50,771 nucleotides of DNA from Hydrogenophilales bacterium. GTDB lineage: Bacteria > Pseudomonadota > Gammaproteobacteria > Burkholderiales > Thiobacillaceae. Of the stretch, positions 1 through 50,771 are shown in pieces; the first letter of the stretch is position 1; the number at the start of each line of letters is the position of its first letter. The notes under the pieces were generated by a model. It saw only the letters and a list, made by a program, of their open reading frames with translations. It was not told the DNA's origin and did not search any database. The stretch covers positions 1 through 50,771 of the forward strand of contig JAGXGM010000089.1 in assembly GCA_024636675.1 (NCBI GenBank), written 5' to 3'. A program made the translations under genes and the position numbers.

Positions 1-50
1 AGCAATTTGCGCCCTTCGTAAGTGGTTCTGGCATTCTTATGGCTGTTCAT
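1..50 (-). CDS. IS481-type transposase, N-terminal end only (runs off the window)
   Basis: Reading leftward from an ATG at position 50, the 16 codons before the window edge give MNSHKNARTTYEGRKL. This resembles the usual start of IS481-family transposases, which begin with an M-N-x-H-K-N-A-R motif ahead of the helix-turn-helix. Only the beginning is present, so whether the gene is intact cannot be judged. The sequence upstream of the ATG, to about position 135, would be the element's leader and terminal repeat. The family call rests on a short motif. Confidence 0.55.
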   Translation of the reverse strand, partial: MNSHKNARTTYEGRKL

Positions 51-135
51 CCGGTTGGCCCCCTGGGAGTACTGAAGCGTCGAGAACTCCAGTTTCCCAG
101 ATCCTTCCGGGTGAACAACCTATTGAAACATCACA
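51..135 (-). mobile_element. Probable terminal region of the IS481-type element
   Basis: This stretch lies between the transposase start and a likely element end. Read on the minus strand it begins TGTGATGTTTCAATA at about 135, which fits the 5'-TGT ends common in this family. The other end lies outside the window, so neither the inverted repeat nor a target duplication can be confirmed. The boundary is inferred. Confidence 0.4.
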
Positions 136-406
136 CCTAGCCGCCGTCGGCGGCCTCTGTCGGCCAGGATAAGGATGGCTGCCGATCGCGCGTCCGCCTG
201 AACGGGCGAAGTGGTTTGCCGGACTGCGAAAGCGCGATGACCGGCGCCTCTGGGTCCGGCAGGCTGGCGACCTGTCGCGCGATGCGCTATCAAGAATTGA
301 CGCGGTGCGCAATCGGATTGGCGGCTGGTGCTATCGAATTGACAGCCAGCGCGACTGAATCGAGGCACACCATTGAAATAATCTAACCCCTGAGGACAGG
401 CCCATC
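136..406. other. Non-coding stretch between IS end and SDR gene
   Basis: No gene with a start codon and ribosome binding site is seen. One plus-strand frame, 173-358, is open for 61 codons directly after a TAA and reads like protein (near its end LSRIDAVRNRIGGWCYRID), but it has no ATG at its head. It may be the tail of a gene cut down near the insertion element, or chance. Confidence 0.4.
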
Positions 407-1105
407 ATGCCCAATATTCTTGTCACCGGAAGCAATCGGGGCCTCGGCCTCGAAATCGTGCGCCAGTTTGCCCAGGATGGCTGGCGGGTGTTTGCCACGT
501 GCCGGCATCCTGCCGAGGCCGATGCGCTGCGCGAACTGGCCGCATCCCACGAGCAGATTTCGATTCATCGTCTCGACGTCACTCTGGCCGAGGATGTTCG
601 CGCCATCCGCTGGGAGCTGGGCGAAACCCCCCTCGACATCCTTTTCAATAACGCGGGCATCTATCTGGAGGACAACGACACGCTGCCGCCGCTGGGCGGG
701 ATCCGCTACGAGCAGTGGCTGCGCGTCCTCGAAGTCAATACGCTGGGGGCAGTGCGCCTGACCGAGGCCCTGCTGGACAATCTTGCGCACAGCGACAAGC
801 GCCTGGTCACGGTCATGACCAGCCACATGGGCAGCATCGCGGACATCGAAACCAAGGGCAGCTACTACTACCGCTCCAGCAAGGCCGCCCTCAACGCCGC
901 CATGCGCGGATTGGCGGTGGCGGTGCGTCCGCGTGGCATCGGCATTCTGCTGCTGCACCCTGGCGGTGTACAAACCCGCATGGGGCCGAACGACGGCATC
1001 CCGGCGGACGAGAGCGTGCGCGGTTTACGCAAGGTGATCGACGGCTTTTCCATGCAGGACAGCGGGACGTTCATCCGCTACGACGGCACAGCGATGCCCT
1101 GGTGA
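407..1105 (+). CDS. Short-chain dehydrogenase/reductase (SDR)
   Basis: A 232-residue classical SDR oxidoreductase. The N-terminal TGSNRGLG is the glycine-rich NAD(P)-binding turn, FNNAG is the NNAG motif, and MTSHMGS followed by YYRSSK gives the catalytic Ser and the Tyr-x-x-x-Lys pair. The length is normal for the family. The substrate cannot be read from the sequence; close homologues are often called C-factor or csgA-like, which does not fix a function. The start at 407 has a GAGG-type site just upstream (CTGAGGAC). It stands alone, with about 225 bp before the next gene. It is a soluble cytoplasmic protein with no signal peptide. Confidence 0.88.
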   Translation: MPNILVTGSNRGLGLEIVRQFAQDGWRVFATCRHPAEADALRELAASHEQISIHRLDVTLAEDVRAIRWELGETPLDILFNNAGIYLEDNDTLPPLGGIRYEQWLRVLEVNTLGAVRLTEALLDNLAHSDKRLVTVMTSHMGSIADIETKGSYYYRSSKAALNAAMRGLAVAVRPRGIGILLLHPGGVQTRMGPNDGIPADESVRGLRKVIDGFSMQDSGTFIRYDGTAMPW

Positions 1106-1330
1106 GGGCACGGGCGACGTCTGCCAGTCCGCCATAGCAGCGCCGGCCAGGACAGTCTGCCTGGTCTGCGATATCGCAATGCCGGCGGGATGGCTTGCCC
1201 TTAAGGTGTCCAGCAGGGTTCAGGGCGGGACGAGTCGGCATGGGCCGGCCGGCAGGGCTGGAAAGCAGGGCGGGGCGCAGGCGCGTCCGGTCGCAGCACT
1301 GATGCCACACCAGAAAAACAGGAGAAAATC

Positions 1331-1867
1331 ATGGAAATCGAAATCGAAAATTATCTGGAAACCGAACACTATCCTCACAAAGTTGCCGCGGTGTATCCGG
1401 ATGACGCATCCGCACAGCAAGCCATCCAGGCACTTGAGGATGCCGGTCTCGACGACATCAAGATCACCACGCTGGTCCCCAGCGAGGAGGGCCTGAGTCC
1501 TGCCATCGAACCGGAAACCAAAGAAACGCGCAACAAGGTCGTGCTGGATACGCTTTTCGGCACGGCAACCGGGGGGGCGGCCGGGGCCGCAACCGCAGGG
1601 GCCATCGCGATCGTAGTCCCCTCGCTGTTTGTGAGCGCGCCGATTGTTGCGCCACTCATCGTGCTTGGTTACGGCGCCATGATCGGCGGCACAGCAGGCG
1701 CCATTGTCGGGCTCAAGCCACGCGAGGGCATGCTTGCCGGGCTGGTGAGGGATTCGGTCAAGGCGGGTTACCACGTCGTGATTGTCCATGCGGCCAGCCA
1801 TGAGACGAGGGAGCAGGTCGAAGCCGTGATCGGCGAAACCATGACGGAAAAAACAGCGCGTTTGTGA
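1331..1867 (+). CDS. Glycine-zipper membrane protein with ferredoxin-like N-terminus (general-stress type)
   Basis: A 178-residue protein. Residues about 15-60 (VAAVYPDDASAQQAIQALED, then IKITTLVP) look like the beta-alpha-beta fold of the GSP17M/DUF1269-like stress proteins, where a small domain binds or senses something through amphipathic strands. Residues about 75-135 are rich in Gly and Ala (ATGGAAGAATAGAIA, then a hydrophobic run and GGTAGAIVG), a glycine-zipper pattern typical of membrane insertion. The C-terminus (YHVVIVHAASHETREQVEAV) returns to an alpha/beta pattern. ACAGGAG precedes the ATG with good spacing. The function is unknown; a stress or permeability role is inferred only from the family resemblance. 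Confidence 0.75.
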   Translation: MEIEIENYLETEHYPHKVAAVYPDDASAQQAIQALEDAGLDDIKITTLVPSEEGLSPAIEPETKETRNKVVLDTLFGTATGGAAGAATAGAIAIVVPSLFVSAPIVAPLIVLGYGAMIGGTAGAIVGLKPREGMLAGLVRDSVKAGYHVVIVHAASHETREQVEAVIGETMTEKTARL

Positions 1868-2013
1868 TCCACGGTTGAGCGCGACCGACCGGCAGATCGC
1901 CGTTTTCCAGGGCTGATGCCGATCGGATGCCGATGGCATTTGCCCCGGAATACGGGTGATTCTACGCCGGCGGATCTGGCTCGGCCGGCCTGCGCCCCGC
2001 GTTTGTCGGGTTG

Positions 2014-2433
2014 CTAATGGGCCTGCGAAACCCCGGACAGGATTTCGGCGCCCAGATCCCCCATTTCCTGATGACGTGCGATATCAGCCAGCGCCAGCAT
2101 GCCGACGTACTTGCCCGATTGATCCTCGACGATCAGCCGACGGACCTGATGGTCCTCCATGATCCGGGCAGCCTGCAGGAGGTCATCCTCTTCGGAGCAG
2201 GTAAAGATCTCGTGGGACATGATGTCGCCGACTTGCATGGCATTGGGGTCGGCGCCGGAGGCAATGGCGCGGATAGTGATGTCGCGGTCGGTCAGCGTGC
2301 CGACAATTTCACCATCGGTCTCTACCGGCAGCATGCCGATATCCAGGTCGCGCATCTGTTGCGCGGCATAACTGAGCGAGGCATCGGGCGGGACGCTCTG
2401 CAGGTGACTGCTCATGACTTCGCGAACTTGCAT
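2014..2433 (-). CDS. CBS-domain pair protein
   Basis: A 139-residue protein made of two CBS motifs. The first starts at MQVREVMSSHLQSVPPDASL and contains DLDIGMLPV and GTLTDRDITIRAIA; the second starts at VGDIMSHEIFTC and contains HQVRRLIVEDQSGKYVGMLALADIA. CBS pairs form a Bateman module that binds adenosyl ligands such as AMP, ATP or NADH and usually controls another protein. There is no attached enzyme domain, so this is a stand-alone module. The start is set at 2433 because GAGGAG lies about six bases upstream; a longer open frame to 2742 has non-coding-like composition and overlaps the regulator gene. It lies 154 bp downstream of the FNR-like regulator on the same strand and may be its target. 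Confidence 0.88.
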   Translation of the reverse strand: MQVREVMSSHLQSVPPDASLSYAAQQMRDLDIGMLPVETDGEIVGTLTDRDITIRAIASGADPNAMQVGDIMSHEIFTCSEEDDLLQAARIMEDHQVRRLIVEDQSGKYVGMLALADIARHQEMGDLGAEILSGVSQAH

Positions 2434-2587
2434 GGTTGGCTCCTCGGGTACAGGGTTGAATAGCACGGCGCGTTGCTTTGCCGTTTCGCCATTCGACCAC
2501 CGTTTTTCCGCCCGATCATTGAGAAACCGCAACATCGGGAAAAAACGCATCATGCATCGCCGGCCGGCCCTGATGGCCGCGCCGTAG

Positions 2588-3340
2588 CTATTCGTCGGCG
2601 ATGTGGCGCAGCTGCCCCATGTCGGCTTCGTAATGATTGTTTGCCGCACCGTCGTGACGGGAAAGGATGTCCCGCCGCTTGAACTCGGCGAGGACGCGGC
2701 TGACGCTCTCGCTCGTGACGCCGAGGATGGAACCCATTTCATCGCAGGTCAGCAAATGCAGCTCGCCATTTTCCGCATCGGATTCGAACTCGGACAGGAA
2801 CGACAGCAGCCGGGCGACACGGGCGCGTATCGGGCCGGTGGAGAACTGGGCGATCCAGGTATCGGCGTCGTTCAGATAGGCGTGCCAGCGTTCAAGCAGG
2901 CTGGCATAGGTGAGTGGATCCTCGGTGCGCAGCCGCTGCACCGCGTTGACGGGCAGGCACAGGGTGGTGACAGGAATCACTGTCCTCGCAGTATGCTTGT
3001 TGGTCCCATCGAACAGGCCGCTCAGGCATAGAACCGCGCCGGGACGATGCAGGCGAACGATGCGGGCGCGGCCGTTGGGAAGATGAATGATGAGTTTGAG
3101 GAAACCGCTGGTGACGAAGTACACCGTGTTGCTGGCGCTGCCTTCGTGATACAGGACTTCGCTCGGGCCATGGCAGGTGCGCCGGGCGAGCCCAAGCAGT
3201 TCGTGCAGTCCGGGCGGGATGTGTTCGCCGAAAATGAGCTGGATTTCCGATGGGCTTGCCCGATCGTTGCCGGCGAACAGGGCTCCATTTGCTTTGAATG
3301 ATTCGGATGACAAATACATCGGTTTGTTGTGCACCTGCAT
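2588..3340 (-). CDS. Crp/Fnr-family transcription regulator
   Basis: A 250-residue protein with an N-terminal cyclic-nucleotide-binding-like beta-roll (VLYHEGSASNTVYFVTSGFLK to about residue 125), a long dimerisation helix, and a C-terminal winged helix (LTCDEMGSILGVTSESVSRVLAEF). The recognition helix carries E-S-V-S-R, the E-x-x-S-R pattern that in Fnr reads TTGAT half sites. The N-terminal cysteine cluster that holds the Fe-S centre of Fnr is missing, so it probably does not sense oxygen that way; its signal is unknown. The start at 3340 is favoured by AGGAG seven bases upstream; the frame stays open to 3385. It probably regulates neighbouring stress genes. Confidence 0.88.
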   Translation of the reverse strand: MQVHNKPMYLSSESFKANGALFAGNDRASPSEIQLIFGEHIPPGLHELLGLARRTCHGPSEVLYHEGSASNTVYFVTSGFLKLIIHLPNGRARIVRLHRPGAVLCLSGLFDGTNKHTARTVIPVTTLCLPVNAVQRLRTEDPLTYASLLERWHAYLNDADTWIAQFSTGPIRARVARLLSFLSEFESDAENGELHLLTCDEMGSILGVTSESVSRVLAEFKRRDILSRHDGAANNHYEADMGQLRHIADE

Positions 3341-3515
3341 GGAGCAGCTCCTGACTTGTCGTTGATCGTCGCGCGAAGGCGGCAATAGCGTTCCGCTATA
3401 TGCAATCGCTGCGGATCCTCGCGGGTCTGGATGAGCGACCGGCCGCCGCAGCGCCTGGATAAGTCCCGCACGGCCGGTTGCACATCAGCACCCAGCTTTG
3501 AAGCTAGTACAACTT

Positions 3516-3533
3516 TGGAATATCCCCATTCCA
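3516..3533. repeat. Inverted repeat TGGAAT-N6-ATTCCA, candidate operator
   Basis: Two perfect six-base arms separated by six bases lie in the middle of the gene-free region. The size and symmetry suit a dimeric regulator. No other copy was noticed in the window, and the link to any regulator is inference. Confidence 0.3.
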
Positions 3534-3945
3534 TGCTGCATTCACCCGACCGGAAGCGCCTTCGAGCCGCCCGGAAATCCGCTGGCGTGCCTTTGCCGAA
3601 GCTGATTGGAGAAGGGGAAGGCGGGGGAAGCTGTGTGATTACTAAGGATAAATACGTGCTGCTTTCCAGGGTCGTATTGGGCGTCTGTTGCTGATCCTTT
3701 TTCCTGACGCACTTTGTCCTAGATTGGTGCTTTGTCGTGAGAAACGGGGGATTGCCACTGTCCGGCAGCCGGTCTGTTTTTTCCGGGTGCGCCTTCTGGC
3801 CAGGCTGCCGGGTGCAATATTGAAAGCTCGCAACGTCCCGGGAAAATCTACCACCCGGGCACGCATTCCGACGCGCAACCACGCCTGGTTTAATGCCTAG
3901 TATTAAAGGCAGACCGCGATTCATACCGGCTACGCGCTGACCCCA

Positions 3946-3965
3946 ACCCGGGTTTTTTCCCGGGT
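3946..3965 (+). repeat. Perfect 7-bp hairpin upstream of the sorbosone-dehydrogenase-like gene
   Basis: ACCCGGG, then six T, then CCCGGGT forms a perfect stem with a T6 loop, ending 26 bases before the start codon at 3992. The T run is in the loop and not after the stem, so it is not a standard terminator. It could affect mRNA stability or translation of the gene that follows. Confidence 0.4.
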
Positions 3966-3991
3966 CGTGACGGAAAAGGAAGGAGACAAGC

Positions 3992-5155
3992 ATGAAGCGC
4001 AGACAGACGAAAGTGGTCGCCCTGACCCTGATTCTGGGATTGATTGTCCTTGCCGGCGTCGGCGCCTATCTGTTCCGGGGCTACTTTGTGCCCTTCCTGC
4101 CGGCGTCTGCCACGGCGTCGGATGTCGTCGAGGGGCTGAAGCTGCCCCCAGGTTTTCGTATCCATCTTTATGCCAAAAATCTGCCCGGTGCGCGGTCCCT
4201 TGCACTGAGCCCGGCGGGCGTCCTGTTCGTGGGAACGCGCAAACAGGGCAAGGTCTATGCGCTGGAGGACCGGGACGGCGACCATCGTGCCGATCGCACG
4301 CATATCCTGGCCGATGGCCTGCGGATGCCCAACGGCGTGGCGTTTCGGGACGGCGACCTCTATGTGGCCGAGGTGAGCCGGGTGCTGCGCTTTCCGGGGA
4401 TCGAGTCTTCGCTGGCGACCCCGCCGCAGCCCGAGGTCGTCAGCGACAGCTACCCGGACGACGGGCACCACGGCTGGAAGTTCATCGCCTTCGGACCGGA
4501 CGGCAGGCTCTACGTGCCGGTCGGCGCGCCCTGCAATGTCTGCGATCCCGACAATCCGGTTTACGCCAGCATCACCCGGCTGGATGTCCGGACGGGCACG
4601 CGGGAGATTTTTGCGCGGGGGGTGCGCAACACGGTGGGGTTCGACTGGCATCCCGACACCGGCGATCTCTGGTTTACCGACAACGGCCGCGACTGGCTGG
4701 GAGACAACCGCCCGCCCGACGAATTGAACCGGGCGCCGACGGCCGGCATGCATTTCGGATTTCCGTACTGCCATGGCGCCGGTATCCAGGACCCGGAATT
4801 CGGCACCGGCCGGGATTGCAGCACGATGGTGCCGCCGGTGCTGGAACTGGGGCCCCACGTCGCCGCCCTGGGGATGCGCTTTTATCAGGGCGACCAGTTT
4901 CCCGAACGCTACCGCGGCGGCATCTTCATCGCCGAGCACGGCTCATGGAACCGCAAGGTGCCCATCGGCTATCGGGTGATGTTCGTTCCGGTGCGTGACA
5001 ACCAGCCGATGGCCTACGAGGTGTTTGCCGAAGGCTGGCTGAGTGGCGGCCAGGCCTCGGGCCGGCCGGTGGACGTTCTGGTGATGCCGGACGGTTCGCT
5101 GCTGGTTTCCGATGACAAGGGTGGACGTATCTACCGCATCGTTTACGCGGGCTGA
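3992..5155 (+). CDS. Sorbosone dehydrogenase-like beta-propeller protein, membrane-anchored
   Basis: A 387-residue protein of the PQQ-dependent glucose/sorbosone dehydrogenase (GSDH) fold. Residues about 8-30 (VVALTLILGLIVLAGVGAYLF) are a signal anchor, so the rest should be periplasmic. The propeller shows GFRIHLYAKNL, RKQGKVYALEDRDGD, HHGWKFIAFGPDGRLYVPVG, RNTVGFDWHP, LWFTDNGRD and AEHGSWNRK, all typical of L-sorbosone dehydrogenase-like proteins. GSDH relatives oxidise sugars using PQQ, but many proteins with this annotation have no proven substrate. AAGGAGACAAGC precedes the ATG. It ends 8 bp from the convergent encapsulin gene and is not in that operon. Confidence 0.85.
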   Translation: MKRRQTKVVALTLILGLIVLAGVGAYLFRGYFVPFLPASATASDVVEGLKLPPGFRIHLYAKNLPGARSLALSPAGVLFVGTRKQGKVYALEDRDGDHRADRTHILADGLRMPNGVAFRDGDLYVAEVSRVLRFPGIESSLATPPQPEVVSDSYPDDGHHGWKFIAFGPDGRLYVPVGAPCNVCDPDNPVYASITRLDVRTGTREIFARGVRNTVGFDWHPDTGDLWFTDNGRDWLGDNRPPDELNRAPTAGMHFGFPYCHGAGIQDPEFGTGRDCSTMVPPVLELGPHVAALGMRFYQGDQFPERYRGGIFIAEHGSWNRKVPIGYRVMFVPVRDNQPMAYEVFAEGWLSGGQASGRPVDVLVMPDGSLLVSDDKGGRIYRIVYAG

Positions 5156-5163
5156 GCCTGGAA

Positions 5164-5964
5164 TCAGCCGGTCAGCACGCAGACAGCCTCGGGTTCATCC
5201 AGACGCAGGACCATGCTTTCGCAAATGAAAAGCTGATGGTGGATACCGTCGCTGCCGGCGTAGCCGACGCGCAGATCCTGCCCGAGGATGATCGCGCCTG
5301 CATGACGGTCCACCACGGCCGCCTGGTCGATGCCCGCCTTGTAGACCCCGAGTGTGCACAGGGACTTGAGGTGCTCGATCTGCAGCAGATCCGTATGCTC
5401 GTAATGGCGAAAAAGATTGTTGTACTGGGCCGGCGGCAATGAAAGGGCGTAGGGGCCATGGAAGCCCGCTTCGTCCAGCGAGGTGATGGCCGTCAGCACA
5501 TTGTTGAGCGCGGCGTCCAGGGTCGACCAGTCGACGCCCTTCACTTCATTGTGCCCCTTGGCGTTTAGCAGCCCTTCGAGGCCAAATTCGGGCTGCCCCA
5601 AATAGATGAATGCTTCTTCGCGTCGGGCGACAGCCTCTGCGGCGTCCTCTACCTCGGTCAGGGTCAGCGGTGTACCCCTTTCCAGATGGGCGGCCAGTCG
5701 CCGGGTGCTGAGCCGGCAGGACTTGCGCAGCATCGGCACCGAGACGGCCTTGCTGACAATGGCCGTTGCCTCCCCCTCGTCGGGGTCCCCGCAAGAGTCG
5801 TCGCCGCCCACTTCCAGGGCAGTCAGGCCCAGGCCGTAAGGCCCTTCGACCTCGAGGAATCGCCGGCCGGTCAGGCGGATCTTGGCCGCTTCGACCGCTG
5901 CAGCATCGATCAGGTCCCAGATGTGGGCAGGGAACGGCGCCAGCTCACGGTTCAGATGATTCAT
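5164..5964 (-). CDS. Encapsulin shell protein (linocin M18/CFP29 family)
   Basis: A 266-residue family 1 encapsulin. The start MNHLNRELAPFPAHIWDLID and RFLEVEGPYGLGLTALEVG match the N-terminal arm and P-domain of this HK97-fold shell protein; GLLNAKGH, ALSLPPAQYNNLFR and QDLRVGYAG occupy later A-domain positions. Encapsulins assemble into roughly 20-45 nm cages that hold cargo enzymes; their annotation as bacteriocin is historical. The length is normal for the family. The gene starts inside the stop of the upstream ferritin-like gene (ATGA overlap at 5961-5964), so the two should be co-translated. The cargo is encoded next door, and an iron-storage role follows from that. Confidence 0.95.
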   Translation of the reverse strand: MNHLNRELAPFPAHIWDLIDAAAVEAAKIRLTGRRFLEVEGPYGLGLTALEVGGDDSCGDPDEGEATAIVSKAVSVPMLRKSCRLSTRRLAAHLERGTPLTLTEVEDAAEAVARREEAFIYLGQPEFGLEGLLNAKGHNEVKGVDWSTLDAALNNVLTAITSLDEAGFHGPYALSLPPAQYNNLFRHYEHTDLLQIEHLKSLCTLGVYKAGIDQAAVVDRHAGAIILGQDLRVGYAGSDGIHHQLFICESMVLRLDEPEAVCVLTG

Positions 5965-6362
5965 GTGGATTGCTCCTTCAGGGTGCCAATGGTGGGGCGC
6001 TTGTCGTCGTCGTCGGGCGACGGCTCGGCGGCTTCCGCTCCGGTTTCCGCTTCCGCTTCCGCTTCGGCTTTCGCTTCGGCTTCGACAATGTCCCCATTGT
6101 TGAAAACAAAGGTGTTCAGCTGGCCTTCAAAGTCATTGTCGCTACGGCGCAGCCACTCGATGAGCATGGCAGCATGTTCAATTTCGTCGCGCATGTTGTG
6201 CAACAGAACGGACTTGAGCTGGGCGTCTCCGCAGGCCTCGGCGCGCTGTCGATACCAGTCGACAGCCTCCAGTTCTTCCTGCAGCGACACCAGGGCACGG
6301 TGCATGTCCAGGGTCTTTTTGCTCAGGTCCCGTTCCTCTTCGTGGAGTCCTTCGTGTGCCAT
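5961..6362 (-). CDS. Encapsulated ferritin (EncFtn) cargo protein
   Basis: A 133-residue protein like the Rhodospirillum rubrum encapsulated ferritin. HRALVSLQEELEAVDWYRQR and HNMRDEIEHAAMLIEWLRR give the two helices with the ferroxidase Glu and His residues (E32, E62, H63 here). These proteins form ring-shaped decamers that oxidise Fe(II) and feed iron into the encapsulin shell. The last residues, RPTIGTLKE, match the cargo-loading peptide pattern (roughly L/P-T-I/V-G-S/T-L) that docks inside encapsulin. A Glu-Ala-rich linker separates body and tag. The ATG at 6362 lies nine to ten bases after AAGGA; the ATG at 6368 is possible and would add two residues. Confidence 0.93.
   Translation of the reverse strand: MAHEGLHEEERDLSKKTLDMHRALVSLQEELEAVDWYRQRAEACGDAQLKSVLLHNMRDEIEHAAMLIEWLRRSDNDFEGQLNTFVFNNGDIVEAEAKAEAEAEAETGAEAAEPSPDDDDKRPTIGTLKEQST
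6031..6085 (-). repeat. Glu-Ala hexanucleotide repeat in the ferritin linker
   Basis: On the coding strand, GAAGCG/GAAGCC/GAAGCA-type six-base units repeat imperfectly and encode EAEAKAEAEAEAE between the ferritin body and the cargo tag. Such tracts change length by slippage without shifting the frame, so linker length may vary between strains. Confidence 0.7.
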
Positions 6363-6540
6363 CGTCATTGATTCCTTGATTGACCTTACAGCGCCTGAAA
6401 ACGAAATCCGGCATTGCCCGGAAGCCGTCAATTGAATCATCAGGCTAGACGACGTCCGGGTCGCCTGCATTGCGAATCCGCAATGCAGGCCGAACAGCCC
6501 TGACCCGGAGCGGTGTGACGGCTGTCAATTCACGGGCAAT

Positions 6541-6942
6541 TCACTGGGATTGAGGACCGTAATGCTCGACCAGATAGTCAAGGATGCGTTCTTGCTGTTT
6601 CTCGGTAATCCAGGTCGCGCCGTACTTATTGACCATGTCATCCATCACCCAGCGCCAGGTGTCGCGGTCCAGGTGTTGCGAGCGGGGCAGTTCCAGGCTG
6701 TGGCATGCGCTGCAGTGCGTTTCGAACAGCTTTTTGGGCGCGGCCTCGACATTGGGTGCGGTCTCGACCTCGGGTGGATTTTCGGCCATGGATTTGTGCG
6801 GCCTGCCGTTTGGTTCTGCGGCAAGGGCGTTTCCGATCAGGATGCTCATCGCGGTCGCCACCACCGCGATGAATCCACCCGGAATCGCGGCGCGAACGGA
6901 ATGTCTGTCCGGCCACAGGCCGCAGAATCGCCGCTCAGACAT
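6541..6942 (-). CDS. Monoheme cytochrome c, probable electron acceptor of the sulfite dehydrogenase
   Basis: A 133-residue secreted cytochrome. A hydrophobic segment at about residues 20-42, ending in ALAAEP, is a signal peptide or anchor. C77-S-A-C80-H81 is the single heme c attachment site. RDTWRWVMDDMVNKYG provides candidate Met ligands, and the final helix (ITEKQQERILDYLVEHYG) is the usual cytochrome c end. It overlaps the stop of the molybdoenzyme gene by 8 bp (6935-6942), so they are one operon. By size it resembles SorB, the small partner of SorA-type sulfite dehydrogenase, more than the longer diheme SoxD. It would sit in the periplasm and pass electrons to the respiratory chain. Confidence 0.87.
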   Translation of the reverse strand: MSERRFCGLWPDRHSVRAAIPGGFIAVVATAMSILIGNALAAEPNGRPHKSMAENPPEVETAPNVEAAPKKLFETHCSACHSLELPRSQHLDRDTWRWVMDDMVNKYGATWITEKQQERILDYLVEHYGPQSQ

Positions 6943-8260
6943 CTACGAACACCGGGACGCGGTGAATGACGTTGCCGAGATAGCCCTTGGGATTCCACGG
7001 CTGGCGGAAGGGCTGGGCATTGCCACGCTGGTCGAAGGCTCGCGCCCATATCTCGTAGTAGCCCTTCTCGTCGAAACTCACGTCGGAATCGAAGTGGTAC
7101 CAGGCATATTTATTGGCGGGTTGGGTCAGTTTGGCGGCTTTCCAGCTGACGCCGTAATCGGTTGAGATGAGAACCTTATCGACCGTATTCTCTCCCGCCC
7201 AGGCATGACCGCGCACCGCGATGCGTTTTCCCGTATTGGCCTTGGTATCGGCAGCCGGCTGGGTGATCAGGGATTTGATCTGCCAGGCAGTGAGGATCTT
7301 CATCACCGATTCGGGCGGGCGCGTGCCGGGCGGGACAGGGTACTCGGGGATGCGATAAGAGTAGCCGGTCATCTTCTCGGAATCATGCACCTCGTCGCGG
7401 ATCCGGATCCCCGTCAGCCATTTCTGCGAGGCGCTGCCGATCCAGCCGGGAACCACCACCCGCACGGGATAACCGTTCATGGCATGCAGCGGTTCGCCGT
7501 TCATCTGGTAAGCAACAAGGGTGTGCGCTTCCATGGCCTTGTCGATGGGGATGCCGCGCGAGAACGGCGGCGCGGCGCCGATGGGGGGATCCTCGCCCTC
7601 GTGCGCGGTGTACACCGCGTTATCCTTCAACCCGGCCCGCTGCAGGAGATCGCGCAGGGGTACGCCCTTCCATTCGCTGCAGCCGATGGCGCCGCGGTCC
7701 CACGGATTGCCGCGCACGGGCGGGTTGAAATTGGCGCGGCCATTGCCGCCGCATTCAATGCATGCCTGATAGGTTGCCGAGGGCATCTGCATCAGCTCTT
7801 CCAGGCTCAGCTTGAGCGGTTGACGGACCTCACCATCGATAGTGAGCATCCATCCCTGGGGGTTTTGTTCCTTGGCACGCTGGGGAACCAGGCCGTTGTT
7901 GCGCACGAAGTGCCGCTTGGTCGGCGTAACGTCGTCATTCAGGAGGTGGGGCGGAAACTCGCCATTCACCGGGCGGGGGCTGTGGACGATCATGCCGGGC
8001 TTGCCTTCGATCTGCGCCGCCTTCACGGCCTCCGCGGCCCAGGCCGCCGGGATCATGCCGCGGCCGAACAGTCCCTGCAGCACCATTTCTGCTCCGGCGC
8101 CAAAACCGAAGAGTGACAACGCCGTGCCGCCACCGCCCAGGCCTGCCAGGAAACGCCGGCGCGACATCACGGTATCGAACCGGTCCAGATCATCTCCGGA
8201 CGCGCCATTTTCAACCAGCAATTCACGCAGTTGATCATGAACTTCAAGTGATTTCTTCAT
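6935..8260 (-). CDS. soxC: SoxC/SorA-type sulfite dehydrogenase, molybdopterin subunit
   Basis: A 441-residue protein of the sulfite oxidase family. A twin-arginine signal (S-R-R-R-F-L-A-G at residues 33-40, then a hydrophobic stretch) sends the folded protein to the periplasm. C170 in IECGGNGR is the molybdenum ligand position. WDRGAIGCSEWKGVPLRDLL, GEPLHAMNGYPVRVVVPGWIGSASQKWL and the C-terminal dimerisation part (YGVSWKAAKL, WNPKGYLGNVIHRVPVFV) are typical of SoxC. The enzyme oxidises sulfite or protein-bound sulfane. The start at 8260 has an almost perfect AAAGGAGGT site. No other sox genes are present here, so a stand-alone sulfite:cytochrome c oxidoreductase with the downstream cytochrome is more likely than a full Sox system; the symbol is provisional. 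Confidence 0.88.
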   Translation of the reverse strand: MKKSLEVHDQLRELLVENGASGDDLDRFDTVMSRRRFLAGLGGGGTALSLFGFGAGAEMVLQGLFGRGMIPAAWAAEAVKAAQIEGKPGMIVHSPRPVNGEFPPHLLNDDVTPTKRHFVRNNGLVPQRAKEQNPQGWMLTIDGEVRQPLKLSLEELMQMPSATYQACIECGGNGRANFNPPVRGNPWDRGAIGCSEWKGVPLRDLLQRAGLKDNAVYTAHEGEDPPIGAAPPFSRGIPIDKAMEAHTLVAYQMNGEPLHAMNGYPVRVVVPGWIGSASQKWLTGIRIRDEVHDSEKMTGYSYRIPEYPVPPGTRPPESVMKILTAWQIKSLITQPAADTKANTGKRIAVRGHAWAGENTVDKVLISTDYGVSWKAAKLTQPANKYAWYHFDSDVSFDEKGYYEIWARAFDQRGNAQPFRQPWNPKGYLGNVIHRVPVFVDV

Positions 8261-8479
8261 CAGGGACCTCCTTTGGTGTCGGGGGGATGGGAAACATCTG
8301 CTTACCCCTGATGAAATCACGGCCTGCGGCATCCGGCATTGAAAAATCGCAATCCGTGGAGCACGCCCGGCAAACGCGGATTTATCGGCCATGCTCATGT
8401 GGCGTGCGCGGCGGGCCGGTCACGCCATTCGTTCGAGGCCCGTCGTCCATCGGACACGCCGAAATGTGCTACGTTTTAA

Positions 8480-8764
8480 ATGTCGGAATTAAATGCGGGA
8501 GACTACGTGCGCACACCGTTACACGAAGTTTGGGACAGCGATAGCTGCTGGTTCACCTGTTCGTCGCTTGCTCAGCCGCCCGGCCCGCCGCCCGGCCCGC
8601 CGCCCGGCCCGCCGCCCGGCCCGCCGCCCGGTCAACCACCCGGAACCCCCCCTCAGCCGCCGCCCGGCATCCCGCCGGTTCCGCCCGAGCCTCCCCGGCC
8701 GCCCCCCGGAATCCCGCCGGCGCCGCCCAAGCCGCCTCTGGTCGCCCGATTGTTGGGGAGGTGA
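8480..8764 (+). CDS. Possible small Pro/Gly-rich repeat protein
   Basis: An open frame of 94 codons. The first 30 residues are ordinary (MSELNAGDYVRTPLHEVWDS, with two Cys and two Trp nearby), then PPGPPPG-type repeats fill almost all the rest to PPLVARLLGR. Such sequences form polyproline helices found in surface or wall-associated proteins. There is no clear ribosome binding site and no signal peptide, and the GC-rich repeat keeps several frames open on both strands. It may therefore be an artefact of the repeat. It lies alone between the sulfite dehydrogenase promoter and dodecin. Confidence 0.35.
   Translation: MSELNAGDYVRTPLHEVWDSDSCWFTCSSLAQPPGPPPGPPPGPPPGPPPGQPPGTPPQPPPGIPPVPPEPPRPPPGIPPAPPKPPLVARLLGR
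8577..8632. repeat. 12-bp tandem repeat, about 4.6 copies
   Basis: The unit CCGCCCGGCCCG is repeated head to tail with no mismatches and then decays into related CCGCCCGG units to about 8715. It encodes PPGP on the plus strand. Perfect short repeats like this vary in copy number by replication slippage. Confidence 0.85.
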
Positions 8765-8875
8765 AAGCCGCGTCGCGGTAGATGCAACGGATAGACCGTG
8801 CAGTCAGCCGTGAGAAGAGGCCCGCTCCGTCAGGCGCGGCGGCCGGCACCCTGCTTCCGTGCCGCCATACCCCGC

Positions 8876-9076
8876 TTACTCAACAATGAAGGTGATTTTC
8901 AGGTCGGCCCTGTATTTCACGATTTTGCCCCCCTCGACAACGACGGATTGCTCCTTCACCCATGCGCTCTGGATGTTGCGCACGGTCCTGGCGGTGGCCT
9001 CGACGCCCTGGCGTATGGCGTCTTCAAAGCTGTCAGTGGATTCAGCGCTGATTTCGATAATCTTGGCAATGGGCAT
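8876..9076 (-). CDS. Dodecin flavin-binding protein
   Basis: A 66-residue dodecin. The sequence MPIAKIIEISAESTDSFEDA, then TARTVRNIQSAWVKEQSVVVEGGKI and YRADLKITFIVE, follows the beta-alpha-beta-beta pattern of this dodecameric protein, with W in the IQSAWV position that stacks on flavin. Dodecins store or buffer FMN/FAD or related flavins in the cytoplasm. The start at 9076 follows GGAGA by six bases; a longer open frame to 9304 has no supporting site. It is a single-gene unit, transcribed away from the DsrC-like gene. Confidence 0.93.
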   Translation of the reverse strand: MPIAKIIEISAESTDSFEDAIRQGVEATARTVRNIQSAWVKEQSVVVEGGKIVKYRADLKITFIVE

Positions 9077-9413
9077 GAAATTCTCCAGGTTGATTCGCTC
9101 GGTCGGGCCAGTTTGTCGTGGCTGGTCATTGATCAATATAGTCAATCGATATGCCCGACCTCGCGCGCGCGTCGCCGCATTGCCGGGTCGGGCGTCATCT
9201 GAAATCGCAGCAGTCGATTCTTCTTTCTCGCGCGATCCGGTGCTCCTTTCGACAGACGGTTTACTACACTGAATATCAGCGCAGACGGTGCGGGGAATCA
9301 ACATGCACTGGACCTGCGCAGAAAATCAGCGACCAGTCAGGCCCTGTGCAATCTGGAACGCGCACGCGGCCTGACAGGCGCACATTTGCCTGCGGAAACC
9401 TTAGGAGATCAAT
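9077..9413. promoter_or_regulatory. Divergent intergenic region between dodecin and the DsrC-like gene
   Basis: There are 337 bp without a supported gene. A 10-base perfect palindrome, ATTGATCAAT, lies at 9129-9138, about 53 bp upstream of dodecin, in a locally AT-rich patch. It contains TTGAT on both strands but without the spacing of an Fnr box. Both flanking genes should be driven from here. Confidence 0.4.
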
Positions 9414-9779
9414 ATGCCGGACATCAATAAACAAACCCGAAACCCTGACGTCACCAGCCCGGAAACGATCGACCAGCAACACGATCTGGCCGGATGGAAC
9501 CGGGAAATAGGGGAACAAGTGGCCGCCGAAGAAGGCGTCACGATGACCGACGCGCACTGGGAGGTGGTCGACTTCCTGCGCAAACACTATCTCGAACACG
9601 GGCCCGCTTCGAGCGGGCGTGAGCTCGCAGAGGCGCTTGACGAGGCGTTCGCGGAGCAGGGCGGCAGCCGCTACCTGCATGAATTGTTCGTCAAGGGGCC
9701 CGTCGCACAGGGAAGCCGGATCGGCGGCCTGTCAGTGCCGCCCTACACCGAGGACGAGTCGTTCGGCAGCGCCATGTAA
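9414..9779 (+). CDS. DsrC/TusE-family protein lacking all cysteines
   Basis: A 121-residue homologue of DsrC/TusE. The family core is clear: W-x-R-x-I-G-E-Q-V-A-A-E-E-G near residues 40-53, then MTDAHWEVVDFLRKHYLEHG, and the late KGPVAQGSRIGGL that corresponds to the GGPxKQAxKIAGLP region. DsrC carries sulfur on one or two cysteines in the C-terminal arm. Here that arm reads SVPPYTEDESFGSAM, and the whole protein contains no Cys, so it cannot carry persulfide. Cysteine-free homologues have been described as regulatory (RspA-type). TTAGGAG precedes the ATG by seven to eight bases. No dsr or tus genes are adjacent. Confidence 0.85.
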   Translation: MPDINKQTRNPDVTSPETIDQQHDLAGWNREIGEQVAAEEGVTMTDAHWEVVDFLRKHYLEHGPASSGRELAEALDEAFAEQGGSRYLHELFVKGPVAQGSRIGGLSVPPYTEDESFGSAM

Positions 9780-9869
9780 TGCAATGGGTGATGCAATGGC
9801 GCCCGCCGCACTGCGCCTTGCATGCATGCATGCGCCCGGTCCGATGCCGGCCCATCCAGGCATGTCGCC

Positions 9870-10976
9870 ATGCTGAGCTTGCCGGGCTGGCTCGGCGTGG
9901 CTTTGGTGGTTTATGGAAGCATGCACGTCTATGCGCTGAGAAAAGCATGGGTGATCTTCCCGCATTCATGGACGACGGCGCTGGTGCTGGCAGGCATCGT
10001 ACTGACACTGTCCCCGCTGCTCGTGTGGATACTGGAACGACAAGGCTGGCACCGCATAACCGTCGCCACCGCCTGGGTCAGCTATACGTGGATGGGCTAT
10101 CTGTTCCTGTTTGTCTGCATCGGGCTGATATTCGACCTCGGCCGTCTGTTCGCCACGCTGCTGCATCTTGACTGGCCGCTCAAGCCGGTGCCGGCGTTCA
10201 GAACAGTCGGTCTGCTCGCGCTTGTCCTGCTGGGCTACGGGTTTATCGAAGCGCGGCAGATCCGAATTGAAGAAGTCAACATCGTTACGCCCAAGCTTGC
10301 TTCCGGGCGTATCACCCTCGCCCAGATTTCCGATCTGCACCTCGGCATCATGCTGGGGAGCGGATTTCTCGATCGCGTCATCGCCAGATTGCGCGAGATC
10401 GACCCCGACATCATCGTGGCGACCGGGGACATCATCGACGGGCAGGGCGACAGACTTGACGCGCTTGCCCGGGACTTCCAGGCCTGCGCGCCGCCACTCG
10501 GCGCATATGCCGTCACCGGCAATCACGAATATTATGCCGGGCTGGACAAGTCCCTGCGATTCCTGCGCAACGCGGGCTTTACCGTATTGCGCGGTGAATC
10601 GGTCGAAGCCGGCGCCATCGTTCTGGTGGGGGTCGACGATCCCGCCGCGACGTCAGGACAGCCCGTCGGGCGGGCCACCCGCCAGACGCTCGCCCCGGTC
10701 GCCGCGGAGGATTTCGTCGTCCTGCTCAAGCATCAGCCGGTGGTCGAACCCGGCACCCCATTCGATCTCCAGCTTTCCGGGCATGTCCATGGCGGACAGA
10801 TATTCCCGTTTGGCTACCTGACGCGGCGGGTCTATGGCGTTCGCACCGGTCTCACCGAACTGGCCGACGGGCGGTGGCTCTATATCAGCCGCGGCACCGG
10901 CACCTGGGGGCCGCCGATACGCCTGTTTGCTCCACCCGAAATCACCCTGATCACGATCGCGAGCACCCATAAATGA
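9870..10976 (+). CDS. Membrane-bound metallophosphoesterase (YkuE/YaeI-like)
   Basis: A protein of about 368 residues with an N-terminal membrane part (four hydrophobic segments, from LPGWLGVALVVYGSM to TVGLLALVLLGYGF) followed by a calcineurin-like phosphoesterase. Metal-binding motifs occur in order: ISDLHLG (D-x-H), ATGDIID (G-D), TGNHEYY (G-N-H-E), LLKHQP and SGHVHGGQIFPFG (G-H-x-H-G-G-Q). Relatives such as YkuE and YaeI act on phospholipid headgroups or UDP-lipid intermediates at the membrane; the substrate here is unknown. The ATG at 9870 (MLSLPGW) is preferred to the one at 9822 because it starts the first membrane helix and has CCAGG upstream. Confidence 0.88.
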   Translation: MLSLPGWLGVALVVYGSMHVYALRKAWVIFPHSWTTALVLAGIVLTLSPLLVWILERQGWHRITVATAWVSYTWMGYLFLFVCIGLIFDLGRLFATLLHLDWPLKPVPAFRTVGLLALVLLGYGFIEARQIRIEEVNIVTPKLASGRITLAQISDLHLGIMLGSGFLDRVIARLREIDPDIIVATGDIIDGQGDRLDALARDFQACAPPLGAYAVTGNHEYYAGLDKSLRFLRNAGFTVLRGESVEAGAIVLVGVDDPAATSGQPVGRATRQTLAPVAAEDFVVLLKHQPVVEPGTPFDLQLSGHVHGGQIFPFGYLTRRVYGVRTGLTELADGRWLYISRGTGTWGPPIRLFAPPEITLITIASTHK

Positions 10977-11060
10977 TCGTTTGCAGGAGAGACCCCGGGT
11001 CAGCAGGGTCGATGTGGGTGGATGGCAATTGCGGCCTTACGGCAGGGCGGTCGACATGCC

Positions 11061-11273
11061 TCAACCCGGGTTGCCCGAGCTTGCCTCGTAGCCGGTGACC
11101 ACGTCCAGGATCTCGGCGGTGATGCGTTCCTGGCGCAACCGCCGGTGTTCGGTCCGGGTTTCATCGATCGCCTCGTCGATGTTCTTCCCGGCGGCCTGCA
11201 TCGCGACCAGGCGGGCATTGTGCTCGCTGGCCAGCGACTCGGCACAGGCGCGAAACAGGGCATCGCCATGCAT
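11061..11273 (-). pseudogene. atpG: Remnant of F-type ATPase gamma subunit gene (3' end)
   Basis: About 70 codons match the C-terminal helix of an F1 gamma subunit: DALFRACAESLASEHNARLV, then MQAAGKNIDEAIDE, and RRLRQERITAEILDVVTGYEA. This is the end that packs with the N-terminal helix in the rotor. The rest of the gene (more than 200 residues) is absent. It sits immediately after, and in a different frame from, the start of a beta-subunit gene, so it has no normal start. RITAEILDVVTG resembles gamma subunits of the alternative N-type ATPase. No function is expected. Confidence 0.82.
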
Positions 11274-11407
11274 CCTTCCTTGCCCGTTTTCAACAGATTG
11301 TTCCGTGCTGGCAATCGTTTCGGAAAGCGCACGTCGACCACGCTGCCGCGCACTGCGACGACGGTGCCGATATTCGGTTCGGAGGCGGATGGGGAATCGG
11401 CTGGCAT
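11270..11407 (-). pseudogene. atpD: Remnant of F-type ATPase beta subunit gene (5' end)
   Basis: From an ATG at 11407 the frame reads MPADSPSASEPNIGTVVAVR, then GSVVDVRFPKRLPARNNLLKTGKEG. This is the first beta-barrel of an F1 beta subunit (G-x-V-x-x-V-x-G-x-V-V-D-V-x-F). After about 45 codons the similarity stops, and gamma-subunit sequence begins in another frame. The open frame continues to 11000 but is then out-of-frame gamma sequence. In alternative N-type ATPase operons, beta is the first gene and gamma the last, so this is what a deletion of everything between would leave. Confidence 0.78.
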
Positions 11408-11458
11408 GTGATCAGTAACGCTGCATGTTCATGTGTTCTGCTTGCTCCGGTTCGCAAA

Positions 11459-12586
11459 CTAGCTCGGGCTTGCGCGGGTTGATGCACGGAGTTGCAGCAG
11501 CAGCATCCCCATCCCGCCCAGCAAGGCTGTGAGCCAAACCAGCCAGCCCAGCACGGGAATGGCGGACAACAGGGTGATAACCAGTATCGCGAGGCTTGCC
11601 GCAACGGCGCGCCAGACGGTCTTGTCGGCCCGCGCCGGACTGAAGCGCTGCAACCCCATCTGCCCGAGCGCCACACCGGCGGACACGTAGCCCAGCATCA
11701 GCAGCGCCAGATAGCCGATCAGCAACAGCAGGCCCAGTGGCATACCGATGATGCTGGCCATGAGCAGGGAGACGACGACCGGCACGGCGATCAGGGCGGC
11801 GAATCCGAGCAGCAGGCTCATGCCCGGCCGGGCGCGCGCCGTGTCCGCCAGGCGCGCTGTCGGCCCGGGCAGCGCAGCCACGAATACCGCCCCGACCAGC
11901 ATCAGCCCGAGCGTCCAGGCCAGCAGCAGCACGCCCATGACGCGCAGCCCCGTTTTTGCCTGATCGCGCCACCGATCGTCGGCTGGCTCGCGCACGATGG
12001 CGCCCCCCACCTCGGCCCCGGGTGCGCGCTCAAGCGCATCCGGACTGCGGTAATGCAGATTGCCGCCAATCCGGGCCGTCGGTCCGAGTTCGATCTCGCC
12101 GCCCGAGGCGTCGACGTCTCCCGCCACGCGACCGTTGAGGTAGATGTGCCCGCCCGCCACCGCAAGCTGACCCTCGATATCGCCCAGCACCATCACGTCG
12201 CCGCCCGCCATGGTGGCGTTGCCGGCGATGCGCGCCCTGTGGCCGATCTCCACCTTCCCGCCGGCGATGCGCGCATTGCCTTTCACGGCGGCGTCCAGCG
12301 CCATGCGCCCGCCGGCGGCGTAGACATCCTGGCCGATATCCGCGTCGATCTGAACCGCTCCGCCCGCCGCGAGCAGGTCGCCGCCGACCGGTTCGACGAC
12401 GACGACCTCGCCGCCGGCAATGACTAGGTCGCCCCCCACGGCACCGCTGACCAGCGCCCGTTCTCCCGCCACCAGGCGGTCTTCGCCCATGGCGTGTTCG
12501 ACCCGCTCCCGTTGATGCTCGCGCGCGTCATCGGCGTGCGCGGGGCCGGAAATGAGGATCGACAGGAGGATCAGAACACTGCGCAT
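11459..12586 (-). CDS. Bactofilin-like polymer-forming membrane protein
   Basis: A 375-residue protein. Residues 1-18 are a signal peptide ending at AHA-DD. Residues about 35-175 are a run of short beta-helix repeats with alternating hydrophobics and Gly (GDLVIAGGEVVV, GDLLAAGGAVQID, QDVYAAGGRMALD, GNARIAGGKVEIG and so on), the polymer-forming/bactofilin-like pattern. About residues 210-365 hold four or more membrane helices (VMGVLLLAWTLGLMLVGAVF and later). So a periplasmic beta-helix sits on a membrane base. Its role is unknown; envelope scaffolding is a guess. AAGGA precedes the ATG. It follows the small membrane protein gene by 9 bp, so they form an operon. Confidence 0.82.
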   Translation of the reverse strand: MRSVLILLSILISGPAHADDAREHQRERVEHAMGEDRLVAGERALVSGAVGGDLVIAGGEVVVVEPVGGDLLAAGGAVQIDADIGQDVYAAGGRMALDAAVKGNARIAGGKVEIGHRARIAGNATMAGGDVMVLGDIEGQLAVAGGHIYLNGRVAGDVDASGGEIELGPTARIGGNLHYRSPDALERAPGAEVGGAIVREPADDRWRDQAKTGLRVMGVLLLAWTLGLMLVGAVFVAALPGPTARLADTARARPGMSLLLGFAALIAVPVVVSLLMASIIGMPLGLLLLIGYLALLMLGYVSAGVALGQMGLQRFSPARADKTVWRAVAASLAILVITLLSAIPVLGWLVWLTALLGGMGMLLLQLRASTRASPS

Positions 12587-12595
12587 GGGGGTTCC

Positions 12596-12904
12596 TTAAG
12601 GGGGAGGCCTTTGGCGCGGCGGCTTTTTCAGCTGCCAGCGGCCCAGCAGGAAAGCGGGGATGAAAACCAGGGCCAGGAAGATCACGGCCCCCAGGGGGCG
12701 ATGCAGGTAATCCAGGGCGTCGGCCCAGTCCAGCAGCATGAGCAGGACGGAATACATCACCACGGCGCCCACGGAGAAGAGGACGAAAAACACCATATAT
12801 GCCGCCAGGGGCTTGGTGCGTGGATGCCTGGCGTGCCGGACATAGGGAATGGCCAGCAGCATCAGGGCGATCCACAGCAGGATGCCTATGAATTGGTTGT
12901 CCAT
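12596..12904 (-). CDS. Small membrane protein, unknown function
   Basis: A 102-residue protein with about three hydrophobic segments: FIGILLWIALMLLAIPY near the start, AYMVFFVLFSVGAVVMYSVL in the middle, and LGAVIFLALVFIPAFLLG before a basic, Pro-rich tail (KKPPRQRPPP). I do not recognise the family. AAGGAG lies five bases before the ATG, which supports translation. It is the first gene of a two-gene unit with the bactofilin-like protein, 9 bp apart, so a shared envelope role is possible. Confidence 0.72.
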   Translation of the reverse strand: MDNQFIGILLWIALMLLAIPYVRHARHPRTKPLAAYMVFFVLFSVGAVVMYSVLLMLLDWADALDYLHRPLGAVIFLALVFIPAFLLGRWQLKKPPRQRPPP

Positions 12905-13220
12905 CGTGTCTCCTTGGCCTGGGTTTCAAGAGGGCGTCGGGCCGACTCGCCGGCGGGCCGCTTTGCCATCTGGCGAGTGTGGCCGGCTGCTGAACGAGGC
13001 AGGCCATGCCTTCAGCCTAGACCAATGCACCTGCCATCCATCCCGCTTGCGTGCCATCACATCCTGCTTTGCTGCGAACTGCGGATGAATCGCCCACGCC
13101 GCGACCAGGTGCACAGACGTTTTCCGGCCCTGGCATCGGGCATCCGATTCGGCGGTCAACGGTCAATTTCCTACATTGAATGGACGCCCACCCGGATTCG
13201 CCATGTGAGGAATATCCAAT
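12905..13220. promoter_or_regulatory. Divergent promoter region, small membrane gene and ppsA
   Basis: There are 316 bp without a supported gene, between a leftward gene pair and the rightward ppsA operon. Just before ppsA the sequence is relatively AT-rich (TTTCCTACATTGAATGG) and ends with GAGGAATATCCAAT as the ribosome binding site. I see no clear operator or hairpin. Confidence 0.45.
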
Positions 13221-15620
13221 ATGTCTGAAGCTGAACCCTATGCCCGTCTGTTCTCCGATCTGGACAATAACGACGTCCCGGAAGTCGGCGGCAAGAATGC
13301 CTCGCTCGGCGAGATGACACAGCGCCTCGGAAGCGCAGGGATCCGCGTGCCCGAGGGGTTCGCCACCACGGCCCAGGCCTATCGTGATTTTCTCGCCCAC
13401 AATGACTTGTCAGCGCGCATCGAGGCCCTGCTGGCGGAATATCACGAACAGGACAAATCGCTGGAATCGGCCGGCGCGGCCATCCGCAAGCTGTTCCTCA
13501 AGTCCGAATGGCCACCGCAACTGGCGGAAGCCATCCGCGAGGCGTATCGCCAGCTGGCCCGGCAGATCGGCACCGAGGCGCCCGACGTGGCGGTGCGCAG
13601 CAGCGCTACCGCCGAGGATCTGCCGGATGCCAGTTTCGCCGGCCAGCACGAGTCCTACCTCAACATCCGCGGCGAGACGGACCTGCTCGATGCCTGCCGG
13701 CGCTGCCTGGCCTCGCTGTTCACCGACCGCGCCATCGCCTATCGCGACAACAACGGCTTCGATCACATGCGCGTTGCCCTGTCGGTGGGGGTGCAGCGCA
13801 TGGTGCGTGCGGACATCGGCGGCGCCGGGGTGATGTTTTCGCTCGACACCGAGACGGGCTTTCCCGACGTGGTGCTGATCGATGCGGTGTGGGGGCTGGG
13901 CGAGACGGTGGTGCAGGGCAGCGTGGATCCGGACGAATATCGCGTGTTCAAGCCCCTGCTCGAACGCGAGGGCTGCCGCCCCCTCATCGAGCGCCGCATC
14001 GGCGGCAAGGCGCGCAAGCTGGTTTATGCAAAGAAAAAGGGGGATGCGCCAACCCGGCTGGTGGACACCGACGAGGCGGACCGCATCCGTCCGGTGCTGT
14101 CTGACGACCAGATTCTGCAGCTGGCGCGCTGGGCCGTGAAAATCGAGGCGCATTACGGATGCCCGATGGACATGGAATGGGCGCTGGACGGCGACACCGG
14201 CAAGCTGTTCATCGTTCAGGCGCGGCCGGAAACGGTGCAGTCGCGCAAGAAAATCGGCGCACTCAAGTCCTATCGCCTGACGCAGGACGGCGAACTGCTG
14301 GTGAGCGGCGATGCCGTCGGCGACGCCATCGCGGCAGGCAAGGTGTGCCGCATGGACAAGCCGGGGCAGGCCGCCGAGTTCCCCGAAGGCGGCATCCTGG
14401 TCACTGGCATGACCGACCCCGACTGGGTGCCGATCATGAAGCGGGCAGGGGCCATCGTCACCAACCATGGCGGACGCACCTCGCATGCCGCCATCGTCAG
14501 CCGCGAGATCGGTCTTCCGGCGGTGGTCGGCACCGGAGACGCCACCGACAAGTTGAAGGAGGGGCAGGAGGTCACGGTCTCTTGCGCCGAAGGGGGTACC
14601 GGCACCGTCTATGCGGGCATCCTGGAATTCGAATCAAAGGACATGAACCTGGACGACATCCCGGAGACCCGTACCCAGGTCATGCTGATCCTGGCCGACC
14701 CTGCCGCGGCATTGCGCTGGTGGCGTCTGCCTGTCGACGGGATCGGCCTCGCGCGGATGGAATTCGTCATCAACAACCACATCAAGATCCATCCGATGGC
14801 CTTGGTGAACTGGGACACGTTGAAGGATGGAGAGGCAAAGACACGCATTGACGCGCTGACGCAGGGCTGGGCGGACAAGCAGGCCTTCTTCGTCGACACC
14901 CTGGCGCGCGGCATCGGCAGCATTGCCGCTTCGTGTTACCCGAGGCCGGTAATCCTGCGCATGAGCGACTTCAAGAGCAACGAATATGCCCGCCTCGTCG
15001 GTGGTTCGGCCTTCGAACCGGAGGAAGAAAACCCCATGCTGGGCTGGCGCGGCGCCAGCCGTTATTATAGCCCGGACTATCAGGCGGGCTTTGCGATGGA
15101 ATGCCGGGCGGTAAAACTGCTGCGAGAGGAAATGGGCTTCGACAACGTGATCGTCATGATTCCCTTCTGCCGGACCCCGGCCGAGGCGGACCGGGTACTG
15201 GCCGTGATGGCCGAAAATGGCCTGACGCGCGGGGTGCAGGGGCTGCAGGTGTACGTCATGTGCGAAATCCCCTCCAACGTCATTCTTGCCGGGGCATTCG
15301 CCGATCGCTTCGACGGTTTTTCCATCGGCAGCAACGACCTGACCCAGCTGACCCTAGGCGTGGACCGCGACTCCGACCGGCTGGCGAAGCTCTTCGATGA
15401 ACGCGACGAGGCCGTCAAGACGCTCATCAGCCAGGTGATCGAAAAAGCCCATTCGAAAGACCGCAAAGTCGGGCTGTGCGGGCAGGCCCCCAGCGACCAC
15501 CCCGAATTCGCAGCATTCCTGGTCGAGGCAGGCATCGATTCCATCTCGGTCAACCCCGACAGTTTTGTGGCGGTGAAGCACGCCGTTGCGCGGGCCGAAC
15601 GCGCCGCCCCGAGCGAGTAA
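13221..15620 (+). CDS. ppsA: Phosphoenolpyruvate synthase
   Basis: A 799-residue enzyme that converts pyruvate + ATP + water to PEP + AMP + phosphate, the entry to gluconeogenesis. The N-terminal ATP-grasp domain shows VGGKNASLGEM, VAVRSSATAEDLPDASFAGQ and MDMEWALDGDTGKLFIVQARPE. The central swivelling domain holds the phospho-histidine H422 in GGRTSHAAIVSREIGLPAVVG. The C-terminal PEP/pyruvate TIM barrel has GIGLARMEF, NPMLGWRGASRYY and the late SIGSNDLTQLTLGVDRDS and GLCGQAPSDHP. The length is normal. The start has GAGG upstream. It heads a run with polX (5 bp gap), mutM and a phospholipase D gene. It matches the glycogen and trehalose synthesis encoded further on. Confidence 0.97.
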   Translation: MSEAEPYARLFSDLDNNDVPEVGGKNASLGEMTQRLGSAGIRVPEGFATTAQAYRDFLAHNDLSARIEALLAEYHEQDKSLESAGAAIRKLFLKSEWPPQLAEAIREAYRQLARQIGTEAPDVAVRSSATAEDLPDASFAGQHESYLNIRGETDLLDACRRCLASLFTDRAIAYRDNNGFDHMRVALSVGVQRMVRADIGGAGVMFSLDTETGFPDVVLIDAVWGLGETVVQGSVDPDEYRVFKPLLEREGCRPLIERRIGGKARKLVYAKKKGDAPTRLVDTDEADRIRPVLSDDQILQLARWAVKIEAHYGCPMDMEWALDGDTGKLFIVQARPETVQSRKKIGALKSYRLTQDGELLVSGDAVGDAIAAGKVCRMDKPGQAAEFPEGGILVTGMTDPDWVPIMKRAGAIVTNHGGRTSHAAIVSREIGLPAVVGTGDATDKLKEGQEVTVSCAEGGTGTVYAGILEFESKDMNLDDIPETRTQVMLILADPAAALRWWRLPVDGIGLARMEFVINNHIKIHPMALVNWDTLKDGEAKTRIDALTQGWADKQAFFVDTLARGIGSIAASCYPRPVILRMSDFKSNEYARLVGGSAFEPEEENPMLGWRGASRYYSPDYQAGFAMECRAVKLLREEMGFDNVIVMIPFCRTPAEADRVLAVMAENGLTRGVQGLQVYVMCEIPSNVILAGAFADRFDGFSIGSNDLTQLTLGVDRDSDRLAKLFDERDEAVKTLISQVIEKAHSKDRKVGLCGQAPSDHPEFAAFLVEAGIDSISVNPDSFVAVKHAVARAERAAPSE

Positions 15621-15625
15621 CCCCG

Positions 15626-17347
15626 ATGCCGGTGAATAACCGAGACATCGCCGAACAGTTCAGCCGTCTGGCCGATCTGCTGGAGGTCGAAGGCGCCAAT
15701 CCTTTCCGTGTGCGTGCCTATCGCAACGTCGCCCGTACCGTGGATAGCCATTCGCGGGGCATGGCCGACATGCTGGCACAGGGTGAAGATCTGAGCAGGC
15801 TGCCAGGCATCGGTCGGGATCTCGCTGGCAAGATCCGCCAGATCATCGACACCGGCCACCTGCCATTGCTGGACGAGGTGGCGCAGCGCACGCCGCCGGC
15901 GCTGAGCGAACTGATGCGCATCGAGGGCCTTGGCCCCAGGCGGATGAAAGCGCTGTACGAGGCGCTTGATATCCGCTCCCTCGCCGATCTCAAGCAGGCC
16001 ATCGATGCGCAGCAGGTGCGCGAACTGGCCGGCTTCGGCGCCAAGACCGAGGCAAAGCTCAGTCGAGGCATCGAAAGGCTGGCCGGCAATGTGGCGCGCA
16101 CCAAGCTGATACACGCGGAGCAGATCGCCATCCCTCTGATCGCCTGGCTGAAGGGCAGCAAAGGGGTCAAGGCGATCGAGGTGGCTGGCAGCTTCCGGCG
16201 CAGGCAGGAAACCGTCGGCGACCTGGATATCCTGGTGACTGCCCGCCGCGATGCGGACGTGATGGAACGGTTCGTGCGCTATGACGAGGTGGACGAAGTG
16301 GTCTCGCAAGGCAAGACGCGCTCAACGGTGCGGCTGCGTTCCGGCCTGCAGGTCGATCTCAGGGTGGTGCCCGAGGTGGCCTATGGTGCTGCGCTGTATT
16401 ACTTCACCGGCTCGAAAGACCACAACGTTGCGGTACGCAAGCTGGCGCAGAAGAAGAATCTCAAGATCAACGAGTACGGCATATTCAAGGGCGATGAGCG
16501 GGTGGCCGGCCGCACCGAAAACGAGGTATTCGGCAGCGTGGGCCTGCCGTTCATTCCGCCCGAACTGCGGGAAAACCGCGGCGAGATCGAGGCGGCCAGC
16601 AAGGGGAAACTGCCCGAGCTGGTCGAACTCGACGACATCCGCGGCGACCTGCACGCCCACACCCATGCTACCGACGGCCATCATGGCCTGGAGCAGATGG
16701 CTCGCGCGGCGCAGGCGCTGGGCTATGAATATCTGGCCATCAGCGACCACAGCCGGCATGTCAGCGTCGCCCACGGGCTGGACAGAAAACGGCTGGAAGC
16801 GCAGATCGCGGCCCTCGATCATCTCAACGACAAACTCGACGGCCTGGTGCTTCTCAAGTCGGCCGAAGTGGACATTCTGGAAGACGGCAGCCTGGACCTG
16901 CCGGACGCGGTCCTGAAGCAACTCGATTTAACGGTCTGCGCCGTGCACTACAAATTCGATCTCTCCCGCACGCGCCAGACGGAGCGGATCCTGCGCGCCA
17001 TGGACAATCCGTATTTCAATATCCTGGCCCATCCCACCGGTCGGCTCATCAACGAACGCGCGCGCTACGAAATCGATCTGGAGCAGGTCATGCAGGCCGC
17101 CAGGGGAAGCGGCTGCTTCCTGGAACTCAACGCCCACCCCGAGCGGCTGGACCTGGACGATGCCCACTGCAAGCGCGCGCATGAAATCGGGCTCAAGCTC
17201 GCCATCAGCACGGACGCCCACAGCACCAGCGATCTCGAACTCATGCGCTATGGCATCGGCCAGGCCCGACGCGGCTGGCTGCAGGCGGACGACGTCCTCA
17301 ATACGCGCAGCCTGAACGCGCTGAAAAAGCTGCTTCGCCGCAACTGA
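15626..17347 (+). CDS. polX: DNA polymerase X family protein with PHP domain (PolX)
   Basis: A 573-residue protein. The N-terminal 8-kDa-like helix-hairpin-helix part (AEQFSRLADLLEVEGANPFR, LPGIGRDLAGKIRQI, IEGLGPRRMKALYEAL) is followed by the polymerase palm with VAGSFRRRQETVGDLDILV (G-S-x-x-R and D-x-D) and QVDLRVV. The C-terminal PHP domain has DLHAHTHATDG, ISDHSRH, KSAEVDIL, LAHPTGR and ISTDAHS as metal ligands; it gives 3'-5' exonuclease or AP-site activity. PolX fills short gaps in base excision repair. The ATG at 15626 lies 5 bp after ppsA; a frame open from 15476 overlaps ppsA and is not used. The glycosylase mutM follows by 20 bp. Confidence 0.95.
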   Translation: MPVNNRDIAEQFSRLADLLEVEGANPFRVRAYRNVARTVDSHSRGMADMLAQGEDLSRLPGIGRDLAGKIRQIIDTGHLPLLDEVAQRTPPALSELMRIEGLGPRRMKALYEALDIRSLADLKQAIDAQQVRELAGFGAKTEAKLSRGIERLAGNVARTKLIHAEQIAIPLIAWLKGSKGVKAIEVAGSFRRRQETVGDLDILVTARRDADVMERFVRYDEVDEVVSQGKTRSTVRLRSGLQVDLRVVPEVAYGAALYYFTGSKDHNVAVRKLAQKKNLKINEYGIFKGDERVAGRTENEVFGSVGLPFIPPELRENRGEIEAASKGKLPELVELDDIRGDLHAHTHATDGHHGLEQMARAAQALGYEYLAISDHSRHVSVAHGLDRKRLEAQIAALDHLNDKLDGLVLLKSAEVDILEDGSLDLPDAVLKQLDLTVCAVHYKFDLSRTRQTERILRAMDNPYFNILAHPTGRLINERARYEIDLEQVMQAARGSGCFLELNAHPERLDLDDAHCKRAHEIGLKLAISTDAHSTSDLELMRYGIGQARRGWLQADDVLNTRSLNALKKLLRRN

Positions 17348-17367
17348 CTGGAAGACAGGAAAAGCAC

Positions 17368-18153
17368 ATGCCCGAACTGCCCGATGTAGAAGCGTTCAAG
17401 CGCTATCTCGACGCGACTGCCCTGCACCAGCCGATCGACACGGTCCGCGTCGGCGCCCCCCGTCTGCTGCACGACACCACGCCGCAAGGGCTGGGGCGCA
17501 AGCTGCATGGGCAGGCCCTGGAATCGACCCGCCGTCACGGCAAGTATCTGTTCGCCCGGGTGGACGACGCGGGCTGGCTGGTGCTGCATTTCGGCATGAG
17601 CGGCCGGCTGCAGTATGCGAAAGCATCGGGCCAGTTGCCGCAGGATGCGGAATTGCTGCTGCAATTCGAAAACCAGGCAGGGCTTGCCTATATTGCCCCG
17701 CGCAAGCTGGGCCGGATCGACTGGAGCGATGCGCCGGACGACTATATTGCGGCCCACGGACTGGGACCGGATGCGCTGGCGATCGATCGCGCCAGCTTCC
17801 GCGATCTGGCCCGTGGCCGGCGAGGCGGGGTCAAGTCGTGGCTGATGGATCAGAGCAGCCTGGCCGGCATCGGCAACCTCTACGCTGACGAAATCCTGTT
17901 CCAGGCGGGAATCCATCCCGGACAAGCGGTGGCGAAACTGGATGACGATACGCTCCAGACCTTGCACAAGACCCTGCGCCGGGTGCTGTGCCAGGCCATC
18001 GAGGCAGGCGCCGATCCGGACGCCATGCCGCGCAATTTCCTGCTGCCCCATCGCCGGGCCGGCGACCGCTGCCCGCGCTGCGGCGACACGGTGGCCACAA
18101 CCAAAGTGGGCGGCCGGACGGCCTATTACTGCCCCCGCTGCCAATCCGGCTGA
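17368..18153 (+). CDS. mutM: Fpg/Nei-family DNA glycosylase
   Basis: A 261-residue glycosylase/AP lyase. P2 and E3 of MPELPDVE are the catalytic pair (proline N-terminus as nucleophile), and RRHGKYLF carries the conserved Lys. SLAGIGNLYADEILFQAGIHP is the helix-two-turn-helix, and the end has a zinc finger, C-P-R-C then C-P-R-C. Fpg removes 8-oxoguanine and formamidopyrimidines. D6 replaces the usual E6, which is common in Fpg-like subgroups, so Fpg-like rather than strict MutM is safest. GAAGACAGGAAAAG precedes the start. It is co-directional with polX, which could fill the gap left by its action. Confidence 0.92.
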   Translation: MPELPDVEAFKRYLDATALHQPIDTVRVGAPRLLHDTTPQGLGRKLHGQALESTRRHGKYLFARVDDAGWLVLHFGMSGRLQYAKASGQLPQDAELLLQFENQAGLAYIAPRKLGRIDWSDAPDDYIAAHGLGPDALAIDRASFRDLARGRRGGVKSWLMDQSSLAGIGNLYADEILFQAGIHPGQAVAKLDDDTLQTLHKTLRRVLCQAIEAGADPDAMPRNFLLPHRRAGDRCPRCGDTVATTKVGGRTAYYCPRCQSG

Positions 18154-18167
18154 GAGCGAGCATTGTC

Positions 18168-20285
18168 GTGACTTCCATTCTGCAACCCGGACACAACTGC
18201 TGGCGCATCGAGCCGGCCAGCCGCGCCAGCGTACTCGTCGACGGTGCCGCCTATTTCGCAGCGTTCCGGGCGGCCGCCATGCGCGCGGAGCAATCCATCT
18301 TCATCATCGGCTGGGATGTGGACAGCCGCGTGCGGCTGGTGCGGGACGGGTCGGAGGATGATCTGCCGGTGGAGCTGGGCGCATTGCTCAATGCCCTGGT
18401 CAAGCGGCGGCGGATGCTCGAGATTCATGTCCTGGACTGGGATTTCGTCATGCTTTATGCCGCCCACCGGGAACTGCTGCCGCTCTACAAGCCGGACTGG
18501 CGCACCCACCGGCGCCTGCATTTCCACCTCGACGACCACCACCCGGTGGGCGGCTCCCATCACCAGAAAATCGTGGTGATCGACGACGCGCTCGCCTTCG
18601 TGGGGGGGCTGGACCTGACCGAGGGCCGCTGGGACACGCCCGAGCACCGGCCGGACGATCCGTTGCGGTGCAGACCGGACGGCGAGCGCTATGCGCCATT
18701 CCACGACGTGCAATGGATGGTGGAAGGCCGCGCGGCCGCCGCATTGGGAGCGCTTGCCCGGCAGCGCTGGCAGCGTGCCACCGGCCAAATCCTGAAGGCC
18801 GGCGCTGCCGCCGATACCGCAGCGCTCTGGCCGGCGAACATCAAGCCGGACATGGAGGCGGTAGACGTGGCCATCAGCCGCACTGAGCCGGCCTATGCGA
18901 AACAGGCCGAAGTGCAGGAAGTGAAGCAGCTCTATCTGGATAGCATCGCCGCCGCCCGGCACTGGATTTATTTCGAGAACCAGTATTTCACTTCCCATGC
19001 CGTGGGCGATGCGCTGGCACAGCGGCTGCGCGAGGACGACGGCCCGGAGGTGGTGGTGGTCACGCGCGCCATCGGCGGTGGCTGGCTGGAACACAACACC
19101 ATGGCGACCCTGCGCGCCCGCCTGCTGCGGCGGCTGCGGGAAGCCGATGTCCATGGCCGCCTGCGGCTCTATTACCCCCATCGGGACGATCTCGACCACC
19201 ATCTGATCAATCTGCACAGCAAGTTCACGGTGGTGGACGACCGTTTGCTTCGCATCGGCTCGGCCAACCTGAACAACCGCTCGATGGGGCTGGACACCGA
19301 GTGCGATCTGGCTGTGGACGCCGCGGATGAGGCGACCCGGCAGGCAATCACCCTGGTGCTGTGTCGTTTGCTGGGCGAGCATCTGGGTTGCGATCCGCAC
19401 CAGGTGGCCGATCAACTGCAGTCGCGGCAATCACTCATCGCCACCATCGAAGCGCGGCAGACCGGCGCGCGCACCCTCAAGCCGCTCGACGCCACGCTGT
19501 CGCCCGAAATGGATGCGCTGGTGCCGGAAGAAGACGTCATCGACCCGGAGCGTCCGGTGGACCCCGATCAGATGGTTGAGGAGATCGCGCCGGGCGAGGA
19601 ACGCCCTGTGGTCGGCCGGCGCCTGAACCTGCTGGTGATGCTTCTGGTCACGCTCGGCGCCCTGGCCGCGGCGTGGCGCTGGACCCCGCTGGGCGACTGG
19701 CTGAACCGGGAGACCCTCACGCAGGCGGCGACCCTGATCCAGGACTCGAACGCAGCGCCGCTTTGGGTGCTGGGCACCTATCTGCTTGCCTCAACGCTCG
19801 CCGTGCCGATCACCGTGCTGATTTTGCTGACCGTGCTGGTATTCGGCCCCTATGTGGGATTTGCCTACAGCGTGTCGGGGTCCTTGCTGGGCGCTGTGTT
19901 CACGTACTGGCTTGGAAATGCGCTGGGACGCGACACGGTACGCCACCTGGCAGGACGGCGCCTTAATGCACTGAGCCGACGTCTGGCGCGCCATGGCCTG
20001 CTCGCCGTGCTGGCGGTGCGGATGATTCCGGTGGCGCCGTTCACGGTCGTCAATCTGGTGGCGGGGGCGTCGCATATTCGTTTCCGCGATTTCGTGCTGG
20101 GGACCTTGCTCGGCATGACCCCCGGCATTCTGGCCATGACCCTGTTCGCCGACCGCATCGCGGCCGTCCTGCGTGACCCCTCTCCGACCACGCTCGCCCT
20201 GCTGGGGGCGGCCGTGGTCGTGATCGTGCTGGGCGCATGGAAATTGCGGAACTGGCTGATCCGTACCGGCCGCCGTTCCGGCTAG
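18168..20285 (+). CDS. Phospholipase D fused to a VTT (SNARE-associated/DedA-like) membrane domain
   Basis: A 705-residue protein. The first about 440 residues form a PLD domain with two HKD motifs: H132-x-K134-x4-D139 in GSHHQKIVVID and H350-x-K352-x4-D357 in LHSKFTVVDD. Residues about 480-705 form a VTT/TVP38 domain: membrane segments around LNLLVMLLVTLGALAAAW and LAVPITVLILLTVLVFGPY, then GSLLGAVFTYWLGNALGRD, VLAVRMIPVAPFTVVNLVAGAS and FVLGTLLGMTPGILAMTLFADR. Such fusions may cleave and move membrane phospholipids; the substrate is unproven. The start is GTG at 18168, 14 bp after mutM, with a weak GAGCGAG site. Longer frames starting inside mutM are rejected. Confidence 0.9.
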   Translation: MTSILQPGHNCWRIEPASRASVLVDGAAYFAAFRAAAMRAEQSIFIIGWDVDSRVRLVRDGSEDDLPVELGALLNALVKRRRMLEIHVLDWDFVMLYAAHRELLPLYKPDWRTHRRLHFHLDDHHPVGGSHHQKIVVIDDALAFVGGLDLTEGRWDTPEHRPDDPLRCRPDGERYAPFHDVQWMVEGRAAAALGALARQRWQRATGQILKAGAAADTAALWPANIKPDMEAVDVAISRTEPAYAKQAEVQEVKQLYLDSIAAARHWIYFENQYFTSHAVGDALAQRLREDDGPEVVVVTRAIGGGWLEHNTMATLRARLLRRLREADVHGRLRLYYPHRDDLDHHLINLHSKFTVVDDRLLRIGSANLNNRSMGLDTECDLAVDAADEATRQAITLVLCRLLGEHLGCDPHQVADQLQSRQSLIATIEARQTGARTLKPLDATLSPEMDALVPEEDVIDPERPVDPDQMVEEIAPGEERPVVGRRLNLLVMLLVTLGALAAAWRWTPLGDWLNRETLTQAATLIQDSNAAPLWVLGTYLLASTLAVPITVLILLTVLVFGPYVGFAYSVSGSLLGAVFTYWLGNALGRDTVRHLAGRRLNALSRRLARHGLLAVLAVRMIPVAPFTVVNLVAGASHIRFRDFVLGTLLGMTPGILAMTLFADRIAAVLRDPSPTTLALLGAAVVVIVLGAWKLRNWLIRTGRRSG

Positions 20286-20481
20286 TGTTGGCACCGGAAA
20301 TAGCGGAACAAATGAAACCGATGAACCCGATAAAACCTAGGGCGTTTTTTACCCGGCCAGGCGCCGCTCCTTGCCGTCCGGGATATACGGCAAAGCGCTG
20401 CAATGACGCATGGCGGAAAAACAAGCTGCCTGATGTTTCATTCTTTTCAGTTCGTACCAGGCACCTGGACCCATTGCAAAC

Positions 20482-21210
20482 ATGAAACCACTTTATATCG
20501 GCACCTCGGGCTGGTCCTACGATCATTGGACGGGGCCGTTCTATCCGGACGACCTGGCCGCCGGGGACCGGCTCGCCCATTACGCCGAACAATTTTTAAC
20601 CGTGGAAATCAACAACAGCTTCTACCATTTGCCCGAGGCCGGCGTCGTGGACCAGTGGCGGGATACGGTGCCTGCGGATTTTGTGTTCAGTGCCAAGGCC
20701 AGCCGCTATATCACCCACATGAAGAAGCTGAAGGATCCGCATGAAACCGTGCCGCCCTTGCTGCAGCGGGTCGACCGGCTGGGCGATCGCCTGGGTCCTG
20801 TCCTGTTCCAGCTGCCGCCCCGCTGGCACGTGAATCCCGAGCGTCTGGAAGCGTTTCTCGAATGTCTCGACCGACGCCATCGCTACGCCTTCGAATTTCG
20901 CGACCCGAGCTGGTTCGACAAGACCATTTTGCGCCTGCTCGAAAAACACGACGCCGCGTTTTGCATTTACGAACTGAATGGAGCGTTGTCGCCCAAACAT
21001 GTCACCACGGATTTCGTCTACGTGCGTCTGCATGGCCCGGGGGCGGCCTATCAGGGCCGCTACGACAATCGCACGCTGGCAGGATGGGCGGGCGCCTTCT
21101 CTGCCTGGATCGGGCAGGGCAGGGCGGTGTACTGCTATTTCGACAACGACCAGGAGGGCCATGCGGTGCTCAATGCGCTGAGCCTGAAACAGATGCTGGA
21201 AAAATCCTGA
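20482..21210 (+). CDS. DUF72 (YecE-like) protein
   Basis: A 242-residue TIM-barrel protein of the DUF72 family. The start MKPLYIGTSGWSYDHWTGPFYP, then TVEINNSFYHLP, FSAKASRYITHMKKLKDP, LGPVLFQLPPRWH, YAFEFRDPSWF and FVYVRLHGPGAAYQGRYDN, are all family signatures. The W-x-Y-x-x-W segment and the E and H positions suggest an enzyme, but no activity is established for the family. There is no strong ribosome binding site. It stands alone, about 195 bp after the PLD gene and 11 bp from the convergent PRC-barrel gene. Confidence 0.93.
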   Translation: MKPLYIGTSGWSYDHWTGPFYPDDLAAGDRLAHYAEQFLTVEINNSFYHLPEAGVVDQWRDTVPADFVFSAKASRYITHMKKLKDPHETVPPLLQRVDRLGDRLGPVLFQLPPRWHVNPERLEAFLECLDRRHRYAFEFRDPSWFDKTILRLLEKHDAAFCIYELNGALSPKHVTTDFVYVRLHGPGAAYQGRYDNRTLAGWAGAFSAWIGQGRAVYCYFDNDQEGHAVLNALSLKQMLEKS

Positions 21211-21221
21211 TGTCTCGCCGT

Positions 21222-22016
21222 TTAGCTGCGGTCCTTTGCCTGGCCTGAATCCGTCGTGGCCTGCATCGACTTGCCATAGTGGGCGTACAGGCGCACCTCA
21301 TCGTCATGGCCGATGATCTGGTCGGGATCGTAGGCCGGGGCGGTGCGGATAAGCTCGCGGCCAAGCTCCACGAAAATAGCCCCTTCCGCCCAGCTCACCC
21401 GGTCGATCCAGAGCGGCGCGACCAGCACTTTCTTGCCCGGCAACCAATTGCGGGTATCCACCACCAAATAGCGGACGCGCCAGTCCTGATCGTCGAGCAC
21501 GAGATCATGCACATGGCCGATTTCGCCATCCGCTGCCTGCAGGCGATAACCCATCACTTCCCCGCTGTCGCGCAGATGCCGATTGTCGGGCGCGTCGGCC
21601 GGCTCTGGCGGCGGTTCTATCGGCGGTTTGACCATCGGTTCTGCCGGCGGCACGACGGGGGGCGTCGGCACGCCGAAGGCGCTGGTTTCCCAATAGGGCG
21701 GCCAGCCGTAATGGCGGTGATACTCAATCTCGTAGTGCCGCGAGACCGGTCGCGCGCGATCGATCGGCGGAGCGTTTTCGACCTGCTCGCGGCTGAGGTC
21801 GAGCGTGATGCGCTGGTTCTCTTCGTCCACGCCGGACACCGCATGCGGTGCGATCAGCACGTCGCGTCCGAACAGCCAGCCGCCGGTGTGAACCACAAAA
21901 TATCGCACGTCCCATTCCTGGTCGTCGAAATAAACCTGTTCGATCCTGCCGATTTCGCCGTCGCAGGCGCGCAGCGCGTAGTTTTTCAGGTCGCGGAGTT
22001 TGCGGAGTTGTCTCAT
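21222..22016 (-). CDS. Double PRC-barrel domain protein
   Basis: A 264-residue protein with two PRC-barrel units. The first is at residues about 1-80 (LKNYALRACDGEIGRIEQVYFDDQEWDVRYFVVHTGGWLFGRDVLI) and the second at about 165-240 (DGEIGHVHDLVLDDQDWRVRYLVVDTRNWLPGKKVLVAPLWIDRV). They are joined by a Pro-rich linker (PPVVPPAEPMVKPPIEPPPEP). PRC barrels bind proteins or small ligands in RNA processing (RimM), photosynthetic reaction centres and stress proteins. This family has no assigned role. The start at 22016 is chosen where the domain begins; there is no clear Shine-Dalgarno, and the frame continues to 22160. It is 183 bp downstream of the P-type ATPase, on the same strand. Confidence 0.85.
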   Translation of the reverse strand: MRQLRKLRDLKNYALRACDGEIGRIEQVYFDDQEWDVRYFVVHTGGWLFGRDVLIAPHAVSGVDEENQRITLDLSREQVENAPPIDRARPVSRHYEIEYHRHYGWPPYWETSAFGVPTPPVVPPAEPMVKPPIEPPPEPADAPDNRHLRDSGEVMGYRLQAADGEIGHVHDLVLDDQDWRVRYLVVDTRNWLPGKKVLVAPLWIDRVSWAEGAIFVELGRELIRTAPAYDPDQIIGHDDEVRLYAHYGKSMQATTDSGQAKDRS

Positions 22017-22199
22017 GTCGTATCCAGGGTTATCTATCAAAATGTCTTCGCCTGATACCGGCAATTCGCTTTCGCAGACGACGTTCCAGCATAAAAGCCG
22101 ATGTTGACGGGAGTTCACCGAGAATCCAGATTGCAGTATAGGCAGCCCCATGGCAGCCATCCTGTGCCGGCCGCAGAAATCAGGCTGCGCTGCGGGCGC

Positions 22200-24908
22200 T
22201 CACATGTTCTGGACACCGAAATGCCGCAGCACGGTCTTTTCCGCTTCGACCGCAATAAATTTGACCAGCCCCAGTCCAAGAATGATCCACCATGAAGTCA
22301 TGTCCAGCGGGACAGTCTGGAACAAGGCCTGCATCGGTGGGGCGTAGGTGAACAGAATCTGGAACACGATCAGCAGGAGGGTCATCCAGATCGCCACCGG
22401 ATTGCCGCTGAAAATGTCCCGACGGAAGGCGGTGGCGGTGAAGCGCCGCACATTGAACAGATACACCAGTTCGCCAACGACCAGCATGTTGACCGCCGCG
22501 GTGCGCGCGAGATCGATGCTGCCGCCGCGCGCAAGCTCCCATTGAAAGACGGCAAAGGTCACCGCGATCATCAGCAGGCTGACGTAAACGATGCGGATGG
22601 CCAGCAGCCGCGTGATCAGGGGCTCACTGGGCGGGCGCGGCGGCCGGCCCATCACGCCGGCCTCGGCCGGCTCGAAGGCCAGTGCCAGCGCCAGCGTCAC
22701 CGCCGTGACCATGTTCACCCACAGAATCTGGCCGGCCGTGACAGGCAATGCCAAACCGGCGAACACCGCCAGCAGGATCACGCCCGCCTCCCCGCCATTG
22801 GTCGGCAGGATGAACAGCAGCGACTTCTTGATGTTGTCGAACACCACCCGGCCCTCGCGCACAGCGCGGGCGATGGTGGCGAAATTGTCATCGGTGAGCA
22901 CGAGGTCGGAGGCCTCGCGGGCGGCGTCGGTCCCCTTGCGGCCCATCGCCACGCCGATGTTGGCGCCCTTGAGGGCGGGTGCATCGTTGACGCCGTCGCC
23001 GGTCATGGCGACCAGTTCGCCCTGATCCTGCAGCGCAGTCATCAGACGCAGCTTGTGCGCGGGGCTGGCGCGGGCGAACACGTCCGTTTCAAGGGCGCGG
23101 CGCTGCAATGTCGCGTCGTCCAGGGTTTCCACGGTTTCGCCGGTGAGCACGTTGTCGGCATTCAGGCCCAGTTGCTGGCCGATGGCCGCCGCCGTGATGG
23201 CGTGATCGCCCGTGATCATTTTGACGCGCAGGCCGGCGCTCTGGCATTCGGCCACGGCCTTGATCGCCTCTTCGCGCGGCGGGTCGATGAGGCCGGCCAG
23301 GCCCAGCAGGGTGAAGCGCTTGGTGATGTCGTCGATAGAGAGGGCGGTCGTGCCGGCAGGCATGTCGGCGCGCGCCAGCGCCAGTACGCGCTGCCCTTCG
23401 CCGGCGGCCTCGTCCATGCGCGTTTCCCAGGCGGCGCGGTCGAGCGGCTGGCTGCCGGCGTCCTGTTCGCACAGGTCGAGCACGCGCTCCGGCGCACCCT
23501 TGAGCAGCACGAACGCATGGCCCTGATGATCGTGATGCAGTGTGGCCATGAAGCGGTTTTCCGATTCGAACGGGATTTCATCGATACGGGGCATTTCGTC
23601 GGCGGCATCTTGTGGATCCAGCCCCGCCTTGCGGGCGAAGCTCAGCAAGGCCCCTTCGGTGGGGTCGCCGACGAGCGTCCAGCCTGTCTCGTCGTCATGC
23701 TTGAGCTGGGCATCGTTGCATAGCAGGGCGCAGCGGGCCAGCGCCTGCAGCGCGTCGTCCTGCGCCGCATCCACGGCCTCGCCGTCGCGCTGGAAGCCGC
23801 CCTCCGGCGCATAGCCGGTGCCGCTGACGTCGAGCGTGTGGTCGGGCAGCATGATCCGCACTGCCGTCATCTCGTTGCGCGTCAGCGTGCCGGTCTTGTC
23901 CGAGCAGATGATGGTGACCGAACCGAGCGTCTCCACCGCCGGCAGCCGTCGAACGATGGCATTGTTTTTGGCCATGGCGCGGGTGCCGATGGCAAGCACG
24001 ATGGTCACGATCGCAGGCAGGCCTTCGGGAATCGCCGCGACCGCCAGTCCCACCACAGCCTTGAACGCCTCCAGCAGGCCCATATCGTGCATGAAATGCC
24101 CGTAGAGAAACATGATCAGTCCCACGGCCAGAATAAGCAGCGTGATCTGGCGGGCGAATTGATCGAGTCGACGGACGAGCGGGGTGACCAGCGACTGCGT
24201 CTCGTCGACGAGCGAGCCGATATGGCCCATCTCGGTTGCCTTGCCGGTAGCGACCACCAGCCCCTGTGCCTGACCGAAACTGACTACCGTGCCCGAATAG
24301 GCCATGCAGGTGCGATCGCCGACGGAGGCATCGGCGGCCACCGGTTCGGTGCCTTTTTCCACCGGCATCGACTCGCCGGTGATGGCGGCCTCGTTGACGC
24401 GCAGGTTCTTGACGCGAATCAGACGCAGGTCGGCCGGCACCCGGGCGCCGGATTCCAGCATCACAATGTCGCCCGGCACCAGCAGGTCGGCCTCGATCTC
24501 ATGACGCTCGCCATCGCGCAGCACCGTGGCGTGGCTGGCCAGCATGGCACTCACCGCTTCCAATGCTTCCTCGGCCTTGCCTTCCTGAATGAAACCGATC
24601 GCGGCGTTGATGAGCACCACACCGAAAATCACCCCCGCATCCATATAGTCCTCGAGTGCAAAGGTCACGCCGCCGGCAACCAGCAGCACATAGATCAGGG
24701 GATTGTGGAACTGCATGACAAAACGCAACCAGGGCCCGCGCCGCTTTGGCGGCGGCAGGCTGTTGCGGCCATGCTGCTCGAGACGCCGTTCGGCCTCCTC
24801 GCGGCTCAGGCCCGTGCCGGTGGACACCGACTGGGTTTCGAGCGTCTCGTCCACCGACTGGGCATGCCAGCGCGGCGATCGATCGGTTGAAGATGAATTG
24901 TTCGGCAT
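22200..24908 (-). CDS. P-type cation-transporting ATPase (P2, SERCA/PMR1-like)
   Basis: A 902-residue membrane pump. The cation ATPase N-terminal domain (LSREEAERRLEQHGRNSLP) precedes paired helices. The actuator has ITGESMPVEKG. The phosphorylated Asp is D337 in CSDKTGTLTRNEM. VKMITGDHAITAAAIG and MTGDGVNDAPALKGANIGVAMG are the hinge motifs. M4 reads AAIPEGLPAIVTI, the P-E-G-L-P of Ca/Mn-type pumps. M6 reads NMVTAVTLALALAFEP, which keeps the Asn but lacks the SERCA Asp, so one Ca site is altered. The ion is unclear (Ca, Mn, Mg or a monovalent cation). GGAG lies eight bases before the start. MgtE is encoded upstream on the same strand, about 115 bp away. Confidence 0.93.
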   Translation of the reverse strand: MPNNSSSTDRSPRWHAQSVDETLETQSVSTGTGLSREEAERRLEQHGRNSLPPPKRRGPWLRFVMQFHNPLIYVLLVAGGVTFALEDYMDAGVIFGVVLINAAIGFIQEGKAEEALEAVSAMLASHATVLRDGERHEIEADLLVPGDIVMLESGARVPADLRLIRVKNLRVNEAAITGESMPVEKGTEPVAADASVGDRTCMAYSGTVVSFGQAQGLVVATGKATEMGHIGSLVDETQSLVTPLVRRLDQFARQITLLILAVGLIMFLYGHFMHDMGLLEAFKAVVGLAVAAIPEGLPAIVTIVLAIGTRAMAKNNAIVRRLPAVETLGSVTIICSDKTGTLTRNEMTAVRIMLPDHTLDVSGTGYAPEGGFQRDGEAVDAAQDDALQALARCALLCNDAQLKHDDETGWTLVGDPTEGALLSFARKAGLDPQDAADEMPRIDEIPFESENRFMATLHHDHQGHAFVLLKGAPERVLDLCEQDAGSQPLDRAAWETRMDEAAGEGQRVLALARADMPAGTTALSIDDITKRFTLLGLAGLIDPPREEAIKAVAECQSAGLRVKMITGDHAITAAAIGQQLGLNADNVLTGETVETLDDATLQRRALETDVFARASPAHKLRLMTALQDQGELVAMTGDGVNDAPALKGANIGVAMGRKGTDAAREASDLVLTDDNFATIARAVREGRVVFDNIKKSLLFILPTNGGEAGVILLAVFAGLALPVTAGQILWVNMVTAVTLALALAFEPAEAGVMGRPPRPPSEPLITRLLAIRIVYVSLLMIAVTFAVFQWELARGGSIDLARTAAVNMLVVGELVYLFNVRRFTATAFRRDIFSGNPVAIWMTLLLIVFQILFTYAPPMQALFQTVPLDMTSWWIILGLGLVKFIAVEAEKTVLRHFGVQNM

Positions 24909-25022
24909 CGTTGAAACTCCATATGAAGAATTGTGGATTGACCGGGTAAACGCGACGCCGACGGCCGTTATGCGCGAGTCCGCCGCACGCGCCCGATCCC
25001 CTGCAGTATGGGAAGTGGCGGC

Positions 25023-26360
25023 TCAGACCACAAAGAAGGTAGCCAAAGCCAGGAATGAAGCAAAACCGACCACGTCGGTCACCGCAACGAGCAGGACACC
25101 GCCGGCCATGGCCGGATCGATGCCGACGCGATCCAGCATCAGCGGAATCAGGGTGCCGCTCAGGGCGGCGGTGAGCAGGTTGATGACGATGGCCAGGGCA
25201 AAAACAAGCGCCAGCGGAACATTGCCAAACCAGGTGGCAGCCGCGATGGCCACCACCAGTGCCCAGAACACGCTGTTGACCAGGCTGACCCCCAGCTCTT
25301 TCAGCAGCAACTGGCGGGCATTGCCCCGCCCCACCTGATCCTGGGCCAAGCCCCGGATCACCAGCGCCAAGCTCTGCGTACCGGCCACGCCGCCCATGGT
25401 GGCGACTATCGGCATGAGTATTGCCACCGCCACCATTTCTTCGATGGTGGCGCCGAACTGACCGATCACCCAGGCGGCGGCGAAGGCCGCGACCAGATGG
25501 ACGCCGAGCCAGATGCCGCGACGCATTGCGCTGCCCATCACCGGGGCGAACATGTCGACTTTTTCATGCAGGCCGGCCGGGGCCAGGACGGAGTGGTCGG
25601 CTTCATCGCGGATCACGTCCACCATGTCGTCCACGGTAATGCGGCCGAGCAGCTTGCCGTCCGCATCCACTACCGGCGCAGAAACAAGGTCGAGATCCTG
25701 AAACAGCCGCGCCACCCTGCGTGCCGCCATGTCGGCCGGGATCCCTTCCGGCTTCCGTTCCATCACACTCGATACGGTCCGTTGCGGATCCAGCGAAACC
25801 AGGTCGGCAAGCGGTAGCCGTCCCTCGTAGCGACCCTGCAAGTCCACCACTATCAGGGTGTCGGTCAATGCCGGCAGTTTCTTCTGCGTACGACGCAGCC
25901 AGCGCAGATAGCGCTGCACCACTTCCAGCGTAACGTCCGAGCGCACGGTAATGGCGTCCTGGTCCATGAGGCCGCCGGCGGTGTCCTCGGGAAAGGCGCG
26001 CAGGGTCTCCAGGGTCCGGCGCCGCTGAATGTGCATGGCCTGCACCACCGCGTCCATGACCGTCGCCGGCACCTCGTCATAAAGGTCGGCGAGTTTGTCC
26101 ATGTCCAGCTTCGCCATCGCGGCCGCGAGCCTGTCAGGCGCGCTTTCCCGGATCAGCTGGGCACGCACTTCTTCATTGGCTTCCAGCAGCACCTCGCCGC
26201 TGGTCTCCGGATCAAGCTGCCGCCAAACCGATATACGCGATTCCGGCGGAACCGATTCCAGGACGTCGGCGATCGCAGCCGGATGCAGCGCCGCGAGCAT
26301 TTGTCGGGCTTCGTCGAGGTGCCCATCGATGATCAGGGTTCTGAGTTTTTCCAAAATCAT
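25023..26360 (-). CDS. mgtE: Magnesium transporter MgtE
   Basis: A 445-residue Mg2+ channel/transporter. The cytosolic N domain (LDEARQMLAALHPAAIADVLESV, MDKLADLYDEVP) is followed by a CBS pair (EDTAGGLMDQDAITVRSDVT, then VSAPVVDADGKLLGRITVDDMVDVI). Five membrane helices follow from about residue 275 (GVHLVAAFAAAWVIGQFGATI; MPIVATMGGVAGTQSLALVIRGLA; MAGGVLLVAVTDVVGFASFLALATFFVV). In MgtE the CBS pair closes the pore when Mg2+ is high; the conserved pore Asp is present in VAVTDVVGF. It is divergent from the trehalose operon with a 175-bp gap. The start at 26360 has AGGGA directly before it, which is close; downstream starts are less likely. Confidence 0.95.
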   Translation of the reverse strand: MILEKLRTLIIDGHLDEARQMLAALHPAAIADVLESVPPESRISVWRQLDPETSGEVLLEANEEVRAQLIRESAPDRLAAAMAKLDMDKLADLYDEVPATVMDAVVQAMHIQRRRTLETLRAFPEDTAGGLMDQDAITVRSDVTLEVVQRYLRWLRRTQKKLPALTDTLIVVDLQGRYEGRLPLADLVSLDPQRTVSSVMERKPEGIPADMAARRVARLFQDLDLVSAPVVDADGKLLGRITVDDMVDVIRDEADHSVLAPAGLHEKVDMFAPVMGSAMRRGIWLGVHLVAAFAAAWVIGQFGATIEEMVAVAILMPIVATMGGVAGTQSLALVIRGLAQDQVGRGNARQLLLKELGVSLVNSVFWALVVAIAAATWFGNVPLALVFALAIVINLLTAALSGTLIPLMLDRVGIDPAMAGGVLLVAVTDVVGFASFLALATFFVV

Positions 26361-26535
26361 TCCCTATGGGTGGCCACCGGCTTGTCCGGGCCGGCTGCAG
26401 GGCCCGCTACGGGCGCGCAGGCCGGAATGCGGGCTCAAGCAGGACGATTATTAACATCTATCCTTAAACATAGTTCACCACCTGCCCACCGGTTCGCCGG
26501 ATGCCGGGCGCTTCAACAGGGAATAAAAAGGGCCT

Positions 26536-29500
26536 ATGGAAGAAGACCCGCATTGGTACAAGGACGCGATCATCTACGAGTTGCACGTCAAGGCCTTTTT
26601 CGACGGCAACGAGGATGGCATAGGCGACTTCACCGGACTGATCGCCAAGCTTGATTACCTGCAGGAACTGGGCGTGAATACGCTCTGGCTGTTGCCGTTT
26701 TACCCCTCGCCGGGACGCGACGACGGCTATGACATTTCCGACTATCACGACGTCCATCCCAGCTTCGGCGCGATGGCGGACTTTCGCAGCTTCATCGACG
26801 AAGCCCACCGCCGCGACCTGCGCGTGATCACCGAATTGGTGATCAACCACACCTCGGATCAGCACCCGTGGTTCCAGGCGGCACGTCGTGCGCCGCCCGG
26901 ATCGGCCAAGCGAGACTACTACGTGTGGAGCGACAGCGATGCGAAGTACGCCGGCACGCGCATCATTTTCAGCGATTCGGAAAAATCCAACTGGACCTGG
27001 GACGAGGAGGCGCAGGCCTTTTACTGGCATCGCTTCTTCTCCCACCAGCCCGACCTCAACTTCGCCCATCCGCATGTGTTCAAGGCGCTGATGAAAGCGA
27101 TGCGCTTCTGGTTCGATGCCGGGGTCGACGGCATGCGGCTGGATGCGGTGCCGTACCTGTGCGAGCGCGAGGGCACCAACAACGAGAATCTGGCGGAGAC
27201 GCATGCGGTGATCAAAAAGATGCGCGCAGAACTCGACCTCCATTACAAGAACCGCATGTTCCTGGCGGAGGCGAACCAGTGGCCGGAGGACGTGCGCGAA
27301 TATTTCGGCGACGGCGACGAATGCCACATGGCCTATCACTTCCCGCTGATGCCGCGCATGTACATGGCCATCGCGCAGGAAGACCGCCACCCGATCGTCG
27401 AGATCATGGAACAGACACCGGACATTCCGGACAGCTGTCAGTGGGCCGTTTTCCTGCGCAATCACGACGAACTGACGCTGGAAATGGTGACCGACCGCGA
27501 GCGCGACTATCTCTACCAGACCTATGCCAGCGACCCGCAGGCGCGCCTCAACCTCGGCATTCGCCGCCGGCTGGCTCCGCTGCTGGAAAACGACCGCCAT
27601 CGCATCGAACTGATGAACCTGCTGCTGATGACGATGCCGGGTTCGCCGATCCTTTATTACGGCGACGAAATCGGTATGGGCGACAACATTCTGCTTGGCG
27701 ACCGCAACGGCGTGCGGACGCCGATGCAGTGGAACGACAGGGCGAACGGCGGGTTTTCCGCCACCGATCGGGCGCGGCTTTTCCTGTCCCCGATCGACGA
27801 CCCCGTCTACGGCTTCGGCGCAGTCAACGTCGAGGCGCAGCATCGCAATCAGTCCTCGCTGCTCAACTGGACCCGGCGCCTGATCGCCATGCGCCGCGCG
27901 CACCAGGCCTTCGGCCGCGGCACGCTGCGCTTTTTGCGGCCCGGCAACCGCAAGATTCTCGCCTATCTGCGCGAGCACGAGGACGAGACGATCCTGTGCG
28001 TGGCCAACCTGTCGCGCGCGCCGCAGGCGGTGGAACTGGACCTGTCCGCATTCAAGCAGCGGGTGCCGGTGGAACTGATGGGCCGCAGCCGCTTTCCACC
28101 GATCGGCGATCTGCCCTATCTGCTTACCCTCAGCGGCCATGGTTTCTATTCCTTTCGCCTGGCGACCGACGTCGAGGCGCCGTCCTGGCACGAGGAGCGT
28201 CCGGTGCCGCCGGACCTGCCGGTGCTGGTGCTGGTCGACAGCGGCTGGCACACGCTGTTCGCGCGTGCGGAAGATGGGGAAGGGGTGAACCCGCTGATGG
28301 CACGGCGCGCGCGGGAACAACTCGAGCGGCGGGTGATTCCGGGCTACCTCCGGGAACGGCCGTGGTTCGTCGACCGGGATGCCGGCATGGAGAAGTACGC
28401 GTTCAGCATGATGCGCGAATGGTCCACCGAGTCCGACAGCTGGCTGCTGACCACGGTCGATGTCACGCTGCCCAACGCGGGGACGCACCGCTATGCCATT
28501 CCGCTGGCGCTGGCCTGGGAGGACGAGGAAGAAGGCCGCGTCGGCGCATTGCTGCACGCCACCCTGGCCAAGGTGCGGCGGCGTGCGCGGGTCGGCGTGC
28601 TGTTCGATGCCTTCTGGGACGACCACTTCTGCTGCGCCCTGGCGGGAGCGATGGGACGCGGCGAGACGATCAACATGGGCAAGGGCTCGATAGCGTTCAA
28701 AGCAACCGACGCCTACCCGGGTTTTGACTGTCAGGCAGGCGCCGGGGTCATCACGCACGAGCTTTCCGAACGCGGACATTTACGGGTAAACCTCGGTAAC
28801 CGGATGGTGCTGAAGGGCTATCGCCGGCTGCTGGACGGGACCCATCCAGAACTTGAAATATCGCGTTTCCTGACCCTGACAGCGAAGTTCCCACACGTGC
28901 CGAAGCTGGCCGGCTCGGTTGAATTCGCCAACGCGCAGGGGAAAGGTTCGACGCTCGCGATTCTCGAGTGCTATGCAGAAAACCAGGGCGACGCCTGGCA
29001 CTACACGCTGGATTATCTGGAGCGCCATCTGGATGCAAGCCGTGTCAGCACCGAGTCACAGCCGGATGCCAGCCACGCCGCCTACCTGGCGTTGATGAAG
29101 ACACTCGCGCAGCGCACGGCGCAATTCCACCAGGCGCTGGCCCTGCCCGACGACGCAGGCGCCTTTGGCAGCACGCCCGTCACCGCGGCCGATATCGTCA
29201 ACTGGGTCAAGGCGACGCGACACAAGATGGAGCAGATGTTTGACCGCCTGGAGCAGGCGCTGCCGCATCTGGCCGACCCGGCACAGCGCCTTGCCCGCAG
29301 CCTGCGCGAGGCACGCCCGCGGCTCTATCGGCGCATTGTTCGGGCCTCCGGGATACGGGTGGACGCAATGAAGACTCGCTGTCATGGTAACTATCACCTC
29401 GGCCAGGCCTGGCTCGTCAGCAACGATTTCCTGATTGCCAACTACGGCGGAGAGCCTGGGCGCAGCTGGGACGAGCGCCGTCGCAAGCAAGTGCCGCTGC

Positions 29501-29826
29501 AGGATGTGGCGGGCATGCTGCAGTCGCTGGGCAAGGCCGGGGCCACCGCACTGGGCGAGGTGACTGCCGATTCGCCGGAGGCGGGCGCGGCACTGCAGCG
29601 CCATGTCGACGATTGGGAGCAGGCGGCGCAGCAGGCGTTTTTGCAGGGCTACCGCAAGGCCATGGCCGGCCATCCGTCGTACCCGGCCGAGTCCGCGGAA
29701 GCAGAAGCGCTGATAACGCTATTCCTCGCCGAAAGATTGATTCTGCAGGTCAACGACGCACTCGCGCAGGATTCGGCCGGCGTCGGTGCCGCGATGCGGC
29801 ATCTGATCCAGCTCGCGCAACGCTGA
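26536..29826 (+). CDS. treS: Trehalose synthase fused to a degenerate maltokinase domain (TreS-Pep2)
   Basis: A 1096-residue fusion. Residues 1 to about 555 are a GH13 trehalose synthase that interconverts maltose and trehalose. The catalytic acids are present: D203 in MRLDAVPYLCEREGTNNENL, E245 in FLAEANQWPEDV and D311 in LRNHDELTLEM. Residues about 565-1096 match maltokinase (Pep2), which normally phosphorylates maltose for GlgE. Here the key motif HGDxHLGQ reads HGNYHLGQ (N952), and the metal motif DFEGEP reads NYGGEP (N969, G971). Both changes remove acids used for catalysis and Mg2+, so kinase activity is probably lost. It heads a four-gene run; treZ follows by 9-15 bp. AAGGG precedes the start. 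Confidence 0.94.
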   Translation: MEEDPHWYKDAIIYELHVKAFFDGNEDGIGDFTGLIAKLDYLQELGVNTLWLLPFYPSPGRDDGYDISDYHDVHPSFGAMADFRSFIDEAHRRDLRVITELVINHTSDQHPWFQAARRAPPGSAKRDYYVWSDSDAKYAGTRIIFSDSEKSNWTWDEEAQAFYWHRFFSHQPDLNFAHPHVFKALMKAMRFWFDAGVDGMRLDAVPYLCEREGTNNENLAETHAVIKKMRAELDLHYKNRMFLAEANQWPEDVREYFGDGDECHMAYHFPLMPRMYMAIAQEDRHPIVEIMEQTPDIPDSCQWAVFLRNHDELTLEMVTDRERDYLYQTYASDPQARLNLGIRRRLAPLLENDRHRIELMNLLLMTMPGSPILYYGDEIGMGDNILLGDRNGVRTPMQWNDRANGGFSATDRARLFLSPIDDPVYGFGAVNVEAQHRNQSSLLNWTRRLIAMRRAHQAFGRGTLRFLRPGNRKILAYLREHEDETILCVANLSRAPQAVELDLSAFKQRVPVELMGRSRFPPIGDLPYLLTLSGHGFYSFRLATDVEAPSWHEERPVPPDLPVLVLVDSGWHTLFARAEDGEGVNPLMARRAREQLERRVIPGYLRERPWFVDRDAGMEKYAFSMMREWSTESDSWLLTTVDVTLPNAGTHRYAIPLALAWEDEEEGRVGALLHATLAKVRRRARVGVLFDAFWDDHFCCALAGAMGRGETINMGKGSIAFKATDAYPGFDCQAGAGVITHELSERGHLRVNLGNRMVLKGYRRLLDGTHPELEISRFLTLTAKFPHVPKLAGSVEFANAQGKGSTLAILECYAENQGDAWHYTLDYLERHLDASRVSTESQPDASHAAYLALMKTLAQRTAQFHQALALPDDAGAFGSTPVTAADIVNWVKATRHKMEQMFDRLEQALPHLADPAQRLARSLREARPRLYRRIVRASGIRVDAMKTRCHGNYHLGQAWLVSNDFLIANYGGEPGRSWDERRRKQVPLQDVAGMLQSLGKAGATALGEVTADSPEAGAALQRHVDDWEQAAQQAFLQGYRKAMAGHPSYPAESAEAEALITLFLAERLILQVNDALAQDSAGVGAAMRHLIQLAQR

Positions 29827-29841
29827 AAAAGGAGAATGAAC

Positions 29842-31656
29842 ATGGCAACACGACGCCACGATATGCCCTTCGGAACGCAGATCACGCCGGACGGCGTGCA
29901 GTTTCGCCTGTGGGCACCCGGCTGCGAACAGGTCGGCCTGTGCCTCGCCGAAGTGCCCCACGAACCTGTGTCGTCGATGACTGCAAGCGGCGACGGCTGG
30001 TTCGAGCTGACCGTGCCCGATGCCGGAGTCGGGACGCGCTACCGCTTCGAAGTCGGTGACGGCCTGCGCGTGCCGGATCCGGTCTCGCGCTGCAACCCGG
30101 ACGATGTGCATGGCGCCAGCGAAGTGATTGACCCCGAGGCCTTCGACTGGCAGGACGAAGCATGGCGCGGGCGCCCGTGGGAGGAGGCGGTGGTGTACGA
30201 ATTGCACGTCGGCACTTTTTCGCCCGAGGGGACGTTCGCCGGCGTGATCGAGCGGCTGGATTATCTGGTCGAACTGGGCGTGACGGCGATCGAGCTGATG
30301 CCGGTGGCGGATTTTCCGGGCGCGCGCAACTGGGGCTACGACGGTGCGCTGCTGTTCGCGCCGGACAGCTGCTACGGCCGGCCGGAGGATCTGAAGGCGC
30401 TGGTCCAGGCCGCGCATGCGAAGGGCCTGATGGTGCTGCTCGATGTTGTGTACAACCATTTCGGCCCGGAGGGCAACTACCTCTTCGTCTACGCGAAAAA
30501 ATTCTTCACCGAGCGCCACCACACGCTATGGGGTGCGGCGATCAACTTCGACGGCGCGGACAGCCGCCCGGTGCGCGAGTTCTTCATCCACAACGCGCTC
30601 TACTGGCTGACGGAATTTCACTTCGACGGTCTGCGCCTGGATGCAGTGCACGCGATCATCGACGATTCCACGCCGCACATCCTGACCGAGCTGGCGGCGC
30701 GCGTACATGCCGCCATTGATCCTGAACGCCGGGTGCATCTGGTGCTGGAGAACGACGCCAACGAAGCGCGCCATCTTGGACCTGGCCGCTACGTCGCGCA
30801 GTGGAACGATGACATCCACCACGCGCTGCATGTCCTCGCGACCCGCGAGACCGACGGCTATTACGCGGACTATGCGGATGACCCCGCCCGCCATCTCGGG
30901 CGCTGCCTTACCGAGGGCTTCGCGTACCAGGGCGAGGCCTCGGCTTATCGCGATCACACGGCGCGCGGCGAGCCGAGCGCGCATCTGCCGCCGCAGGCCT
31001 TCGTCTCCTTTTTGCAGAACCACGACCAGGTGGGCAACCGTGCATTTGGCGAGCGCATTGGCCAGCTCGCGCCGGCGGCCGCGGTGCGCGCGGCGGCGGC
31101 GGTTTACCTGCTGGCGCCGGCTGTTCCCATGCTGTTCATGGGCGATGAGTTTGCCGCAACGACGCCGTTCTGCTTTTTCTGCGACTTTGGCGGCGACCTG
31201 CGCGAGGCGGTGACCGAGGGGCGGCGCCGTGAATTTCGCAAGTTCGAGCGCTTCGCCGACGCAGCAACCCAGGCCGCGATCCCCGATCCCAACCAGGAAG
31301 AGACTTTTCTCGCCTCGAAGCTCGACTGGGCATCGCTCGATGATCCGGAACGCACGGACTGGCTGGCCTATTACCGCGAACTGTTGCGGCTGCGCCAGCA
31401 GGTCATCGTGCCGCGGCTACACGGCATGGCGGGCCACGCCGGCACATTCGAAACGTTTTCATCCACAGGCCTGCGGGTGAACTGGCGCCTCGGCGACGGT
31501 TCGACACTACACCTGCTGGCTAACCTGTCCGGCGAAGCGACCCGTGTGGCCGTCACACCCGGGGAAACGCTGTTTGCCCTGGCCCTGGCCACGGCGGACG
31601 GCAAAGATGAACTGGCACCGTGGTCGGTGCTGTGGACACTTGAGGCATCGCCATGA
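29842..31656 (+). CDS. treZ: Malto-oligosyltrehalose trehalohydrolase
   Basis: A 604-residue GH13 enzyme that releases trehalose from maltooligosyl-trehalose made by TreY. The N-terminal CBM48-like domain (GVQFRLWAPGCEQVGLCL) precedes the barrel, with YELHVGTFSPEGTF, IELMPVADFPGARNWGYDG, VYNHFGPEGNYL, D267 in GLRLDAVHAI, E303 in LVLENDANEA and D395 in FLQNHDQVGNRAFG. The ATG at 29842 is chosen because AAGGAG is seven to eight bases away; the ATG at 29836 is too near it. Its stop overlaps the next start (ATGA at 31653-31656), so TreZ and the MalQ-TreY fusion are translationally coupled. Confidence 0.96.
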   Translation: MATRRHDMPFGTQITPDGVQFRLWAPGCEQVGLCLAEVPHEPVSSMTASGDGWFELTVPDAGVGTRYRFEVGDGLRVPDPVSRCNPDDVHGASEVIDPEAFDWQDEAWRGRPWEEAVVYELHVGTFSPEGTFAGVIERLDYLVELGVTAIELMPVADFPGARNWGYDGALLFAPDSCYGRPEDLKALVQAAHAKGLMVLLDVVYNHFGPEGNYLFVYAKKFFTERHHTLWGAAINFDGADSRPVREFFIHNALYWLTEFHFDGLRLDAVHAIIDDSTPHILTELAARVHAAIDPERRVHLVLENDANEARHLGPGRYVAQWNDDIHHALHVLATRETDGYYADYADDPARHLGRCLTEGFAYQGEASAYRDHTARGEPSAHLPPQAFVSFLQNHDQVGNRAFGERIGQLAPAAAVRAAAAVYLLAPAVPMLFMGDEFAATTPFCFFCDFGGDLREAVTEGRRREFRKFERFADAATQAAIPDPNQEETFLASKLDWASLDDPERTDWLAYYRELLRLRQQVIVPRLHGMAGHAGTFETFSSTGLRVNWRLGDGSTLHLLANLSGEATRVAVTPGETLFALALATADGKDELAPWSVLWTLEASP

Positions 31657-34600
31657 GCGCATTGCTTGATCAACTGTGCAAGCGCTGCGGAGTGCTGCCC
31701 GACTACCGCGACATCTGGGGCGGTCTTCATCAGACCCCCGATACCACGAAGCGCGCCCTGCTCGCCGCCATGGGCCTGCCGGCGAACAGCGACGAAGAGG
31801 CCGCCGCGTCCCTGCAGGCGCTGGACCGGCGCGACTGGGCGCGGCCGCTGCCGCCGGTGATGGTGGTGCGCGAGCCGGCGCGACCGCACCGCATCGCCAT
31901 CACGCTGCCGCTGGCCGAGGAAAAGCAGGCCTGGCGCTGGCGCCTGCAGCACGAGTCGGGAACGGAAGACGGGGGCGAATGCGTGCCGGCGGAGCTGGAG
32001 GCGGCCGGACGCTGCGAACTCGACGGCGATACCTTCGTGCGACGGATGCTGGTGCTGGATCTGGCGGTGGAGCCGGGCTATCACCGCATCTTTCTGGCGC
32101 GTGCCGACGACCAAGAGGAATCTGCCGAGATGTCGTTCATCGTCGCCCCCGCGACCTGCTATGTGCCGCCGGCCATCCAGGGCGAGGGGCGCACCTGGGG
32201 CTTCGCGGCCCAGCTCTACGGCATCCGCTCCGAACGCAACTGGGGCATCGGCGACTTCGGCGATCTGCGCAACCTGATCGAGTACTGCGCTGCAGTCGGG
32301 GCCAGCACGGTGCTGCTCAGCCCGTTGCACGCGCTGTTTCCGGACGCCCCCGAACACGCCAGTCCCTATAGTCCTTCCAGCCGCTCGTTCTTCAATACGC
32401 TATACCTCGACGTCGAGGCCATCGCCGATTTCGATGAGTGCGAGGAAGCCCGGACGATGGTGCACGTGCCGCAGTTCCAGGCGCGGCTGCGGGCATTGCG
32501 CGCCGCCGACCAGGTCGATTACCGTGGCGTGGCGGGACTTAAAAATCAGGTTCTCGAATGCCTGTATGAACATTTCCGCAGCGAACACCTCGAACACGAC
32601 AGCGAATGGGCGAAGGAATTTCGCGCCTTCCAGGTCGAGCACGGCGAAAGCCTGCGCCGCCAGGCGCTGTTCGAGGCGTTGCAGGCGCATTTCCGCGAGC
32701 AGGACAGCACAGTATGGGGCTGGCCGGCATGGCCCGAGGCTTATCGCGACCCACACGCGCCCGAAGTGGAGGCTTTCTGCGAAGCCCATCTGATGCGGGT
32801 GGAGTATTTCGAATACCTGCAGTGGCAGGCATCCCGACAGCTGGCCGCCGTGGGCACCCGTTCGTGGGAACAGGGGCTCGGCGTCGGCGTGATGCTCGAT
32901 CTGGCGATCGGCGTGGCGGAAGGCGGCGCGGCGGCATGGCGCGATCGCGAACTTTATGCATTCGACGCCAGCATCGGCGCGCCCCCCGACCTGATCAACC
33001 GCATGGGGCAGGACTGGGGCCTGCCGCCATGGATCCCGCACCGGCTGGCTGACGCCGCCTATGTGCCGTTTATCGAACTTTTGCGCGCCAACATGCGCGA
33101 TGCCGGCGCATTGAGACTCGACCATGTAATGGGGCTGCAGCGCCTGTTCTGGGTGGCACGCGGGCTGCCCATCGCAGAAGGCGCTTACGTGCTTTATCCG
33201 TTCCAGGATCTACTCGGCATCCTCGCGCTGGAGAGCCGGCGCAACCGCTGCCTGGTGGTGGGCGAGGATCTCGGTACGGTGCCGGAGTCGGTGCGTGATG
33301 CATTGCACCCGATGAATGCGCTGTCGACGCGGCTGCTGTATTTCGAGCGCCAGGAAAACGGCCGGCTGCAGCCGCCGCAGGCCTACCCTGAGAATGCGGT
33401 GGCCGCCGTGACGACTCACGACCTGCCGACATTGGCCGGCTTCTGGCAGGGGCTGGATATCGATCTGCGCGCCCAGCTTCATCTGTTTCCGGACGATGAG
33501 GTGCGCAACCAGCAGGTGGTCACCCGCTCGGAGGACCGCGCGCAACTGCTGGTGGCGCTGGATGGCGAGGGTGTGCTGCCACCCGGCAGCGGGATGCAGC
33601 CGGTTGCCTTCCCCGAAATGACGCCCGAACTGGCGGCCGCGGTCTACACCTATCTGGCGCGGGCGCCCTCCAAATTGATGCTGCTGCAGATGGAAGACTG
33701 CTTCGGCGTGCGCGAGCAGCCCAATCTTCCAGGCACGGTGGAGCCGGTCTATCCGAACTGGCGGCTGAAGATGCCGCTCAATCTGGAGGCGTGGCACGAC
33801 AACCCCTGGCTGCAGGTCATTCTGCCGGCGATGCGACAGGAACGTCCGGTGGCCCGGGTGTCCGGCCCGGCCGGCGGAATGGGGGAGGGGGTGCGCCTGT
33901 GGATTCCGCGCGCCACCTACCGATTGCAGATGAACCGCGATTTCAAACTGCACCAGGCGACGAAGCTGCTGCCCTATCTGGATGAACTCGGGGTCAGCCA
34001 TTGTTATCTATCGCCGATTTTCAAGGCACGCGCCGGCAGCCGCCATGGCTACGACATCACCGACCACAGCAGCCTCAATCCGGAAATTACCGACGCTGAG
34101 GACTTCGAGCAGTTCGTTGCGGAATTGAAGCGTCGCGGCATGGGCCAGATCATCGACATGGTGCCCAATCACATGGGCATCATGGGCGCCGACAACGGCT
34201 GGTGGCTGGACGTGCTGGAGAATGGTCCGGCCTCCCGCTTTGCCGGCTATTTCGATATCGACTGGTATGCCCGTGCCGGAGAACTGCCGGGACGGGTGCT
34301 GCTGCCGGTGCTGGGCGACCACTATGGCGCGGTGCTCGAAAGCGGTGAGCTCCGGCTCGAATTCAATGCGAAAGAGGGGAGCTTCAGCGTGTTCTATTAC
34401 GAGCACCGCTTCCCGGTGGACCCCCGCGAGTACCCGCACATCCTGGGTCATGATCTGGCACGTCTGCAGGCACGTCTGGGCACCGAGGACATATCGCTGC
34501 TGGAATTCCAGTCACTGGTCACGGCCTTCGGTCATTTGCCGGGGCGCGACAGCATGGATCCGGAATCGGTCGACGAGCGCAACCGGGACAAGGAAGTGCA

Positions 34601-36821
34601 CAAGCACCATCTGGCCTCGCTGTATATCGGCAGCGCCGACATTGCACAATTCATCGACGAGAACGTAACGGAATGCAACGGCACGACGGCACCGGGCAGC
34701 GAGCGTTTCGACCTGATGCACGAACTGCTGCAGGCCCAGGCTTACAGGCTGGCGTTCTGGCGCGTGGCGTCTGACGAGATCAACTACCGCCGCTTCTTCG
34801 ACATCAACGACCTGGCTGCGCTGCGCATGGACAACCCGGAGGTGTTCGAGGCCACGCATCGCCTGGCACATGAACTGCTGGCGCGCGGCTATGTGAACGG
34901 GCTGCGCATCGATCATCCGGATGGTCTGTATGACCCGCAGGAATATTTCGAGCGCCTGCAGGCGATGGTGGCGGCCATGGCACCCAGAACAGATGAAGAA
35001 AACACGCGGCCGCTGTATCTGGTGGTGGAGAAAATTCTCGCTGCCCACGAACATCTTCCGGAGTCGTGGCCGATTCACGGCACCACCGGCTACGACTTCG
35101 CGGCGGCGTGCAGCGGCCTGTTCGTCGACGCCGCTGCCGAAGATGCTTTCACTCACATTTATCAGAACTTCATCCACGCGCGCCCGGATTTCAACGAGCT
35201 GGTGCGCGCCAACAAGCACCTGATCATGGAAACCTCGCTGGCGGGCGAACTGCAGGTGCTGGCGAGCCAGCTGACACGGCTGGCAAAGGGGGACCGCCGC
35301 ACCTGCGATTTCACCTTCAACAGTCTGCGTGGCGCGCTGGCCGAAATCGTGGCCAGTTTCCCGGTCTACCGCACCTATGTCGCACACTGCGAAACTGCGC
35401 CGGACGACGTCCGCTACGTGGAGTGGGCAGTGGGGGTGGCGAAGAAGCGCAGCCAGGCGGCGGATACCAGTATTTTCGATTTCGTTCGCGATGTGCTGCT
35501 GGCGCGCCAGGGACAGGGCCGCGACGAGGGCTACCGCGAAACGGCATGTGCCTTCGCCATGAAGTTCCAGCAGTACAGCAGCCCGGTGATGGCAAAGTCG
35601 GTGGAGGACACCACTTTTTACCAGTACAACCGGCTGGTGGCCTTGAACGAGGTGGGCAGCGAGCCGCACCGCTTCGGCGTCTCGCTGGCAGCCTTCCACC
35701 ATGAGAATCAGGCGCGCGCGCGCCGCTGGCCGCACGCCATGCTGGCCGGCTCCACCCACGACAACAAGCGTTCGGAGGACGTTCGGGCACGGCTCGCCGC
35801 GCTCTCCGAACTGGCGGGCGAATGGCGCCTCGTGTTGTCCCGCTGGAGCAAGCTCAACCGCAGCAAGCGCCGCAAGCTGGACGCCGGGAACGCACCCAGC
35901 CGCAACGACGAGTATCTGCTGTACCAGACACTGCTCGGAATCTGGCCGTTCGAGACGCCGAACGCCGAAGACATGGCGCAGCTTGCGGAACGGGTCGAGT
36001 CCTACATGATCAAGGCCGTGCGCGAGGCCAAGGTGAGCAGTTCGTGGATGAATCCGAACGCAGACTACGAGGCGGCGACCGGCGACTTCGTCCGCGCGCT
36101 GCTGGCGCCCGAGCCGAACAACCTGTTTCTGCGCGACTTCATCCCATTCCAGCAACAGGTCGCGCACATCGGCGCCTTCAACAGCCTGGCGCAATTGCTG
36201 CTCAGGCTCACGTCGCCCGGCGTGCCGGACTTCTATCAAGGCAGCGAGTTGTGGGACTTCAGCCTGGTCGATCCCGACAATCGGCGGCCGGTGGACTATG
36301 CACAGCGGCAGGCGGCGCTGCGGTCGATCCGGGCCGCGTGCGACGAACGCGGCGCGGCGGCATGTGCGGGCGAACTGCTCGACCGGCTGCAGGACGGTCA
36401 AATCAAGCTATATCTGACATGGAAGACATTGGCGCTGCGCCGCGCGTGCGAGGCGCTGTTTCGCGATGGCGACTACCTGCCGCTCAAGACCCACGGCGCG
36501 CGCGCAGAACAGCTTTGCGCCTTCTCCCGCCATGCCCACGGCGAGAGGCTGGTGGTGCTGGTGCCGCGCCTGTTCGGCAGCCTGATGGACGGCGGCGCCC
36601 GGCCGACCGGCGCTGCGGTGTGGGGCGATACCTGGGTCGAGCTGCCGGAGCGCATGCAAACGCAATGGATCAATGTGCTGACCGATCAGCAGATCGAGAC
36701 GCAGCAGCTGGCCGGGACGCCTGGACTGCTGCTGGCGCAGGTGTTCGAGTGGTTTCCCTATGCGCTGCTGCGTGCCAACGAAAATCCCCAATCATTACCC
36801 GAGGAGGAGCAACATGACTGA
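31653..36821 (+). CDS. treY: MalQ-TreY fusion: 4-alpha-glucanotransferase and malto-oligosyltrehalose synthase
   Basis: A 1722-residue bifunctional protein. Residues 1 to about 735 are a GH77 amylomaltase (MalQ) with WGFAAQLYGIRSERNWGIGDFGDL, D490 in LRLDHVMGLQRLFW, E538 in VVGEDLGTVPESV and D590 in THDLPTLAGFW. Residues about 748-1700 are a GH13 maltooligosyl-trehalose synthase (TreY), starting at PRATYRLQMNRDFKL, with DMVPNHMGI, D1087 in LRIDHPDGLYDP, E1126 in VVEKIL and D1370 in STHDNKRSEDVRAR. MalQ lengthens glucans by disproportionation; TreY turns the reducing-end bond into alpha-1,1. Both domains keep all catalytic acids, and the frame is open throughout. Having both on one chain may feed MalQ products straight to TreY, with TreZ encoded just upstream. 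Confidence 0.95.
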   Translation: MSALLDQLCKRCGVLPDYRDIWGGLHQTPDTTKRALLAAMGLPANSDEEAAASLQALDRRDWARPLPPVMVVREPARPHRIAITLPLAEEKQAWRWRLQHESGTEDGGECVPAELEAAGRCELDGDTFVRRMLVLDLAVEPGYHRIFLARADDQEESAEMSFIVAPATCYVPPAIQGEGRTWGFAAQLYGIRSERNWGIGDFGDLRNLIEYCAAVGASTVLLSPLHALFPDAPEHASPYSPSSRSFFNTLYLDVEAIADFDECEEARTMVHVPQFQARLRALRAADQVDYRGVAGLKNQVLECLYEHFRSEHLEHDSEWAKEFRAFQVEHGESLRRQALFEALQAHFREQDSTVWGWPAWPEAYRDPHAPEVEAFCEAHLMRVEYFEYLQWQASRQLAAVGTRSWEQGLGVGVMLDLAIGVAEGGAAAWRDRELYAFDASIGAPPDLINRMGQDWGLPPWIPHRLADAAYVPFIELLRANMRDAGALRLDHVMGLQRLFWVARGLPIAEGAYVLYPFQDLLGILALESRRNRCLVVGEDLGTVPESVRDALHPMNALSTRLLYFERQENGRLQPPQAYPENAVAAVTTHDLPTLAGFWQGLDIDLRAQLHLFPDDEVRNQQVVTRSEDRAQLLVALDGEGVLPPGSGMQPVAFPEMTPELAAAVYTYLARAPSKLMLLQMEDCFGVREQPNLPGTVEPVYPNWRLKMPLNLEAWHDNPWLQVILPAMRQERPVARVSGPAGGMGEGVRLWIPRATYRLQMNRDFKLHQATKLLPYLDELGVSHCYLSPIFKARAGSRHGYDITDHSSLNPEITDAEDFEQFVAELKRRGMGQIIDMVPNHMGIMGADNGWWLDVLENGPASRFAGYFDIDWYARAGELPGRVLLPVLGDHYGAVLESGELRLEFNAKEGSFSVFYYEHRFPVDPREYPHILGHDLARLQARLGTEDISLLEFQSLVTAFGHLPGRDSMDPESVDERNRDKEVHKHHLASLYIGSADIAQFIDENVTECNGTTAPGSERFDLMHELLQAQAYRLAFWRVASDEINYRRFFDINDLAALRMDNPEVFEATHRLAHELLARGYVNGLRIDHPDGLYDPQEYFERLQAMVAAMAPRTDEENTRPLYLVVEKILAAHEHLPESWPIHGTTGYDFAAACSGLFVDAAAEDAFTHIYQNFIHARPDFNELVRANKHLIMETSLAGELQVLASQLTRLAKGDRRTCDFTFNSLRGALAEIVASFPVYRTYVAHCETAPDDVRYVEWAVGVAKKRSQAADTSIFDFVRDVLLARQGQGRDEGYRETACAFAMKFQQYSSPVMAKSVEDTTFYQYNRLVALNEVGSEPHRFGVSLAAFHHENQARARRWPHAMLAGSTHDNKRSEDVRARLAALSELAGEWRLVLSRWSKLNRSKRRKLDAGNAPSRNDEYLLYQTLLGIWPFETPNAEDMAQLAERVESYMIKAVREAKVSSSWMNPNADYEAATGDFVRALLAPEPNNLFLRDFIPFQQQVAHIGAFNSLAQLLLRLTSPGVPDFYQGSELWDFSLVDPDNRRPVDYAQRQAALRSIRAACDERGAAACAGELLDRLQDGQIKLYLTWKTLALRRACEALFRDGDYLPLKTHGARAEQLCAFSRHAHGERLVVLVPRLFGSLMDGGARPTGAAVWGDTWVELPERMQTQWINVLTDQQIETQQLAGTPGLLLAQVFEWFPYALLRANENPQSLPEEEQHD

Positions 36822-37392
36822 AACCAACCCAAACGAACAGGAAAGCGGTGCGCGGCGATTCTGGCATCGCCACCGTTTAGCGATCATTGTCGCGGTGATC
36901 GCCGTCGCAATCATCGGCTGGCTGGCTGCCTCCAAGGGCACCGCGATGAGACAGGCGCAGGAAACCGTTGCGGCCCAGCGCGCCGAATGGGTCAAGCAGG
37001 CCGAGGCACACCAGGCCGGCATGGTGAAGCAATCGCTGAACCTGTTCGGCGTGCCGCTGGCCTGGGCGGTTCGCCGCGAAATGATGGCGGGGAACCTGGA
37101 CCAGGTGGACCAGTACGTGATCGACCTGGTGAAACTGGACGGGATCCAGGGGGTGACGGTGGCGCAGGCGGACGGCAGCATCGCCGTGGCCAGCGACCGC
37201 AGACACCTGGGCACGGCCTTCGGCAGCCTCTATGCCGAACGTCATCTGACTGCGGAGCAGATTACTGCCGAGGAAAGAGCGCCCGGGCAATGGTTGCTGG
37301 TGGTGCCGGTGATGGGACTGAATGCACGTCTCGGCACAGTGGCCATCGAGTACCGCGCGCCGCCGTTCGCATCGCCCGCAACGGCTGAATAA
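36814..37392 (+). CDS. Single-span membrane protein with a possible periplasmic sensor domain
   Basis: A 192-residue protein. After a hydrophilic start, residues about 23-42 (LAIIVAVIAVAIIGWLAASK) form one membrane helix. A helix of charged residues follows (RQAQETVAAQRAEWVKQAEA), then a small alpha/beta domain (VIDLVKLDGIQGVTVAQADGSIAVASDRRHLG, later WLLVVPVMGLNARLGTVAIEY) that resembles the extracytoplasmic Cache/PAS-like part of sensor proteins. No kinase, HAMP or cyclase follows, so it is a sensor domain with no output. GAGGAGG lies seven bases before the ATG, and the gene overlaps the MalQ-TreY stop by 8 bp. I do not recognise a named family. Osmotic sensing would fit the operon but is speculation. 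Confidence 0.75.
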   Translation: MTETNPNEQESGARRFWHRHRLAIIVAVIAVAIIGWLAASKGTAMRQAQETVAAQRAEWVKQAEAHQAGMVKQSLNLFGVPLAWAVRREMMAGNLDQVDQYVIDLVKLDGIQGVTVAQADGSIAVASDRRHLGTAFGSLYAERHLTAEQITAEERAPGQWLLVVPVMGLNARLGTVAIEYRAPPFASPATAE

Positions 37393-37399
37393 GGGCCGA

Positions 37400-39502
<2,103 letters not shown>

Positions 39503-39574
39503 ATTTTTGGGTGCACGACAGTTTCGTTGGCTATAAATAAAAGATAGGACATATCAACAGACGAGGAAAACATT
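39503..39574. promoter_or_regulatory. Shared promoter region of divergent glgX and glgC
   Basis: Seventy-two AT-rich bases separate the two glycogen genes, standing out from the GC-rich surroundings. CTATAAAT at about 39531-39538 would suit a -10 element for glgC. The gap is so short that the two promoters must overlap, which would link their expression. No operator was recognised. Confidence 0.5.
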
Positions 39575-40855
39575 GTGGAGAAGCCGATGCTTGAACGGCG
39601 GGGACGTGAAAAAGTGATGGCGTTTGTCATGGCGGGAGGTGAGGGTTCACGCCTGCGGCCCCTGACGGGAGACCGCTGCAAGCCGGCGGTGCCATTTGGG
39701 AGCCGTTACCGCATTGTAGATTTTGTGTTGAGCAATCTGGCGAACTCCGATATTCGGTCAATTTATTTGCTGGTGCAATACATGCCGCAGTCGCTCATCG
39801 AGCATATCCGCAAGGCATGGACGGTTTCTGCGCTCTTTTCGGAGCAGTTCGTGACGGTGGTGCCGCCGCAGATGACCGAGGAACATATGCAGTTCGGCGG
39901 TACGGCCGATGCCGTGTATCAGAGCCTGAACCTGATGAACATGCATCGCCCGGATTTCGTGGCGGTATTCGGCGCGGACCATATTTACCGCATGGATGTG
40001 AGGCAGATGGTCCGTTTTCATTGCGAGAACGATGCCGATGTCACGGTGGCCGCGCTGCCTGTACCCCTCGACCAGGTTTCCAATTTTGGCATTATCGAAA
40101 CCGATGCGGCAGGAAGAATTCACGGCTTCCATGAAAAACCCGCTCAGGCGAATCCGATGCCGAACGACCCGCTGCATGCCTACGCATCGATGGGAAATTA
40201 TCTGTTCAGGGCGGATATGTTGAGGGAAGCGCTGGAGGAAGCACACCGGCGCGGCGAGACGGATTTCGGCCACCATGTGCTGCCTCGCCTGGCGAAGTCC
40301 AACCGGGTGTTTGCCTACGACTTTGCAACCAATGTAGTGCCCGGCACCAAGCCTTATGAGGAATCGAGCTATTGGCGAGATGTGGGCACGCTGGATACCT
40401 ATTTCGAGGCGCACATGGATGTGCTCGGTATCGAGCCATGTTTCGACGCGTTCAATCCGCAATGGCCGATTTATTCCAGCCATTACCAGGGACCGACCGC
40501 GCGGGTGATTCGCGGCAACCTCGACAATGTGCTGATGGGCGCGGCGACCATCGTCAGCGACGCGACCATCCGCAACTCGCTGCTGCGGCGCGAGGTGGTG
40601 GTCGAGCCGGGCGCGGTGATCGAGGACTGCGTGATCATGGACTATGTGCGCGTGGGCGCCGGCGCCAAACTGCGCCGCGTCATCATCGACCGGCACAACA
40701 AGATCGCGCCCGGCACCGAAATCGGCTTCGATCACGAACGCGACCGCGCGGCCGGCTATCACGTCACCGAAGGCGGGCTCGTCGTGCTCCCGCTCGGCGA
40801 TGTCCGGTATTACGCTCGCGAGGGATACCGTAACGGGAGCGGATATTCCGAATAA
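39575..40855 (+). CDS. glgC: Glucose-1-phosphate adenylyltransferase
   Basis: A 426-residue ADP-glucose pyrophosphorylase, the committed step of glycogen synthesis. The nucleotidyltransferase motif AGGEGSRLRPLTGDRCKPAVPFG is complete. HMQFGGTADAVYQSLNLM, FGADHIYRMD, HGFHEKP, MGNYLFRADML and SSYWRDVGTLDTYFEAH are all present, then a left-handed beta-helix end (GNLDNVLMGAATIVSDATIRNSLLRREVVVEPGAVIEDCVIM) that holds the allosteric part. The start is GTG at 39575 with GAGG eight bases before, or ATG at 39587 with GGAG six bases before; I cannot decide between them. ADP-glucose would feed a glycogen synthase not found in this window. Confidence 0.96.
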   Translation: MEKPMLERRGREKVMAFVMAGGEGSRLRPLTGDRCKPAVPFGSRYRIVDFVLSNLANSDIRSIYLLVQYMPQSLIEHIRKAWTVSALFSEQFVTVVPPQMTEEHMQFGGTADAVYQSLNLMNMHRPDFVAVFGADHIYRMDVRQMVRFHCENDADVTVAALPVPLDQVSNFGIIETDAAGRIHGFHEKPAQANPMPNDPLHAYASMGNYLFRADMLREALEEAHRRGETDFGHHVLPRLAKSNRVFAYDFATNVVPGTKPYEESSYWRDVGTLDTYFEAHMDVLGIEPCFDAFNPQWPIYSSHYQGPTARVIRGNLDNVLMGAATIVSDATIRNSLLRREVVVEPGAVIEDCVIMDYVRVGAGAKLRRVIIDRHNKIAPGTEIGFDHERDRAAGYHVTEGGLVVLPLGDVRYYAREGYRNGSGYSE

Positions 40856-40958
40856 CCGGAGGGGTTTGCCGCTGACCGAGCCTATGCGCGACAGCCATCG
40901 CAACGACAGGCTCCGCCGTTAATGTGCCTTTTCCCGAAAGATTCCCCGCCAAGCCGAC

Positions 40959-42146
40959 ATGGACACCTCCCTGCTGATTCTCAATGCCGGCTCTTCCAGC
41001 CTCAAATTCGCCGTTTACCAGGCAAACGCCACAGATGACCTGCAAGTGGCCTATCGCGGCGCCTTCGAGGAGATTGGGCGCAACGGGCGCTTCCAGGTGT
41101 TTCGCGCGCCCGATGCCGATGGCCTGATCGATCAGGCCATCGGCGCAGCCAATCACGAGCAGGCGCTGCAGCAGGTGCTGGACTGGCTGGAAACCCGCCA
41201 CCCGGACCGCGCATTCCGCGCAGCCGGCCATCGCGTGGTGCATGGCGGTTCGGATTACATTCATCCGGTGCAGGTCGATACGACCGTGATGGCAGACCTG
41301 GAAAAGCTCATTCCGCTGAGTCCCCTGCATCAGCCCCATAACCTGGCGGGCATCCGCGCACTGGGCCGGTTGCGCCCGGACTTGCCGCAGATCGCCTGCT
41401 TCGACACCGCCTTTCACCACACCCTGCCTCCGATAGCCCGGCGCTTCGCCCTGCCGCGCGAACTCGGCGAACGCGGCATCCGCCGCTACGGTTTCCATGG
41501 CCTGTCCTACGAGCACATCGCCAGCGTGCTGCCGGACTATCTGGGCGCCGCAGCCGAGGGCCGGGTGGTGGTCGCCCATCTCGGCAACGGCGCCAGCCTG
41601 TGCGCGATGCGGCAGGGCCGCAGCGTGGAAACCTCGATGAGCTTCACCCCGCTGGATGGCATCCCCATGGCCAGCCGCAGCGGTGCGCTCGACCCGGGCG
41701 TGCTGCTCTATCTGCTGCGCGAGGAGGGCATGAGCCCGGATCAGCTGGAGGACCTGCTGCAGCATCGGGCCGGGCTGCTCGGCGTTTCCGGCATCAGCAG
41801 CGACGTGCGGGAACTGCTGGAAAGCGACGATCCGCATGCCACGGAAGCACTCGACCTGTTCGCCTATCGCACCGCCCAGGCCATCGCGGGCCATGCCGTC
41901 GCCCTGGGGGGCATCGACGCCCTGGTCTTCACCGCGGGCATCGGCGAGCACGCCGCGCCGGTGCGCGCCGCCATTTGCCACCATCTCACCTGGCTCGGCC
42001 TGACCCTCGACATGGCGGCCAACCAGCACCACGGCCCCCGCATCAGCCAGGCAGTCAGCCCTGTTTCAGCATGGGTCATCCCCACCGATGAGGAAAGGGT
42101 GATTGCGCGTCACGCCTGGGCGCTGACCGACCCGGCCAGCCTGTAA
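40959..42146 (+). CDS. ackA: Acetate kinase
   Basis: A 395-residue enzyme that makes ATP and acetate from acetyl phosphate. LLILNAGSSSLKFAVYQ is the N-terminal phosphate-binding loop; AAGHRVVHGG, ACFDTAFHHTLPP, RRYGFHGLSYEHIA, HLGNGASLCAM, MSFTPLDGIPMASRSGALDPG and FTAGIGEHAAPVR are the family blocks, including the catalytic Arg, Asp and His positions. The length is normal. It is followed by phosphoketolase 60 bp on, which makes acetyl phosphate, so the pair forms a short pathway. A weak AAGCC-type site precedes the ATG. No phosphotransacetylase gene is present here. Confidence 0.96.
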   Translation: MDTSLLILNAGSSSLKFAVYQANATDDLQVAYRGAFEEIGRNGRFQVFRAPDADGLIDQAIGAANHEQALQQVLDWLETRHPDRAFRAAGHRVVHGGSDYIHPVQVDTTVMADLEKLIPLSPLHQPHNLAGIRALGRLRPDLPQIACFDTAFHHTLPPIARRFALPRELGERGIRRYGFHGLSYEHIASVLPDYLGAAAEGRVVVAHLGNGASLCAMRQGRSVETSMSFTPLDGIPMASRSGALDPGVLLYLLREEGMSPDQLEDLLQHRAGLLGVSGISSDVRELLESDDPHATEALDLFAYRTAQAIAGHAVALGGIDALVFTAGIGEHAAPVRAAICHHLTWLGLTLDMAANQHHGPRISQAVSPVSAWVIPTDEERVIARHAWALTDPASL

Positions 42147-42206
42147 CCGGGCGCCGACACAATCGAGCCAATCTTCACCCTTGAACGCACTGAAAAGGAG
42201 AACGCC

Positions 42207-44591
42207 ATGAACAGCACCCATCCGGCTTCCAATCCCGTCCTTGCTGCCGACGAACTGGACAATATCGACGCCTACTGGCGCGCCTGCAATTACCTGGCGG
42301 CGGGCATGATCTACCTGCGCGACAATCCCCTGCTGCGCGAGCCGCTGCAGCCCGCGCACATCAAGGAACGCCTGCTCGGTCACTGGGGTGCGAGCCCTGG
42401 CCTCAGCTTCGCCTACGTCCATCTCAACCGGCTGATCAACAAGTACGACCTCGACGCCATCTTCCTGGCCGGCCCCGGCCATGGCGCGCCCGGCGTGCTG
42501 GCGCCGGTGTACCTGGAAGGGGTCTACAGCGAGGTGTATCCCAACAAGGGCGAAGACGAGGCGGGCATGCGCCGTTTCTTCAAGGCGTTTTCCTTCCCTG
42601 GCGGCATCGGCAGCCACTGCACCCCGGAAACCCCAGGCTCGGTCCACGAAGGCGGCGAACTCGGCTACAGCGTCTCGCACGCCTTCGGCGCGGCGTTCGA
42701 CAACCCCGATCTCCTGGTGGCCGTGATGGTGGGCGACGGCGAGGCCGAAACCGGGCCGCTGTCGGCATCGTGGCATTCCAACAAGTTCCTTAACCCGATC
42801 CGCGATGGCGCGGTGCTGCCCATCCTGCATCTCAACGGCTACAAGATCCACAACCCGACGCTGCTGGCGCGCATCTCGCACGATGAACTGGAGAATCTGT
42901 TCCTCGGCTATGGCTGGACCCCGTATTTCGTCGAGGGATCGGACCCGATGACGATGCATGCCGAGATGGCCCGGGTGATGGAGCAGTGCGTGCTGGATAT
43001 CCGCCGCATCCAGGACGAGGCGCGGCGAAGCGGCATCCCTGGACGACCGCGCTGGCCGATGATCGTGTTGCGCTCGCCCAAAGGCTGGACCGGTCCGGCC
43101 GAGGTGGATGGCAAGAAAGTCGAGGGTTTCTGGCGTTCGCACCAGGTGCCGCTGGCCGGTGTGCGCAGCAACCCGGCCCACCTGCAGCAACTGGAAGCCT
43201 GGCTGCGCAGCTATGACCCCGACACCCTGTTCGACGAGACAGGAAAACTGCGCCCCGAACTGAGGGCGCTGGCGCCCCAGGGCAACCGCCGCATGGGCGC
43301 CAACCCGCATGCCAATGGCGGTCACTTGCGCCGCGCGCTGCGGATGCCGGATTTCCGCGATTACGCCGTCGAATTACCGGGCCCCGGCAAGATCACGGCG
43401 GAAAACACGCGCCCGCTGGGCAAGCTGCTGCGCGACGTGATGGCGCAGAACATGGACAATTTCCGCGTCTTCGGCCCGGATGAGAACGCCTCCAACAGGC
43501 TGGACAATCTCTATGAGGTGACCAAGAAAACCTGGCTCGCCGACATCTACCCGGAAGATGCCGGCGGCAGCGAGCTGTCGCCCGACGGCCGGGTGATGGA
43601 AATGCTCTCGGAACACACCCTGGAGGGCTGGCTGGAAGGCTATCTGCTGACCGGCCGGCACGGCTTCCTGTCCACCTACGAGGCCTTCGTCCATGTGATC
43701 GACTCGATGTTCAACCAGCACGCCAAGTGGCTGGCGATGTCGAGGGAAATCTCGTGGCGGGCGCCGGTGGCGTCGCTCAATCTGCTGATCACCTCGACGG
43801 TGTGGCGCCAGGACCACAACGGTTTCACCCATCAGGATCCGGGCTTCCTCGACGTGGTGGTGAACAAGAGCCCCGCCGTGACCCGCATTTACCTGCCGCC
43901 GGATGTCAACACGCTGCTGGCGACGGCCGCCCACTGCCTGAAAAGCACCGATTACATCAACGTGATCGTCTGCGACAAGCAGAAGCACGTGCAGTACCTG
44001 GACATGGACGCGGCGATCAAGCACTGCACCAAGGGCATCGGCATCTGGGAATGGGCGAGCAACGACGCCGGTGCTGAGCCCGACGTGGTGATGGCCTGCG
44101 CCGGCGACATTCCCACCAAGGAGGCGCTGGCGGCGACGGTGCTGCTGCGCGAGCACTTTCCCGAGCTGAAGGTCCGCTTCATCAACGTGGTCAACCTGTA
44201 CAAGATGGTGCCGCCGAGCGAACATCCGCACGGCCTCTCGGATCGGGATTTCGACAGCCTGTTCACCCTCGATCGCCCGGTGATATTCAACTTCCATGGC
44301 TACCCCTGGCTGATCCATCGCCTGGCTTACCGCCGCACCAACCACGACAACATGCACGTGCGCGGCTACAAGGAGAAGGGCAGCATCAACACGCCGCTGG
44401 AACTGGCGATCGAGAACGAAATCGACCGCTTCAGCCTGGCCATCGACGCGATCAACCGCGTCCCCGGCCTGCATGTGGCCGGCGCCCACGTCAAGGAAAA
44501 GCTGCGCGACATGCAGATCGAGTGCCGCAATTACGCCCACGAACACGGGGTGGATTTGCCGGAAGCGGAGGCATGGAAGTGGCCGTATTGA
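42207..44591 (+). CDS. xfp: Phosphoketolase
   Basis: A 794-residue thiamine diphosphate enzyme that splits xylulose 5-phosphate (and often fructose 6-phosphate) into acetyl phosphate plus glyceraldehyde 3-phosphate or erythrose 4-phosphate. [114 protein letters not shown] and [19 protein letters not shown] are the family blocks, covering ThDP/Mg and substrate-phosphate sites. AAAAGGAG precedes the ATG. With ackA just upstream it gives one ATP and acetate per cleavage. Whether it prefers the five- or six-carbon substrate cannot be read. Confidence 0.97.
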
Positions 44592-44645
44592 AGCGGAATT
44601 GAAGCAGCGGCATTGTTCGGGGCGTGGCCGCCCCGGTGCCCTGAC

Positions 44646-44918
44646 ATGATCCCGATCCACGAATGCCTGTCGCGCATCCGCTGGGACGCGCAACTCGCCC
44701 CAAGCCGCTTCGTCATCGGCTACTGGGATCGGGTCGCGGGCAGGGTGCTGTACGCCGATCTGCGCGAAGTCAGCCGGGACGCCGACAACCCGGCTTTTTT
44801 CGACCTGCTGGACGAGGCGGGGGCGGCGCACAGCATCCCGTCCCACCGGGTCAGGGAGGTGTGGCAGGACGGCAAGCTGATCTGGCAGCGCCATCCGCCG
44901 GGCGATATCCCGGCGTAA
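44646..44918 (+). CDS. DUF504/MJ1316-type domain protein
   Basis: A 90-residue protein. IHECLSRIRWDAQLAPSRFVIGYWDR, VLYADLREVSRD, then IPSHRVREVWQDGKLIWQR match the DUF504 family (MJ1316-type), proposed to recognise 2',3'-cyclic phosphate ends of RNA. The R-I-R-W-D, Y-x-D-R and H-R-V-R-E-V-W motifs are the conserved ones. The ATG at 44646 fits the domain start; the ATG at 44613 adds eleven unrelated residues. It is 54 bp after the phosphoketolase gene, perhaps in the same transcript, but no metabolic link is evident. Confidence 0.82.
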   Translation: MIPIHECLSRIRWDAQLAPSRFVIGYWDRVAGRVLYADLREVSRDADNPAFFDLLDEAGAAHSIPSHRVREVWQDGKLIWQRHPPGDIPA

Positions 44919-45038
44919 AGGACGAATCACCCTTCGATTGCCCGGCAAAGCCCCGGAATATGCGCCGGCCAGGCGGATGTGCAGCGGATTTCCTTCAAGA
45001 CCGTCAGACTGCTAGACTGCCCCAAAACCGAGACAAGC

Positions 45039-45809
45039 ATGGCCGAGGCGTCTGATCTTTCCCGTACCGAACCCGCCAGTCCGCGGCGCCTGCAACAGGC
45101 GCGTAGCGCGGGCGATGTGCCGCGCTCTGCCGAACTTGCTGCGTGGGCAGTATTGCTGTCGGCGCTGGGCATGCTGGGCTGGCTGGCGCCGCGCCTGATC
45201 GATGCCTTGCAGGCCCTGACCGCAGCGGCGTTCATTCACGCCGCGCAGCCCTTTTCCCCGGTTTTTCTTGAAGCGGCACAGGCCGCGCTGTGGGCGGTTG
45301 TGCCGGTGCTGGCCGTCATTTTTGTTGCCGCGCTGGTGGCGCCGATGCTGCTTTCAGGCTGGGTGTACGCACCCGCGATCACTCAGGCCGACCTGACGCG
45401 TGCCAATCCGTTCAAACCGCTTGCCCGGCTGTTTTCAGCCGATTCCCTTTTCGACGGCGCGATGGCGCTGCTGAAACTGGCGCTCGCCGCCGCAGCGGTC
45501 GGCTGGGCGCTGGAAAGCGGATGGCCGGCGCTGCAAAGCCTGGCTGGCGGCGAGCCGGCGCTGGCGCTGGATGCATCGGCTGCCTGGGTGGCACGCGGCC
45601 TGTTGGCGCTGGCGGGAGCGCTGGCGCTGGCGGCGGCGCTGGACGCCGGCTGGCGCTGGTGGCGCTACCTGCGCCGGCACGCGATGACCTGGCAGGAGGT
45701 GGTGGCCGAGGCGCGCGAAGCCGAAGGCAGTCCGGAAATGCGCGCACGGCTGCGCAGCCGCCAGCAGCAGGCGGGGCCGGGCCGGCATGTTGACGAGGTG
45801 ATCGGATGA
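45039..45809 (+). CDS. flhB: FlhB, flagellar export gate protein without its C-terminal domain
   Basis: A 256-residue protein matching only the membrane half and linker of FlhB. The N-terminus (TEPASPRRLQQARSAGDVPRSAEL) is the usual E-x-x-T-x-x-R-L-x-x-A-R-x-x-G-x-x-x-x-S pattern. Four hydrophobic segments follow, including the RANPFKPLARLFSADSLFDG block. The linker MTWQEVVAEAREAEGSPEMRARL is the family's cytoplasmic K-x-E-x-K-x-E-x-G-x-P-x-x-K-x-x-x-R helix. Normal FlhB (about 350-380 residues) continues into an autocleaved domain with N-P-T-H; here it ends at DEVIG, and flhA begins with an ATGA overlap. That domain controls the switch from rod/hook to filament export, so it may be encoded separately elsewhere. 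Confidence 0.88.
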   Translation: MAEASDLSRTEPASPRRLQQARSAGDVPRSAELAAWAVLLSALGMLGWLAPRLIDALQALTAAAFIHAAQPFSPVFLEAAQAALWAVVPVLAVIFVAALVAPMLLSGWVYAPAITQADLTRANPFKPLARLFSADSLFDGAMALLKLALAAAAVGWALESGWPALQSLAGGEPALALDASAAWVARGLLALAGALALAAALDAGWRWWRYLRRHAMTWQEVVAEAREAEGSPEMRARLRSRQQQAGPGRHVDEVIG

Positions 45810-47881
45810 ACGCGCAGGGCGTGATGGTGATGGGCATGCCGGTGAACCGGCTGGCGGTGCCGCTGCTGGTGCTGCTGATCCTGGCGATGATGATCCTGCC
45901 GCTGCCCACCTTCATGCTCGACGTGCTGTTCACGCTCAACATCGCGCTGGCGATGATCGTGATGCTGGTGAGCCTGAACGCGCGGCGCCCGCTCGATTTC
46001 TCGGTGTTTCCCACAGTGCTGCTGCTGACCACCCTGCTGCGCCTGGCGCTCAACGTGGCGTCCACCCGCATCATCCTGATGCAGGGGCACACCGGGCCGG
46101 AAGCGGCGGGCAAGGTGATCGAGTCCTTCGGCAACTTCCTGGTCGGCGGCAACTATGTCGTCGGCTTCGTGGTGTTCCTGATCCTGGTCATCATCAACTT
46201 CGTCGTCATCACCAAGGGCGCCGGGCGCATCGCCGAGGTGGCGGCGCGCTTCACCCTCGATTCGATGCCGGGCAAGCAGCTGGCGGTGGATGCCGACCTC
46301 AACGCCGGCTTCATCAACGAGTCCGAGGCGCGCACGCGCCGCCACGAAATCGGCCGCGAGTCCGATTTCTACGGCGCGATGGACGGCGCCTCCAAATTCG
46401 TGCGCGGCGACGCGGTCGCCGGCATCATCATCCTGCTGGTCAACCTCGTGGGCGGCGTTCTGGTCGGGCTGTTCCAGCACGATCTGGGGCTGACGGAGGC
46501 GCTCGGGCGTTACGCGCTGCTGACGGTGGGCGATGGCCTGGTGACGCAGATTCCGGCGCTGATCATCTCGACCGCGGCGGGCATCGTGGTCAGCCGCGCG
46601 TCGAGCGAGCAGGACCTGTCGCGGGAATTTTCCACCCAGGTTTTCGGCCGGCCGCAGACGCTGTACGTGGCCGCCGCGGTGCTGGGCGCGCTGGGGCTGA
46701 TCCCGGGAACGCCGCATCTGGCTTTCCTCACCATCGCTGTGGTATTAGGCGGGCTGGGATTCTGGCTGATGCGCCGTCAGCGCGCGGCGTTCGATGACGA
46801 GCCGCTGGCGCTGATCGATGCGGACATCGCGCCGGCCGATGTCACCTGGGACGACATTCCGCCAGTCGACGTGCTGGCGCTCGAAGTCGGTTACCGGCTG
46901 ATCCCGCTGGTCGACCGCAACCAGGGCGGCGCCGCGCTCACCCGGATTACCGAGGCGCGCCGCCGCTTCGCCACCGACATGGGGCTGGTGGTGCCACTCA
47001 TCCGCGTGCGCGACAACCTCGACCTCAAACCCAACAGCTATCGCATCACTCTGAAGGGCGTCGACGTCGCCCACGGGGAGATGCCCGGCGGCCAGGTGCT
47101 GGCGGTCGACATGGGCGAGGTGCTGGGGCAGCTCGACGGCCCACCGGGGGACGACCCGCTGACCGGGCTGGCGGGCATCTGGATCGGCGCCGGGCGGGTC
47201 GAGGAAGCCGAACTGCGCGGTTTCGTGGTGCTGGAGCCCGCCGAACTGATCGCGCGCCAGGTCGAGGCCGTGTTCCGCCAGCACGCGCCCGAACTGCTGG
47301 GGCGCAGCGAAGTGCAGCAATTGCTCGACACACTGGCGCGCAACCATCCCGGGCTGGTCGAGGACGTGACGCCGCGCCACCTGCCGCTGACCAGCGTGCA
47401 GGCGGTATTGCAGCAGCTGATCGCGGAGAACGTGTCGATCCGCGATACCCGCACCCTGTTCGAGACGCTGGCGGCGCGCGCGCCGAAAAGCCAGGCGATC
47501 GACGATCTGGTGGAAACCGTGCGCGCAGCGCTGGGGCGCAGCATCGTCGACCGCCTGTTCGAAGGCAGCAACACGCTGCAGGTGATCGGTCTGGCCGCCG
47601 CCACCGAAACCCGCCTGCTGAACGAGATGGGCGACGAGGGCGAAGCCCTGCTGTCGCCCGCCACGCTGGACGCCCTGAACGACGCCGCCGAACACGCGCT
47701 GGCCGAGCAGGAAGGCGCAGGCTACCCGCCGGTGCTGCTGACCTCGCCCGGCCTGCGTGCCATGCTGGCGCGGCTGCTGCGGCGCAACCTGCCGCGGCTT
47801 GCGGTAATTGCCTACGCCGAGGTGCCTGCCGATAAAATGGTTCAGGTGACGACGGAACTGTCGATAGGAGAGGGCGCATGA
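45806..47881 (+). CDS. flhA: FlhA, flagellar type III export gate protein
   Basis: A 691-residue export-gate protein. About eight membrane helices fill residues 15-310, with LPLPTFMLDVLFTLNIALAM, FPTVLLLTTLLRLALNVASTR, FVVITKGAGRIAEVAARFTLDSMPGKQLAVDADLNAGFI (the FHIPEP signature region) and GDGLVTQIPALIISTAAGIVVSR. The cytosolic domain from about 340 has LEVGYRLIPLVD, DNLDLKPNSYRITLKGV and LTSVQAVLQQLIAENVSIRDTRTLFETLA. The length is normal and nothing looks degraded. It is coupled to the truncated flhB by a 4-base overlap and to flhF by another (ATGA at 47878-47881). Confidence 0.97.
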   Translation: MNAQGVMVMGMPVNRLAVPLLVLLILAMMILPLPTFMLDVLFTLNIALAMIVMLVSLNARRPLDFSVFPTVLLLTTLLRLALNVASTRIILMQGHTGPEAAGKVIESFGNFLVGGNYVVGFVVFLILVIINFVVITKGAGRIAEVAARFTLDSMPGKQLAVDADLNAGFINESEARTRRHEIGRESDFYGAMDGASKFVRGDAVAGIIILLVNLVGGVLVGLFQHDLGLTEALGRYALLTVGDGLVTQIPALIISTAAGIVVSRASSEQDLSREFSTQVFGRPQTLYVAAAVLGALGLIPGTPHLAFLTIAVVLGGLGFWLMRRQRAAFDDEPLALIDADIAPADVTWDDIPPVDVLALEVGYRLIPLVDRNQGGAALTRITEARRRFATDMGLVVPLIRVRDNLDLKPNSYRITLKGVDVAHGEMPGGQVLAVDMGEVLGQLDGPPGDDPLTGLAGIWIGAGRVEEAELRGFVVLEPAELIARQVEAVFRQHAPELLGRSEVQQLLDTLARNHPGLVEDVTPRHLPLTSVQAVLQQLIAENVSIRDTRTLFETLAARAPKSQAIDDLVETVRAALGRSIVDRLFEGSNTLQVIGLAAATETRLLNEMGDEGEALLSPATLDALNDAAEHALAEQEGAGYPPVLLTSPGLRAMLARLLRRNLPRLAVIAYAEVPADKMVQVTTELSIGEGA

Positions 47882-49014
47882 GCGTGCAGATATTCGTCGC
47901 GCCGAACGCGCGCGAAGGCCTGGCGCGGGTTCGGCGCGAACTGGGCGACGACGCCGTGGTGCTGTCCACCCGGCCGCACCCGCAGGGCGTCGAGCTGCTG
48001 GCCAGCGCCTACGGCGAGCTGGCGGTGCCGGCGGTCAGCGAGACGCCGGATACGGCCGGCAGCTCGCGCATCCTGAACGAGCTGTCGCGCCTGCGCGGCA
48101 TGCTGCAAAACCAGCTGGCCGGCTTTGCCTGGGGCACGGGACGGCGGCGCGACCCGGTGCGGGTGGCGCTGATGCAAACGCTGTTCGCCGCCGGCTTCGG
48201 CAGCGCGCTCGCCCGCACCCTGGCCGCGCGCCTGCCGCGCGGGCTGGATAACGACGCTGCCCAGCACTGGCTGCGCCAGGTACTGATCCGCAACCTGCCG
48301 CTGCTGGGGCGCGATGCCGACCTGCTGGCGCGGGGCGGCCATTACGCGCTGGTCGGCGCGACCGGCTCGGGCAAGACCACTACGCTGGCCAAACTCGCCG
48401 CGCGCGGCGTGGATGCGCACGGTGCCGGCGAGGTCGCGCTGGTGGCCGCCGATGCCTACCGCATCGGCGCAGCGGCGCAAGTGACGGTATATGCCGACCT
48501 GCTGGGCGTGTCGCTGCATGAGGTCAAGGATCAAACCCAACTGGCCGAGTTGCTGCCGCAACTTGCTGCCAAAAAACTGGTGCTGATCGACACCGCAGGG
48601 TTTGCGCCGACCGACCCGCGCGTCCGCGCGGGCCAGACGCTCGATACCCTGGGCGTGCGCCGTCTGCTGGTGATTTCCGCCAACCAGCAGGGGGCGGCGA
48701 TCGAGCAGGCGATGACGCATTTTGGCCAGGGCGCGGCCGCCTGCATTCTCACCAAGCTCGACGAAACCCCGCAGCCGGGCGCCGCGCTCGACAGCCTGAT
48801 CCGCCACCGCCTGCCGCTGGCGTATATCAGCGGCGGCCAGCGCGTGCCGGAAGACCTGCACGCGCCCAACGCCGCCTACCTCGTCGACCGTGCGTTGAAG
48901 GGCGGCCAGCTCGCCACCCCGTATGCGCTGGAGGCCGAGGACTGGCCGCTGTTTGCCGGCGTCGAGGCCGAGCGCGCCGAGCGCCGTACCCAAAAGGGCA
49001 CAGGTGCCGGCTGA
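47878..49014 (+). CDS. flhF: FlhF, SRP-type GTPase for flagellar placement
   Basis: A 378-residue SRP-family GTPase. The start MSVQIFVAPNAREGLARVRRELGDDAVVLSTR is typical for FlhF. The NG domain follows: G1 loop GATGSGKTTTLAKLAARG from about residue 160, VALVAADAYRIGAAAQVTVYADLLGV, LVLIDTAGFAPTDPRV and CILTKLDETPQPGAALD (the T-K-L-D guanine motif), then LPLAYISGGQRVPEDL. The basic middle region of other FlhF proteins is short here. FlhF marks the pole for flagellum assembly. Its end overlaps the start of the FlhG-like gene by 11 bases. Confidence 0.96.
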   Translation: MSVQIFVAPNAREGLARVRRELGDDAVVLSTRPHPQGVELLASAYGELAVPAVSETPDTAGSSRILNELSRLRGMLQNQLAGFAWGTGRRRDPVRVALMQTLFAAGFGSALARTLAARLPRGLDNDAAQHWLRQVLIRNLPLLGRDADLLARGGHYALVGATGSGKTTTLAKLAARGVDAHGAGEVALVAADAYRIGAAAQVTVYADLLGVSLHEVKDQTQLAELLPQLAAKKLVLIDTAGFAPTDPRVRAGQTLDTLGVRRLLVISANQQGAAIEQAMTHFGQGAAACILTKLDETPQPGAALDSLIRHRLPLAYISGGQRVPEDLHAPNAAYLVDRALKGGQLATPYALEAEDWPLFAGVEAERAERRTQKGTGAG

Positions 49015-49690
49015 CCAGGCCGCCGGGCTCAGACGGCGGCGCGCCCAGCCGCCGCCCACTTGCGTCCACTGCTTTTTCGACACCGCCGACTCCACTGTCC
49101 GACTGGCGCAGGTGCTGCATCGGTGCGGCCGAACTTCGCTGCTGATCGATGCCTGCGGCCGGCTCTTTGCCGATGCCCCCCGCAGCCTGCTCGGCTGGAC
49201 GCGCCAGCTCGAGCGCGGACAGCTGCACACGCTGCCCATGCCGTATGGCGAGGGCTGGTATGCACCGGGGATACTGGGAGACGAACCGGCGTTGTTGGCT
49301 GCCGCAGGGGGCCACGATTGCGTCGTCTTCGATGCGTGCCCGAACGCGCCGGACTGGACCCCGCTGCCGGGCGCGGCCAGATTCGTCATTCTGGAAGTGA
49401 ATGCGCTGCCTGCATCGACCTTGCAGGGCTACGCCCTGCTCAAAACGCTGGCCCACTCGGGGGCGTCCATCAGCGTCGGTCTGCTGGGGAACGCCGCCGC
49501 CTGCGATCACCTGCAGGCTGCATGTGGACGCTTTCTCGACCCTGCCTTCACCCGGGCCGTTTACAACGCCGCACACGAGGATGACGCATTCGCCACGCTT
49601 GCCGTTAGAATGGCGCACGAGGAGACGGGCCTGACGGCGCGTTATCAAGCAGAAAACACTGAAAGCATGGCCTTGAAACATGGCTGTTAA
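49004..49690 (+). CDS. FlhG/MinD-like protein without a Walker A motif
   Basis: A protein of about 228 residues in the flhG position, between flhF and fliA. It shows the MinD/ParA fold in outline: TCVHCFFDTADSTVRLAQVLHRCGRTSLLIDACGRLF corresponds to the first strand, P-loop, helix and the D-A-D-strand; HDCVVFDACPNAPDW corresponds to the switch II strand. But the deviant Walker A (K-G-G-x-G-K-T) is replaced by FFDTADST with no Lys, so ATP binding in the usual way is unlikely. FlhG normally stimulates FlhF and limits flagellar number. The GTG at 49004 is chosen from the overlap with flhF; no domain alternative was found. Assignment rests on context plus weak similarity. Confidence 0.72.
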   Translation: MPADQAAGLRRRRAQPPPTCVHCFFDTADSTVRLAQVLHRCGRTSLLIDACGRLFADAPRSLLGWTRQLERGQLHTLPMPYGEGWYAPGILGDEPALLAAAGGHDCVVFDACPNAPDWTPLPGAARFVILEVNALPASTLQGYALLKTLAHSGASISVGLLGNAAACDHLQAACGRFLDPAFTRAVYNAAHEDDAFATLAVRMAHEETGLTARYQAENTESMALKHGC

Positions 49691-50402
49691 ACCCACGCAG
49701 CAAGCAACGTCGCCAGACGAACAGATTGCCAAATATGCGCCGCTGGTCAAGCGCATTGCCTATCACATGATGGCGCGGCTGCCAGCCAGCGTCGAAGTCG
49801 ACGACCTCATTCAGGTGGGCCTGATCGGCCTGATGGATGCGGTGTCCCGCTTCGACGGCAATCAGGGCGCCCAGTTCGAATCCTATGCCACCCAGCGCAT
49901 CCGCGGTTCCATGCTCGACGAGTTGCGCGAAGCCGACTGGCTGCCGCGCCATGTGCGGCAGAAATCGCGGCAAATCGAATCCGCCATCAACCGGCTGCAA
50001 CAGCGCAACGGCAAGCCGCCGACCGAGCAGGAAATCTCGGCCGAGCTGGACATGCCGATCGACCAGTACCAGTCCATGCTGGGCGACGTGAGATGCTCGC
50101 AGCTGCTGTATTACGAAGACTTCTCGGACGAGGACAGCGCCAGCTTTCTGGAACGCTATCTGGTCGACGGCAGCAACGATCCGCTTGCAGTGCTGGAGGA
50201 CGAAGGCTTCCGCGACAGTCTGGTTTCTGCGATCCACAATCTGCCCGAACGCGAGCGCAGCATGATGGGCATGTACTACGAGCAGGACATGAACCTGAAG
50301 GAAATCGGCGCGGTGCTCGGCGTGTCCGAATCGCGCGTGTGCCAGCTGCATTCGCAGGCGGTGGCACGCCTGCGGGCCCAGTTGAAGATCTGGAAAAGCT
50401 GA
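49680..50402 (+). CDS. fliA: RNA polymerase sigma factor FliA (sigma-28)
   Basis: A 240-residue flagellar sigma factor. Region 2 reads YAPLVKRIAYHMMARLPASVEVDDLIQVGLIGLMDAVSRFDGNQGAQFESYATQRIRGSMLDELREADWLPR. Region 3 reads INRLQQRNGKPPTEQEISAELDM, and region 4 reads ALHNLPERE-like and MNLKEIGAVLGVSESRVCQLHSQAVARLRAQL. This is complete and standard. It directs late flagellar genes (flagellin, chemotaxis) after FlgM is exported. It overlaps the FlhG-like gene by 11 bases, so the flhB-flhA-flhF-flhG-fliA block is one transcript. Confidence 0.96.
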   Translation: MAVKPTQQATSPDEQIAKYAPLVKRIAYHMMARLPASVEVDDLIQVGLIGLMDAVSRFDGNQGAQFESYATQRIRGSMLDELREADWLPRHVRQKSRQIESAINRLQQRNGKPPTEQEISAELDMPIDQYQSMLGDVRCSQLLYYEDFSDEDSASFLERYLVDGSNDPLAVLEDEGFRDSLVSAIHNLPERERSMMGMYYEQDMNLKEIGAVLGVSESRVCQLHSQAVARLRAQLKIWKS

Positions 50403-50492
50403 CGCGGCCTGCCTGCCGGGGCCGCTGGCGCGGCGGAACACGCGCAAATCCGCGATAATGGCAGCTTGTCCAACCTGCCCGCATCGCCTCCC

Positions 50493-50771
50493 ATGAGCCC
50501 AGCCGCCCTCAAGAAAAAAGCCCTCGATTACCACCGCCTGCCCAAGCCCGGCAAGCTTTCGGTCGAGTCGTCCAAGCCCTGCTCCACGCAAGAAGATTTG
50601 TCCCTGGCCTACACGCCGGGCGTGGCGCAACCGGTGCTGGAAATCGCGAAAAACCCCGAGAAGGCCTACGACTACACCAACAAGGGCAACCTGGTTGCGG
50701 TGATCACCGACGGCACCGCGATCCTGGGCCTGGGCAACCGCGGCCCGCTCGCCGCCAAGCCGGTAATGGAA
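50493..50771 (+). CDS. maeB: Malic enzyme, N-terminal part (runs off the window)
   Basis: Ninety-three codons to the window edge. [36 protein letters not shown] and [35 protein letters not shown] are the start of the NAD(P)-dependent malic enzyme of the MaeB type: Tyr and Lys positions of the active site, then G-x-G-N-x-G before the metal site. It converts malate to pyruvate + CO2. MaeB proteins often carry a phosphotransacetylase-like C-terminal half, which cannot be seen here. It starts about 90 bp after fliA and is probably an independent gene. Confidence 0.93.

Follow-up and report, generated by a model that had tools for sequence, protein, structure and literature searches.

Fusions of TreS, the trehalose/maltose isomerase, to a maltokinase have been described in Pseudomonas aeruginosa (PA2152) and Estrella lausannensis (TreS-Mak), and their kinases are reported to be active and to work with GlgE (PMC8084333, PMC7935935). 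In mycobacteria, the maltokinase (Mak/Pep2; PDB entries 4u94, 4o7o and 5jy7) is a separate protein that docks on the beta-sandwich of TreS (PMC6509496). In the solved Mak of M. vanbaalenii, whose residue numbers (D305, D322 and so on) we follow here, D305 is the putative base and D322 and Q310 bind Mg, while E324 contacts only an Mg-bound water and is not itself an Mg ligand. The equivalent of D322N completely abolished the activity of a mycobacterial maltokinase, S136A lowered maltokinase activity by 97%, and a change at N137 was inactivating (PMC4306142). The TreS of Thermus thermophilus has a C-terminal extension reported to stabilize it and to lower hydrolysis (PMC2270844), and without this added part the enzyme was less stable and more hydrolytic (Wang 2007, cited second-hand in PMC2270844). 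Kinship of that extension with kinases is uncertain, as the same paper calls it alpha-amylase regions. When plasmids were searched for relatives (289 records), no Thermus appeared among the 40 inspected.

Here we analyzed a window of 50,771 nucleotides (contig JAGXGM010000089.1, our contig C35, from the 2.54 Mb, 81% complete assembly GCA_024636675.1 of a Hydrogenophilales bacterium) that encodes a fusion of this type. The window protein shares domain order, length, TreS motifs and kinase fold with PA2152 and the E. lausannensis TreS-Mak but, unlike them, lacks the base, the metal Asp and the P-loop Ser/Asn, and its gene sits with TreZ and MalQ/TreY. It has the fold and the Lys, Gln and His motifs in common with the mycobacterial enzymes, from which it differs by the changes HGD to HGN, DFE to NYG and SN to GH and by being fused rather than separate. 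Like pseudokinases generally (reviewed in PMC8141879), it has kept its fold, lost catalytic residues and been retained under selection; unlike them, it belongs to the kinases that act on a small sugar molecule and is joined to an isomerase of the amylase family. We found no report of a TreS pseudokinase in the literature searched, and a mention in Chandra 2011 is not excluded.

The fusion gene and its neighborhood

The TreS-maltokinase fusion is an open reading frame of 1096 codons at 26536-29826 on the forward strand. Its TreS half (26536..28161, forward strand, aa 1-542) scored 908.6 bits against TIGR02456 (cut-off 678.35), and the codons of D203, E245 and D311, which we take to be the catalytic triad acids of TreS, are all intact. 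The maltokinase-like half (28201..29823, forward strand, aa 556-1096), predicted to be catalytically dead, missed the cut-off of NCBIfam TIGR02457 (361.8 vs 375.05 bits). Nine bases after the stop of the fusion begins TreZ (29836..31656, forward strand; TIGR02402, 724.1 bits, cut-off 538.8), and the frame of a MalQ-TreY fusion (31653..36821, forward strand; NF011077, 2532.7 bits, cut-off 2148) overlaps the TreZ stop by 4 bases. The GlgX debranching enzyme is encoded at 37400..39502 on the reverse strand (TIGR02100, 1015.7 bits, cut-off 640.9) and GlgC, the glucose-1-phosphate adenylyltransferase, at 39575..40855 on the forward strand (NF002023, 549.9 bits, cut-off 458). From 39575 to 44591, GlgC, an acetate-kinase-family gene and a phosphoketolase follow one another on one strand, an order also found in the stretches L104 and L110. 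GlgE was not found within the window; the sole GlgE match of the genome lies on another contig, C67.

Changed and kept residues of the kinase half

The initial annotation, made without database searches, had reported that HGDxHLGQ reads HGNYHLGQ (N952) and that IDFEGEP reads IANYGGEP (N969 and G971). Both letters and codons proved correct. In HGNYHLGQ (29383..29406, forward strand) the catalytic base D305 is replaced by N952 (AAC, 29389-29391), with H954 and the Mg-binding Q957 kept (roles from PMC4306142); in IANYGGEP (29434..29457, forward strand) the metal Asp D322 is replaced by N969 (AAC, 29440-29442) and E324 by G971 (GGC, 29446-29448). The alignment that it had proposed was run, and against active relatives the three codons correspond to the base of HGD and to the metal Asp and the Glu of DFE, confirming the substitutions. 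Its further statement that all three acids act as base or Mg ligands held only in part, the DFE Glu having been wrongly counted as a metal ligand (PMC4306142), while its statement that the TreS acids are intact held. The flanking residues H950, H954, Q957, E973 and D990 are kept, but GEP is not constant, reading GAP, GVP or GIP in close relatives of the window gene, and the DVAGM stretch also varies (DVACM, DVATM, DVASM).

The list of losses was moreover incomplete, as the P-loop Ser/Asn and a C-terminal motif are changed too. The degenerate phosphate loop ERGHL (28768..28782, forward strand) carries G747 in place of S136 and H748 in place of N137 in the alignment, where the last three places read SNT or SNS in most active relatives; N137H is also present in one kinase beside GlgE (L140). 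Positions E1071, Y1074, E1075, R1079, P1080 and P1086 (29746..29793, forward strand) are conserved in active kinases and mostly replaced in the clade of the window gene. Altogether, 47 positions are conserved in at least 95% of 96 GlgE-linked kinases and 15 of them are lost in that clade (11 copies), including the P-loop Ser/Asn, the base (9/11 copies), the metal Asp and the six C-terminal positions.

Because base, metal Asp and P-loop Ser/Asn are lost, we consider it very unlikely that the window protein works as a maltokinase, an inference from sequence for which no activity was measured. By alignment and codons, the ATP-site lysine K760 (28813..28815, forward strand; K149 of the M. vanbaalenii Mak) is retained, and since it persists together with the Mg-binding Gln310, the His of HGD and the Asp of DVA, residual ATP binding or weak activity remains possible.

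The substitutions are fixed in a clade

The gene was present in 8 of 55 other same-genus (Thiobacillus) genomes searched, and all eight copies have HGNYHLGQ and ANYGG, sharing HGN, N969 and G971 with the window protein. A sequencing or assembly artefact, which would explain the substitutions away, found no support and is all but excluded by these identical changes in eight further genomes; it was rejected. S136G, N137H or R, D305N, D322N and E324G occur in 9/9 Thiobacillus copies. None of the eight other Thiobacillus genomes with a dead copy gave a GlgE match.

In a kinase tree (FastTree, midpoint root) the Thiobacillus copies form one clade with those of G403 (family f16) and G276 (f50), with support 1.0. 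D322N, E324G and the P-loop loss are common to all 11 members, which shows the loss to be fixed in the clade. Since D322N is found in all 11 and D305N only in the nine Thiobacillus copies, the metal site was probably the first to change. Other degenerate kinases stand at separate places of the tree: G092/G135 (P-loop, Q310K, D322G), G094, G169, a trio of f95, G398 and G592. The number of independent losses is approximate, because several deep nodes are poorly supported.

A second, intact copy in the same genome

Contig C67 carries GlgB, GlgE and a second TreS-maltokinase in one operon (L032, 6197-13568), whose kinase is intact, with EQSNT, HGDYHLGQ and TDFEGEP and 475.0 bits against TIGR02457 (cut-off 375.05). 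The initial annotation had asked for glgE and another maltokinase to be looked for, and both were thus found. Its proposal that GlgE is not supplied with maltose 1-phosphate from the window gene is supported by this separate operon.

C67 as a binning contaminant was considered and rejected on its MutS, which shares 85-94% identity with same-genus matches of full length and 50-67% with those from other families (64 of 70 genomes gave a match). The tetranucleotide profile of C67 resembles that of other sampled contigs, which is a weak test. The GlgE of C67 is closest (79-80%) to those of G282 and G309, of another family, and no GlgE was found in 18 other same-genus genomes searched, from which we infer that the operon was probably acquired.

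Kinase state follows GlgE redundancy

We assembled 126 kinases from 118 genomes by sampling the order (399 genomes) and the phylum (397 genomes, some of them in both samples) and adding the eight same-genus genomes. The order and phylum searches scored only the three best initial candidates per genome, and all listed matches were fetched. K149, D305, Q310 and D322 were scored as core residues. Where the fetched stretch (<=20 kb) also held GlgE, none of 96 kinases had a changed core, and where it did not, 18 of 30 had one; leaving out the eight extra same-genus genomes, the counts were 0/96 and 10/22. Sorted by need, it was changed in 0/96 sole intact kinases of GlgE genomes and in 18/30 others, namely 14/18 in genomes without a GlgE match and 4/12 in genomes with a second intact kinase. 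That both sortings give identical totals is a coincidence of membership. When the definition was widened to take in S136, H307 and any residue except N or H at N137, kinases were changed in 7/98 vs 21/28, the seven being one f95 clade with H307R/E324D beside GlgE. These counts show the association of residue loss with GlgE redundancy. The Fisher P values (3e-14 narrow, 2e-12 wide) are not true probabilities, because the sequences are related and kinship was ignored. GlgE absence rests on one protein query and partly on draft genomes, and the P-loop column may be misaligned in the most divergent rows (L234, L237).

A changed core residue was met in families f1, f5, f16, f24, f34, f36, f50, f66 and f95. 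In G092, G135, G276, G619 and G628 a degenerate fused kinase is accompanied by an intact standalone kinase that lies beside GlgE at another place in the genome; the fused copies of G619 and G628 have lost the P-loop and H307 and keep the four core residues. Kinase death is common and not automatic, since 12 of the 30 redundant kinases keep all four: 4/18 without GlgE (L119, which has H307T, L120, L142 and L213) and 8/12 with a second kinase, including both copies in G282 and in G309. Among these eight, L223 and L230 are GlgE-linked partners, and L224 and L229 are without P-loop and H307.

Several further observations were made in these samples. In L134 and L135 (G309 and G282) GlgE is followed each time by a tandem pair of TreS-kinase fusions whose cores are both intact, an exception to decay by redundancy. 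The seven kinases of one f95 genus (L221, L226-L228, L231-L233) read HGDFRLGQ and DFDGDP or DFDGNP beside GlgE, and their joint H307R and E324D might represent an altered but working maltose site. L148 reads HSDYHLGQ in a fusion beside GlgE, the HGD Gly, which is not a scored site, being Ser. This kinase, the tandem fusions, the seven f95 kinases and L119, L120, L142 and L213 all remain in the counts above. In L142 (G358), GlgB is directly followed by an intact TreS-kinase with no GlgE match in the genome, conceivably a recent GlgE loss. The GlgE matches of G766, G653, G840 and G843 have one internal stop each.

The HGN motif beyond the samples

A separate scan of genome contigs for HGN[YF]HLGQ returned 69 stretches, 47 of them with a kinase by profile (7 same-genus and 40 others). 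By record title, the 40 include Bacteroidota, Chloroflexota, cyanobacteria, Nitrosomonas, Sedimenticola and more. Many lineages combine HGN with an unaltered DF Asp, so GlgE and second kinases were checked. A GlgE match at E 1e-20 was absent in 27 of the 40 genomes, which are of unstated completeness and in several cases metagenome bins. The other 13 do have GlgE, and each also encodes a second kinase that reads HGD; in the nine with Bacteroidota titles this second kinase is a separate frame of 500-595 aa. The HGN copy of G834 is itself frame-broken, and the GlgE match of G816 is in pieces. D to N in HGD as a mark of death by itself was rejected as insufficient.

These data bear on the possibility that the window protein is still a kinase, of altered mechanism or with another substrate, with Asn in the HGN site and the metal held by Q957 and other residues. 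In its favor are the kept K760, H950, H954, Q957 and D990 and the spread of HGN beside an intact DF Asp. Against it, the single metal-site Asp to Asn exchange abolishes mycobacterial Mak activity (PMC4306142), the P-loop is also changed, and such a copy was never the sole kinase for a GlgE in the genomes examined. We regard this explanation as very unlikely.

Selection, retention and fold of the kinase half

Across eight Thiobacillus copies (28 pairs) the kinase had a median dN/dS of 0.28 and TreS one of 0.12, with a kinase/TreS divergence ratio of 2.7; eight groups of active kinases gave dN/dS of 0.14-0.52 and ratios of 2.0-5.4. At twenty-five positions all 11 dead-clade copies have the same residue, one that is rare (<10%) in the 96 active kinases; these include L749, W959, N969, G971 and W978; W959 (29410..29412, forward strand) is present in 11/11 copies and is Leu in 96/96 GlgE-linked kinases. 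Three of the 25 are linker columns often gapped in active kinases. The frames of the dead clade are open in all 11 copies, from three families, nine of them complete and two cut by contig ends (L108, L152).

A referee might prefer passenger decay, by which the domain lost its purpose after GlgE loss or gain of a second kinase and is drifting, its frame merely not yet cut. In support of this, the losses track redundancy, and the kinase/TreS ratio of the f95 trio is elevated (9.2 vs 5.4 in active f95, at a dN/dS of 0.29), which is what relaxed constraint would produce. The remaining dead sets give no uniform picture, with dN/dS and ratio of 0.25 and 4.8 for an f34 pair and 0.16 and 2.5 for the f16/f50 pair, which is near saturation. 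Against it, the Thiobacillus values lie inside the active-kinase range, the frames are open throughout with their 25 clade-invariant residues, and, among the three best initial candidates scored per genome, TreS frames above cut-off in the order sample were all long enough for the kinase half, save one split between contigs (G089). Two TreS matches below cut-off (G278, G155) were short frames. We judge passenger decay unlikely. A pseudokinase, as the initial annotation had proposed, is supported by the residue loss and by the purifying selection shown here: catalytic residues are lost, the loss is fixed in a clade and selection persists. The structural or regulatory role that it suggested, like any non-catalytic function, is only inferred.

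Consistent with a preserved fold, AlphaFold predicted the kinase half alone with pLDDT 86.3 and pTM 0.86, and the best PDB matches of this model were the maltokinases 4u94 (TMt 0.82, E 8.8e-26), 4o7o and 5jy7, with TMt of 0.77-0.85 for the maltokinase chains ranked 1-6, 10 and 14. The predicted model has the maltokinase fold. The whole-length prediction (pLDDT 75.3, pTM 0.52) had a poor TreS half, so domain docking was not read from it.

The remodeled pocket (W959, W978, L749, N969) may alternatively bind a sugar or nucleotide and regulate TreS allosterically. Of the 25 positions invariant in the clade, three (744, 749, 752) fall at the P-loop and five (959, 966, 969, 971, 978) within the HGN-NYGG stretch, and in the complex from mycobacteria some elements of the ATP site also belong to the interface with TreS (PMC6509496). 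However, no ligand is known, and 9/9 Thiobacillus copies no longer have an intact E326-R342 pair in the maltose pocket (it is kept in one of the two remaining clade members). Such new ligand sensing is possible.

Discussion

Our preferred reading, to which we give a probability of about 0.72 although nothing has been assayed, is that the pseudokinase is kept to stabilize or tune TreS, with maltose phosphorylation switched off, and that the operon makes trehalose. The fusion would then contain one working enzyme, TreS, interconverting maltose and trehalose, and a kinase domain that keeps its fold and no longer phosphorylates maltose; this loss of activity in the protein itself is inferred. Once phosphorylation no longer draws maltose off, TreS would equilibrate toward trehalose and, together with MalQ and TreY-TreZ, would constitute a trehalose-making operon. 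That the locus should make trehalose, given a dead kinase and MalQ, TreY and TreZ in the operon, is an inference, as is the direction of flux. Maltose 1-phosphate would not be formed as a dead-end product at the window locus. In line with its possible harm, an attempt to transform E. coli with an active fusion was unsuccessful, and its authors presumed toxic maltose 1-phosphate to be the cause (PMC7935935); published abstracts describe its toxicity upon GlgE loss in M. tuberculosis. This rationale is not universal, because a glgE deletion strain of P. aeruginosa accumulated maltose 1-phosphate and was studied alive (PMC8084333).

The domain would be retained because TreS now needs to have it docked as a structural partner, possibly one tuned by a ligand. 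Against such a need, the TreS enzymes of other bacteria function with no such domain (solved chains of ~550 aa). The stabilizing role is inferred; a structural role is the simplest reading, and a sensing role may also apply.

A bolder reading, which we hold to be somewhat less likely than not, is that fusions across several bacterial phyla repeatedly become TreS-pseudokinases after GlgE is lost or comes to be served by a second kinase, that TreS flips from feeding alpha-glucan to making trehalose, and that the dead domain, which has a conserved pocket of its own, takes on new work as an obligate subunit with a structural or ligand-sensing task.

Annotating such genes by the name of their family (TreS-Pep2, putative maltokinase) would predict a GlgE pathway and a maltose 1-phosphate that need not exist, and the GlgE-redundancy rule offers a simple call of live and dead copies from sequence. 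Related bacteria often keep an apparently dead kinase when its product is no longer needed. This repeated formation of pseudokinases seems to be triggered by metabolism and offers a natural experiment in how a domain of an enzyme can outlast the chemistry that it once performed.
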